Assembly (NCBI GenBank): GCA_903813345.2
Contig: CAIIXF020000011.1
Location: forward strand, 31,862,166-31,926,165
Direction: 5' to 3'
Length of the DNA stretch: 64,000 nucleotides
Origin: Owenia fusiformis
Lineage: Eukaryota; Annelida; Polychaeta; Sabellida; Oweniidae
A program made the position numbers and the translations under genes. Below are positions 1 through 64,000 of this stretch, in pieces. Under the pieces are notes generated by a model that was not told the origin of the DNA, ran no database searches, and saw nothing but the letters and a program-made list of their open reading frames with translations. Numbering within the stretch: position 1 is the first letter of the stretch; the number at the start of each line of letters is the position of its first letter.

Positions 1-93
1 AGACTGCCTGAGGAACAACCTGGACCTGCCTATGCTGCCTATGGGGAAGCAACTCCACTGTATCCACACCTGGAGAAAGATACAAAACTCTAA
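1..93 (+). CDS. 3' end of an unidentified protein-coding gene (partial)
   Basis: Frame 1 is open from the first base of the window to a TAA at 91-93. It gives about 30 residues that end in ...LYPHLEKDTKL and are rich in Pro, Ala, Tyr and Glu. The codons are clearly more G+C rich than the A/T-rich sequence that follows at once, which is the usual contrast between a last exon and its 3' UTR. The rest of the gene lies to the left, so neither its domains nor its length can be judged. The tail looks like a hydrophilic cytoplasmic C-terminus, but that is only an impression. I do not recognise the family. A chance open frame of this length is possible, though the composition argues against it. Confidence 0.5.
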   Translation, partial: RLPEEQPGPAYAAYGEATPLYPHLEKDTKL

Positions 94-708
94 AACATTG
101 TGTTATAAATCGACTGTAATTAGCTCTATTGATTTATGTCGTTTTTAGTTTATTCAGTTTGATAATTTTTATTGTCAAATATCCCCTGTTATGCTTTCTA
201 ATGATATACATGTACGTCGAAGTAGAGAGATGTAATATATATCATATATCGAGGTATAATGGTACAATATGTTTTGCTGCATAGGGAAGTATAATAACCC
301 CGATGCTAGTAAGAAGTTACCAGTTTCAATTGATGATTTGCGATCACCGGATGGATTCTATCTTGTAGTGACGTCACAATTAGGCCACACTGCTGTAACT
401 TTTTGATTTTGAGAGATTATCTTCTGTATTTCGTACTTTATTAAATTTTGTTTCACGAAAGCGTTCGATTTGACTAGATCAACATTCATGCTAACCACAT
501 ACCAAGTCTAAGATCTTACTGACATGATTCAGATAGCGTTTAAGCGCCCCCCCCCATTTTGAAAAGACGGGGAGCACTTATTGGCATCGATGTTCAGTAT
601 GAGTTTCACCGAAACTTCACACATATAAAGATACACCCATGATCTAGTCAAATCGGCATACCTGGTAAATATCCTACCCATGGTTTTCATTAGAGGAACG
701 ATAATATT
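94..708. other. Probable 3' UTR and intergenic sequence
   Basis: AT-rich sequence without a convincing reading frame follows the stop codon at 91-93. A run of C at about 546-554 is the only distinctive word. No clear AATAAA signal was found, so the 3' end of the transcript is not placed. Confidence 0.4.
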
Positions 709-806
709 TAGGAGGCCCCAACAGGGGGCCTCCTATAGATTTTATAGATATTATTTATTATTCTTTATTATTATTATTAGACTCCAGATGTTAATCTGGA
801 GTCTAT
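709..806. repeat. Two perfect hairpins at the edge of a repeat block
   Basis: GGAGGCCCC and GGGGGCCTCC form one stem-loop at about 711-733. AGACTCCAGAT and ATCTGGAGTCT form a second at about 778-806. They are separated by an ATT-rich spacer. The word AATCTGGAGTCTG returns twice near 2189 and 2235, so this segment belongs to the same composite repeat as the sequence to its right. A related GGCCTCTGTA word lies near 3580 at the far edge of the block. Confidence 0.6.
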
Positions 807-839
807 TGTTTTTGCCAGTATTCTTATTATTCTTTCCAC

Positions 840-1800
840 GTTTTCTCGTTAACTAGAAAATATTGAGTCAAGACCTGTATATGGTCAATTCAGGTCCAGT
901 ATCTAGTTTCTCGGAAATTGGGTCAATTTTTTTATCTAAGTCAAAGGTCAAGAACTAGGTCAAATCTTACATTTTCAACCTTCTGTCTATTATCTTCGTC
1001 GTTATTTATCAAAACGTCTTCATCTTTCTCATTATGTAGCTTACAAACAGCCCTTTCATAAGTGTGCCATTCGTTTTTTGAATACTCTTACTGATTTTGA
1101 AATATGGCGTCCAGAAAGTAGGTCAAAATAACAAGTTCTCCAAATTTAACCTATGAGTTATAAATTAGGGGTAGAATGTTGTCAGGAATCCGAATCTGCA
1201 AACCAAATTTGAATATGACTACCGGTTCGAAAGTTATGGCGTTTTGAAATTTCGAGAAAAATCGATCTGATGATATCCTGATAGAAAGTCAAGAGTAGTG
1301 AAGAAAATATAGAAAAAATCATCCATCCTTCCTTCCTTTCCTGTCTGATCATATCCTTCCTATCTATCCTTCCTTCCTATCCTATCCTATCCTTTCCTTC
1401 CTATCCTATCCTTCCTTCCTATTCTATATCCTATCCTAGAACTGGGTCAAATCTTACATTTTCAACCTTCTGTCTATTATCTTCGTCGTTCTTAATCGAA
1501 ACGTCTTCATCTTTATTTCATCATGTAGCTTAGAAACAGCCCTTTCATAATGTGCCATCCGTTTTTTGATTACTCTTACCGATTTTGAAATATGGCGTCC
1601 TAAAAGTAAGTCAAAATAAAAAGTTCTCCAAATTTAACAAATGAGTTATGAATTAAGGGTAGAATTTTCTCAGAAATCCGAATCTGCAAATCAAATTTCG
1701 ATCCGACTTCCGGTTCAAAAGTTATAGCGTTTTGAAATTTCGAGAAAAAACGATCTGATGGTATCCTGATAAAAAGTCAAGAGTAGCGAAGAAAATGTTG
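840..1800. repeat. ~486-bp tandem duplication ending in pyrimidine tracts
   Basis: The segment beginning ACTAGGTCAAATCTTACATT near 954 recurs, slightly diverged, near 1440. It runs through the same landmarks (CTTCGTCGTT, ATATGGCGTCC, AAGTTCTCCAAATTTAAC, GTTTTGAAATTTCGAGAAAAA). Each copy ends in a CCTT/CCTAT-rich stretch, at about 1319-1435 and 1799-2130. No protein-coding signal is visible. Confidence 0.75.
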
Positions 1801-2135
1801 AAAAATCCATCCATCCTTCCTATCCTTCCTATCTATCTATCCTTCCTTCCTATCTATCCTTTCTTCATATATTTTCCTTCCTATCCTACCCTTCCTTCTT
1901 ATTTTATCCTATCCTTCTGTCCTATTCTATCCTATTCTATCCTATCGTCCCTTCCTATTCTATCCTATCCTTCCCATCTTATCCCATCTTATCATATCCT
2001 ATCCTTCCCATCTTATCCTATCCTTCCTATCCTTTCCTTCCTATCCTTCCTTGCTATTCTATCCTATCTTTCTTTCCTATTCTATCCTATCCTATCCCTC
2101 CTTCCTATTTCATCCATCCATCCATCCATCCATCC
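1799..2135. repeat. CCTT/CCTAT pyrimidine-rich microsatellite with a CATC run
   Basis: Long, almost pure pyrimidine tract of TCCTTCC, CTATCCTATCC and finally (CATC)n near 2110-2135. It produces open frames of Leu/Ile/Pro/Ser/Tyr that are artefacts of the repeat. The bottom strand is purine-rich and could adopt triplex (H-DNA) structure. Confidence 0.85.
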
Positions 2136-2185
2136 ATCTTTTTCTGGATGACTCAGCTTATTCTGGATGACTCGGCTTAAAAAAG

Positions 2186-2281
2186 TCTGAATCTGGAGTC
2201 TGAAATTGAACTTGTTCAATTTCCAAAGTCTAGTTGAATCTGGAGTCTGAAATTGAACTTGTTCAATTTCCAAAGTCTAGT
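2186..2281. repeat. Two tandem copies of a 46-bp unit
   Basis: The unit AATCTGGAGTCTG...CAAAGTCTAGTT occurs twice head to tail, almost identical. Each copy contains the inverted word GAACTTGTTC. Confidence 0.75.
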
Positions 2282-2389
2282 TATTTATTCTTCTCTGCAC
2301 TTTTTCTCCTACTTCTAAATAGATTTCAACTATCTACTATATGAACCTACTAGGGACTTAGGTTGAACTTACGGGGAAAGGAATTTTTA

Positions 2390-3565
2390 TCTAGGTCAAG
2401 GTCAAAGGTCAAAATTTAGGTCAAATCTAAGTTTTTTTCAAGTTTCTCAAATCCTGACACTACACTTCAATATTTTTGGCTGAATTTTTGCATACAGATA
2501 GATATTAGTATTCTATTAGTCTTAGCCTTTTGCCGTCTAGAGAAATTTTGCCTAGATCTTGAGATATTGAAGGTCAAAAAAAGGTCAAAAAACATCTTTT
2601 TTCAACTTGCTACAAATTGACCAAATCTTTTTTTAAAACTCATCTACAAGTTCGCAGGATTCCAAATCTGACCTTACTTTTGACCTTTGACCTTTAGTTG
2701 ACCTTCAGTGACCTCCGAAAGGTCAAAAAAGTTGATTTTTCAAATCAATTTTCTGGATTCAAATTTAGGTATGTACATTCACAAAAGACCGTCTGAGGTC
2801 TAAAAAAGTAAAATTTGCAAGGTCAAAGTCATCAAACGAAATCACAAACTGTGTTTTCTAAGTTTCTCAAAATTGGAGACTACAAATCAATTTTTTTTAG
2901 TGAAAGCCAGAATATATATTCCCTTAAAGGTTCTACACATATTAGCAATTGACTATTTATCAAAATTTTACTCCAGTTTTGAGATATTAGAACTCAAAAA
3001 CTGAAAAAATGTCAAATTTCGAAATTTTTCAAGGTCAAATTTCAACTTGCTCTAAATTGACCAAACTTTTTTTTAAAAAGCATCTACAAGATCTCAGGAA
3101 CTCAAATCTGACCTTAGTTTTGACCTATGACCTTGAGTTGACCTTCAGTGACCTTCGAAAGGATTAAAATTTAGATTTTTTCAATCACAAAAGATATACT
3201 GAGGTCTAAAAAAGTAAAATTTTCAAGGTCAAAGGTCAAGATCATCAAACAAGATCACAAACTGTGTTTTCTAAGTTTCCCAAAGTTTGTGACTACAAAT
3301 CAATATTTTTGAATTAAAGTCAGGATATATATTCCTCTAAAGGTTTTACACATATTAACAATTGATTATCTATTAAAATGCTGCACCAGTTCTGAGATAT
3401 TGGACCTCAAAAACTAAAAAGGTCTAATGTTGAAATTTTTCAAGGTCAAATTTCACATTGCTTCAAATTGACCAAACTTTTTTTTTAAATCATCTACAAG
3501 ATGCCTGGAGTTCATATATGACCTTATATTTAAGATTTGACCTTTGGCTGACCTTTAAATGTTCA
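2390..3565. repeat. ~410-430-bp tandem repeat rich in AGGTCA half-sites
   Basis: Blocks starting with a Thr/Leu-codon-like landmark (ACTTGCTACAAATTGACC and variants) recur near 2608, 3044 and 3453. The landmark GAGGTCTAAAAAAGTAAAAT recurs near 2795 and 3201. About 2.5 diverged copies are present. The unit is full of AGGTCA/TGACCT hexamers, including one-base-spaced direct repeats (DR1) at 2399-2411, 2681-2693, 3121-3133 and 3226-3238. Direct inspection shows no coding potential. Confidence 0.75.
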
Positions 3566-4861
3566 AAAAAGCCTACGGGGCCTCTGTAAGATTGCTCGCA
3601 ATCTTTAATTTTTGCGCAAAACTGCCACGTGTCCACCATTTCCTCTCTCCATCATATCTTATATCATTTTTATATGACGTCACACCATTAAGAAAAAATA
3701 CATGACAACAGTATCCATAAACAAAATACCTGAATTCTGATCGCAAAAGTTCAATTGAGAGAAACTTAACAAAAAAATAACAATACGATTTTCTATATAA
3801 ACCATAAACATACATGACATGTACTAGATAGTATGAACATGGTAGATGTGTAGTTTAAGGTTATATGATTATCAAATTACAAATAAAATATTTTACATTT
3901 ATTTCATGTTTGTTAATTGTATAACTTTTTAAAAGTAGATACAGTAACATTGTATATCAATCGAAATGATATCATTATACATGTTTACAAAAATGACCGC
4001 ACTATAGTAAACTAGAAATGAAAAAGGAGTAGATAAACATGTTACAGAAAATATGAAAGAGCAAAGAGTTAACATTGCAGAAAATATATTAGAACTACAA
4101 ATCAAGCATAAAGTCAATCAAATTTGTAATTAATATATCTGATTTGACCTGTGTAGGCCTCTCTGTACTAACCTTATTGTGTATATCAGATTTTAAAAAT
4201 GTCAATTTATTTCTAATTCAAATGTTAATGAACTTTACTGCTGAGCTGTATGAATTGTTAGATGTTTTGAGTTTGTTATACTGCATGTTTCAGGAATGTT
4301 TTTGTCCGTTGACATATTTTATCGTTGATTTAAAATGAATTTCCTTCTCTGATATACCAAATATCCCAAACATGATCTAACGTATAAAGAAACATTGTCT
4401 TATATCCACCTCACCCACCATTTAGGAGAATTTCACACAATCCAAGACCATAAAACCATTGTAAATGTCATTCATTCTATTACCATAACAATACATTTTA
4501 AGGAATAGTATGAAGCATTTTCCCATGCCATATCATAATCCCTTAAATTGAATTTAATAATCAAAATACCTTAAATGCTTTTTGATCATCTAAAGCATAT
4601 TTTTTTCGGTTTATAAGCTAAACAATCATGAACAGGAATTGAAATTGTTTTCCATTAGTAAAGGCTTTCTAGCTACTCAGCTGGTGCTGATACTACTGAT
4701 ACACTAGTCCTTTTGACATTTCAGTTCATTTATATCTATTGATTAATCTCATTGTAATTTAGCCCATTGTGAAAACTAGTACATTGCATTTACAAACTGT
4801 AAAGGAATTTAAACACCAAATTCCAATATCATAATTGCAATATCAGTTCAAAGGTTTTCTA
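3566..4861. other. Upstream region of the sulfotransferase-like gene; no gene seen
   Basis: AT-rich, with only short random frames. An AATATCAG word at about 4838-4852, eleven bases before the ATG, could be a splice acceptor for an upstream 5' UTR exon. I could not identify such an exon, nor a TATA box that clearly belongs to the gene. Confidence 0.35.
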
Positions 4862-5911
4862 ATGAAAAAGTACCAGATAATGCCATACAAAATGGCAGGT
4901 AAGGTACGTTTGTATATCTTAATGGCTGTAGTATTTGGATTGACGCTGTTTGACTTATTCATGATGCGAGAAGAAGCAAAAGCCTGTGATATGCCAAGAT
5001 TTGAAGATTTCGAAGATGAGCATCTCGCATACAAAAGAGACATAAAACTCTTAAAAAATAACTCACTTCATGAACAGGAGGACCTAGGAGAGGTGGATTC
5101 CTCTGAAAGGATATTTATAATGCCTGACCCACCCTCGGATAAAACACCACATTTGTCAAATGTCGTGATTATTGGGGCTACAAATTGTGGAACATTAACA
5201 TTGCGTCAGTTTCTCGGATTGAATCACCATATACAAATCACTGAACAACCAACTGTCTGTTACTTTAAGAAAAACTTCCAACAGAATGGAGATGAATGGT
5301 ACTTGGAACAAATGCCTTACAGTTCAGCGGAAGATATAGTTCTTGAATCATGTCCATATTATTTTTCAAGTAAAGAGGTTCCAGAAACTATGTACAAATT
5401 TAACCCAAACTTGAAACTTTTATTAATTGTTTGTGATCCTATACAGCGACTATTCTCACGATATACAGATATGAAACTTAACCAACGGATAAATGTCACA
5501 TTGGCCCAGTTCATATTAAATAAACACACCAACCAAGTGCAGCCATATCACTTTGAGGTACGCTATGGATTGTATGCAGAACATCTAAAAAAATTCCTCA
5601 ATGCTGGTTATAACCTAAGCCAAGTTCATGTTATTGATGGGGATAAATTTAAGGTTGATCCAGTTTCTGAACTAAAAAGAGTAGAAGATTTCCTTCATAT
5701 TGAAAATGTTATTAATAACAGTATGGTTTATTATGATGACATCAAGGGATATTTTTGCATGCTGAAATGGGGTCTGGAGGTATGCATGCCCAAAGGAAAA
5801 GGAAAGTTAAAAAGCAATGACAAGGAAACATTAAGCAAACTTTCAGAATTTTACAAAATGTCAAATGAACAATTTTTTGAATTGATTGGACAAAGATTTC
5901 CATGGAAATAA
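4862..5911 (+). CDS. Heparan sulfate 3-O-sulfotransferase-like protein, predicted catalytically dead
   Basis: An uninterrupted 349-residue frame starts at the first ATG (4862) and ends in TAA (5909-5911). It has the type II Golgi layout of HS3ST enzymes: a short basic N-terminus, one membrane span at about residues 15-35, an acidic stem to about 90, then a sulfotransferase domain that aligns end to end with HS3ST. Landmarks are VVIIGATNCGT (101-111), WYLEQMPYS (146-154), ESCPYYF (162-168), LLLIVCDPIQRLFSRYTD (186-203), VHVIDGDKF (255-263), a Cys pair at 299/308 with the family's eight-residue spacing, and FFELIGQRFPW at the end. The family transfers sulfate from PAPS to glucosamine of heparan sulfate. 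Here the PAPS-binding Lys of the KGGT loop is Asn108, the Arg of RDP is Cys191, the catalytic Glu aligns with Thr131 and the EKTP Lys with Ser163. The 3'-phosphate Ser (199) is kept. The frame and fold are intact, so I infer a pseudoenzyme. HS3ST assignment from memory of the family alignment is strong; loss of activity is inference. Confidence 0.85.
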   Translation: MKKYQIMPYKMAGKVRLYILMAVVFGLTLFDLFMMREEAKACDMPRFEDFEDEHLAYKRDIKLLKNNSLHEQEDLGEVDSSERIFIMPDPPSDKTPHLSNVVIIGATNCGTLTLRQFLGLNHHIQITEQPTVCYFKKNFQQNGDEWYLEQMPYSSAEDIVLESCPYYFSSKEVPETMYKFNPNLKLLLIVCDPIQRLFSRYTDMKLNQRINVTLAQFILNKHTNQVQPYHFEVRYGLYAEHLKKFLNAGYNLSQVHVIDGDKFKVDPVSELKRVEDFLHIENVINNSMVYYDDIKGYFCMLKWGLEVCMPKGKGKLKSNDKETLSKLSEFYKMSNEQFFELIGQRFPWK

Positions 5912-6122
5912 TATGAATGATGTCAGATGTTTATGAGAACTTGTGTTGTACAAATTGATTATTTCTGAAAAAGGTCAAAATTGGATAACTCTAAAGTCTA
6001 AATAAGGATATCCATTTATATATCATGTATTTAAACAAGGAGATCCATATATAATCCCACCCTAAGTGCTTTATATGATTGTATACTAGCATTGTATAAC
6101 TTCGGTATAAAACCAACACTCA
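5912..6122. other. 3' flank of the sulfotransferase-like gene
   Basis: AT-rich presumed 3' UTR and spacer of about 200 bases. No clear polyadenylation signal close to the stop codon was seen. Confidence 0.35.
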
Positions 6123-6188
6123 TCGTATACAACTCTTGAGAATGATATACAACTCCTGGATAGCGTATACAACTCCTGGGTAGCGTAT
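6123..6188. repeat. Three copies of a ~24-bp unit at the LINE 3' junction
   Basis: GTATACAACTC(C/T)TG(G/A) recurs three times with slightly varying spacers. It abuts the (TAA)n-like tail of the LINE fragment to its right. It may be part of the insertion site or a local slippage product. Confidence 0.65.
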
Positions 6189-7400
6189 TATTATTATTAT
6201 ATCTTTATTTCCCATTATTCATGGATCATTTTACAACGTAATTACAGGTTAATAAAGTGTATAAAAACTTTCAAACGAAGGTTGTTTTTGTTTTGTTTTT
6301 AAAAATGGTAGTTATTTACATCATTTATACATTTATGTTGAGCAGAAAGCTCTAACACCTTACATTATTATCGCTTTAATCTGGAAACGCTGGAACCAAT
6401 GAGATTCCGTTTACAAAAATCAATTTGTGTATTTGTGGCAAAATTTTACTTAATGCTGCTATTTTGTCGCTTGTGTCTTCATCAGCGTCGCGGGGGTCAC
6501 ATACTAAGTCGTGCATGGTCATACCTTTGCAGACAGCATCACAGCAGCATTGAAAGAGTAAATGATTTACTGTATCTTTAAATAAATTTCCGCATTTTTC
6601 ACATAAATGATTGGTTTCTTTGTCTTCAGGAAGTGCTACTAGTTTCGCTAGTGTGTAACAGTATTCTAATAGATGCGGATGTTTTTGACCAGTAGTCCAT
6701 GTGATATTGTTAGATAATTCGACTTTGGTCAACCTTAGAGTGCTGATGCTAGCTTCAACTTGTATTTGAACGTTATTTTTACAAATCAATTTCCATAGTT
6801 TTGTTGGGGGAAAGTACCCGTCATCTAAAAATCTTTCTAAGTATTCATTTAGACTGTACTTCTGAAGTATGTTTTGGATGTCTGGTATAAAACCTTTTTG
6901 TTTATGGGAAGCATTTTCTGTTCTGCATAGATGTGCACGAAATAAGAAAATGTTCTTTGTAACAGTGTTGCCCATGTTGCAGATTCGCCCAAGTAAAGAT
7001 AATTTTTTTAATTCAATAATTTGAAGAATGTCTTTACAGTTTAAAAGTCCAAGCACAATATCAGTCTTCGTGCATCTGTATAGGCCTTGCAAGCGCTTGA
7101 GGATAAATCGGTAGGCCCGTTGTAATATTAGGCACTGGGAGGTTGTTAATTCATTCCACAGTTCGCAACCATGTAAGGCGGAAGGGATGCAAATAGTGTT
7201 AATGAGCTTCAAGCCAGTTAGAGGATTTAGACCTTTCGGGTGAACGCCAACTCCAACGAGCGAAGCGAAAGTTGTTTTCAAGGATGAAGCAGCTTTGTCT
7301 ATGGCCTTGTTCAGACTGAGATTTGAATCATATATGTTTCCAAGATGTTTGAGTGAGGATACTTCAATTATTTCTCCATCAGATGACATCCATTTATGTT
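6188..7400 (-). mobile_element. 5'-truncated non-LTR retrotransposon (LINE)
   Basis: The minus strand carries the C-terminal part of a reverse-transcriptase ORF, a ~185-bp 3' UTR, and a terminal run of ATA/TAA triplets at about 6188-6200, next to GGGAAATAAAG. Such simple 3' tails are typical of several LINE clades (CR1/L2-like, RTE-like). The RT catalytic core, the endonuclease and any first ORF are missing. A stop codon lies just upstream of the open frame near 7400, so the copy is 5' truncated as usual for target-primed reverse transcription. No target-site duplication could be defined. Confidence 0.8.
6376..7389 (-). pseudogene. LINE reverse-transcriptase C-terminal fragment
   Basis: An open frame of 337 codons with no internal stop. 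It begins in the connector just after the RT palm: SLKHLGNIYDSNLSLNKAID matches the usual YLGx...D...L...I motif that follows RT domains. A thumb-like region with CIPSALHGCELW (about residues 67-78) follows. Near the C-terminus lies a CEKCGNLFKDTVNHLLFQC zinc-knuckle-like motif, Cys-x2-Cys...His...Cys, of the sort found downstream of RT in CR1/L2/Jockey-type elements. The YxDD active site is absent, so the fragment cannot polymerise. The intact frame over 1 kb suggests a fairly young insertion. The ATG is fortuitous. Clade assignment is not possible by eye. Confidence 0.8.
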
Positions 7401-7765
7401 TTATTCACTCGTTCCCTTCAGTCACTCGTGAATATATCATATACTCACTTGAGTATAAACACGATATACAGAATCAACCGTTATATAACCTCATAATATC
7501 TATCTAGGATGTGTATATATTTAAATGACAATGGCCAAAGATGGCAAAGAATTCAGTGGGTTTAAAGAAATGCTTAAACATGTAAACATAGCTTCAAAAA
7601 TCTCCCAAAATGATAAATTCAATGAAAATATGCAAAACCAGTTAATAAATAATTATGAAGAGAAAATGTGATATTTATTTAATTCATTTTTGATGTACAC
7701 AGCAATATTTACACACACATGAATTGGACTGGATTCTTGTTAGACATACATCATTGTCCTAACAT
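7401..7765. other. Spacer, no feature recognised
   Basis: AT-rich sequence between the LINE and the first copy of the GGCTGGTATC element. Nothing specific is seen. Confidence 0.3.
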
Positions 7766-7960
7766 CACAGGCTGGTATCGAAAAATTTGTCCGTTGTGAC
7801 AGAGCGTGTTATTTTGCATAGAAACATGAGGAAATCCACGCAATTTATTTTCTACTCATGTTTCGCTATATCAAAGAAAATTACCTACTCCATGCAATGG
7901 ATATATCATTTGCGGGTAACCTTAACTTCTGTTAACACAGTTGAAGTAAAAGCTATTGAA
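7766..7960 (+). mobile_element. One arm of a CACAGGCTGGTATC-type MITE
   Basis: The sequence CACAGGCTGGTATCGAAAAA and about 190 bases after it match the left arm of the complete element at 9591-9945. Shared words are GTCCGNTGTGA, GCATAGAAACA, CTACTCCATGCAATG and ATTTGCGGGTAACCTTAACTTC. A further copy of the TGTCCGCTGTGACGGAGC word lies at about 8117-8135. The matching right end was not found, so this copy is incomplete. Confidence 0.65.
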
Positions 7961-9590
7961 ATCGGCGCCAGAGTATCATACTCCAAAATATACCATTTGT
8001 TTTATTTCTATTAAAATGTACATTATAGTGACACAATGATAATATTTACATATGTTTTCAGCATAACTCTGAAGGTATTAATGAGATATTGATAAAATAA
8101 AGTTTAAATTTTTTGTCCGCTGTGACGGAGCAGTTTCAAATCTGAGTACGTTATGAATTCAAGATTTATAATAATATATCTTTTACAACTACACTGTGGA
8201 GGAGCGAACCTGTCAAATCTCTTTCGTAAAGTATTCTGAAAAATGAAATGTAATAAAAGTACACAATTCAAATTTTGAGATGTATACTAGTATATGACCA
8301 CTCTTTAAGCTTTTTCTCAGTTTGTACTGCAATCCAATTTCCCTCTATAGTCCCTCTATAGTCGTACCAAAAGGTAAGTGGTATACGAAAATGCAAAATT
8401 TAATTTTAAGATTGTTCTTTATTTGAATAAGAGTTAGGGTTATCTGATGCAAATACAGTAAGCAAAACATATGACTGAAACAAAAGGTTGGTGTCACTTT
8501 TTGTGTAAGATCCAGTTTTGCCAGCAAAGGAATAGACGAAACATTTTGTAATGCTCATAAATGTGCATCTACAATGCAGGTGAGCTAGTCATCTGAAACT
8601 TCTTGTGGAGTTGCAAAATGGAGTGTAGTTTTGATGTGCGAAAAACACCAGAAAAACTGACACATACTCTTAACATGAGAATAAAGATAAAAGACTTTAC
8701 AAGAAAAAAGATTACGTGTACATTCATAGATGGCAACATATGCTAATAATATGTAATATAAATTATACACTTGTTATATCTACAAGCCTATAGGATATAG
8801 GATTGTATATCATTAGTTTATCCGTCTATCCATCAGTCCATTTTCTGTTCATCCTTCTGTTTGCAGTAGCATCATCCGTTTTTTATTCATGAAAACTGCC
8901 ATTTATCAGGATCATTGCTCGTGTCCATTTTATGGAAGTATATGCTGATAGTTTACACCATTGGTCCTGACTCCCACTTTAGTTCATTTTGGAGAAATCA
9001 GATTTGGCACCATGTACGCTCACAAAATATTGCCATATTTTAATAGATTAGATGGTCTGATACAAATTATATAAACTGGAATTCGGAAAATAAAATTCAT
9101 TGTATGCTTAGCAGAAGTACCAGAAACTGAAATTCTCACATCAGCAGTGCAAGTCAGCAATATCAACATTTTCTGTGATCTGGAGTATGAAACGTGTCTA
9201 TGAAAGATGTTATTTTGATCATGGCTCTTCTTTAATGATGCATATTGTCCAGAATGAGTTCCTAGACTTTAACATGATTGAATTGAAAACAGTTGATTAA
9301 AGTGATTCAATGTGGCATGATTGATTGCAACCTTGCATGTTTTCTCAGAGAAGACATATATCCAACATGGTAGTTTGGTGCTCAGACTAATTTTGAATGA
9401 GGAAATACATGTTTGTAGGAACTTGGGCTTTCACGCGTCTCTTCAAAGACTATGGCAGAAAGTTGTGAGACAATGAAAACTCCGAATATGCATTGTAATC
9501 TTGAATATATTTGTAACTTATGCACACTCCCAATAAAACCTGTACAACAGAACACATCTTTAATTTGAACACCTTTAATATATAAATGAA
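7961..9590. other. Intergenic stretch without a recognised gene
   Basis: AT-rich with only short random frames on both strands. A 14-bp CCCTCTATAGT duplication lies near 8341. No splice-bounded coding segment was found. Confidence 0.35.
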
Positions 9591-9945
9591 TACAGGCTGG
9601 TATCGAAAAATTTGTCCGCTGTGATGGAGCTTGCTATTTTGCATAGAAACACTAAGAAACTCACACAATTTATTTTTTTACTCATATGTTTTGCAATACC
9701 AGAGAAAATTTCTTACTCCATGCAATGCATATATCGTTTTCAATAGCTTTTGCGATTAGCGTTGTTGGACTTCAAACAGAAGTTAAAGTTACCCGCAAAT
9801 GATATACCCATTACATGGAGTAGGTAATTTTCTTTGATATAGCCAAACATATGAGTAAAAAAATAAATTGTGTGGATTTCCTAGTGTTTCTATGCAAAAT
9901 AGCACGCTCCGTCACAGCGGACACATTTTTTGATACCAGCCTGTG
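9591..9945. mobile_element. Complete palindromic MITE (GGCTGGTATC family)
   Basis: CAGGCTGGTATCGAAAAATT at the left and its complement AATTTTTTGATACCAGCCTG-like end at the right bound a ~350-bp element. Both halves are inverted copies of each other over roughly 165 bases (GTCCGCTGTGA...TCACAGCGGAC; GCATAGAAACACTA...TAGTGTTTCTATGC). Flanking ATGAA/ATGAATA is repeated on both sides, consistent with a target duplication of 5-7 bp. It has no coding capacity. The right end abuts the tail side of a SINE. Confidence 0.8.
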
Positions 9946-9949
9946 ATGA

Positions 9950-10076
9950 ATAGACACAAGAAGCTCATGCACCTGGAACTCACAACCTCATGGTAAGTGC
10001 AACAGTTCCTAGCTTAACATGTTCAATGCTCTAGACCTGTGGGTCTAGACCGCTCGGCCAACTCGACAACCCCACC
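9950..10076 (-). mobile_element. tRNA-derived SINE head (Leu/Ser-like)
   Basis: Read on the minus strand, the segment starts GTTGTCGAGTTGGCCGAGCG. It holds a near-perfect RNA polymerase III A box (TGGCCGAGCGG, plus-strand 10050-10060). A degenerate B box follows in GAGGTTGTGAGTTCCAGG (about 9972-9990). The TGGCCGAGCGGT word and the long variable region are characteristic of Leu/Ser tRNAs. The paired arms are too decayed for a functional tRNA, and the B box is off consensus. It is therefore best read as a SINE head or tRNA pseudogene. The tail side ends at the neighbouring MITE. Confidence 0.6.
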
Positions 10077-10930
10077 CCAAAAAAGTTTGTTTCATCAGCC
10101 TATCTGACTAAAGGGAACATGGGTTAACTCTCAAACACACCAGAGAAAACTGAATTCTATGAAATTAGGTTTATAATGCCATGAGCTATGATTTGTTATA
10201 AAATTTGGGGAATGTAAAGTTTAGACATATTGCTCCAATATAATGCACAATACAAAAAATTAAGATGAGCTATGAATCAAATCATTAAATATGATCATGA
10301 AATCATTTTTGGCAAAAATCTTTTGATATATAATGCTACATAAAATAGATGGTGCTGTCTATAATAATCATACAAACCATTGTCACTGTATGCTTTATGA
10401 TGAAAGATCTTAAAGATGCTATTCTGCCATTTTAACATCATAGTGTTCTTTCTTTATTTTATTGTAGCTCCAAAATGTGAAATAAAAAAAACATGTTTCA
10501 AGTAATGACTGGATTGAAGCGATAATGATTTTTGATTCGCAACTAAAGATGGCCAAAGATATTTCAACCCTTTCCTTAAACCTTGACCCTTAAAGAAGAA
10601 TCAGAATTTTACTTGGCCGTCTTCTGTTGTGTAGCATTGGGGCTCTCCTGATCTGAACCAATGAGATTGAGGAAATTTCAATACCTCACCATTGGGAGAA
10701 CAACTCTACCGCAGTGTTGATGATTTGAGTTACTGTATGAAATGTTGTTCATATAATGTCATGAATTTGATCCAATTAATTGGAAGCATAACTATATTAA
10801 TTAGACAATGCTGTAAGCTATTAGATCACAGCTTCTTATTAATTATTTAACAAACACTTTCTACACTCTTATAAGGTGAGTCATCAATATGCATTTAGCT
10901 CATTTGGATCCTTGGTAATAGAATGATATT
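10077..10930. other. Intergenic stretch, nothing recognised
   Basis: AT-rich sequence with no sustained reading frame, no convincing exon and no obvious repeat boundary. Confidence 0.3.
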
Positions 10931-10935
10931 TCTAT

Positions 10936-11130
10936 GTGGTATGTCGTAAAAATGGTACTGTATGGTATCATTTGAGCTGCCATACAGTATGGTACAATAA
11001 ATATGCGATGAAATGGTACCCCGGGATGGTACCATTCCTTGCACCTATTGTACCAGGACCTTTGCACCTATGGTACCAGGATTATGTGATCAAATGGTAT
11101 ATCACTGTACTGGAACAGTACCCCGGGAAC
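10936..11130. repeat. GGTACC/GTACTG palindromic-word repeat
   Basis: A ~200-bp patch built from variants of ATGGTACC, CAGTAC, CCCGGG and TGGTACCAGG. Several are exact short palindromes (GGTACC, CCCGGG), and larger inverted pairs such as ATACTGTATGG/CCATACAGTATGG occur. The resulting open frame is an artefact of the repeated words. Confidence 0.6.
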
Positions 11131-11644
11131 AGTACTGAGGATATTGGAATATGAACTCAAAACTAAACAAACCATTTTCACTTCATTTGTATGATTTTAC
11201 TCCCATTCAATAGTGAACTGCTAACATTATTGATTACCTGATAAAATTGAGTTACATCTAACATTTTAATTGATATGAATGAAAATATATGTTGTATAAA
11301 TTCTAAAATGGTCTGTTCATATCATTATTATACAGCAGTGCAAATCCTTGTTAATAACAACTGTTTCTATACTCAAATCCATAAGTGACGGTGATTTCTA
11401 GATATGACAAATCTGATACAAGTTAATATTGAATTACATAAAGTGATGATACCATGCATGCAAAATCATACTGTTGTAGAATCTATTATCCACACTTGTC
11501 TTGCAGTAGAACAACCATTTTGAATTGATTTATGTTTGAAAAACAAATGATGTGATACAATGTCACAAAAAGTGATCTCTCTTTTTTAAACTTTTTAGAG
11601 CATGACCAGTTATTGAAGAAGCATTATACACTGTTTTTCTTATA

Positions 11645-11790
11645 GCATGGGCGTAGCAGGGGATGCATACCCCATCCCGACAAAACATTAACAAATTATA
11701 GTTTGAAATGCTTAGAATGCACCATATATAATTTAAATTTTAAAAAATTCCAGGTTTGAACCTACCTGCGTACCTCCCCTTTTTACATTC
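11645..11790. mobile_element. Fragment of a GGGCGTAGC-type hAT-like MITE
   Basis: CATGGGCGTAGCAGGGG at about 11646 resembles the TIR class seen at 33651. The segment is followed by C- and G-rich words (ACCCCATCCC, GTACCTCCCC), as in the other copies. The opposite terminus is not recognisable. Confidence 0.4.
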
Positions 11791-12229
11791 TGATTTCATG
11801 GACTGTTTATATATAATGTTAATTAAAAATAAATTTTGAAACATAAAACATGCAATTTTCCCTATTGTTGTTTCATTCGTAGCAAGGTAAAGTCCATTTT
11901 ACTGTTTGATTGCATCAGTAAAACCTAAAAAATAAAAAATTAAAATAACATTATGCAATAATATATGGAAAAAATATATTCGTATTGTCCATTGTTGGAT
12001 GCTTCTCTGCCATGTTATTTTCAATAAGATTAACATGGCTTAAATTCGTCAAATTACAAGAGGGCACGGGCTTATTGCACAAAAAACTAAACAATCTGAA
12101 ATAAACAAATGTCATTCATGTACAATATGAAGATACTTTTCCATATATTATTGCACAGTTGTCTCCTGATTTCTTATTTTTGGGGTTCTACTGATGCAAT
12201 AAAACAGTGAAATGGACTCTAGCATACTA

Positions 12230-13334
12230 CAGGGTGGGCCAAAAAAACCAATACCAACTTCAAATCAGGATAAAAAATAGTTACACTCAATATGGTACAT
12301 TGACTTACATATCATTTTAAAGGTTATACAATTTCAAACAATTTGGTATATAACACTATGTCATGAAATCAATAGTAAAGTTTTATTATACTTATTTGGG
12401 AGGCCGGGTTGCTATTTGGGGTCTCTAGATTTTAGGGAGAAAATAGTAAATCTGCGGGATTATGTTCATTTTTTATTTATTGAATATCATTCTTTTGTTA
12501 GGTGAATACATGCTTTGATATTGATATTTGCATCATTGCGCGACTAAATTTATTGTTTATGAATTTCAGTGTTGTTTAATAACATTTTACACTTTATTTA
12601 TTTAAACAATTTTAACAATTGCTCAATGTGCCCCACCCCCATCTGCATCAACAATAAGCTTCAAGTGGTAGCGCAATCTATCAATAGGCTTATTGAGAGA
12701 TTTCTGTTGCTTTCAGCACTTTAGGATTTTGTTTCAGCTCATCAATGCTGTTTATTGGATGCTTTTGATTGTACCATTTCCTCGAGATGGCTCCATGTAT
12801 GGTAATCAACCACATTAGCATCGGGCTGTTGGGTGGCCAAGCATCGAGATCAATCAAATTGACACCTTGTTTGCAAAGAAATGCCAATGTCTCCTTTGAT
12901 TTATGGTACGAGGCAATGTCTTGTTGGAAAATAAAATCTTCGTCACATATACATTTAATGTCTTTTAACAGACCCCCTTTGAGTACTTTTTGATAATAAA
13001 CAACACTAAAATTCATAAACAATAAGTAAGTCACACAATATGCAAATATATAAGCATGTATTTACCTAACAAAATGATATTCTACAAATGAAAAATTAAC
13101 ATTATTCCGCAAATTTACTATTTTCTCCCTAAAATCTGGATACCTTAAATACGGACCCGGCTTCCCAAATAAGCATAATAAAACTTTAATATTGATTTCA
13201 TGACATAGTGTTATATACCAAATTGTTCGAAAATGAATTACCTTTAAAATGATATATAAATTAATGTATCATATTGAACATAGCTATTTTTATTCTGATT
13301 TAAAGTTGGGTATTGTTTTTTTTGGCCCACCCTG
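12230..13334 (-). mobile_element. Decayed Tc1/mariner-type transposon with ~300-bp TIRs
   Basis: The ends read CAGGGTGGGCCAAAAAAACC and its complement GGTT...GGCCCACCCTG. TA dinucleotides sit at 12228-12229 and 13335-13336, the exact target duplication expected for IS630/Tc1/mariner elements. The two arms are inverted copies over about 300 bases (12230-12540 and 13025-13334). That is far longer than the ~30-bp TIRs of classical mariner and gives a foldback design. Between them the minus strand encodes the C-terminal part of a transposase. The element is 1,105 bp and non-autonomous. It shares its TIR with the element at 37652-39183. Confidence 0.9.
12620..13034 (-). pseudogene. Mariner-type transposase, C-terminal remnant with a frameshift
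   Basis: The minus frame reads DEDFIFQQDIASYHKSKET, the second catalytic Asp of the DDE/D domain in the usual FQQD context (the following NAP is changed to IAS). WPPNSP follows about 30 residues later. There the frame shifts by one base: the other frame continues with DANVVDYHTW, giving the third-acid region. The original frame then resumes an INSIDELKQ-like helix. A stop follows, then RLRYHLKLIVDADGG, the normal C-terminal end of the family. The first catalytic Asp and the helix-turn-helix DNA-binding half are absent. It cannot transpose itself. Confidence 0.85.
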
Positions 13335-13336
13335 TA

Positions 13337-14879
13337 TATGTGGAAATTACTGAAAACAATTGTGTTTCAATTTGAACAACTGTTTTATTACTTTATTGTA
13401 CTTTGATGTAGATAGAGCTGTTATTTTATTTTTACAATTATTTCCATGTTTCGTGATATAGTTACATAAAAACAAAGGTTATATATCAATATTTAACACC
13501 TCTGCAAGGTGTCACAATATTTCCTTTTAGCATTGAGTCAAACTAGTTTGAATTATTCATATCTATTGATCAAGAAATACCATTTTGAAAGAATTATGAA
13601 GTAAAAAATAATGCCTGGTTGTGAAAAATTATTTTTAACAGAATGACATTTTAATATTAGCATATTTATGACTGATAATAAAATAAAAAAATAACTGAAA
13701 ATAAACTTTGTAAATCTCTAAATATGTAAGCACAAGCGCCAAGGGAAAAGGACTAAAAATTGTTACAGTAAATTTGAATATACAAATTATATTACATTAG
13801 AGGAAATAATATTATATTATACTGTTATTTAGAAATACTTGTGTCTGAATATTAACATGTTAGCCTCATAAATGAGTCCTTCCTGAGGCTAGCCAAACAC
13901 TCATATAATTATTAGATATAACATCAGCATATGAGCACCCTATCTGCATGAAGCCTGTGTTTAAATTCTATTTTGACCATCCATATTTGAAACAATTTCT
14001 GAAATCTTAACTTGACTGCTAATGTCTGGTCTAATATCAATGATTAAGAACGTTATTGTTAAGATATCACATGACTAAGCTTTTCAAAAAATCAATTATT
14101 TTTTAAAGAATCATGTTTTATATAATAATCTTAGCCACTGACCAATTTGTATCCATGAGTATTGTATGATTTATTGAATTGTCATTTGTAAAATGTCAAG
14201 CAATGCTTATATATGACTATTTACTGAACACTCTGAATATATAATAGATTGTACTTCTCATGCTGAATACTTGACTATCATTGAGATTTCCTCAATTTGT
14301 TAATTGAACAGACCCTGGATGAAATCATATAATATTGTGGATTGAAACACAAAATAGAGCTGGAAACAGAGAAAGTATTGAAAATTCAGACGTGAAATTT
14401 ATATTCCAGCTTTTAAAGAAATGATGTAAAATCAAATACGAATTGACTTCGGAAAGTAATTTGAAAACCTATAACAAGAATGACATTTCACAAGCAGAAA
14501 TATTGGCCTTTTTCTAATCAGTATTTCTTAATTAATAAATCAACAGAATATGCAGGATATTGATACTCCTTATTATTAGACTTAGCAAATTACATCATTG
14601 ATTAATTACAGTGTGTTCTTTTAATTAGTGCATTGTATTAATCTGACCAAATATCTAACCATTAAATCTCTTGTTATAGATTTGCTCTTTGAAGTTAATT
14701 CTCACTATTAAATGGAATTCTATTTATTAGCTATCAGATGTTTATACAACTAACTTTATTGAAATAAGTATTTGCCTCAAGGTTAAAGTGATATTATTAA
14801 GAATCACCTGGACAGACCACATTTTAAAAAAATATTATTACATTCAGCAATTATACTTTGTTATGTCACGAACACAAGT
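13337..14879. other. AT-rich stretch, nothing recognised
   Basis: Very AT-rich spacer with no sustained reading frame and no clear repeat boundaries. Confidence 0.3.
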
Positions 14880-15061
14880 CAGGCCTGAGCCATAGACCCC
14901 CCCCCTGTCTCTCCCTAGCCAAAGATTCTTTCAAAATCATAAAGTTTTTCATCATTCTGGGCAGTGATTTTGACCCTTTTTGGGCCAAAGTTGTCATAAG
15001 TGAACCCCCTGGAATTTTTAAAAAAGTGACCCCCCCATGGCAAATCCTAGCTACCGGCCTG
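14880..15061. mobile_element. hAT-like MITE, CAGGCC..GGCCTG ends
   Basis: A 182-bp element runs from CAGGCCTGAGCC to GCTACCGGCCTG, with internal runs of C and the words GAACCCCCTGGAATTTTT and ATGGCAAATCCTAGC shared with the copies at 23830 and 25268. ACAAG occurs on both sides (14874-14878 and 15062-15066, one extra T on the left), consistent with a 5-bp target duplication. Non-coding. Confidence 0.75.
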
Positions 15062-16050
15062 ACAAGCGGTGACATTGTTATAGTCTCAAACTTTTTTGTG
15101 GATGGTGCTTGGTATTCGGTGGTCAGTGTCTGTAACAAATGACAGGTAGTGACAGTTTATTTGGTTGTTAAAGTATTCAGAATTGACAAAGAAAACCAAT
15201 TAAAGTCATTTGTGCATTTTCTTTACATGTTGAACAATGTTAATAAATATTTGATTTTATTGTTATTATTTTGTGTGAAAACTGTCTCGAGATCATTTAA
15301 GTACTTATAAAACCATAATAAAGTATACTGAAAACAATTCACAAGATCAATATATATTTTGATTTATCGATGATAAATATGTAATCTATAACTGTCCAAT
15401 ATGTGCTGTATATTATCATAAGTTGACGTGAAGTGTAATTAATGAAAGTGGTGAAAGGGGTGAATGCCATGAGGTTTATTGCTAAGTGTCAAAAGCAGAT
15501 ATAGTTGGTTATTACTGTTAAAGAGGATCTAGTGGCATGATTTTAGGACATATTTCATTTTGTTCATATACCTGTAATACCCCTTTGTTTTTCAACTTTG
15601 AACTGTATCAGTGGTTACATGTTGGTGGGGTAGGCTGTTGGGTTGTTGAATGCCAATTTTTCTTTTAACTGGTTTTGCTTTTTGTTGAGGGTTTTTATCT
15701 CACCGCCACAAAGTGGTGAATATTGTTATGGTCTCCATTTTTCGTGATGGCGGTTGGCGTCTGTAACAAATGGTTTTGACATTTTTCATATTAATGCCTT
15801 GTCTGCTTTGACCATTATAGTCAAACAATGACGTCAGGATTTTAAGAAAAAGCACCTCGACAATAAGCTAAAATTTTTGTTCAACTCTACCTACTTTAAG
15901 ATTTATGATAACAAAATTGATATGTAATTTTCTTTTTATTACTTTTTTGTGGATGGTGGTTGGAGTTTGGTGATTGGCAATAGGAGTTTGACATTCTACA
16001 TCTGTAACAAATGGAAGGTGGTGACATTTTGCTTGTTATTGCCTTGTTGA
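15062..16050 (+). repeat. Cluster of GTGGTGACA...CTGTAACAAATGG interspersed repeats
   Basis: Three diverged copies (about 15063-15160, 15688-15800 and 15930-16050) share the words GTGGTGAYATTGTTATRGTC, TTTTTGTGGATGG, GTCTGTAACAAATG and ATGCCTTGT. The same family occurs at 53535-54000. I do not recognise the repeat class. No TIRs or coding segment are visible. Confidence 0.6.
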
Positions 16051-17380
16051 AAACTATGTACATGTAGGTGTTAAAAAATAATTTAGACATCATTATATAT
16101 TAGTCATCAAATTTGAGTAAGCTGTAACATATATAAGCTGCATTCCCAGGGGTGATTTGTGTACATCGAACATCTCAACTTGATATGTGATTGGAATAAT
16201 AATTCAGGTTTGATTTCTAATCATGTAGCTTTGTCATTCACATTTAATTTACAAAGAGATCAGAAAACAGACGTTGGGATCGTATCACCAAAATCTCATA
16301 GAAGAATTGTGACTAGGAATCTATGGATCAGGATTTTATCTGGTAACCTAATTAAGGACAGCTAATTGAATTAGATATCTAGCTTGCATTATAATACACG
16401 CTGATGAATATTATTGAATGTCTATATATTCCAACTGTTGGTTGATCACTATATGTATACAGATACACTCCAGTCATCGTATTGGTTTCAAGCTGCATTA
16501 ATTGGAAGTTTTATGCTTTTTACAACAGGCTGGAGCAAGAAAGTAGAAAAATTGCATTCGTGGAGGCTGTTGTCTCCATATTGGTTGAGTATATACACGT
16601 TAAACTCAGATACCGGATAATTGGTTTTTCCCTGGAAGCCTCGAGCTTGGTTATGGTATTAATACAAGACTGTACTCTGTGGTAGCACTGATCTGAATAA
16701 TGCAGAGTGAAGTAGAGCCTGAATTATAACGTTATATTGAAAATTGGAATATCGGTATGTAAACTCGCTCACTGCGGGTTGGAGTTTAATATAGAGATTG
16801 GACATTCAAACCGTCACTGTGGCTTCTGGAGAAGACCAACAATCCTTCATCTGGGACTGGTTCGAAACCATGGAGGAGTTCTTTACAAATATTTCTTCAC
16901 GGTAATTTATCCTTTTATTTCATATTTTAGTCTTGACAAAACTTTCTTTGGGATGTTTGACAGTATTGTATAAAAAAGGATTTTTATTCTTTTATAGGCA
17001 AATAAATTGGTGATATATCTCTACTGCGTTATTATACTGTGAAAATAGATGTTCTAAGGTGTAAAAAGTAACTTTATTGAAGTTTAAGAACATGGAACAG
17101 CCTATATATGATGGTATTACCACTCATGGACCACTATCTGTATCTTTGGAAAATACCACAATGTAATTAAGTATGCATGAATGAGAGAGTACAAGTGGCA
17201 TAATGTTGTTTTATAATTTGGCTTTCCATCAATACTCACATATTTTCTAGAATTGTACTTGTATATTCACATTCAATGTTGAGTTTTGCATTAAAACACT
17301 TTCTAAATATATAGAAATGTTACTGGTATATGTTTTTATATGAATCATTATAAAAAGCATAGTTTGGAGCTCAATTATAC
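16051..17380. other. Spacer with overlapping short frames, no supported gene
   Basis: Slightly less AT-rich around 16690-16900, where several short + strand frames overlap. None resembles a known domain. One possible donor (CACG|GTAATT, near 16900) has no convincing acceptor partner. A non-coding transcript cannot be excluded. Confidence 0.25.
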
Positions 17381-17565
17381 AGTGAAACCTATAAATCCGA
17401 ACACCTCTCTAATCTGAACACCTCTCAATGTGAACACTTTGTATTTTTCTCAGTCCCAAATTTGTTATACGCACATATTTAAAAAACCTTAAAATGTGAT
17501 CTTATGTTAATTTGAACACCTTTGGCTGGTTCTAATGGTGTTCGGACCAGACAGGCTTTATTACT
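17381..17565. mobile_element. pogo-like MITE fragment (GAACACC repeats)
   Basis: TACAGTGAAACCTATAAATC at 17381 is the typical terminus of pogo/Tigger-like elements. It is followed by repeated GAACACCTCTC words and, at the right, GGTGTTCGGACCAGACAGGC in opposite orientation. The right terminus is diverged, so the end is approximate. Related sequences lie at 35053-36214, 50540-51118 and 58846-58994. Confidence 0.55.
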
Positions 17566-18620
17566 ATATACCAAAATCAACTCTTTTAAAAATCAATAGA
17601 ACATGTTTCAAAATCTTTCAATCTAATATTATTGTTTGATATGAATTTTTCAAAAATATGACTGGTATTATTCATAATTTTATAGATTAAAAATTTTCTT
17701 TTCATAATTATATTGATTGTTATACTTAAACTTGGGGTATACTCAAAACCAAAGCTTCATAATATTCATATCCAAATGAACAAACATTGTTGTATAATTT
17801 GGAAGTAAATTCAATTTGAAATTCAATTTGGTCCCAGCTGATGTAATAATCTGTTATAATGGGGATGAATATTTCATTTTCTACTTTATCAATGCTTCTA
17901 TAAGATTATTTAATAGTTTTATGGTACAGTGAGAATAATACAGAGAAAGAGAATGAAAGCTGTAATGAAGGTAAGATTATTTGCTTGATTGATATAAGCA
18001 TATACAGTATTTATATGCATGGATTCTTTTGAATACTTGGGAGCTGGAGTCAGACTGCAGATTATTTTTAATAACTTTTATGGAATATGATTTCTTTCGT
18101 AATGAGGTCAGCAAATATTCTTTTTTGAAGGAAGACTCGTTGATTGCTACATTAATAGTCATTGAAAAACTACTATAAACATGAAAAATAACAACCATCT
18201 GCACTGTATGTCTTCTTCCTGGCCATTTCCCCAATCCTGTTGCCTGTACTAGTTATGTTTGGTGATATTCATTGTTGTATTGCAAGAATTGTTCATGTTA
18301 TTTTTTTATTCAGCTATGGCCAAATAAGTATCAATCAAACTACATATTTACTCTTTAAACTCAATAATGAATGTTTTTTGTTGAATAACAGCATTATGCC
18401 ATTCTTATAATAAATACAACATATTAATTGCTTGTTCATGATTAAACAACAATTTTTAGTTCAATTTTCTCAATTTCATGATTATAATCATATAGATATA
18501 ATTTACAAAGATAGGGAGATCCCAGGCCCCTAAGAATCTAGGATGTCACTTGTATATCTCCCAGGGCTTGGCACACAATAGCAGTGAAACCAGGACATGG
18601 GCATCTTCTCCATATACACA
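17566..18620. other. AT-rich spacer, nothing recognised
   Basis: No sustained frames. A short donor-like sequence (GAAG|GTAAGA at about 17969) has no convincing exon attached. Confidence 0.25.
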
Positions 18621-18688
18621 TTTACCCTGCGCGCAGAGTCTAGTTAAACTACACTCTGCCTAGTAGAGACCATATTACAGTTTAGTAG

Positions 18689-18916
18689 CCCCGCCCCCAC
18701 GACGGGTACCGGTGTCAGTTTGGTTAATAAATCACTTCTGACCGACTCGCTGACCTTTCATCCAACAATCAGCGAGCTTGAAGAAACATACGCCAAATGC
18801 ATGCTAATTAAATATGCGCATGTCATTGGTCAATTCCGGGCTCAACGATGACGTCAGAAGGAATGACTATATATAGAACGTCGGTCAAATTTGGCCGACG
18901 AACACTGATTGGCGCG
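18689..18916 (+). promoter_or_regulatory. Candidate RNA polymerase II promoter with CRE and TATA box
   Basis: A CpG-containing island of higher G+C lies within AT-rich DNA. It presents in order a GC box (CCCCGCCCCC, 18689-18698), an octamer-like ATGCTAAT (18801), an inverted CCAAT (ATTGG, 18825), a perfect palindromic CRE (TGACGTCA, 18849-18856) and a TATA box (TATATATAG, 18868-18876). Spacing predicts transcription starting near 18898. A perfect splice donor (GCG|GTGAGT) follows at 18916/18917, and weaker donors near 18990 and 19150. The order and strand fit a rightward promoter. The target is unproven but the synaptotagmin-7-like gene is the only + strand candidate recognised downstream. 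A near-palindrome, GTCGGTCAAATTTGGCCGAC, spans 18879-18898. Confidence 0.5.
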
Positions 18917-19754
18917 GTGAGTTCACAGGTTTATTTTAGTTTGAAAGAGTGAAGACGAAGCTCTCTTTTAAGAAGTGAAGTCAAACGAATGCAAAGGGTA
19001 ATACACATTTCTATCTATGTCACAATATTGTAGTATGTACCTCATAAGATAAAAAGTTTGAATGCCCTAGTGCATGTACAGTACTTGGATGTACTCGATG
19101 AAAATGAATTAGATCTAATCAGATCTAATTTGGAATCATCCTTGGTCCAAGGGTATGTCAATTCTTTCCCTAACTGTTATAGCAGTGGACCCCGATCATG
19201 AAGGATGCTTGGAATTTCAGAAGACACTTTTAAGAGGCTTACATTTACATGTTGTGATTTCTATTTTTCTATTTTTTGCACCAACATTGCACTTAACTTG
19301 TTCTTACAAATTAAGCTCTATGGTCTGTCATTTTTGAGATGAGGTGATCCTCCAATCAGATCAGGTTTAGAATTATACTTACTTGATAAGCTAATATCAG
19401 ATTTGAACCAAAATCAATATTTTAGGCATGTATGGAATATTCATTTCTCACCCAAGATGTAATGAAAGTGAGAAGTGTACAAATATAACATTTCAACCAT
19501 CAGCCACATTACTCTTTCTGCTGTCAGCACAATCTTGTCTAGCATCTCCCATAATGAAGAAAATATGGATGTGGGTCCCTTCAGCAGCCTGAAGCTTTTG
19601 ATCTTCACATTGTTATCATCCAGAGAGAGTTTATCACTATTTCTCATAATAGCCTACACTGCAAAAAACTATGAAAATCATAGGAAATATTACCGTAGAT
19701 ATGGCAATATAGATGGTGAGGTAATCTAATATATCCTATAATTACCAGCTGTTT
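18917..19754. other. Probable intron start, no coding feature
   Basis: If the promoter is real, this is 5' UTR or first intron. An open stretch ending at a good donor (CCAAGG|GTATGT near 19151) has no credible acceptor, so it is not called an exon. Confidence 0.25.
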
Positions 19755-20025
19755 TATATTGGTATATTTTTTTTTTCCGAATAAATCGGTGTAATATAAC
19801 ATCTTATTTAAAGTATAGAAGAAAATAATTAAATATAAACGTTTTTCTTGCATCTTATACTTCTTCTCAACGCGTATAATAATTTCTCGACTAAGATTGC
19901 ATTGTATTATATTCTACAAGAAAAAATATTATTCATACATTATTCTAGGACTTAAACCTATTATTCGGCGAATAACCGGTTCTGAGAGTGTGTAACCTAT
20001 TATTCGGCAAATAACCTGTTCTGAT
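19755..20025. repeat. TTATTCGGCGAATAA repeats, copy 1
   Basis: A poly-T stretch followed by CCGAATAA lies near 19770. Two copies of CCTATTATTCGGCRAATAACC lie at about 19957 and 19998. The same words reappear at about 32530-32665 in the same orientation. The core TTATTCGCCGAATAA is palindromic. Class unknown. Confidence 0.5.
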
Positions 20026-20655
20026 ATTTTAATTGTTTACTTAGCGGGCGCCAAGCGTCTGGAACCTAAACATGAACGGTAAATATTTTGATTGTGACTG
20101 ATTACTAAACGCAAAAATGCGAGTAGTTCAAGTTTTCTCTTTTTTATCAGAATTCATCGCCATTCAAAACAATTTCAATATAAAACTCATTGTGTAAAAT
20201 GTTTAGCTAATCGGAATAAACTATTTGTGACTATTAACCACCGCCCGATCCTTTCAAAAGAGATACAAGGATATTTTGTCTCAATCCACTTACCTCATTT
20301 TATGTAACTAAAATATATTTTATGATTTGAAATATTTTAATGAAATGAACGGTTCAATAAAAATCGCGTAAAGATGCCTAAAACATAACGCTGAGCGTCC
20401 GTTGAGCAGTTGCTGTAACCAGTTAAAGTTAAGATCTCGGCCATAGAATGTAAAATGAAACTGTATAAATGCAACATTACGCTTTTTGATCGGATAAAAT
20501 GAGGCGTCGATTTCTGCAAGAAAATTCAACAAATCTAGAAGATTTTTTTTCAAGATAAAGAGAAAGTTTACTCTTGAATTGCTTAAAGAATACAGTAGGC
20601 GCTGCAAACATCATGACATCTAATAAAAGGGTTCATCGTCACCAACGTGCAAAAG

Positions 20656-21118
20656 GCAATGTTTTTGCTATAAATCAGTGATCTACACGAGCCGAAAACA
20701 AATACTTATAAGGGACGTTATTATCACAAAACTAATGTTATTGCTTTCTTGTTAGTTTAATGTACATGTACACGTACCATACGAATGCGGTTGCCGTGAA
20801 CGGGGAAGGGGGAGTAATACATACGATGGAACAAATTCACGAATTCGTATATTTTAAAAAGGAATTCAATAACTCTGAAGAGTGAAATGGGAAAATTTGG
20901 AGTAATTATATGAAATAAAATGAAGTAACATATCATTATCATGTCTTTAGACACATTACTCCCCCCCCCCCCCGTTCAATTTGTATAGCCCTATAACGCA
21001 TGAAAACTTATTTTAAAAAGCAAGCAAGGACATTCATTTTGATGATCACTTTACTAACATGTATTTAAATCACAGGTCGTGTAGATCCCCGTGGTTTGAT
21101 TTATAGCAAAAACATTGG
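20656..21118. mobile_element. Inverted-repeat pair bounding ~460 bp (possible MITE)
   Basis: CAATGTTTTTGCTATAAATC...GATCTACACGA at 20656-20690 is matched in inverse orientation at 21077-21118, which carries eight extra bases inside the arm. The interior has a C13-14 run near 20960 and no coding frame. No target duplication could be defined. Confidence 0.5.
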
Positions 21119-21125
21119 CTTCAGA

Positions 21126-21600
21126 CAGTGGGCGGAGCGGTCTCCCGATGTTTTCGTCCAGTACAGTTGTCAGAATTCCCGGGCGAAAAATACCCCGGCA
21201 ATACGTCTTTTAAAATCCAAATAGAACTTTAATATATGTTATGGTATTTTTAATCACATGGTACTGAATCGACCAATCAAATAGCAGTTTATAGCAATGA
21301 CACTAGGCTATTATTAACATTGGTACGCTATTCCAGTGAGCGATGCGGTCTCCCGACGGCAAGCGACTGACATTCTGAACAGCCTATTCCATGACACAAT
21401 TCTAGGTTTCTCCTTTGGTCCCTAGTGATATTTTGAGCTATAGGCCTAATGAGAGATTATACAAAAATTAAAAAATGGGAAAAATAGGGCGGGCAATCCA
21501 AACTTTAATAAATGGTCCATGATCATTTAATGGCCGCTTTGCACTCATTGTTGCACCTTTAATATATGTTGTTTTTTTATTATATGGTACTGTTAAATTG
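21126..21600. repeat. Diverged tandem duplication, ~200-330 bp spacing
   Basis: AGTGRGCGRWGCGGTCTCCC occurs near 21127 and 21335. TTTAATATATGTT..ATATGGTACTG occurs near 21229 and 21560. The two landmarks have different spacing, so an indel or rearrangement separates the copies. Function unknown. Confidence 0.45.
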
Positions 21601-23368
21601 TGCATGGTATTAACTATAGAACAATTTTACAAGGTCAGTGAGAAGAAGAGTGTCCTTTAACATACTCTCTGACTTATGTGAAAACCTCCCTCTTATGATG
21701 GCCTACCTGATGTGAGCGATCCCTACACTATCGAGGCAGGAATTATTCAAGGAGCAAATTCTGCTTAAACCCTAGTATAGTTTACAACATCAATGGATAT
21801 AATTACACAGTCACATACGTTGTTATTAAATTCAGAAACTTTTACGGCAGGAGTGTATTGTCGGATTTTAAACTTGATATTGTTTATTGGATTGTAATCT
21901 AGATTCTTCTCCTATTTTTTTTATTTGGGAACGTATATCTTTTGTTATTATGTATGTATGTATCTGTTATTCCCGATTTCAAATCTCAGATCGGATTTAC
22001 TCTTCATAAAGTTCAAAAGACGAGAGCGTTTGTTTAAATAAATAAATTAATAACGCAAACCACGTTCTTAAAGTTGTTATTCAGAATCGTACATGTATTT
22101 TATATTCAGTACTTTTTATTTATTAGTTACACTGACAAGCGGGCACATACAGGTTTGTTGCAAGACCATTTCTGCCAAGGACCGTATTTTGGGTTTATGA
22201 CGGGGATATTGCTCGAGCTTGAAAATAAAAGGCATGTTCTTATACCTGTATTCTGTTCCTTGATTGTGTATGAAGTTGCGCTGCACGCCAAACGTTAATA
22301 TTGTTAAAACACTTAAAATAAAACTTTATTCCTTTCAATTTACATAAAAATGAAACAGATTAGATTCGAATTCCAGTCACACCAGCCACTGATCAAAGGA
22401 AGTACAAACATCTAGACTAATCAAATGTCTGAGAATTTGATAACTGTCTGGGATCCAATGTTAATTTTATTGAACCAAGAAAAGTATAAAGATGAATTTT
22501 GAACTTTTAGAGGGAAAAGCCAAATATGCATTGTAAACCTAAAAATAATTCATTATAGTGTCACTTGTGAACTCCACATTTCATAACATTTATATTAATA
22601 AAACGAAAAAAGCACAACCCTAATGAGGTCGTATCGGCGCTAAACGGCCCTCGCAATAAAAACGCATTGAAGTAGGGAATGCTTGGTAAATTCTTCCGAG
22701 ACAGACTTTTGCTATTTCAAAATTGAAATATGCCAAATTCCTATGAAATAATCTAATCACCACGCGATTTTTTTCCCTGGGTTTTACTCTATTTCAAATT
22801 TACTAGAAACATGTTTATTTGAGTTTGTGATGATTGCGTTTGCTTCTCACGAGTTCATTGAAAAGTCCAGTAAAACTTCGGAGATCAAAAGACTAATTAG
22901 GCACCCGATTGCGAAAGTTTGATTGCATTTGATCGCCGGGATTTTACAAGCGTATTGTTTAATAAGCGATCGTGTTTTTGAATCTTGATAACTTCCTATT
23001 TTAAGTTTTGGGTTGGAACTGGAAGCAAGAGTATGTCGGCCTTTCTCAAGTCCACATAATGAAACAATACCCCTTTATATCAGTCCAATTGGGTTTTGCA
23101 TAAGCATACCAGTTTTATATTGCAAAGATAACTATGATTAATAGACTATATAAAAGCATCATGATAAACCATGGCATCTCATGTCTGCTCAGCATGTTTC
23201 AGGTGAAAAAGAAAGATACCAAGAGTATTAGAATGACATAAAAGGGTTTTGTTTGGTATTCAAAATAATTGTAAATAACATTTAATTCATCATACAATTA
23301 ATAATTATGATGCATCAATTAATACAATGTACATGAAATTCGTCTGTTTAATATAATATTCATTTCAG
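21601..23368. other. Intron or intergenic sequence, nothing recognised
   Basis: No supported exon. Modestly higher CpG around 22620-23030. Several short frames have no splice borders or recognisable motifs. Confidence 0.25.
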
Positions 23369-23449
23369 GATAGCGGGATGCTACGAGAGGGATAGCAGGA
23401 AGAGAGGCGAGGCCGAAGGGGTTGGTGCAAGCCTTCACTACAGACAGGA
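23369..23449 (+). CDS. Candidate internal exon (81 bp, phase 2-2)
   Basis: A good polypyrimidine acceptor (ATTCATTTCAG) precedes 23369 and a fair donor (AGGA|GTAAAT) follows 23449. The 81-base segment is strikingly G+C- and purine-rich compared with its flanks. Of three frames only one is open, giving IAGCYERDSRKRGEAEGVG... in 26 codons. It enters and leaves in phase 2, which is exactly the entry phase of the linker exon at 46107, so the two could splice in frame. Alternatively it is a 5' UTR exon. It resembles no part of synaptotagmin-7 that I can recall, so membership in that gene is inference. Confidence 0.4.
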
Positions 23450-23829
23450 GTAAATGCATTGTGGAATTCGACGCAGTTCTGAAAAATATTTAGTTATAAT
23501 TAATTCAATGAATGCATTGGACCATTTGCAACCACAACTGACTTTCGAATCCCAAGAGTCAGTGGGTTACTTGGCGTTCATACATCATGTTAATTTTCAG
23601 TTACTTGTTTCATTGTTTATATTTGAAAGTTAATAATTAAGGGTTTGCGTTATCTTTCAGAAATGTATTAAGAGAGATTCAGCTACATGCATTTAGCAAA
23701 ACCTGAACGTGTAATATTGTGACCCTAAGCAAAATTTTCCCCCATCCAACGGTTTATAATAATAACAACTTACCTAAGATCTTTATACTAAACTAGTCAA
23801 ATTTAAAGACAACTTTGAGAGATATACCC

Positions 23830-24032
23830 CAGACCCGTAGCCAGGATTGCCAAGGGGGGGGGGTCACTTTTTGATGAATTCCAGGGGGGTTCACTTGTGA
23901 CAATTTTGATCCAAAAATGGCCAAAATCACTAAAAAATGCTCGGAAAACTGCATAATTTTCAGAGAATTTTTGGCCAGGGGGGGGGGGGGTCGCCCGAAC
24001 CCATCGAACCCCCCCCCCTGGCTACAGGCCTG
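23830..24032. mobile_element. hAT-like MITE, CCGTAGCCAGG family
   Basis: The ends CAGACCCGTAGCCAGG and CCTGGCTACAGGCCTG form an imperfect TIR. Interior runs of G and C flank GACAATTTTGATCCAAAAA, shared with the copies at 25268 and 30288. TACCC is duplicated immediately outside both ends (23825-23829 and 24033-24037). 203 bp, non-coding. Confidence 0.8.
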
Positions 24033-24385
24033 TACCCCAGGGAAAAATAAGTTTTACGCGTTCACCTAAAGAACGTGTAGCTTAACCTCTCTATTGTTTT
24101 ATTACAGTTGGTGGCGATCGTGACAATTTCGAAGACAAAAGGCTCTATATTAGCAATATTGAAATAGATTTATTGTTTTTGCATGTTACATAATATAAGC
24201 TTATATTGTTACAGTTTATAGCATGCTCTTTTTATTAATTTCGATAGAAAAATGTTGCACTGCTGCCGCTGCAGATATTTATTTCTTATGATTACTTAGC
24301 AAATATTTCACTCTATTGTCACAGTGGTGAATACCTGTACATCTTTCAAAAGTGATACTACGTGTACTAGTATTACACGAATCCC

Positions 24386-24689
24386 CAGGGGCGGATCCAG
24401 GAACCGACAAGGGGGGGGGGCCCAAATTTCTGGTCAGGAAAAAAATTTTGGGCCCCTAAAATCCAAAAGTGGGCCCAAATTTAGAAATTTTGAGGCCCAT
24501 TTTCTTCAAAATTTGGCCTGAAATTAAAAAATAAGGCCTTCAAAGGCCCAGTAATGACCAAAAAGGCCCACTTTTTGGGCCTGAAGGCCTTGTTTGGCCC
24601 AAAAAATTTTTTGGGCTCAATTTTTTTTTCTGGGCCCACCCAAGGGGGGGGGGGCCCGGGCCCCCAGCCCCCCCCCTAATCCGCCAGTG
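24386..24689. mobile_element. hAT-like MITE, CAGGGGCGGATCC family
   Basis: It runs from CAGGGGCGGATCCAGGAAC to CTAATCCGCCAGTG. The interior repeats GGCCCAAA/GGCCTT words and long G runs. AATCCC lies directly outside each end (24380-24385 and 24690-24695), a 6-bp target duplication. 304 bp, non-coding. Same family as 43249-43452 and the fragment at 63918. Confidence 0.8.
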
Positions 24690-25267
24690 AATCCCCCCTG
24701 TCAAATCCTGGCTACGGGCCTGAGATAAATAAAATAAACGAAATATTTGTTTTATTATATGACTGTCCAGCTTACATTCTCAATAATACCTTAGGAAGAC
24801 GAAATTAATCTTACTCAACATGTCGGAGCTATTTATTATTCAATACTCAGTATTGATACTGGGATTTCGTCATATTCTTTTCATGAAAAATGTATTGAGC
24901 GTTTTGTGGAGAGAAAATTGGATATTAAATTATGATATAAAGCACCCTATCATTACAAAATAATTTCGTACAATGTTTTATTGCATTGTAAAATTGAAGA
25001 ATGTCAGTTATGGAACTGAATGGGGGGGGGGGGATTCAGGCCCAAAGTCAGTTTTTCTACATTTTGAGCAGTGAACACGTGCTTTTGGGCGAAAGTTTTC
25101 ATTGTTAAATGTGACCCCTGGAATTTTTCAAAAAGGTTTCATGCTGAATGTTGATATTCATTTTGGAACACCACTACGACTGGCCCGCTATGGCCCGCTA
25201 TTGCTCAAGTCATATAGTAAAATATAAGACTTCTAAACTAGTAGTTATACCCTTAGAACAAGGTGGT
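24690..25267. other. Spacer with a G-run fragment
   Basis: AT-rich. A partial CCGTAGCC-type fragment (G run at about 25022-25034 followed by ATTCAGGCCC and TGACCCCTGGAATTTTTCAAA) sits at about 25020-25145, with no clear ends. Confidence 0.35.
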
Positions 25268-25483
25268 CAGGCCCGTAGCCAGGATTTACCAAGGGGGGGG
25301 GTTCAGTTTTCAAAAATTTCCAGGGGGGGTTCACATTTGACAATTTTGGCATAAAATTTGGCTAAAATCACTTGAGAAGTGCTCAAAATGGTGAAAAACT
25401 GCATGATTTTGAAAGAATTTTTGGCCAGGGGGGGGGTTCGTCCGAACCCTGCGAAGCCCCCCCCCCCCCTGGCTACGGGCCTG
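25268..25483. mobile_element. hAT-like MITE, CCGTAGCCAGG family
   Basis: CAGGCCCGTAGCCAGG and CCTGGCTACGGGCCTG form a perfect 16-bp TIR. GTGGT flanks both ends directly (25263-25267 and 25484-25488), again a 5-bp target duplication. 216 bp, non-coding, best-preserved copy of the family in the window. Confidence 0.85.
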
Positions 25484-25814
25484 GTGGTTATTGTGGTTGT
25501 CTTGTTCTGCTTTTAGGGATTACAAAAGTTTTATATTTGTCAAAACAATAAGTATTATTAAAATAACAAACAAAAGATTATTCATTAATCCATCAATTTC
25601 CCTGTTCAGCGGATGTTTGGCTACTTTAATTACGAGAAAGTCTAAAGATCATCCAAGACTCTGATTACAGCAGAAGTCGTCTAGGACTCTGATTATAGAA
25701 AATATCGTCTCAGCCTTTGATTACAGAGATTGTCTAGGTTTTCACCTTTAGACCCACCTTGTGGATTGGGTGTATTATGAGCTTTCGAGAAATCAATGAC
25801 AATATTTGCCCTTT

Positions 25815-25965
25815 CAGGCCCGTAGCCATTTTCCAGTGATGGGGGCAGGGGGTCCAAGTTAAACAACATTGGTCATCACTTAAGTTAAAAGAGCTCAGAA
25901 TCATGAAAAACTGCACGATTTTAAATAAACTTTGGAGAAAGGTGATGATTGAACCCCCTCCCCCT
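25815..25965. mobile_element. Truncated CCGTAGCC-family MITE
   Basis: It begins CAGGCCCGTAGCC and shares ATGAAAAACTGCAYGATTTT with the copy at 25268. It ends in CCCCCTCCCCC without the terminal CTACGGGCCTG, so the right end is lost. Confidence 0.6.
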
Positions 25966-26767
25966 TCAAATGCAATGGAGGTCAATTGCAATTATATTCG
26001 AGGGTCGCCATTTGAATGAAAGAAAAGCATAAATTAAATATTAAAACTTCCCACATTTTCACGTCTTTGCCTCTCTATGTTTGAATTTTTATTTTCTTAT
26101 CCTTCAGGAAAAAAACTAATGTGACTTGATCTAGCGTATCCTATACCCCAAAGGTCTATCTATAATTATTTTTGAAAAAACCCTCCCATAGAAAGAATAC
26201 CGGAGGAGGTGGAAATGGCTTCCAAACCCTACAAATTAATGTTACCAGAGACTTCAAAGCCCTGCAAAGTAGACGCACGTTTGCGTATATGGATTGAATA
26301 CTTCACGTGGCAAAAGTTCTAAACTGATATTTTTGGGAGTGGTGACTTAGACAATGTCTTGAAACATCACCTGTATTAAACACGCACATGTCATGCAATC
26401 TGTGTTTATGGTGAGAGGTCTCGGTCGGGGGGCCTAGGAGACAAGGTCTAGTAGCTAAGCTTCCCCTAACCACAGTCAGTACTCCTGTGACGGGTAGTGT
26501 ATATTTGGTAGATCCTAGGGTAATGACATTGGTGTGTTATTCCCTATCTTCATTCACGTAGAGAGAGGCCGGACATCCCGATCCTGTAGCGGATCTTCTC
26601 CCTTATATGTTGGTCATTATAAGGGCCCAAGATGTTTCGAACTCATGGGGGTATCCCATGATTGTTCTTCCTCAGCGGCCGAATGAATGTTGTATGTGAT
26701 TTATTGTGATTTTATTGTGAATGATAATGCTGTTTTATTTCTATCATTCAGTTGTATTTTAATAGGT

Positions 26768-28500
26768 TTCCCGTATTCGTTTTTAGCGGGAGGGGTGGTT
26801 GTTTATGCGTATTGGTTTATTGCATAAAGGCGTGGTCAGTTTATTGATGAATTTTGGTTTGGTTTGGTTTGTGGTTAAGCCATATGCTCATGTATGTTAT
26901 ATGTTGATATTAAGTGTATTTAAAGGGTTGTTGGCTTGTTTGTGTTTGGTTGTATTTTGTGGCATTTTGTGGTGTTTTCAATTTGTTGGGTTGGTATGCG
27001 TTTGGCGGTGTCTGTGGTGGGTTGAGGGTAGGTACATTACATTTTGGTGGTTCAGGTGGTAAGTTTACTGTTTCAGCTTTCCGTTGGTATATGTGATATG
27101 TTGCTAGCATATCTTGTTGTTGAGATATTAACTTGAATGAAGGGTTTAATGGCCCGTATTTTAAATATTTTGGTTTTCCGATATTTGTGTTTTATCGGGA
27201 GGGTGTATGTGTATTGGTTAATTGCATCGGGGTATGGTCGGTTCAATGTTGAAATTGGATTTGGTTGTTTTGTTCATTGTTTCAGCTTCATGGTCAGGTA
27301 TATGTTATGTTCATATTGTGTGTATTAGAAGAGTTGTTGCCTTTTTCGTGTTTGGTCGTGTTTTGGTGTTTTCGGCATTTTCCGGTATTTTCGATTTGTT
27401 GAGTTGGTTTGAGTTTGGTGGTGACTAGGATGGGTCTATGGTAGGTAAATTGTCTTTTGATGGTTCAGGTGGCTTGTTTAATGTTTTAGCTTTCCGTTGG
27501 TGTGTGCATTATGTTCGTGGCATATCTTGTTGTTGAGATATTAACTTTAATGTAGGGTTTGATGGCCCGTATTTAAAATATTTTGATTTTCCCATATTTG
27601 TGTTTTATCGGGAGGGTGTATGTGTATTGGTTAATTGCATCGGGGTATGGTCGGCTCAATGTTGAAATTGGATTTGGTTGTTTTGTTCATTGTTTCAGCT
27701 TCATGGTCAGGTATATGTTATGTTCATATTGTGTGTATTAGAAGAGTTGTTGCCTTTTTCGTGTTTGGTCGTGTTTTGGTGTTTTCGGCATTTTGCGGTA
27801 TTTTCGATTTGTTGAGTTGGTTTGAGTTTGGTGGTGACTAGGATGGGTCTATGGTAGGTAAATTGTCTTTTGATGGTTCAGGTGGCTTGTTTAATGTTTT
27901 AGCTTTCCGTTGGTGTGTGCATTATGTTCGTGGCATATCTCGTTGTTGAGATATTAACTTGAATGAAGGGTTTGATGGCCCGTATTTCAAATATTTGATT
28001 TTCTCATATTTGTGTTTTATCGGGAGGGTGTATGCGTATTGGTTGATTGCATCATGGTATGGTCAGTTCGATGTTGAAATTTTAATTTGGTTGTTTTGTT
28101 CATTGGGTCGGCTTCATGGCCAGGTATATGTAATGTTCATATTGTGTGTATTAGGAGGGTTGTTAACTTTCCTGTGTTAGGAAGTGTTTTGGTGTTTTCG
28201 GCATTTTGCGGTATTTTCGATTCTTTAAGTTGGTTTGAGTTTGGCGGTGTTTAGGGTAGGTCTATGATCGGTAAATCGTTTTTCTGTTGGTTCAGGCGGC
28301 TTGTTTAATGTTTTTGCTTCCTGTTGGTTTGTGTATTATGTTCGTGGCATATCTTGTTGTTGAGATATTAACTTGGATGTAGGGTTTAATGGTCCGTATT
28401 TCAAATATTTTGATTTTCCCATATTTGTGTTGTATCGGGATGCATATTGGTTGATTGTGTCTGTGTGTGGTTGGTTTATTGTTTAAGTCTGGTCTGATTG
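26768..28500. repeat. ~412-bp tandem satellite, about four copies
   Basis: Landmarks such as TATCGGGAGGGTGTATG, GTTGTTGAGATATTAACTT and TTCCGTTGGT recur every 411-413 bases. Two central copies are nearly identical (offset 413 bp, for example 27222 and 27635), while the outer copies have diverged. The + strand is strongly enriched in T and G and poor in C and A throughout. Short hairpins (ATATCT...AGATAT) recur once per unit. Open frames here are repeats of the same short frame and carry no domain. Confidence 0.85.
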
Positions 28501-29109
28501 TGTTGTTTTTCCGTTGTAGAGAACCTCCCGGGTGTCGCCTTGTCACCCCCCCCTCCAGATCCACCAATTGTTTTAAACCATGCTGCCTATATTAATATTA
28601 TCATATAATCAATCTGGCATCCGTTTGAGTTTTCTAACCCTGCTATAAAGGATGGTATCTAGAATGGTATCTTACACTTTTTTCTGAATGTTGATATCCA
28701 AAAACATATCTTTAGTTTATCAGCACATACTGGACACAATATAACGAGTATACACATTGTAATATAGATAAGAGAATATTGGGGAAAATTACAATCCCTT
28801 TGATCAAATTATTAAGATTTAATCTCCAGCTGAGGTGCAATCAAAGTATTGATACACATAATTAGCAATCAGAAAGATGCTCTAAGTTAGATTAAAGTTT
28901 CCAAATACCTTTGTTGTAACATCTTATTTCAAAAGAATGGATTTAGAGAGTATTGATGAATGGATGAATTCATATTCATATCAAACATTCACAATTATAA
29001 TTTACAGTGGAATTCCTTCAATAAATGCAACATATTTACCATTTAAGATTTCTTATTGGACTTTCCGCATAATGATAAAATGTTGATGATATAGTTTTCG
29101 GTAAAACCA
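28501..29109. other. Spacer, nothing recognised
   Basis: A short C-rich junction (CCTCCCGGGTGTCGCC, C run near 28546) ends the satellite. AT-rich unique-looking DNA follows. Confidence 0.3.
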
Positions 29110-29381
29110 CAGGGCCGTAGCCAGCGTTCAGTGGGGGGATGCAATTACCAAAATATTTATAGGTTTTCAGTCAGGGGGGGGGGGGCGATCGTGATATAAA
29201 TTAGGCAAAAATGATTTGTTTTGAATTTCAACAAAAAATGATGCAACTTCCTTCAAACCTGAGCTGGAAACTTCAAACAAAAAATCATTTTAACGCTCTT
29301 TTCTTCCTCTACCTGATGGTTGTATTTAATTGGTTGTAGGGAGGGGGTGCGAACCCATCGCTCCCCCTTGTTACGCTTATA
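29110..29381. mobile_element. hAT-like MITE relative, degraded
   Basis: It begins CAGGGCCGTAGCCAGCG and ends in CGCTCCCCCTTGTTACGC, with an interior G run. The ends are only partly complementary. No clear target duplication. Confidence 0.5.
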
Positions 29382-29775
29382 AACCCAATTACATATTCCC
29401 AAGGAATCGACTTTATTAATTATATGTGCATATTTGTAAATGTGCTTGCATGTAGAAATTGCACTTTCCCCTGACCGACCCGGTAATGTTTATGACTTTT
29501 GAATGATGTCTACCCCTTGATGCATGTATCCTTTAATAAGTGGTGTTAAGAATATTGGTGTAGGCCCTGGTGAAGGGAAATGTCATAAAGATTTGACGTA
29601 TATCGTAATATAGCCGCGTCCCCTTTGGCTTTATCCTTCCAAAAGCAAACGGCAGATGAGAGGGATTCTGGCGTAACAGAATGTTTGACGTAGAATTAAA
29701 AAGGAATAAATGATTGAACTGATGCTTAATAAGCCACTTACAAGATACAGTTTTAAATACAGTTGATATTGTGTA

Positions 29776-30052
29776 AAGTTTGTAGCCAGGGGGGGGGGTG
29801 CGATGGGTGAATGATCGCACCCCGCAGCCCCCCCCCCCCCATAACCAATAAAGAAGGAAGATGAAAGGAGCTTTTAATGCCTTTTATTTAAAACTTCTAG
29901 TTCAATTTTGAAGGAACTTGTATCAATTTTTGTAAAATTCAAGATAAAAATTAATATTTTGGCTTGTTTATGCCTATCGCCTCCCCCCCGACTAAAAACC
30001 GAATTTATTTTGACAATCGCACCACCCTGAATGAAAGCTGGCTACACCCCTG
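29776..30052. mobile_element. GTAGCCAG-type MITE, left end degraded
   Basis: The right end GCTGGCTACACCCCTG pairs with TTTGTAGCCAGG at the left. Inside are G and C runs and an inverted pair, GGTGCGATGGG...ATCGCACC. The class resembles the neighbouring CCGTAGCC elements. Ends are approximate. Confidence 0.5.
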
Positions 30053-30287
30053 TAACATGTATTCAATTGATGTAGCTATAGAATAAAATAAGACATGATT
30101 GTTTTGGCATTTTGAAAATAATACTTTTGTTTTCCTTTACTTTATGATGTGTCCTTTTTCAGCGTTTGGTGTTCTGCAATGAATTAAATTGAATCAGTTA
30201 AATTGAATCAGGGTTTAATTTTGCAAGCGAATCTCGAAACAGGCGCTAAGCACAATAACCTTTATTTTAAACCAAAGAGTAACAATT

Positions 30288-30424
30288 CCGTAGCCAGGAT
30301 TTGCAAAGGGGGGAGGTCACTTTTTGAAAAATTCCAGGCGGGGTTCACTTGTGACAATTTTGGTCCAAAAATAGCAGGAATCACGATGGGTGCGAGCAAC
30401 CCTCACCCCCTAAGGCTACGGGCC
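30288..30424. mobile_element. Short CCGTAGCC-family MITE
   Basis: TTCCGTAGCCAGGATTTGCA at the left and AAGGCTACGGGCCT at the right, with the family interior TCACTTGTGACAATTTTGG. 137 bp, the first few terminal bases lost on the left. Confidence 0.6.
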
Positions 30425-32525
30425 TAAGTATATGTTTTATACAGAGAGGTATATTCCAAATATTGAGTTTGGTTCAAAGAGAAGTATCAATGACAAGGGA
30501 TTATTCTTTAAGAGTTTTAATTTTATAATCCACATAATCTGATCTTGTGATAAACCTAATGATCAAAGGATGGCTTTTTGCATCATTGTTAAATCGGGGA
30601 TAAGTTTGACAATACCCATGTTTGGAAATACCCATGTTTAACTTGGATTTAATTTAAAACATTTGATTCCGGTTTTCTAATGAATTTGAGTTTGATTTGT
30701 TCATGAATTGTTAGACTTTGTCCAATGTCAATTGATATTGTTTTTCTAGATATTTAATTGATTAAAGATGTCAAATCATGGGAACGAAAAAGGATAATCT
30801 TAAGGCCGTTTAAAACGTTTTTATAAGATTCAAATGCTCAAGGTTAATGATTTTCCTTGTTTTAAATGTTTTAAACAATTCATTTGTGCCCTTGTGCCAA
30901 GATTTTACTTTGTTGCCATTTGAAATGAGATCATTTGTATATTCAAAATTTCCGTTCTTTCAAATAAAAAGTCAGACGATAGCCTATAGGGAAATAACTA
31001 TAGGAAAACTACTATTTGTTTGAATATATTCTAAGATGAGTTCATAATGAGTAAATCTCGTAGAATCTGTTGACAGCGACCTTTTTTGCTCATTTTTTGT
31101 TACCCTCAACTTTTCAGGTGTACATTAAACAAAAAATACTAGATCAATTTTTAATAAATCATACATGATTATTTTGCTCTTAAACTCAAGTTTATTAATA
31201 AATAGTTGATTTTGTTCGCAAAAGTATGTGTTTTCAGTTGTATATGGAAAAGTGGAGGACGAAAGGTTTTCAAAATTCATTAAAATAGGGCTAATTTACG
31301 CCATTCGCCTATTTTCAAGCACAGCAACACGTATATTTATTTCACCTAAAATATCAATTGATTCGTGTTTTATGATGCTCCTATCCCATTGCTAATACAT
31401 ATACGATATCAGAGTTATTCGCCTTAAATATTTTGAGATATAGAGGCAAATGTGGAGGACGAAAGGATTTCAATATATGTACATTTTTCTCAAAAAACGT
31501 CACATTTTGTGGTGTTAAAAAGCGAAAATGTGTAACAATGCGTGCGCGACCTTTTTGCGACACGTCATTGTCATTTGATGGATTAACCGCGCCTTAGGGC
31601 ATTTAAGTTGTCCATCAGACAATAACAACTCTATTTTGCATTCCAGTAAATTTATAATATATTTTCGGCAATTTCTTTTGCTTTCATTAAACACATAATC
31701 TTATACTTTGGGTAACGAATCGTCCACAGCCTTTTCAGGGCCACCCTTTCTTTAAAAAGAGAATTTAAATTATGAATATCTACATGTAGTTAAAATGTGT
31801 TAAAATGGATTGATTGATTGAATGGTTGAATGGGATATGTAGATAGATATTTTGATCTTGTGATTGCTAATTGTTAGGCCATTTGTTTTGAACGCGGCAA
31901 TTTGATGAAAGTGCATGGTTTATCGTGCTTTTAAATGAAATAGATGCTGGTTCACTCATTGTTAACGAAAAAGACATTCGTTTTATTTCATTCACATTTG
32001 TTTTATTTTTTCTATTTAAAGCAGATATGAAATGGATAATAGGATGAACAACCAGCATAACTGATTTTGCCAAGACCGTGATTCCCGAATATTGAAAGTA
32101 ATAAAATAAAAAATCGCAATCTTTCCATTATACGTTGTAAAATCGAGTGTTTGCCAAAGGATATTCGATCGTTTTATTTTAATTATGCGATGAGCAATTT
32201 TACATTTATGTTTTGCAAATCGTCGCATCTTTCATTCATCCCCATTAACCCTCTACAGTTGTGCTATAATTTCAGCAAAACAAACATTCCTTTAAAAAAA
32301 ATCGAAAATAAATTTTATAAATATATGAATTAAAAATAATGCGAATGTACTAGGCAGAGACATGTCATGTTATATACACACAGAGGCAATTATATCGTCG
32401 CGCCAATCATAAACACAGGGCAGATCTAGACTTTGTTTATCTGTTTACATAAGACTTTGGGCCAAGAATATCCGCGTATATCCGCTTTTGATTGAACATT
32501 TCTTGAAGAATAATTTATTTTATTC
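30425..32525. other. Spacer, one short duplication
   Basis: AT-rich without a supported exon. TGTGGAGGACGAAAGG occurs near 31251 and again 202 bases later near 31453. The meaning is unknown. Confidence 0.3.
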
Positions 32526-32529
32526 GCTG

Positions 32530-32670
32530 AGCTAGGTTTATTATTTGGCGTATAATATTATTATTTGCCGAAGATAACAGGATATAGCAGAATATTTTTT
32601 TTTTCCGAATAAGATACCCGTATCTACTCCTGTTATTCGGCTAATATTATATTAGGTTACACCCGTTTAA
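32530..32670. repeat. TTATTCGGC repeats, copy 2
   Basis: ATATTTTTTTTTTCCGAATAA and CCTGTTATTCGGCTAATATT repeat the words of 19755-20025 in the same orientation. It is followed by GGTTACACCCG. Confidence 0.45.
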
Positions 32671-33650
32671 AACCTCTAATAGGGGCAAATAAGAGGCGTG
32701 CAGAAACCTACAATATTACCGATTTTGCCCAGTGCTAGACAATGTCATCAATATATGCCCTCTTCTCTGGGACACCCATCTTGTATGTACAGCAGGCCTT
32801 TTCATCTACAACATCAAAGGTGGTAACTTTAGCTGCAGTTTTAGATTCAGTCCATTTCTCCTCTTTCACTTTATATGTCAATGCCCTTTCACAGCAAATT
32901 TTTATAATAGAATGTCGTCATGAATCAATGATATTTGTTACTCCACAATTTTTATGTGGGATTTTTCTGTGAATTGTGATAAATTTCTTGAATTTGTTTT
33001 CATGGTACAGAATTGTACTGTGTTTCTATATTGATTAATTGTATTAGTAAGTTGTTTTCCACATTTTGGTAACTCTTTTCTGAGATATTTGTAAAGGAAA
33101 TAATTTTGAAAATTAACACCCATTGTACATCACGAATGGGAAATTGTAATTTGTTAACTGTGACCTTCGGCAGCAATTAATTATTGATTCAGGAATTTTC
33201 TAATAAACTTCATTTATGCCTTTTCCACAGATCCGGTCAGGACCAGGCTGTTTCTAAAGAAATAATAAACATCATCATGAAAGGAAAATAAAGTTCATTA
33301 GTACAAAAGTGACCGATTCTGACTTAATGTTTTTCCTTCCTTAGGCCTTCCTTTTGATTCATTAAAAATCAGAATAATCAGAATGTCACATCCTCAAAGT
33401 ATTTATGCACCAGGAACCTATGATTAAAATAACTTGGATCAATTCTTTATCTCTAGTCTATTCTCTCTTAGTCTATTTTTCCCTTGCTTTAGACATAATG
33501 TTGCAGATCCTCTACATGATAAAACTAGTTGCATTTCAAACTTGACCTTTGTCAAATTTTTATATACTGATTTGAACACAATTGCCACAGGAAAAATGAG
33601 TACATATTCTTTATCCAGTAAGCACAGTCTTCATGAATTGTTTCTAAAGA
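32671..33650. other. Spacer, nothing recognised
   Basis: AT-rich, with short frames only and no credible exon. Confidence 0.25.
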
Positions 33651-33845
33651 CATAGGCGTAGCGCCCGGTACGCTGGGTACGCACAGGCATACCAGATGGT
33701 TGCAAATTCGCTCTAAATACAACCAAATTTTAAAATTTTCCTGGGGGAGAACCCCCAACCCCCCCCTTAATGCTCGTTTTTTGCTTCGCTCAACTATTGT
33801 TCCCGTGGTGGTGTACTACTTAGAAATATAGCGCTACGCCCATGA
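33651..33845. mobile_element. hAT-like MITE, GGCGTAGCGC ends
   Basis: CATAGGCGTAGCGC and GCGCTACGCCCATG make a near-perfect TIR around ~195 bp with internal CCCCCAACCCCCCC. Target duplication not clear. A related single end is at 11645. Confidence 0.7.
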
Positions 33846-33958
33846 AAGAGATACTCTATCATGTTGATTTATCAAAATTAGGCTAATTTCTATTCTTATT
33901 TCTCTGAATATTGGTATGTTTTGTGCAGTTACATATAGTCCCTGGGCTGATTTTTCAA

Positions 33959-34446
33959 AAGCCCGTTTACACTGACCAGTCTTTTTTGATCCCCTGTGTA
34001 TTTCCAATTGGAGAAAAGATCAGCTGTCTTTTGCCAGTCTTGAGAGGATTTTTATGTCGGACTTCACAGGACTTTTGCCAGTCTTGATCAGTCTTTTTAA
34101 AAAATCTGATGGAATCCTGTTGAGTCCAGTGAAGTCTGATGGAAACCACTACAAAAAGACTGCCAGTCTTTTTTGTGGAATAATCAGTTTCATTCTTTCA
34201 CCAGTCTTCATTGGTCTATTTTTGTTAAAATCTGATCACATGATACTTCCATGGTAACTGAGGCATTCATAAATGACGTCACATGGTCAGAGGGGATTTC
34301 ATCGGACTCGACAGGACTCCATCGGACTCCACAGGTCTCAGGAGGACACATTCAGGGCTATCGTGAAAATAGACTTTCGGTCATCGCCGGTCTCTAGAGG
34401 ACTTAAAAAGTCCGGTGAAAAAGACATGTCAGTGTAAACCGGGCTT
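33959..34446. mobile_element. 488-bp MITE with AAGCCCGGTTTACACTGAC ends
   Basis: The left end AAGCCCGTTTACACTGACC and right end GTCAGTGTAAACCGGGCTT are complementary for about 19 bases, followed by a CTTTTT-rich subterminal match. The interior repeats CCAGTCTT and GGACTCCACAGG words. No coding frame is conserved and no target duplication is certain. Confidence 0.75.
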
Positions 34447-35052
34447 AAGAGTTTTAGATCAGGAGTTTGTTGTCCCGGTGTCTGGTACAAAAACCAACTA
34501 CTGGGTTATGTTATGTTTTTCCGGAAACAGGGGCTTTCACTTAGAAAATGAAGATTTGAGCAAGAATGTATTGATTAAACATGGGGATTATGCACTATTG
34601 ACATGGGGAAATCATCATATTCCTAAGCCATTATAGGTACCCAGGCTTAGATAACTATTTGGGTAAAGTTTTTATCACCTTGTACCTTTTACATGTCACA
34701 TTAACTCAAGCATTAGACAGTATTTTTTATAACTTAAAATATACGAGTAGTGATACCAAAACATTGCACCCGCGCCATGCAGATTTTCATGATTGCAAAT
34801 GTTTGCACCCTGTGGGAACCCATTTTTTTGACATTTTCCAAATCCTTTATTTTCTTGTTAATGAAAAATACTTAATTTTAATCAAAATCAATTGATATCA
34901 TACTTGAAATGCAGTTATATGGTAAAAAGTAAAAAATATGTATGAAAAGTTGTTTTTAGAAGGCAACCTTGTATGACCCCATTTTAGAGCCAAAAGCCCC
35001 TGTTTCAATCAAGACGAAATATATTTTTTTAATAAGGAAAGTCAGTACTCAA
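34447..35052. other. Spacer with an isolated inverted pair
   Basis: GAAACAGGGGCTTT (about 34523) and AAAGCCCCTGTTTC (about 34992) are inverted copies 470 bases apart. No other sign of an element is visible. Confidence 0.3.
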
Positions 35053-36214
35053 TTAGATTGTTGTTTTTTTCAAAATGGAAGTCTATAGCAAATCCAAAAA
35101 CAAGACTAAAAAGTGTTCATATTGAGAGGTGTTCAAACAGAATGGAGGTTTTATTAGTCCCTGAGCTGCTCCAAAAAAGTGTTGCGCACTGTCTGATACT
35201 CCACCACAAAAATTGAATATATCGGGTGTCCCAAAAAAAATGAGACACTTTTTGCCAAGTATTTTCTCGGCAACTGATGAACCAAATTTTTGGAAAATTT
35301 GTACAAAATAGCCCAGGAGTATCATTAGCAAGGTACAGAAATATGACAAAGATCAGATAAATTTTATGCGAGTATTAAGAAATTCAAGATAGCATGTCAA
35401 AATGTCCCATACTGGAGCAATACAATGAGAATTTTCATCGCGTTTGTACCAAAAATGGGAAGGAATTTGACAAGTGATTTCTCAGCAATAGATGAGCCAA
35501 ATTATTTGAAAACTTTACTTGAGGCACTTAAGGATATTTTCTGCTCGTGCTATGAATATGTAAGAGTTTGGCTTCATATTATGTGTGTATTGTTGAATTA
35601 AAAACAGTATGTAAAAATAACCAATATCGATGTAAATCTCACTTATTAATCCTTTTCATGCAAAATACCTTTCCGTATTTATTCTTAACAATATCACCTC
35701 AAATGAATTTTGAGAATGAATGGATTTTGGATATTTGGGAAGAATGAAATGAATTAAGTAGACATGACACACAGACAAGCTATTTTGACTTATTTACAAA
35801 TGCTATCACCTGATAGCTGGTAGAAACACTGTAGAGGTCTCATCGCAGAGCTCCGGTATGGGGATATTTGACATGCTAATTTGAATCTCTTATTACTCGA
35901 AGAATATTTACTTGATTTGTTTTATATTTGTACAACTTGCTATTGATACTCTCAGGCTAATTTGTACGAATTCTCAGTGAATTTGGTTCATTAGTTGCCG
36001 AGAAAATACTTAGCAAAAAGTGTCTCATTTTTTTTGGGACACCCGATATATTCAATTTTTGTGGTGGAGTATCAGACAGTGCGCAACACTTTTTTGGAGC
36101 AGCTCAGGGACTAATAAAACCTCCATTCTGTTTGAACACCTCTCAATATGAACACTTTTTAGTCTTGTTTTTGGATTTGCTATAGACTTCCATTTTGAAA
36201 AAAACAACAATCTA
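35053..36214. mobile_element. Palindromic GAACACC-type element split at its centre by a mariner MITE
   Basis: Left arm 35053-35219 and right arm 36049-36214 are near-perfect inverted copies (AGATTGTTGTTTTTT...TTGAATA and the reverse). They carry the GAACACCTCTCAATATGAACAC words of the pogo-like repeats. The two arms would meet at a TA if the internal element were removed. That element occupies 35222-36046. Outer ends are approximate. Confidence 0.7.
35222..36046. mobile_element. Mariner-type MITE with TCGGGTGTCCCAAAAAA ends
   Basis: TCGGGTGTCCCAAAAAAAAT at the left and its complement at the right, with TA on both sides (35220-35221 and 36047-36048). The arms match for about 130 bases (GAGACACTTTTTG, TATTTTCTCGGCAACT). 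The 825-bp interior has no transposase motif that I can see, so it is non-autonomous. Confidence 0.8.
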
Positions 36215-36737
36215 AACACTTTGGCCTGTACTAGTCTTGTTCAGAAAAGACAGGTTGTACTGAACACTGACTTTTTCGTGCCAAAATGTCAAACATTTCA
36301 ATATGAACCATGATTTATCCTTCTCAAGCCAACATGGGCTGACAAGTCTGACATATCAAGATAAATGCAAAAAAGTAAGTTTTCATTGTAATTATTGCAG
36401 ATTTGTTATTTTTTTACTTCATTAAGAATATTTACTCATTAACATGTACCTGGCACTAATGCTAGCCCAGATACCAGGGCATTGAATGTTGCCACGTGAC
36501 GTGATAAAATGTGACTGATCACTTAACATTTTCGATTCAGCCATAGTGAGATACATCATTACAGGTGTAATTGTAGCAATTTTCTCCTCATTATAATTGT
36601 CATGTTGTGTTATTACCACTGTTCTTTAGCTCTTTATGTTGTATTGACATCTCACTGGGAGATATTTTTTACAATTACCTTGTGTTTAAAGCACTCATTT
36701 TATTGTTTGCTAGATATAAGGTCTGCAACATAAAACA
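36215..36737. other. Spacer, nothing recognised
   Basis: Short GAACACTGAC word near 36265 related to the adjacent element, otherwise unique AT-rich sequence. Confidence 0.25.
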
Positions 36738-36945
36738 TAACATTTCATCCCCTGGATGTTTGACCCCTAGACTGTTCACCCCTTAAACATTTCATACCCT
36801 GGATGTTTTATGCCCTTGACATTTCATTCCCTTGACAGTTCAATCCCTAGATGTTTCACCCCTGAACTTTTCATCCCTTAAATGTTTAACCCCCTGGACA
36901 TTTCACCTCAGATGCATCACCCCCTAGATGTTTCATCCCGATATA
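36738..36945. repeat. Imperfect ~20-23-bp minisatellite (CCCCTGGATGTTTCA)
   Basis: About nine variants of TTTCATCCCCTGGATG / TTCACCCCTTAAACA follow each other. Each pairs a CCC(C)T block with a TGTTT(C/G)A block. Confidence 0.75.
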
Positions 36946-37651
36946 TATGTACAATATACATGTGTAATGTCATTGGTTGGGTTATTAGTAAATTTAGATT
37001 GAATCTACTTGAAAGTCTCTGATTTCTTCTCCAAATAACATTGAGTATTTTGAGGGTTATGTCTGAGGGGATGATACTCTAGGAGTGAAATGTCAAAGGG
37101 GTAAAATGGCTAGAATGCATTTGATTTAGACTTAGTCGAGTAATTGCCTCCCATTCAGTTCTTTTTTATCAGGAACCTTGAATGTTTGGAAGATTTTAAA
37201 TATTTAATTGTACATGTAGTATTGTTTTCACTCTATGATGAATGATTTGGTTTTCATGATTTTACTTGTTTGTATGATTTTTTCCATGTGTATATTTTTA
37301 GTCCAGGAATAAGAATTGTTATTGCCTTTTGCATCTACTGGTCAGCTATATTAGACTGTGAATGTTGCAAAACGATAATGAAGTATTGGAAAAACTGTAC
37401 TATGTATTTACAAAACCTAAAGATCCCAAGGGAAGAAAATTACATATTACCATGTAGCTTATTCGCTTTAAGATCAATTTATCTTTACCACTTGGAAAAA
37501 TCTATTGCTTGCTGATCTATATATGAAAACAACATTACACACTTTTGAAATTATACTTGGAAGCTGGCAGTTGTTCAGAGTGCTTAGTACCATGTTTTTG
37601 TTTCCTCTACTGGCTTCAACCAAAATCGTAAAAAATATGAAGCGATACGTA
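36946..37651. other. Spacer, nothing recognised
   Basis: A hydrophobic, Cys-containing frame near 37310-37510 follows a fair acceptor but lacks a usable donor. It is not called. Confidence 0.25.
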
Positions 37652-39183
37652 CAGGGTGGGCCAAAAAAAACCATCCCCCTAGCCAATATTTCTGATAAAT
37701 ATTCAATTTTTAACATGCACACCAAGAATGATATATCATTTTAAAGATAATTTAATTTGCAACAAAATGATATATAATAGAACAATTTTCAACAACTCTG
37801 GCTCGAGATATAACCATTTATGTGACATGGGGGTCAAAAAACACCTTTTCAATTTTTGTCGATTTTGCGAACAATTGCCTATTTCTACCAAATTTTAGTA
37901 AATTACAACATTGTCATGAGTCTTTCATAATTGGATATTATATATTATTTTCATTCAACTTTTGAACCACACATGCTCAATATACATGTGTATGCTTAAA
38001 AAACTAATTCATTTCTTCTTCAGTCTGTCAAAATATGGCTCAATAGACTCACCCCCGGACCCAACTTCTGATTTGATTTCTCGCTTAAATCGCGAAAGCC
38101 ATTGGTATAATTGATGGACCTCTGCAGAAGTACCATCCAACACCTAATTATTCATTCTATCAGTATGTCTACACCCCTGATGGGCTAGGGATCTCCATAG
38201 ACCAACTGTTCTAAATGCCCCAAGTACTATACATGTAATCAAAAGGCTATACTCTATATCAGTAAGCAAGAATAGTGACATTTGCGATAAAAGGCTACTC
38301 AAATCGAGATGACATTTTTTCTGAAAAGTAGGTGGTGTCCACTCGGTGTTTCCCAAAAAGGAAAGACCATACAGGCCCTGTTTTTTGAACAAGGAGCAAA
38401 AATATACTCTGAATGTTAATGACATGAGGTGGTAAAAAAGGACTCCTCAAGAATATAAAAATCATGTGAAAGAAATTTCATTTTCTGATAGAACAGTGCT
38501 CCATCACACAGGTCCAATGCTACCCTGGAGTTTTTGGAGATTCGAAATATCACCATCTCTAGCCCAGAAAAATGGCTTACTGGCAGTCCAGTTGCCAATA
38601 ATGTTGATTCCCATACCTGGAGGCATCTAGAACAGTTGGTATTTAAATATACCCAGCCTATCAGGGATGTAGAGGAACTAAAAGAAAGAATAACTAGCAG
38701 TTGAATGGTACTTCCGCATACATCCATCAATTATGCCATCAACCAATGGCTTCCGCGTCTTAAGCGAATAATCCAATCAGAGGATGGGTCCGGGGGGTGG
38801 GTCTATTGAGACTGAAGAAGAAATGAATTAGTTTTAAAAGCATACACATGTATATTGAGCATGTGTGGTTCAAAAACTGAATGAAAACAATATATAATAT
38901 CCAATTATGAAAGACTCATGACAATGTCGTAATTTACTAAAATTTGGAAGAAATAGGCAATTGTTCGCAAAATCGACGAAAATTGAAAAGGTGTTTTTTT
39001 ACCCCCATGTCACATAAATGGTCATATTTCTATATGGGGTTGTTGAAAATGGTGCTATTATATATCATTTTGTTGCTAATTAAATTATCTTTAATATGAT
39101 ATATCATTGTTGGTGTGCATGTTAAAAAATAAATATTTATCAGGAATATTGGCTAGGGGGGTGGTTTTTTTTGGCCCACCCTG
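37652..39183. mobile_element. Mariner-type foldback element: inverted dimer of its own 3' half
   Basis: The ends are CAGGGTGGGCCAAAAAAAAC and its complement, with TA at 37650-37651 and 39184-39185. The inverted similarity does not stop at a normal TIR. It covers about 420 bases strongly and continues, more diverged, into transposase-coding sequence, so that most of each ~760-bp half is an inverted copy of the other. The right half reads transposase on +, the left half the same part on -. Element 1,532 bp, non-autonomous, related to 12230-13334 by its TIR. Confidence 0.85.
38490..38770 (+). pseudogene. Transposase C-terminal remnant (right half of the palindrome)
   Basis: With frameshifts and a stop, the + strand gives VDSHTWRHLEQLV, then IRDVEELKERI, and after a stop AINQWLPRLKRIIQSEDG. 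These are the third-acid region, the ELKxRI helix and the C-terminal AIxxWxxRLxxxIxxEGG signature of Tc1/mariner transposases. The catalytic core is incomplete. The matching inverted copy is on the minus strand at about 38120-38250. Confidence 0.75.
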
Positions 39184-39185
39184 TA

Positions 39186-39930
39186 TTAGATATTGTCTGA
39201 AACATGTTTCCTTTCCCCATATGAAAGGAGATGATAATAAAACAGAGTATCTTCACCGTTATGCCTTGGTCACATTTCCACATGTTCCTGGCACCTTGGA
39301 CTTATTCTGATGTCTTGGATTTGTTGTATGGTCACATTAGATAAGGCACCAAATGTCTCCTGCAAACAATTTGCTGAATTAAATCTAATGGATATCTATA
39401 GGATAACATAGGAAGCCTATAAGACCATCACAAGGATATCTCAAGGATATCTGATGATGACTTAGCTACCATATGTATGATTGCCATATGACACCAATTC
39501 AGACATATACAGGGCACCTTGGAGCTTGTTAAATTCATACAGAAGTCCCGAGATAACCGTATGATGGCCTTCCAGTTAGGTTCCGATGAATTTGGTGATA
39601 ATTGTCAGATGCCTTGTCCATTTTGATCAAAATACTCATCGACTAGGTGCTAGATCGAAAATCAGAGAAAATGTGACATAGGCATTAGCAATGTGAGAAT
39701 AAGATATCTTATATTTAAAGTCTCTTTGGTCTTCTGATGAGACTAAAAGTTATTGACGCTTAAAAACTAGTGAATGGGTTGAGACTACAAAGCCAGAGTC
39801 TCACTTGCAAGGAGTTTCTATGTATGTGCTTTCAAGAAAATAGAAACTGAACTATGTTACTTCAATAATCACTATGGCAATATGTTTCTTGACATTTGGT
39901 TTGATTATCTAGAGATTTGTTTGGATGATA
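39186..39930. other. Spacer, nothing recognised
   Basis: AT-rich, no supported exon. Confidence 0.25.
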
Positions 39931-40880
39931 AATGAAATAGATGGTTGTTCCATAGATGATAGATTGTTTTTCAATGGATGTAAGAATTTTGCTCAATGAG
40001 GGCTGTCCAATGGATTATAGAGGGTTGTTCAATGCATGAAAGAGAAGTTTTCAATGGATGACAGACTGTTGTTCAATGGTTGAAAAAGGGTTGTTCAATG
40101 GATTATAGAGGGTTGTTCAATGCATGAAAGAGAGGTTTTCAATGGATGACAGACTGTTGTTCAACGGTTGAAAGAGGGTTGTTCAATGGATTATAGAGGG
40201 TTGTTCAATGCATGAAAGAGAGGTTTTCAATGGATGACAGACTTGTTCAACGGTTGAAAGAGGGTTGTTCAATGGATTATAGAGGGTTGTTCAATGCATG
40301 AAAGAGAGGTTTTCAATGGATGACAGAATGTTGCTCAATGAGGGCTCTCCAATGGATTATAGAGGGTTGTTCAATGCATGAAAGAGAAGTTTTCAATGGA
40401 TGACAGACTGTTGTTCAACGGTTGAAAGAGGGTTGTTCAATGGATTATAGAGGTATTCAATGGATGACAGACTGTTGTTCAACGGTTGAAAGAGGGTTGT
40501 TCAATGGATTATAGAGGGTTGTTCAATGGATGATAGAGGGTTGTTCAATTGATAATACAGGGTTGTTCAATGGGTGATTGAGAGTTGTTTATTGGATAAT
40601 AAAAGGTTGACCAGTGGATGATATAGAGGGGGTGTTCAATGGAAACAGAAGGTTTACTTATTAGTTGTTCTATAAATGATAGAGGGTTGTTCAGTGGATG
40701 ATGTGAGTTGTTCAGTGGATGATACGAGTTGTTCAATGGATGATAGAAGGTTGTCCATTAAATATTAGAGAGTTGTTCAATAGATGATTGACTGTTAGAA
40801 AGTTGTTTAATATATGATAGAGGGTTGGTCCATGAATGTTAGGATTGTTCAATTGATGATAGATGGTTCCTCAAAGCATA
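39931..40880. repeat. 22-bp-based minisatellite organised in 88-bp units
   Basis: TTGTTCAATGGATGATAGAGGG and variants repeat for almost 1 kb. Between about 40012 and 40500 four variant 22-mers form an 88-bp higher-order unit (GGATTATAGAGG marks it at 40012, 40100 and 40188). To the right the order breaks down into single diverged 22-mers. Confidence 0.85.
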
Positions 40881-43248
40881 TTACAGAGCTTTGTTTTGAC
40901 ATCATAGCATCTTATTGATATTATCTAGTCCGATTAGTTTGATGTTTATTAGTTTTTATTTAATATTTCTTAAGACATCTGTTCTATTCACCATTTCATT
41001 CTTCATTGAAATTACACAATCATCTGTTGGGAGAACAAAATGCCTCTTGTTTATCTAACAGCAACATATGAGTCGAGTAATGAGTGGATTGAATCACGAA
41101 CACTGTACAATAATTATATGTTTTGGAGCTAGATAAACCTGATACACACCTATTAAAATAATTAAAATACTGACACACACCCTATTAGATCCTGGATGAT
41201 TGCTCTGCCGTGATTTATTCGAGGCACCCAGCAAAACATTATATAGTTAGACTAATAACAAAGTAATAATACTGTCTTTTTACCATGGCCTGGCGCCTGT
41301 TAATGGTTTTTATGTTTCATGAAGTCGATAGGGGTCTGGATCGTTGTTTTTTATCTACTGTTTTTTTATTAGGGCAGAATAGGCTTTATAAAATGGGGTA
41401 TCTTTTGAGTGGAGAATAAAATTACAATTGTATTTTTGTGATTTGTTTCCACTACCATCAAAATCCATGGTCAAGCATGCAAGATTTGCTTTCTAGTACA
41501 GTTGACATACTCTGATATTATGACGGAGTACTGGGCAATGTGAAAGAAGCTCATTCATGTGTTTGGACAATACTTTTAGGTTTTATCAGGTGGATTTCAC
41601 ACTCGCTGTTTGTATCATGTCTGCATTGGTCTTTAATTATTATCAGGTATATTTTATTAATTGAAAAGCTCTATTTCTCTATTCAACGTTCGATCTAATT
41701 ATATCTAGTAATTAACTAACTAAACATAGTTGCATTGAAAGATAGATTCAATAATTTGGATAAAAAGCTTCATTTGTTCTCTTTTCATTGGCTTGATAGG
41801 TTAATTGATTTTCATTTTATGTAAGTGTGTGTAAGTGTGTGGAGGGGCTTTATGGAAAATGTTATCATGGTCTTGAATAGAGTGTGAAAATAACAAGGAG
41901 TAAATTATTCAGGTATATAATCAATACTCCAAATTCTATAAAAACATTGTGAAAGTTGGCATGTCATTTGATATTTTCGAGAGGAAGAGTGACGGCATTA
42001 ATTACGTTTTTGAACTCGTAAAGAGGAAGTAAGGAAGCGCACAGACATATCAAATAAACATATAAAATCGATAAAAATGTATCAACTTGGTATGACAACT
42101 GAAAATAAGAATACTTCAAAAGATGTAAAACATCATAAGATTGGGAAGAATTTGTATGGGAAGTGTTTATCAATAATTGTACTTCTTTCTCTTACTTTGC
42201 TATTATCAAATCAAGCCATGTGAGAACTTTAACAGCTTTTCCATTGATGATTGATATTTTTGAAGTTCAACTGTTTTTATAATGGCCTAAAGGAAACATG
42301 TCTATTTTATACATAGAAAACAAGTGAAACTGTATTTAGATCAGTTAATATATAATATCAACACCAACAAGTGGTGACATATTAATTTGCCATAGATTTC
42401 GAAACTGACCTTTGCTGAGGTTAAGATACACATTTTTTAAAACCTTGTATGTGAATGTGTAGAATTATGGTCCTCTTTGGATGAGTTCTCCCATTTGTAC
42501 TGTTTACTTGGCTGATTGAGTATAAAGGTAATACAGAAAATAATTGGAATTAGGTCCCTGGAAAGATGAACTGAAAGTGGGACAGTAATCCTGGGAGTTG
42601 AAATATCAAACTCTCACATTCAAGTTCTCTTAAAATGTGTAACTTAACCTTCCTATTAGTTACACTATTATAACCACTTGCAGATGGTGGATTTTTTCCT
42701 ATTATTGCCTTTTCTGAAACTGAAGTAGTAATAGGTGATTTGGAATGATCTGTATACACATGTCTGTATTTGTATCTATTATCCATTAGTGAATGTAACA
42801 TGAAATGTCTGTATAATGCATCTAATGTGTACCATTTTATAGATTAGTACTATAGATATATATATCATATTCTAGGTGCAGTAATATTGTATATTTATAG
42901 TCCATTATTTGTCACCTGTAAATAAGGATTGTTTTCTGGCAGCCATTTTAAATTTTTTTTATTATAATGTTTACTCAATGGATAGACCTTTCATCTAGGT
43001 TAATCAAGATGAGGGTCCTGGAATATCTGAAATCTGACTGATGCCTCATTGATCAAGATGACATCTCATGCATTTTTGCATAATATGAAATTTACCCAGA
43101 GGAACAGAGCCTTTACTTTATAGAGCTCACTTTTAGAGATTCAAAACCAAACCATTGGAAAGGGGATATGAAGGGTATACTATATACTTAAATCAAGCCT
43201 CTTTAAGAAAATAATACAAAACAATTTGCTGATTGAAGCATTCTTATG
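40881..43248. other. Spacer, nothing recognised
   Basis: 2.4 kb of AT-rich sequence with no supported exon. A short GTGGTGACATATTAATTTGC near 42371 is a fragment of the repeat family seen at 15062 and 53535. Confidence 0.3.
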
Positions 43249-43452
43249 CACTGGAGGATCTAGGCCTTTTTGGGCATTACTGGGCCTTATAAGGCCTTAT
43301 TTTTATATTTATGCAAAATTATCAAGAAAATAGACCTTAAATTTTCAAAATTTGGGCCCATTTTTGGGATTGAGGAACCCAAATCTTTTTGTGCGCAGAT
43401 TTTTCAGATTTGAAATTTGGGCCCTCCCTTGTTGGTTCCCAGATCCGCGCCT
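43249..43452. mobile_element. hAT-like MITE, GGCGGATCC family, reverse orientation
   Basis: CACTGGAGGATCTAGGCCTT at the left and GGTTCCCAGATCCGCGCCT at the right. The interior (GGGCCTTATAAGGCCTTA, TTTGGGCCCATTTTTGGG) matches 24386-24689 in reverse. CTTATG lies directly outside both ends (43243-43248 and 43453-43458), a 6-bp target duplication. Confidence 0.8.
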
Positions 43453-43999
43453 CTTATGTATGTCATGGTTTAATAACAGCTCTGTCGATACAATGAGATA
43501 GATGTTGTTGATCCAACAGCATATGGATAAACATGTTATTTTCTGCAATAGTTGCCTCTGGTAATAATAAAATCTATATTCAGTTATTACTGAAGTTAAA
43601 CATTGGTCAGTTTGGAATCAAAATATTGTAGAAATGACTCCCGGGAGCAAAGACTGAAAGCAAATGACATGTAGTTGAGTCTCTGAATTCTATAAAAATG
43701 TCAGAAAATGATGTAGTTCTTTCAAATTTTAGAGAGAAATAAACGGGAAACCATGTTTGAGCAGACGAACATTTCATGCAGATGCCATGAAGTGTATTAG
43801 CAATGATAATAATGGGAAATCAATATTGTAACTAAGCATTTGTTATCTCTTCACTTTTATTTGCATATTTTAAACATTTGTCGTCTCTTCATTTCTTCAT
43901 ATATAATAAAAATAAATTCTCACCATATGGTGAAGAAAAACCATGGTTACGTCACACACTTAAACAAAGTCATGGTTATGCATTCTGTACCTTCAACTG
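43453..43999. other. Spacer, nothing recognised
   Basis: No supported exon. Confidence 0.25.
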
Positions 44000-45594
44000 C
44001 ACGGGGGATTAGCAAAACGAGGGCGAAGCCACGGACTGCGACTCGCGTAACTTTACACCGCAGCCCAGCGCCAAAATGGAGGGACATCCGGCAGTGCCTT
44101 CTGCTTCTTCCGACAAAATAGAGAAATCCATGTATTTTAGATAAGAAAATAAGCAGTTGTCCAGATCAAGCTAAAACAGTAGCAAAGTTCTGATTTTACC
44201 TGTAAAATATGTGCATATTATTTAATTTACTATACATTTGAAAGGAGTTTTAACACGTTTCTGATATCTAAAGGTTAGTTGAGGCTCCGAGTATAATTCG
44301 TGAAAATGATTTGATGTTCATGAGGATCGAAAATTAGATTCAAACTGCGCATTCATAGTGGACGCAGTCCAGTAAACAAAGCTATTTCAACAACGCAACA
44401 CAGCCTCCATTGATATTCTAAGTAACGCAGTCCAGCCGCGAACACGAAATAAATAAGATAGTGTAAACTATATTCCTACGCTATTATTGTTTCAGGAAAA
44501 GAAAGTCAGCATCCAGATTATCATTCAAAGTTACGTTGATTAACATATATCTATTACCTGAATCAATGTCCCAAATTGCTATATTGTATCGTTTAAGACC
44601 TAGAAATATGGCAATTCAATAGCGTATTTGGCAGAACAGTCGAGCGCAAGATGACAACGTAATATGTTTATTACAAACCAATTTGTGGATAGGGTTAAAT
44701 ATATAGATAATTGGATAGTGGTGAGACTTTTTATAAGAAGTAGAAATGCGAAACAATTAACTTTTTGATGATGCCATAAAAGCTGTTGGGGAAGGGTACA
44801 TTAACTAGTATTTAAGATATCAGGAAAATATCAAATAATTGGAGAGTTGGTGAGTTAATGTAATTTTGGATGATCTTTCCAACAGTCCATCAATATTGCT
44901 AGCTACCATAAATTCATGATTTCAGCTGTATTTGACAGCTTGTATATATTTGCAGAATGGATTGAGACACGATGTAGGTCTATTAAAATAGCCCTTTATA
45001 TTCAATTTTGTCCAAAGTTGCTCCATTTCGGCCACACCTGTACACACACTGTGCTATCTACCTTTGGCTGTGATTGCGTTCAGCTTCGGATATAAAGCAA
45101 CACTGAGTCGCGGACTGCTTTGGGCAGATGGATGGACTGCGACTATTATAAATTCCAATTTTCTATGTAATTGTACGCTTTCCGCTTACCAAATATCACT
45201 CGAAGATGTAATTGTAACAACAGAACATGAATAATTATATTAATTCGATGTCATTTCTGATTCGTTTGTTTAAATCGGTATATTAGGGACAAATATTGAC
45301 AAAATTACATTTTTTGTGGCAGATTTCGAATTCATTTGTGTTCATGCTTAACTATTGGACAGCCGAGCACCAAGAATGCCATTGCAGATGGAGTATGAAT
45401 ATGTTGATCACCGACTGGAACATACTAGCTATTCTGTAGAATATCCAAACCAATAATCTACCCCAAATCCTAACATGCCTTCCAAATTAAGTTTGGACTT
45501 ACCGCCATTGTTCAGCTATAATGCGTTGTAACCTCGTTTTGAATTACGCGAGTCGCAGTCCGTGGCTTCACCCTCGTTTTGCTTATCCCCCGTG
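44000..45594. mobile_element. 1.6-kb DNA transposon with 51-bp TIRs and 5-bp target duplication
   Basis: CACGGGGGATTAGCAAAACG at the left continues for 51 bases (to CGACTCGCGTAA). It is matched with two differences by the inverted right end, which finishes CTTATCCCCCGTG. AACTG lies exactly outside both ends (43995-43999 and 45595-45599). Internal copies of the TIR word GGACTGCG/CGCAGTCC lie near 44362, 44427 and 45109-45145. No transposase frame is visible, so it is non-autonomous. Five-base duplications and a CAC start are found in Transib and in some hAT elements; the superfamily is not decided. Confidence 0.85.
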
Positions 45595-45599
45595 AACTG

Positions 45600-46106
45600 G
45601 TACACATGTTTTGCTTTTGGCAATCAACTCTTACCTAAAATAACAGTGTAATTAATTGCACACATAAATAAAATCTAATTCTGTAGTGTGTGACCATTTC
45701 AAAAACAACAGTTTGATACTATTTTGTGAATATATGAAAATCAAACTTTGGTTAATCTTCATAAAAATTATTTTGATTATTTCTTTTGATATATTTTAGT
45801 AATGATTATTTTAAGATTATGCCACATTTTTAATGTGTCTCTTAGACACATTTCTCATAATCTCAGACTCAATATTTCATGTGCTCTGATGTGTAAAATA
45901 TATTATTCTTATATATAGAAATTGCTACAAAAAATGTTCCCTGAGTATCTCTTTAAATAATATTTAGTAAACATTTTTTCAGAAAAATTGCTCTTCCAAG
46001 ATGTGGTCAGGTGAAATATCTAGTGGTAAAGGAATGGATTGTATCAAGAATTCAGTTCAAAACTTTTTTAAATGGCGAAATTGAATTGTGACTTTTGTGC
46101 TTGCAG
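45600..46106 (+). other. Intron sequence upstream of the linker exon
   Basis: Contains a hairpin (AATGTGTCT/AGACACATT near 45832-45853). A 28-base segment at 45983-46010, with a TTTTTTCAG acceptor and a CAG|GTGAAA donor, could be a micro-exon. Confidence 0.3.
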
Positions 46107-46233
46107 GTTTATGATGCCAGAGAAAAAAGTGGTAACTGAAAATGTCCAACCAGATACTGCCTCTCAAACTTCTTTAAATGACAAGTTAGGGGTTCGGAAA
46201 AAACAGCAGTCACTTGATACAGAAAGTATACGG
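46107..46233 (+). CDS. SYT7: Synaptotagmin-7-like linker exon
   Basis: A strong acceptor (TTTTGTGCTTGCAG) and donor (ACGG|GTAGGT) bound 127 bases. They encode FMMPEKKVVTENVQPDTASQ followed by a polar TSLNDKLGVRKKQQSLDTESIR stretch. The exon enters in phase 2 and leaves in phase 0, which is exactly the entry phase of the C2A exon at 62649. The two therefore join in frame as ...TESIR/SQESDQ.... The composition (polar, Ser/Lys/Gln-rich, RKKQQSLD basic-Ser motif suitable for phosphorylation) fits the variable linker between membrane anchor and C2A in synaptotagmin-7. The intron to C2A would be 16.4 kb. Assignment rests on borders, phase and position, not on sequence similarity. A translation start at the double ATG (46111) in a form lacking the membrane span is conceivable. 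Confidence 0.6.
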
Positions 46234-47539
46234 GTAGGTAGTGTTTTTATCCCATCAAACTTGGTGCTGTCTTGTCATCGTCTTGTCCTGATATGCAAGT
46301 GTATGTGTGATACTAGGCATGTTTGCAGCTAGTACAATGAATTTTGTCATCATGATAGCAAGAAAATCATTGATCTATTGACTCGAAAAATTTACAGAAA
46401 CAAAAGTAGATTAGTGCCAAGATCCGATTAGGTTTTGGGCATGCTGGGTAAGTTCCTAATATGGTCATCTTGCTCTCTCAATGTGATATTTAGCACTGTT
46501 TATATTGTTTATTGTGAATTCAGTTTTCATAGGGATGTGGGACAATTCAATGAATGATTTTATTTTCATTTGAAAAGTATGTGTAACAACGTTTCCAACA
46601 TCTGATTGCTAGATTTCGGTGTGCATCAATAAAGAAATTCATTGCTTACAGGTTAAAGAAATTTTTATCAAGAAAAGTGATCACAATCAAAATTATCAAA
46701 ATGAAAAAACACCTCAAAATGTCAATGCTTAGATCTTAAATCCGAATATTTATTAAAGATATTTTGAGCTCTATATAGATTTTATACTTAATATTAACAT
46801 TGAGACCTGACAAGACAGATGGTTATAAATATGAGCATATGTCTCTAGTCATTCAAAATACAATTTATCAGATGAGTTATCATGTCGTGTTACCCTGACT
46901 TTTCTCTATCATGAGTCAGGTGATTAATTTTATCATTTATCCAATCAACCTATTGCTGTTATTCAAGGAATTTAATAATAGTGTGATAAAGTACATTAAT
47001 ATTGACATCAACAAGGGATCGATAGAAATGGGTGTTTCATAGAGAGATCAGGTCTTGATCATCGAATGTTTTGGTGTGTATTCTGCTGTGGCTCTGTTTG
47101 CCCATATTTCAGAAAAGCCTATGAAATCACCCACTTGTCCATACATTTGTCTTTCCACCTGTATGTCAGTCCATCCATCAACATTCTGACATGTGTATAG
47201 TATACATTTTATGGAACCCATTTTGGTAATTTAACACTCCCAGGTTTACACTATCCGTCCTGTTTCTTACTTTGATCCCATTTTGAGAAGCTTTTTGTTG
47301 TCGTAATATCTTGTTTTTCAGTACGTATATATAAGTCTTCATCATCTAGATGAGAATTTGATCTATTTTTAAAAAATGATTTTAGGCATAACATAACAAG
47401 TGCTTGTTTACAAATTTTCCTGTCGTTTCCCAATATGGTTGCCTGGGAGATAATACTGCAAGAAGCTTACATCAAGCAACGAGGACACTCAACCGGACAT
47501 TCTCCTTAATAACAAAACACCCCCAAAATGCAATCTGAT
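46234..47539 (+). other. Intron, nothing recognised
   Basis: AT-rich intronic sequence with no exon or complete repeat seen. Confidence 0.35.
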
Positions 47540-47705
47540 TTTCGACACCGTTTCGGTGCCAAATTTCGGTGCCGTTTCGGCATCAAATGGACTGACTAGT
47601 CCGGTAGCAAATTTTGGTGTCGAAAGGTTTCAGTGCCGGAACGGTGTCGAAATGGTTCCGGAACAGTGCCGAATTTTTTCGATGCCGAAACGTCGTCGAA
47701 AATTA
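47540..47705. repeat. CGGTGCCGAAA inverted-word repeat
   Basis: Variants of TTTCGGTGCC, GGTGTCGAAA, TTCCGGAAC and GATGCCGAAA alternate in both orientations for about 160 bases, with high CpG density in an AT-rich, CpG-poor setting. It gives short artefactual frames. Confidence 0.6.
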
Positions 47706-48299
47706 TATTGGCTGTGTATATTAATTTGTGGCTTAACAACTACTATGGTTCAAGCTGTAATTTCCTTCTATCCCAAGGGTCATTCCAAATATCTTGTAGA
47801 GACATCGCAGACTAAAGTGCAACATACATATATTAATAGGATTATGATTAGGTCCAAATCTGAGCTGATATATATCATAACAAAGTATTGACCAGAAGGT
47901 CTCTAAGGAGTGTGTTTAGTACAGATTGTCTCTATGCTAATTCCTGCAAAGCCTTCCCTGATGATACATCAATGTTGAATGTTACGGTGGTCTGATCTGG
48001 TTCGACAATGCAAATACTGCATTTTGAAATAAGTGTAATTTGCGAGAAGCAAAGTAAGCTTACTGCCTTTATTGTTTTCAAATAAATATACCATTCAATG
48101 AAAAAAGTATATTTTATACTATATCGAAGAACCTAACAAAAGCTTTACTGTATACTAGCATATTCTTATATATTGACTTTAGTAATTACTCATAATGGCT
48201 GTAATAGCAGACTTGTTTTATATTTGGTGATAGATTGCTGCTTTAATGTCATTGTATCAAGATAACTCCTTTTCTAAAATTTTCATCCTCAATATATTA
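47706..48299 (+). other. Intron, nothing recognised
   Basis: AT-rich, no feature. Confidence 0.3.
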
Positions 48300-48535
48300 T
48301 ACTTGATGTTGTCATTTTCAACATTTTCATGTTTTGGGATTTCATGATTGTCATTTTCAACATTTTCATGTTTTGGGATTTCATGATTGTCATTTTCAAC
48401 AATTTCATGTTTTGGGATTTCATGATTGTCATTTTCAACATTTTCATGTTTTGGGATTTCATGATTGTCATTTTCAGCAATTTCATGTTTTGGGATTTCA
48501 TGATTGTCATTTTCAACATTTTCATGCGCAATAAT
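48300..48535. repeat. 39-bp minisatellite, ~6 copies
   Basis: The unit TCATTTTCAACATTTTCATG + TTTTGGGATTTCATGATTG repeats with almost no divergence. The copies differ mainly at one site (CAACATTTTC versus CARCAATTTC) in the order A A B A B A. The 39-base period is a multiple of three, so both strands show long repetitive frames (13-residue unit HEIPKHENVENDN on the minus strand). No start, splice or domain context supports coding. Confidence 0.85.
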
Positions 48536-48568
48536 GTCATTCCTAACATATTCATTTTTATTATTATA

Positions 48569-48742
48569 CAGGGGTTTCATTAGCAGCAGGCAACAGGCGA
48601 TTTTCACCGGTTGTTTTCACAAAATCACATGTTGTTTTGAGGGACTTTTCAATTTTTCCATGTTAAATTTATGATTTGTATTAATTTTGCCTGTTGTTTT
48701 AATTTATTTTGCCTGTTGTGAGAAATTCTTGTGAAACCTCTG
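48569..48742. mobile_element. hAT-like MITE, CAGGGGTTTCATTAG ends
   Basis: CAGGGGTTTCATTAG and CTTGTGAAACCTCTG form the TIR. ATTATA flanks both ends (48563-48568 and 48743-48748). GCCTGTTGT repeats inside. 174 bp, non-coding. Confidence 0.75.
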
Positions 48743-48748
48743 ATTATA

Positions 48749-50539
48749 GCACTCTTTTCTTATTTCAATAAATGTGTTCTGAGTCATATAATAACGTTTA
48801 ATAGAGCAATTCTCATATTATCTTTTTTTAATTAAACATTGTTGTTTTCATCACTTTAAATTCTTGATGTAGATCAAACATGTTTGTAGTACTCAAATTA
48901 GCCCATTTTACATTTGCAACTTGTGAGTAAATTAGTTCACAAACATAATCAATTCTAAAGTTGGATCTTTCTAATTCTACACTGACATGTAATCTAGGAC
49001 CTTTCTATGGGGAAACAATCAGCTATTTTACATCTATCACTATGTGATTAATAAGGGAATGGGTGCTGTAATGGTGTTCGAATTTAGCATCGTGCATCAT
49101 CCTAATTCTCAGGCCATTAAGTGAAATTCACAAAATCCATGTTTAGAATCTGCTGAAAAGAGTGAAAAATAATGGAATCAGCGTGAAATAGGATGAACAA
49201 ATACATAGACAATACCCTCAAGTATTTGGAAATACTAGAAAATTGAGTAGATTTAAAGAGAGATGTGGTATAAATTAAAGAGTTACATTGCAATGCTACA
49301 TTCCCATAGGACTCATCTATTGCCAAGTTACATTTATCTAGGGTAGAACTGCATGAATTTTACATGAGAGTTGCTTTTACAATTAAGTTGATGCTGCCTT
49401 TCAACCTACATATGTACTCTTTGTTTTGTTATGTTAATTAAGATGTTACTTTGAACTTTTGCTTATTCTGTACATATGTCAGTCTTGTGGCTGGAACATT
49501 TGTCAAAAATATATGTGTTAAAATGTTCAACCTGGGAAATTAGAGCTTGGAACAAGGTTTTTCATATTTTTATAATTTTAGCAGAACAACAGGAATAAAA
49601 CATAAACAGTATATATGTACTCTTAAAAGTAAGGGCCTGGGGGTTATTGCAATCTGTACTCTAACGAAAGATATTTCTGATTGAGTGATATTTGGATTGA
49701 TTCAGTGATTTTCATGGACCTGATATCTTGTTTATGATGAAAACAGAAACCAAAACTTATCTGAATAATACCTTTTATGATATAATACTCTTTAGGACTG
49801 ATCAAAGTGATTAGATTTCCGTACATGAAGTTTTTTTAAAATGGGATCCAAAAGGACTTTACTCATCCTTCTTCAAAGGACTTCATTTATGCTTATATAC
49901 TTGTAAAATACCCTTGCAGCAAGGATGGACTTTACTTGTCTACAAAACATTGGATTAAATAAAGATAAATGGTTTCAAAACTATAATTTGGTTTGGTATC
50001 TTACTCTACAATGATGTTCCATTTCTGATACAATATGGTTTATTTCTAATATCATACTTGAGCCTTTAAAAACAGAACTAATTTATATGATTTAGTATTT
50101 CTAATAATTTATAATGACAATACCGTAGTAGTAAGTCGAGTATTTTATAATGAAGAATTATGGCTACTACTGCGCTTGTCTCCTTATAACAATGATTAAA
50201 TAATGATCTAAGGCCTCTATGAACCCATGTTATCAGACAGAGGCAATTCATATGTTTAATTAATGAAGATATATCGTGAGTAGTTAGTGAACTTGCACAT
50301 TCTGAAATATTATATCATTGATTAAAGGAGACACTTGTCTCGGATTATCAAAATTCACTGAGAGGCTGGTTGTTGATGTGTCCATGGGGAAATTCCTGCT
50401 TTTACAAAAATTTCTAAATTTGATTTTTCCCAAGTTATATACTACTTGTACATACTGCATGGTATCTCATTACTAAAGTTACCTATCATAAAGTAAAGGT
50501 AATTCTACAGGCACATGTAATAAGTGAGGGAGGGTTTTA
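48749..50539 (+). other. Intron, nothing recognised
   Basis: 1.8 kb AT-rich intronic sequence, no exon candidate seen. Confidence 0.3.
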
Positions 50540-51118
50540 TAGTAAAACCTTCCTTAGTGAATATCTCTATCTAGTATACACCTGTATTTAGTGAACACCA
50601 CTTCAACACACATTTTACATTAATATCTGTATAAACCCCCTCTCTGTAGTGAACACCTACCTACAGTTTAGTGAACACCACTTCAACACACATTTTACAT
50701 TAAGATCTGTATAAAACTCCCTCTCTGTAGTGAACACCTACCTACAGTTTAGTGAACACCACTTCAACACACATTTTACATTAATATCTGTATAAACCCC
50801 CTCTTTGTAGTGAACACCTACCTACAGTTTAGTGAACACCACTTCAACACACATTTTACATTAAGATCTGTATAAAACTCCCTCTCTGTAGTGAACACCT
50901 ACCTACAGTTTAGTGAACACCACTTCAACACACATTTTACATTAATATCTGTATAAACCCCCTCTCTGTAGTGAACACCTACCTACAGTTTAGTGAACAC
51001 CACTTCAACACACATTTTACATTAAGATCTGTATAAAATCCCCCTCTGTAGTGGACATCTTTCTACAATGAACACTTTTTGTGGTTCACTTGGTGTTCAC
51101 TATATAGAGGTTTCAATG
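50540..51118. mobile_element. pogo-like MITE with an internal satellite array
   Basis: The left end TAGTAAAACCTTCCTTAGTG and right end CACTATATAGAGGTTTCAATG are diverged inverted copies of the pogo-type terminus. TA lies at 50538-50539 and 51119-51120. Nearly the whole interior is six copies of an ~80-bp unit, starting near 50586, 50667, 50748, 50828, 50909 and 50989. Each unit itself contains TAGTGAACACC words of the TIR. Confidence 0.7.
50586..51055. repeat. Alternating 80/81-bp satellite (161-bp dimer)
   Basis: Copies alternate between an A type (ATTAATATCTGTATAAACCC) and a B type (ATTAAGATCTGTATAAAACT) in strict A B A B A B order. The true repeat is therefore a 161-bp dimer that was amplified three times after the monomers had diverged. 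Confidence 0.85.
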
Positions 51119-51120
51119 TA

Positions 51121-53534
51121 ATTGTTTATTAAACTATTTAAACTAGACATTTTATTGTACTTTCCCTCTGCAAAGGATTTCATTGCAAGACCCTGGTTTG
51201 CAATGTACTTCAAGCACTGGATTGAATCATAAGCAATATATACTTCACAATGTGATATAGACAATATAAGTTATTTTTGAAATATGTAGAAAAAGACTCA
51301 AGATTTTTTACGATATTTTGGACAAGAACTGCCTGTCCAATTCCTGAGCAATCAAGCAATTGCGGGATCCTTAGCTGATATGATGTGACGCAACTTCCAA
51401 ATTGAAATAAAAATTGAGCCAAATAGTAACATTGAATTCTACTTTACAATTTGATTAACGTCATGGAGAGAGGATGCTGCGTCTTTTGGGGTTTCATAAA
51501 TTAGTTTCACCTTGGGTTGTCATGTCCTTTTATGCTTTCAAATGTTAAAAGCCAATAAAGATTGAATTTTCTTCCAAAATCAATTGTAACTTTGGTTGGT
51601 TATATCTATGATATTTGCCTCTGTGTTTTGCCTTTCTATGAATCTCGCTTTTCCTTAGATTAATTTGCCCTTTTTAATCCACCAGTATCACTTTATGACG
51701 CTTGGATAAAAGACTTGGCGGTGGTTAACACGTTTTATGAATCTTTAGCATGACATGTTTGGAGCCAAACACATCTATTTATTAGCTTCCTTTATTGGAT
51801 TTGGCGTGAACTATTGATTTATGCCAAAAACTACTTTCAATTTTCATATTCTACCAATGAATGAATAATGAAGGTTTGATCAATGATTTTATACCTCTGT
51901 ATATGATATCTAGAATCAACAAAAAAAATTTTCAGTAAAGCTGTAAGATGCACACACATGTACTGTATTGAGCGAACACCTCAAATGCGAACACCTTTTC
52001 TAACCATTAATTCATGATCATATGTTAAAGCATCCTTATATTTTGAAACATGTTAAAACATTGATTTGATTTTACACAGAATTCATTACATAATTAAAAC
52101 ATCTTACATCAAAGATGATATTCACAGTTGATTTATGATTTAAGTGATTGATGATCTGAATATCATTACTTCATTAATTACAGCATATACAATGTAATTA
52201 AAAGCAAAATTAAATTACCGCTACATCAAATGTCTCATTAATGCTTTATCAGTATAGACCACTAACCATAAGGTTGTTCTGATGGTCATTTATAAAAATA
52301 TAAAATTCAACTATGGGATAATACAGTATATTGGACAGCTACAAAAAATCATCATTATCATCATTGTAGTTTGCTGTATTCATGAAGAGCTGTGCTCTGG
52401 AGTGTTATAGACTGTTATGGAGTTCCACCATTTCAGAGAATCTTCGACGATATATATTATTTATTTTAGGCCTCCATACATCCCAGGCGAAAGTGGGGCG
52501 GGGTGCAGTGGGGGTATGGTAGGTCTCAAGGTCTCTTCTTGCAGATACAAAAGATGAATTACTACAGTGGTTAAATATGCCTACTACAGTGGTATTAAAA
52601 TACTATTGTTAACTTTGATTAATGAGATTGATTGAGAATATATACTGGGAGGTTTTGGATATGGGGTTTATCCAGAGGGAGATGTGCATATCTCACGAGG
52701 GATGAACCCAATATCCAAACCGACTGTACATAACTGCTTTATCCTATACCAAGTAGAGTTTTCAGGGGCATATTGCCATTTCAATAGTACAAGGTGTAAA
52801 AATAAACAAATATTTCATATGCAAAGTCATTTTATTGCACTACTTACCGGAAGCGGGAAGATATGCACCGAAGCGGGAAGATATGCAACGAAGCGGGAGA
52901 GTAGTATGGTTGATAAGCAAGTATTATGACATTGAGATTAGAGAATTGATGACTTTTTGATTTCCATGAAAATGTCAAAGGTGTTCTAAACATAGATTAG
53001 TGTTCTGGTATTTAGTATTATTGGAAATCTCATGGAGCCTTATAAATGTACCTTGGGAATTTCTGGATACTATATAAATGTACAATGACATTGTAGTAGT
53101 GATGCAAGAAGCGACACTTGTCCTCGGGGATATAAATTAAATTGATGCCTCGACTTTGGTGATTTTTGAATTTCTCAACATAGATATTGATAAAAGAAAA
53201 TCTTAAGAAGACTTTCCCAGTCAGGAAATGAGTACAAAATGAGCCTAATAAAAACAATAAAAAATAGACAATACTTTCCAACAATAGCGTCTACATTTAT
53301 TATCATTATCGACTTCTGTTTCAATACTGCAGACAGACTAATTATCCTGCTAATACTAAGCGATAGCTTTATTAGATAATTCCCTTTTATCTTTTATGTC
53401 AAAAAAGATGTTTTCACTAAAATAATCCAAGCTAAAAGCAACCCTCTTGAGTTCTAATATATAAATCAAGTATCCATTAACTCTAGTTCTATCAAGATAC
53501 TCTTGGTCTATCAGGATAAGGTATTTTTTAATTT
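51121..53534 (+). other. Intron, minor repeats only
   Basis: A pogo-type GAGCGAACACCTCAAATGCG word lies near 51969. A 20-bp CGAAGCGGGAAGATATGCAM direct repeat (2.5 copies) lies at about 52848-52905. No exon seen. Confidence 0.35.
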
Positions 53535-54000
53535 TTATGTCAGCATCAGAAGTGGTGACATATTGTTATGGTTTCCAACTTTTTGTGGCTGATGTGTGGC
53601 ATCTGTAACATTGTTCTAGATCTATAACAGTGGTTGGCATCTGTAACAAATGGCAGGTGGTGACATTTTGCATGTTAATGCCTTGTTTTATATATATATG
53701 TCACTACAAAAACTTCAACATAAATATGTAATATTATGACCCTCATAGTTTTTTGACCCCTGTCAATTGGTTTAAACAGGGACCATATAACTTTTTTCCT
53801 TTTACCTCCATCTTCAATTAGGCAAGTGAAGCAACAAAGTGAACAACTAGTTGCAGAGAACTATAATTTTGTCACCACTAAAGGTAGTGACATGTTATAG
53901 CCTCAAACTTTTTTGGTGGCTGGCAGTTGATGATTGGTACTCAGTATCTTTAACAAATGTAACAAATGGCAGGTGGTGACATTTTGTATGTTGATGTCTT
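53535..54000 (+). repeat. GTGGTGACA...CTGTAACAAATGG repeats, second cluster
   Basis: Two diverged copies (about 53540-53690 and 53870-54000) of the family at 15062-16050, same strand. The most constant words are GGCAGGTGGTGACATTTTG and TGTTATRGTYTCMAACTTTTT. Confidence 0.6.
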
Positions 54001-56632
54001 GTTTGTTTTTTGTTTTTTTCATGTTCCCATTAATCATGTTGCCATTCTTAAAAACACTGCCTCTGTAGCCTCTCTACTATTAATGTAAATGATTGAAAAC
54101 TCTATGTACTATTATCAGTAATTTTATTGCTAAGTTACATATTAAAACATTAATGTTGTATTGTGACTACTTTATTGAGTTGCTTGCAAAATTTGAAAAC
54201 ATTTCTCAATTAGAAGTCCTTATTCCAGAGAAATGAGCAATTGATACAGACATTTCTAGACATTTTAGAGACAATATAAGAACAAATTGAATTAAAGAAG
54301 AAAGATTTACGCTGTAGCAAGAAAAATGGCAGTTAAAATCCAAATAAATAATACCATTATCTATATTTAAATCTATAAAGCGGAATAAGTCTGACAAAAA
54401 CAGGATATGTAAATGGAAAATGGTGACGGGTATAAAATTATTTCTTGTACAAAAAGTTATCTCAATAATTTGATCAAAGAAAATCTCAATCTTCTGATAT
54501 GCAACTATTTTCAAGAATTCTTCATTTGTTCTTTCTGGTCAGCTATATAATGCCGTAATAATGATAAGATCACATGTTTGCAATATTGGAATATATCTTT
54601 GACATCATTTAATATGGTTCTGACATGTTTGGTTTGTAATTTGCGCTTATAAATAGAGTGCCACTAGGATGATGAGAGAATTTTTATAATAGGAATGGAA
54701 TGATGGGAAACTCAAAGCTGCGACAATATCTGAAAGGGGAAATTTCCTGTCATCTGATTGTTTTGCGCTTGTCCCATTGTAGATTAAGTTTGTCTAGTCT
54801 TCTGTTCCAATGATCTGCCCTGTATTTCAATATTGGTTTTGTTTTTTCATTAATTTTTCCAAGCATCCACTTTACTTTATCTGTCTTGCATAATAGATTC
54901 GTTTTAGTGTCTAACTGCAATGTGTGCAGTTAAGGTAGATCTATTGCAATGATTTTTATGACTTGAATGTACTGTATTCATGTAAAATGTCCTGTTTTAT
55001 CAGTAGGTGCCTGATTCTAGTCTGACTTGCCTAAAGACCTTTTATATCATAAAGGGCTGAATTTTCAAAGTGTTTCTTGGATGGTAAAAATTTGTTTTTA
55101 AAAATCTCTACATCCCTAAGAAGTCGGGGTTGAATATTTAGTACTCTTTCATTTCAATTATTTGTGACTTTTACCATATTATTATAATACATTGTCAGTT
55201 ACAATTACAATTTATGTGATCAAATTAAATAAAATGTCTAACTTCTTTCAGATGGGGTCAAGAAGGGTATACGAGTGCAGGTCAACAGATTTATACATCT
55301 TAAAACAGTTGCCATGATCTTACATTAGAAAAGCTCTTATGATGAATTCTAGTAAATGATGATTGGTTGAAACTAGTCACATGATCAATTTGATGCATCA
55401 TGGGGTTTGATATCCAGTGTAATGGTTGTATTCCTGGGTGATTGAACAATATTCCTGAACGTAAATCAAATCAGCTAGTAAGTTAGCAAACCAAATTTGA
55501 TGTTCTTGCTCGGATTGTTGAATCACGTTAATTGTATTTATTGGATTTTATTTTCGTTCAAGGAGTGTATCTGGGATTCTGGAAGTAGACTTATTGTATT
55601 GACCAATGCAATATAGCATCCAATTTGTCTTATTCTTCCCTTGCAGTTTTTGAACACAGGCTTCCAGACATTATCCACTCAGATCTTCCTTCTTTTATAT
55701 TTGCCTCATACACAGCTTGCTTAATGCACTAGCACTTGTCTTGGCCTTAGTATCCAAGTCATCAACACTAGATGCTAATTTGATTATATTTGTTTGAAAA
55801 TGGCAACCATCATTTTTACATTCACTTGGGCAACTGTATGAAGGAGGGCATTGTGTCCTTTTTATTTCGCACTTCTCTTTGTGCATTTTTCAGTTTTAGG
55901 CAGTTGCAATATACTAAACAGATAAATCATGCTTGGTATCATTTATGGCAGATCCTTGTGAATATTGAGATGCTAATGTGTGTGGCTGGGAAATAATTTA
56001 CACTGTCATGCAATTGACCGTTCTTCAGGGATTCTCAGATCCGAACCTTTTACATTTAGGATATAATAGCTAAGATTTTAAGTAAAATTCAATCAAATAA
56101 TGTATCACTTTAAAATCAGATTGAGTACCTTTCTTTTTAAATCTCAAGAGAAATTTACCACTGATAAAAGAAAAAATATATGTTTCCCGGATTATTCCTT
56201 CATTTGGTATAACTGTTTCAAAACAAATTTTCAGTCTTTTATTTTAATTTCTTGATACTAAGACAGAAGGTCTGACCTTTATCAGGGTATATATTGCCAA
56301 TGCCAACAAGCCTTTATCTATCAGGATCAGGGTGCATATATTCATTTATTCCATAGTTAGCATGATATTCATAGGATAACATGTGAAAATAAAAACGGTA
56401 TTTTTGTAATCAGTGGTAAAATATGATATTTTTGACAAATTTTCACTTAACCATAACATACGGTTTTTTAGCCATGACATATGACGTCGTATGCGATGGT
56501 TTATGGATTTTTGCTACTTCAGACTCAAAACGAGGCTAAGTGTCAACATCGCCGGATCGTTTGGAAATTTGAATTAAATAACTTAATTTCCGACGATTCT
56601 GATGATGACTTTAACTATGGAATAAAAAGAAC
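54001..56632 (+). other. Intron with weak exon-like signals
   Basis: A textbook acceptor (TCTAACTTCTTTCAG) at 55251 is followed by a 15-base segment and a GT donor (see findings). A Cys-rich minus-strand frame at 55695-55886 is considered separately. Nothing else is supported. Confidence 0.3.
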
Positions 56633-56766
56633 ATCCTATGATTTACTCGTGATATGATTTTAATCCACTCATGGATATTGATATCTGCACTCTCTCGCTA
56701 CGCTCGCTCGTGCAGATATCATATCCATTCGTGGATAAAAATCATATCACTCATAAATCATAGGAT
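56633..56766. repeat. 57-bp-arm hairpin with CGCTACGCTCGC loop
   Basis: ATCCTATGATTTACTCGTGA...GATATCTGCAC (56633-56690) and its complement (56710-56766) form a near-perfect stem. The 19-base loop is TCTCTCGCTACGCTCGCTC. This is a typical palindromic MITE core. Flanking words (ACAAGCCTTTAT..ATCAGG.TGCA) occur at both 56305 and 56988 and may mark a larger element. Confidence 0.75.
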
Positions 56767-57503
56767 ATCCTCTATTTATCGTATGATCTGTAAAATAAAG
56801 CCTTTTGATTGGTCAGTTCTTGTGCTGTACCAAGCTGTATTGCTACTGAGATTGTCCACGTTGATCATCTCCGTCGCAATACATAAAAAATAGGGACGGA
56901 TGGACAGCACTCAACTTCGTCTCGTTCCAATACTGAATTCCTCGAGCAGAATATATCCTGTATTGCACTTCAAATTATTCAATAACAACAAGCCTTTATT
57001 TTTCCAACAATCAGGGTGCAATTTAAAAAACAATTTCTTCATTTTTCTAAATGCTAAATCCAAGTCCTTCAACATGTCACATGATCTTTGACAATATAGG
57101 CAACACACACTCTAGATTGAAGAATACCAGAGTGAAATGAGGCACCACAGAAGATTAGCATTGAATAAGCAATAGATAGAGAGTGACACTTATAACATAG
57201 GCAGTTTCCATAGTTGATGATAGTGATTAGATCTGATTTTGATTATAAGTTGTTCTATAAAGTTCCGTTGCTTTATTGTTATTTATTAGATGTTTTGCCA
57301 GAAGCTAAATAATTATTCCAAGAATCATCATATCTCATTTATTACAACTGGCATCTCCTTTCTTGCACCTTTTTCTTACATTTTTCTTTTTGCAACTCAC
57401 ATTTGCTTTGTTACAACTAACTTGCTGCTCCTTTCTTACAACTGACTGAACAAAAAATACAAATATTTTGTATGTTTTACCATGGGCTTTCACATCTCTT
57501 CAG
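56767..57503 (+). other. Intron, nothing else recognised
   Basis: Pyrimidine-rich towards 57500, where it forms the tract before the candidate exon. Confidence 0.3.
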
Positions 57504-57614
57504 AGCTGAAAAGCAAATTGAAATACAGCTTCACATCAAGTCGTTCGAGCCGTTGTGACGATACACCCATGTCCCCGGGTACCTCCTATAATTTGCCTGA
57601 AGAACAGTTTTATG
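57504..57614 (+). CDS. Candidate alternative linker exon (111 bp, phase 1-1)
   Basis: A long pyrimidine-rich run ending CACATCTCTTCAG precedes 57504, and ATG|GTAAAA follows 57614. The segment is CpG- and GC-richer than its surroundings. Only the phase-1 frame is open, reading LKSKLKYSFTSSRSSRCDD followed by TPMSPGTSYNLPEEQFY. It is rich in Ser/Arg and contains a Pro-directed MSPGT site, like synaptotagmin-7 linker sequence. The length is 37 codons exactly. Its 1-1 phase does not fit directly between the 46107 (exit 0) and 62649 (entry 0) exons. Either further unseen exons exist, or the acceptor two bases on is used, or it belongs to another transcript. Confidence 0.45.
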
Positions 57615-57718
57615 GTAAAAGAGAAAAAAATATGAACATATTACTGACTTCTCCAAAATTATCTCACAATGAAGAGAAGCCCATGGTTTTACTTCTGATG
57701 ATTATGCTGACTCCATTA

Positions 57719-57827
57719 AGCTAAGTTCACACCAACGTCGCTTTGATGCCGCTGTAAAGCGTCGTGCAAAGGGGCTTTGCAAACCGCTTTAAAGAGCCAT
57801 CAAGGCGCTGTTGGTGTGAACTTAGCT
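57719..57827. mobile_element. 109-bp MITE with AGCTAAGTTCACACCAAC ends
   Basis: AGCTAAGTTCACACCAAC and GTTGGTGTGAACTTAGCT are perfect 18-bp inverted ends. TTA lies at 57716-57718 and 57828-57830, the 3-bp duplication expected for PIF/Harbinger-type insertions. The interior is GC-rich, with GCTTT/AAAGC inverted words. It is 104 bases from the candidate exon. Confidence 0.75.
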
Positions 57828-57830
57828 TTA

Positions 57831-58845
57831 CATAAAAAAAGTGAAAAAATTAATTTAAGCAAGTATTGATGACATGTATGGACATTTCATGCTTATATCT
57901 TATAAATCATTACAGACATTGATCAGTCCTCACATTAGTATCATAAATTTTAAACAGCATACAATACACTAAGAAAAGACTAGAGCTTGAAGAGATAGCA
58001 ACTAGTAACTCTTCTGGTTTACATTCAAATGAGTCATGCACACATTTTACTCGCTACAGATTCAAAAATTCCCCATCATTTAATCAGAGCAAATTAAGCA
58101 TCTCATACATTTTTCTCAACAAACAATGAATTAGTTCTCTAATTGGTATCTATTAATTAAAAACATACAAGCGATACACTCAATGAGGCAGCAGCAAATA
58201 TTAAAAAACCTGACGCTGATGGACAAAAAGTTAACTTGATCTGTAAAATGAATCAATGCATTTTATTCATTTTAATTATCCTCTTTGGCTCCGTCTCTAA
58301 GCTAACCACATCATCAAATTGTAATATAACCGAGAGAAATGTCATCTTCATTATACAATTATATTACAAGGCTTAGTACGGAACTTAGGATGAAGAAAAT
58401 ACCTTAATTAAAGTCCCCTTATCCTGTTTTCTGCTTTGGGCTTAACTTTTTTCCTGTTCAAAACAACACCATGACTCAATGGCCAAACTTGTCAACCTAA
58501 CAAAGAAAGAACTATTTACTTAACATTCTAAATTCTACTGAACTGGAATAAGATTAGACATTCTTTTTAAATTCTAGTATTTTTGACATTGAATAATCTC
58601 TTAGGCATTGACATCGATCCAATCTATGATAGTAGTTAATGCTGATTAAGTACTCATTGTAGATGTACATGCTTAACAGTTCATTGACCATTGGCCCTTG
58701 ATAGTGAACATGTAGGTGTTATGGTAGACCCAAATTGAATCGTTAATATGACCATAAAATATCGTACCATTGACCATTGATCATGTACATGATTTAGATT
58801 AATTAGATTAAATTTTTAATGTTTACACACCTGTAAATATGTGTA
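57831..58845 (+). other. Intron, nothing recognised
   Basis: AT-rich, no feature supported. Confidence 0.3.
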
Positions 58846-58994
58846 CAGTAGAACCTGTATAAGCGGAACACCTTTCCGATCACAAAAAAGTGTTCTACTT
58901 ATGAGGTGTTCTACTTACAGAGGTTAATTAACATGGAGTCAATGGGCCACAGGACTTTCACTTGTAAGTTATAGATGTGTTCCAGTTTTTACTG
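58846..58994. mobile_element. 149-bp pogo-like MITE
   Basis: CAGTAGAACCTGTATAAGCG at the left and CCAGTTTTTACTG at the right, with TA at 58844-58845 and 58995-58996. The inside repeats GGTGTTCTACTTA. Confidence 0.7.
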
Positions 58995-58996
58995 TA

Positions 58997-59046
58997 CGAG
59001 GGTTGTCCCAGAAGTATATAGTGCATTACTTCTGGGGCAACCCTCA
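58997..59046. mobile_element. 50-bp tip-to-tip mariner remnant
   Basis: CGAGGGTTGTCCCAGAAGTA and TACTTCTGGGGCAACCCTCA are inverted ends separated by only ten bases. TA lies at 58995-58996 and 59047-59048. It directly adjoins the previous element. Confidence 0.75.
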
Positions 59047-59048
59047 TA

Positions 59049-62000
59049 TATCTAATAAATTGAAAAGAACCTGAATCTTCAGATGTTCTGTTCAAATTCA
59101 AAATGATTGTGACTTTCAAATGTGTCAATAATTAGAAGATACGTTCTGATGTTTCAAGAATCCAATAAGAAGACCAGAAGTAGGTCATCACAAAATAAGA
59201 TTAAATGGTCTCACAATAGCTGATGTTTTGCTTGAATAAATGCAATTGGAAGACAGAATATTGTGTTATCATTGTAATTAAGTTTATATTGATTTCTAAG
59301 TCTGTCGAAATGCCATGTATATATGCTATGAGACAGGAAATTGTTATCTATCTTAAGAAGCCATGAATCAAGTAAAGGCTAAAAGCTGTCTAACAGAAAA
59401 GGTAAGATGTGGGAATAACCTTTTATTCATTCACGTATATGTCTTGTAAGGGATTTCTAGTACATGCAAGTTCTATTTTGGTTCTGAAACCTGTTTTTTA
59501 TTCAATGGCAAATGATTTAAATGGCAAATAAAGGAATGAAGGATTAGAAATGCATAGGAAATGAATAATCTTAATTGTTTAAAAATCACAGAAAATTGTT
59601 CTGTTTTTGAGAAAGTAGTAATGTCAGACTGAATTAGCTTGGTCAGATATATATAAACTGCATCAGATAATTTCAGTTAATGATTTGAAATTTCAAAATA
59701 CTGCCACTTTAAACCATTTTAGAGTTGACGATCATTGGAAGACTCTGGGATCTATAAAATGAAGCTCCTGGTAATTTTACTAAAAACTAGTGACAAATTG
59801 GATATACAGACCTAAACCCCCAGGGTTAGGTTATCTTTAGAGATGATGTTATAACATTTTAGACTCTATGATCTTGGTATCACAATTTTTGAGTATTGTT
59901 CTGAGAAAACGAAGATCAGTTAAATGCTTATTGTTTAGTTTAAAATCAATGTTTTGTCTCTTGATATATATTTTATGGGAAATTGGTGCATTTGTAATTT
60001 TACAAATGGTAACACTGTTCCTTGCACAAGGAATTAAATCAAATATTTATTGCTCATAGCAAACCAAAGCTGATTCACAAGATTGACCCTGTTACAGAGA
60101 TTCCAAATTCCAAATTAAATATTTTTACTAAGTAATCTATTCCAATCCTATTAGTTCTGATCTCTTATTGCTTTTCTTAAGAAAAACTGATTTAAGAATC
60201 CTTAATAAGGAATGACTGCAGCAAAACAAAAAATCAGCTTGTAGTGTCACTTTTGAGACCTTCTTGTCTTCACTCATTAATACAATTCAATACTTGGAAG
60301 AGTTCTTATGTCATAATAAGGAGGATAAGAGGGTTCGTTAAATAACATGATGCATTTGAGTCATGCTTCAAAGAATTAGGGTAATCACTGCATTGCCGCA
60401 ACCCTATACCTTCATCAAAATGCAAAAAAAATAAAATGTGCATTTCATCAGGAAATTATGTCTTCCGATTTTTATTCAAATCGAAATCGAAAAGATAGAA
60501 ATTAAAATATGTACAGTGAATTAAGTAAGGAAAATATTAAACTGATAGTAGTTCATCCTCTAAATCATATAGAAATGAAATAGACCAGACTTAATAATAC
60601 AGTACATGAAGAAGAAGAGACTGATGGTAAAAAACAATGAATAAAACTTGATTTGCTCTTTACCCATGTTTGAGACATATCTTATTTATTGAAATTGGAG
60701 AGAGATGTTTCAGAATAATATTATTTTAATCTTTCCAGTTTACCATATACCTTTGTTGGTTCTGGGTTTGTTCCCAATTTAGGTTAATGTCTGAATTATA
60801 TATACAAGTATGTATAGTATGCATAAGTATAATTTGGTTAGTGGTCGATATTTAGTATAAAAGCTGTGGTATGTGCTCGTCATGTTGCATGTATGCCCAT
60901 TTCAAGAAGAGTATCCCTTGGTCTGCCTTCCAGTATTTGTATGCTATAAAGAACAAGATAATTAAGAAACATGCAAATATAGAGTTTTTTCTGGTCCATG
61001 GTACCAATGTGGTATTTACTCTTTAAGCTCTTACATAATACTCAAATCCCAGGGATATTAACTCTGGATAAAGCTAATATACAATCCCTCCTGAGGTATT
61101 ACCTATATTCAATGATCAGAGAGACATTTTGAATGTGGGCTGAGGGCTTTTAAAGTATGACAAAATAATTGGCCTCAGTACATCTTGACCTATTGCTTCA
61201 GACATGTTTATACATATTTGATGAGGTTCATTTGACATGATGTTTTATTCATTGTTTTTATGTTCGACTATTTTAATGAGGGTGAATATTTTGAATGTCG
61301 ATCAATAACCACATGTCAAGTATTGTTGGTGAACTATCACCGTGCACTAGATTCTGGAATGTTCCTTTTTTTCTTGAGTTAAGCTTGGTGATGAAGATAT
61401 TAGCCACCATTTTTTGAGAATGGTATTCTGTGTTGGTGTCTATATCGATGTCAACATAGGTATCTGACATCTGTAACACGTGTTATGCTTTTCCAAGGGG
61501 TAAAATTTCCTATTAATATTCATGTATCTATAATATCGGGCTCTTGTTTTATGGGGAATTTTGGCAAGTAAAGGTACTTCATTGGTCAGAGGGAGTTAAA
61601 TGACTTCTGCAATTTATTAAAACTTTTAATAATTATTTCCAACCTTAATTGATGTTTAATTACAAAGCTCAGCATTACATTAACCAACCTATAAAGAACA
61701 GAGAATTTGTGAGTTGAACAAGAAAGATTCAAAATAATTTCAAAATGTAAAAATTATATTAAACATGATTGTGACAAATACTAGCCTGATTAATTGAATC
61801 TTCCAAATTTGAACAGGTTATACTTCATGTAAAGTTCAGCTTATAAAAGAAAGTGAGTCACTCTAACTCACTTTCACCTTAATAGAGTGATTTACTTCTT
61901 ATAGTTTTTGTGCATTTAGTTTTGTGCAATTAGTACCTCATTTAACAGGTGCAGCTCTGGCGTAGTTAGAGCATTCTGCAGTATTATATTGTTTATCATA

Positions 62001-62094
62001 CAAATATGAATATTATGTAGTTAGATGAGTCAAGATATTAGTATTCCATAACCAATAACCCAGGTGGCATGAGGTACTGTAGTTACCAGTTTCA
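59049..62094 (+). other. Intron, nothing recognised except a small hairpin
   Basis: 3 kb of AT-rich intron. AAAGTGAGT/ACTCACTTT stem near 61850-61878. No exon candidate. Confidence 0.3.
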
Positions 62095-62106
62095 CCACCA
62101 GGTGGC
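62095..62106 (+). promoter_or_regulatory. Possible CTCF core motif with E-boxes
   Basis: CCACCAGGTGGC fits the CTCF core consensus at every position. It also contains a CAGGTG E-box, with a second CCAGGTGGC word 35 bases upstream (62060). It lies 540 bases before the C2A exon. A 12-base match can occur by chance. Confidence 0.25.
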
Positions 62107-62648
62107 TAATTTGGGTCAGATAACATGGCAGCCCATTGTTGATAAAGGTAAAAATGCTCTTAAATTCAGATTTAGCGGATCAATTTTCATATTACTTTTT
62201 TATGTTTACATGTAAAAATCAAATTTCTGAAAATATGTCAAGTGAAAGAAAATATTTTCTGTCTAATACAAAAACATGTTTCACTTTTTGTGATATTTTA
62301 ACTTATGGGGAATCAACCCGACCTTGAAGTCACTTTTTTAAAGAATATTAAATTGTTAAAGTTGTACATTTCAAATATTAAATCACTTTGACTAAATTTT
62401 GAATATTTAATGATGTAAATCAAGACTATCTTGCATCTGGTGCAATTAATCCATTTATACAAATTCTAGCAATGATATAATAAATCCATAGTATATATTT
62501 CATGAGTATCTCCCTAGAAGATTAGGTATATGTCCCTTTGAGTTTGATTTTAGCTCCTTTATCATGTTTAAATCTGTCATGAACTTCTTGTGTCCCTTTA
62601 ACTCTTTTAAGTCCCTTTAACTCATCATAATGTCTTCTATATTTCCAG
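62107..62648 (+). other. End of the intron before C2A
   Basis: Repeated TCCCTTTAACTC words near 62530-62625, leading into a short acceptor (ATATTTCCAG). The words TCCCTTTAACTCA also occur within the exon (62765), suggesting local duplication. Confidence 0.4.
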
Positions 62649-63009
62649 AGCCAGGAGAGTGATCAAGGATTTCTATCAGGGATACTAGGTACAAAATCTG
62701 AATCTTCATACAGTAACACAAACAGTCATGGTGCTGCAGCATCTGCCCATTTAGACATTGAGAGTCCCTTTAACTCAGCTGCACCTACTACATTAGGCAG
62801 ACTTAAATTCCAAGTAAACTACGATTATAGTGCCCAGACTTTGTCACTGAAGATACTCAGTGCAGAAAGACTTCCCGCAAAAGATTGGTCCGGGACAAGT
62901 GACCCATATGTAAAAATACTGCTTCTTCCAGACAGGAAAAATAAAGTAGAAACCAAAGTGAAACGAAAATGTTTAAATCCAAGATGGAACGAGATATTTT
63001 TATTTGAAG
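62649..63009 (+). CDS. SYT7: Synaptotagmin-7-like exon: linker end and first half of C2A
   Basis: The acceptor TTTCCAG and perfect donor GAAG|GTAAGT bound 361 bases in phase 0-1. About 57 polar linker residues (Ser/Asn/Gly/Ala-rich) precede the domain start [39 protein letters not shown] and [20 protein letters not shown] follow. This is the first half of a type I C2A domain. AKD and SDP hold the first two Ca2+-binding Asp residues, and KVKRK is the polybasic strand. The combination ETKVKRK.LNP.WNE.FLFEG with the intron after the first base of the Gly codon is characteristic of synaptotagmin-7, rather than the synaptotagmin-1/2/9 or 3/5/6/10 groups. Synaptotagmin-7 is a high-affinity Ca2+ sensor for lysosome and vesicle exocytosis and synaptic facilitation. 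The remaining C2A strands (third Ca2+ loop) and C2B must lie to the right of the window. Confidence 0.9.
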
Positions 63010-63122
63010 GTAAGTGGTATATCTGAGACTAGATATCAGATTCATGGTCTAGAAGGTTAGGATATGGGATATCCTTAGATAATATATGAGGAACCGTGTC
63101 AGTATATTGTTACTATCAGTAT

Positions 63123-63336
63123 CAGGGTTCTCGACTGTGAATTTTTATAACTTGGAAAAAAATTCCTTTGCATCTCAATTTTGTTTATTTATTCGATAAC
63201 ATTCAATTTACTGCCAATTAGCATCTGCTTTTACACACGAGGGAACATGGCAGTATTTGCTAATAGCAAAAGAGAATGGTGCAATCAGGGTTGAAATGGT
63301 GCAGCACCATGTTATAAGAGCCTAGCGAGAACCCTG
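63123..63336. mobile_element. 214-bp hAT-like MITE, CAGGGTTCTCG ends
   Basis: CAGGGTTCTCG and CGAGAACCCTG are perfect inverted ends. AGTAT lies directly outside both (63118-63122 and 63337-63341), a 5-bp target duplication. Non-coding. It lies 113 bases downstream of the C2A exon. Confidence 0.85.
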
Positions 63337-63341
63337 AGTAT

Positions 63342-63917
63342 TGTACAAAAACAATTTATTACATTTCAGAATGACCCAGTCCCTTTTAGGATGAGTGATG
63401 GAGGCATGGATTTCTCTTAAATTTGAAATCCAGTGAGATTTCACAGACCATTAGCTTTGGAGACAAGACCAATTCATTAACATTCTTTGAAGGATGTCAA
63501 TTTACCAAAACACTTTATTCATTTGAAACTGACAGACTGAGAACTAATTTCTTGTTTCAGTATACACAGGTTTGGCTCCTCCATGTCCTGGAGAATTCTA
63601 AAATTGGCATGTCTCTTTTCGTATGACATCAGGTTCATAGTATAGTTAAGGATAATAGTAATAGTGCAATAATTGATTTGTCTCAGTTCTAAGAGAAGAT
63701 CGTTAAGTAATTTGATGAAAGGAAACTATTCCAACTCTTTCCGTAACTCTGTTGTTATGCTGTAGCTCCCAGTAGATTTTGCTTATTGAGACAATATACA
63801 TGCTGGATCTGACCCTTGTGTTAATTTTCTTACTTATTTTAGTTAAAGTTGTTCACTTTATATTTGCTATATCTTAAACAGTTAACTAGTTTTTAACCGA
63901 GATGGGTGAGAGGGCAA
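63342..63917 (+). other. Intron downstream of the C2A exon
   Basis: No exon seen. The continuation of C2A is expected beyond the window. Confidence 0.4.
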
Positions 63918-64000
63918 CAGGGAATCCAGAAGCTAACAAGGGAGGGGGTCACATTTCAAAACATAAATTTTGAAAATAAATAAAATTTTGAAAATCTAAG
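63918..64000. mobile_element. hAT-like MITE, GGCGGATCC family, cut by the window end
   Basis: CAGGGAATCCAGAAGCTAAC and AAGGGAGGGGG resemble the start of the element at 24386 (CAGGGGCGGATCCAGGAACC, ACAAGGG). Only the left part is in the window. Confidence 0.55.

Follow-up and report, generated by a model that had tools for sequence, protein, structure and literature searches.

The HS3ST-like locus and its surroundings

The window, i.e., the whole 64-kb stretch of DNA analyzed here, is AT-rich and contains many tandem repeats. On its plus strand, positions 4862–5911 hold an open reading frame of 349 codons that runs from ATG to TAA and is preceded by an in-frame stop at 4832–4834. At the window composition, the chance of 349 open codons from a given start is about 3e-12. 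The base-by-codon-phase chi-square of this frame (31.7) exceeds those of all 52 equal-length stretches taken for comparison from position 8000 on, if only just (largest value 31.4, median 4.7). The features of the locus and the one clear neighbor are as follows.

4862..5911, plus strand: HS3ST1/5-like protein, complete single-exon coding frame, 349 aa (open reading frame, Pfam, solved-structure and fold matches)
4910..4966, plus strand: hydrophobic N-terminal segment, residues 17–35, predicted type II signal anchor (Kyte–Doolittle mean 2.2 over 19 residues; helix in the model)
5183..5185, plus strand: Asn108 (AAT) at the position of the 5'-phosphosulfate-loop Lys (alignment; Lys in active relatives)
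5195..5197, plus strand: Leu112 replacing substrate-contacting Arg166 in 3-OST-3 numbering (alignment and 3-OST-3 mutagenesis)
5249..5269, plus strand: Pro130–Lys136 (PTVCYFK) replacing the catalytic Glu and the HFFD patch (alignments)
5348..5350, plus strand: Ser163 replacing the EKTP Lys215 in 3-OST-3 numbering (alignment)
5432..5434, plus strand: Cys191 (TGT) replacing the RDP Arg (alignment)
5456..5458, plus strand: unchanged Ser199, conserved in the 3'-phosphate-binding helix (invariant in both alignments; role according to an excerpt of PMC11625862)
5468..5470, plus strand: Asp203 replacing Gln255 in 3-OST-3 numbering (alignment)
5756..5785, plus strand: Cys299–Cys308, conserved C-terminal pair (alignment with relatives)
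5798..5806, plus strand: Lys313-Gly-Lys315, equivalent to K368-G-R370, Lys kept and Arg replaced by Lys (alignment)
62631–63023, plus strand: exon, start of a C2 domain, synaptotagmin-7-like (closest solved structure 6ank, E 1.6e-41; Pfam C2, E 1.7e-16)

Apart from this locus, tblastn found no HS3ST-like copy in the 64-kb window, every further match having an E value of at least 4.4. A search at 2500–9000 for a run of at least eight A, as a sign of a retrocopy, found none, which gives a retrocopy no support. Scanning the window against Rfam (at gathering scores) and for tRNA genes yielded nothing. The search for neighboring genes covered part of the window, 11 distinct stretches out of 449 frames of at least 45 residues being compared with Pfam, and among these stretches the synaptotagmin-7-like C2 exon is the only other clear gene piece. 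Together with the HS3ST gene, it points to an animal as the source of the DNA.

Several further elements were observed. The minus strand contains an open frame of 342 codons at 6379–7404, with an ATT-rich stretch near 6185; it has no Pfam match and resembles the C-terminal region of a LINE reverse-transcriptase protein. Another minus-strand open frame, at 12693–13061, resembles the end of a Tc1/mariner transposase (WPPNSP motif); compared with Pfam, it yields only a sub-threshold, chance-like match. A tandem array of a 413-base unit (3.6 copies, 90% matches) occupies 26961–28440, and a two-copy repeat at 2755–3502 has the same period, with a consensus that looks different by eye. A 39-base tandem repeat at 48309–48526 (5.6 copies, 96%) has an open frame on each strand and, when read on the minus strand, gives HEIPKHENVEND-type repeats.

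Family membership and predicted fold

The protein encoded at 4862–5911 matches Pfam Sulfotransfer_1 with E 1.3e-13, and its best relative among solved structures is HS3ST1 (E 9.7e-43), followed by HS3ST5 (6.3e-39), HS3ST3A1 (3.8e-32), and NDST1 (1.5e-20). A structure model of the 349-aa protein was predicted from its alignment with 11 prokaryotic relatives, obtained as 11 loci from 64 pattern matches in prokaryote genomes and used also as an outgroup. The mean pLDDT of the model is 74; it is 76 in the block 131–140, where the catalytic patch lies, and below 50 in segments 286–296 and 308–314. Compared with the PDB, the model matches HS3ST chains best, and these fill the first 14 places (E 7e-18 to 2.3e-15). 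The closest solved relatives by both sequence and predicted fold are HS3ST enzymes, placing the protein in the HS3ST family by descent and fold.

The layout is also of the HS3ST type: the hydrophobic segment 17–35, predicted to be a membrane anchor, is followed by a linker and by the sulfotransferase domain extending to residue 348, with the C299/C308 pair present. These observations bear out the initial annotation, which had described a full-length HS3ST-family frame with neither stops nor frameshifts, and with the fold landmarks, the Cys pair, and the membrane anchor retained.

Among viral contigs, one search gave 52 pattern matches and another gave one match, none of them confirmed as relatives, and none were found among phage records. 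Matches occur in 164 plasmid records, and the 20 listed among them are all annotated as sulfotransferases, with 20.8 to 23.5% identity; they were left out of the later comparisons.

Replacement of active-site residues

The initial annotation had named four key changes, Asn108, Thr131, Ser163, and Cys191. All four are confirmed, and more positions have been erased than it had named. The replacements at Asn108, Ser163, and Cys191 sit in ungapped motifs and are unambiguous. The position of the catalytic Glu corresponds to Thr131 in the alignment with prokaryotic relatives or to Pro130 in the ungapped alignment with HS3STs, and neither residue is acidic. Hence the reported conversion of HFFD to CYFK holds in the Thr131 register, the His and Asp becoming C133 and K136, and fails in the Pro130 register, where the patch reads VCYF and the same two positions are V132 and F135. 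Losses beyond the four named ones are, in 3-OST-3 numbering, R166 to L112, H186 to C133, D189 to K136, and Q255 to D203.

According to the accessible part of the 3-OST-3 study, mutants in ten residues retain less than 1% activity: K162, R166, E184, H186, D189, K215, K368, and R370, which are highly conserved, and the less conserved K161 and Q255 (PMC8341778). The former correspond to N108, L112, T131, C133, K136, S163, K313, and K315 of the protein considered here, respectively, and the latter to T107 and D203. Nine of these ten residues, all except K161, are identical in HS3ST1, HS3ST5, and HS3ST3A1 (compared without a short C-terminal stretch of HS3ST3A1); one of the nine is identical here and one is replaced conservatively (Arg by Lys), in either register around the Glu. 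Of the 76 further positions at which the three enzymes agree, 41 are unchanged (Fisher two-sided p 0.03, in a small test of nine residues picked with the claim in view). At this level of significance, the sequence comparison suggests that residue loss is concentrated at the active site.

The initial annotation had also proposed a residue-by-residue alignment with HS3STs as a check for substitution by neighboring residues. As residues 95–114 contain neither Lys nor Arg, no sequence neighbor is able to substitute for the loop Lys. E128 aligns without gaps with HS3ST1 Glu88, two residues before the catalytic Glu90; Glu88 is called a gate residue in the excerpt consulted (PMC8341778).

Taken together, the features of an active 3-O-sulfotransferase that are absent comprise the loop Lys, the catalytic Glu, the His and Asp of HFFD, the EKTP Lys, and the substrate Arg and Gln. 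Retained at the cofactor and substrate site are Ser199 of the 3'-phosphate helix and, in the lid KGR motif, Lys313, with Lys315 in place of the Arg. Judging by these residues, the protein is very likely inactive as a 3-O-sulfotransferase.

Comparison with NDST1 and prokaryotic relatives

The loop Lys is present in all 11 prokaryotic relatives and in HS3ST1, HS3ST5, and HS3ST3A1; in NDST1 it is Lys614, a proposed catalytic acid according to the available portion of PMC3733922. Since it is found throughout the prokaryotic relatives and the animal enzymes compared, Asn108 is the strongest single sign of inactivity. The RDP Arg, too, occurs in all 11 prokaryotic relatives. In NDST1, which shares the fold and is active, the motif reads Ile-Asn-Pro instead of Arg-Asp-Pro, and therefore the change to Cys191, correctly noted in the initial annotation as present, says little about inactivity by itself.

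Other positions vary among the prokaryotic proteins, which are sulfotransferase-like by sequence: the EKTP Lys position is Ala in nine out of 11, and the Glu is absent in two out of 11. This variation, the lack of the RDP Arg in NDST1, the kept Ser199, and the new Arg200 beside it are the grounds on which the protein could be regarded as a sulfotransferase whose chemistry or acceptor has changed without loss of activity. The loss of the loop Lys shared by the relatives compared and the lack of any Lys or Arg at 95–114 argue against such activity, and we consider it very unlikely.

The two prokaryotic proteins lacking the Glu, at 2977–3831 of both locus L006 (Hongsoonwoonella zoysiae) and locus L007 (Stappia sediminis), are related to each other; QPSAG replaces their KE motif, and the loop Lys, the EK Lys, and the RNP Arg are retained. 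In a further bacterial frame (L011:2995–4998), the N-terminal part is sulfotransferase-like, and the part after it resembles a family 2 glycosyltransferase domain.

Selective retention versus neutral decay

The residue losses and the open frame were jointly considered under a neutral-drift model, which is crude: the present frame is used in place of the ancestor, the ancestor is assumed to have had the usual residues, and the residue list is post hoc. In the frame, 186 single changes create a stop, so that about five stops are expected under drift at 0.1 substitutions per site and about 26 at 0.5; a frame that has drifted by 0.02 substitutions per site stays free of stops with a chance of 0.35. 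Counted from the usual residues, nine changed codons (K108, R112, the Glu, the His, the Asp, K163, R191, Q203, and R315; a set differing from the nine residues of the retention test) require a minimum of 15 or 16 base substitutions, depending on the register. Six of the nine need two or three base changes each; Lys to Asn108 and Arg to Cys191 are single-base changes.

Over the drift levels tried, the joint chance that the four named changes occur and that the frame stays free of stops does not exceed 6.8e-9 in the Thr131 register or 2.0e-7 in the Pro130 register. At 0.5 substitutions per site, the four changes have a chance of 0.008 or 0.05, and all nine of 5e-5 or 3e-4, again depending on the register. 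As the joint chance is at most 2.0e-7, most of the changes probably arose while the frame was still under constraint. Within this model, neutral decay from an active enzyme gene would fit poorly, and retention of the 349-aa protein by selection appears likely.

The same figures bear on two other explanations. One is that the gene is a duplicate which once had a non-catalytic or relaxed role and is only recently a non-functional relic, or else is drifting and stop-free by luck. Recent relics keep their frame, as the chance of 0.35 at 0.02 substitutions per site illustrates, and Asn108 and Cys191 need one base each; at the same time, two thirds of the counted codons need multiple changes, and even in the more lenient register the four changes with no stop do not exceed the upper bound given above. 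A very recent loss of constraint, or a recent loss of function following a long non-catalytic life, would be compatible with these numbers. Overall, we regard such a relic as rather unlikely; if the gene were only that, it would be a case of ordinary gene loss.

The other explanation is that an error of sequencing or assembly changed the residues. Nothing speaks for it directly, beyond the fact that the residues are read from one sequence; the frame is unbroken, the window contains no N, and several codons need at least two base changes, which scattered single-base errors do not readily make. An artefact is therefore extremely improbable.

Heparan sulfate binding

The initial annotation had suggested heparan sulfate binding as one possible retained role. 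As far as the excerpt describes them, the substrate contacts of 3-OST-3 include Arg166, Lys215 and Gln255 (the latter two in one or both binding modes), Lys368, and Arg370 (PMC8341778). The equivalents of the first three are now Leu, Ser, and Asp, and the net charge of the matched domain is +1, compared to +5 in HS3ST1 and +13 in HS3ST5. With several contact residues lost and the net charge lowered, binding of heparan sulfate in the usual cleft looks weakened, and this role is disfavored.

In its most specific form, the suggestion would make the protein a heparan-sulfate-binding pseudoenzyme, a lectin-like decoy masking sites from active HS3STs. The predicted fold is kept, Lys313 and Lys315 stand at the positions of Lys368 and Arg370, and new lysines have appeared at 136–137; set against the lost contacts and the low charge, these features leave the decoy an improbable option.

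Proposed role and comparison with known systems

The fold, the anchor, and the Cys pair are kept and most cofactor and substrate residues are lost; hence a protein–protein role is the best guess. The proposal is that the gene encodes a membrane protein of type II topology, probably located in the Golgi, which keeps the HS3ST sulfotransferase fold, has lost the capacity for 3-O-sulfation, and is probably kept for a non-catalytic job. The intact frame, the predicted fold, and the residue losses are computed results, from which inactivity, the Golgi location, and selective retention are inferred. The partner of the protein in the Golgi might be an active HS3ST or a different heparan-sulfate enzyme, whose activity, stability, or location the pairing might alter, similarly to the effect of Fam20A on Fam20C; this partner mechanism, suggested by analogy, is the most tentative element of the proposal. 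As a whole, an inactive Golgi pseudo-sulfotransferase, probably kept for a non-catalytic role that would most likely be exerted via an active-enzyme partner, is our tentative preference, held with somewhat less than even confidence; the kept Ser199, Lys313, and Lys315 weigh against it. A narrower version, in which a dedicated pseudo-sulfotransferase subunit attaches to active HS3STs in the Golgi and controls the place or amount of 3-O-sulfation, is conceivable by the same analogy, and we rate it as distinctly less probable.

Pseudoenzymes are known in many families. The candidate described here is thus of a known kind as such, placed within a heparan sulfate sulfotransferase family and, judging by its residues, probably catalytically dead. 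No report of an inactive HS3ST paralogue was found in the titles and abstract beginnings of the open-licence literature. To our knowledge, the control of heparan sulfate 3-O-sulfation is poorly understood. If the narrower version were true, it would add a regulatory layer to heparan sulfate patterning in this animal lineage, and a naturally inactive paralogue of HS3ST that proved to be conserved and expressed could be tested as a regulator. The modification itself is rare, as the abstract of PMC8341778 states.

Among other animals, Lingula is reported to have an expanded set of carbohydrate sulfotransferases (30 copies), and Pinna rudis expanded carbohydrate and galactose sulfotransferases, in passages that do not deal with HS3ST. 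Such expanded families in some lophotrochozoans temper the interest of the present gene. Oyster hs3s5 is a larval muscle marker, and nothing in the passage concerned ties it to the frame at 4862–5911.

The protein resembles HS3ST1 and HS3ST5 in the predicted fold, the extent of the sulfotransferase domain, the C-terminal Cys pair, and the PAPS-site Ser, at 31–32% identity, and differs from them in the replaced loop Lys, catalytic Glu, HFFD His and Asp, EKTP Lys, RDP Arg, and substrate Arg and Gln. The N-sulfotransferase domain of NDST1 shares the fold and likewise lacks the RDP Arg; unlike the 349-aa protein, which is very likely inactive, it is an active enzyme that has the EKS Lys, and its site contains, according to the portion available, Lys614, Glu641, His716, Lys833, and Arg835 (PMC3733922). 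The closest functional parallel may be Fam20A, a pseudokinase of the secretory pathway that increases the activity of Fam20C, to which it is paralogous (PMC4421793). The likeness is one of working mode only, that of a secretory-pathway pseudoenzyme paralogous to an active enzyme: Fam20A belongs to a kinase family, and its partner and effect have been demonstrated, whereas those of the protein considered here are proposed by analogy.
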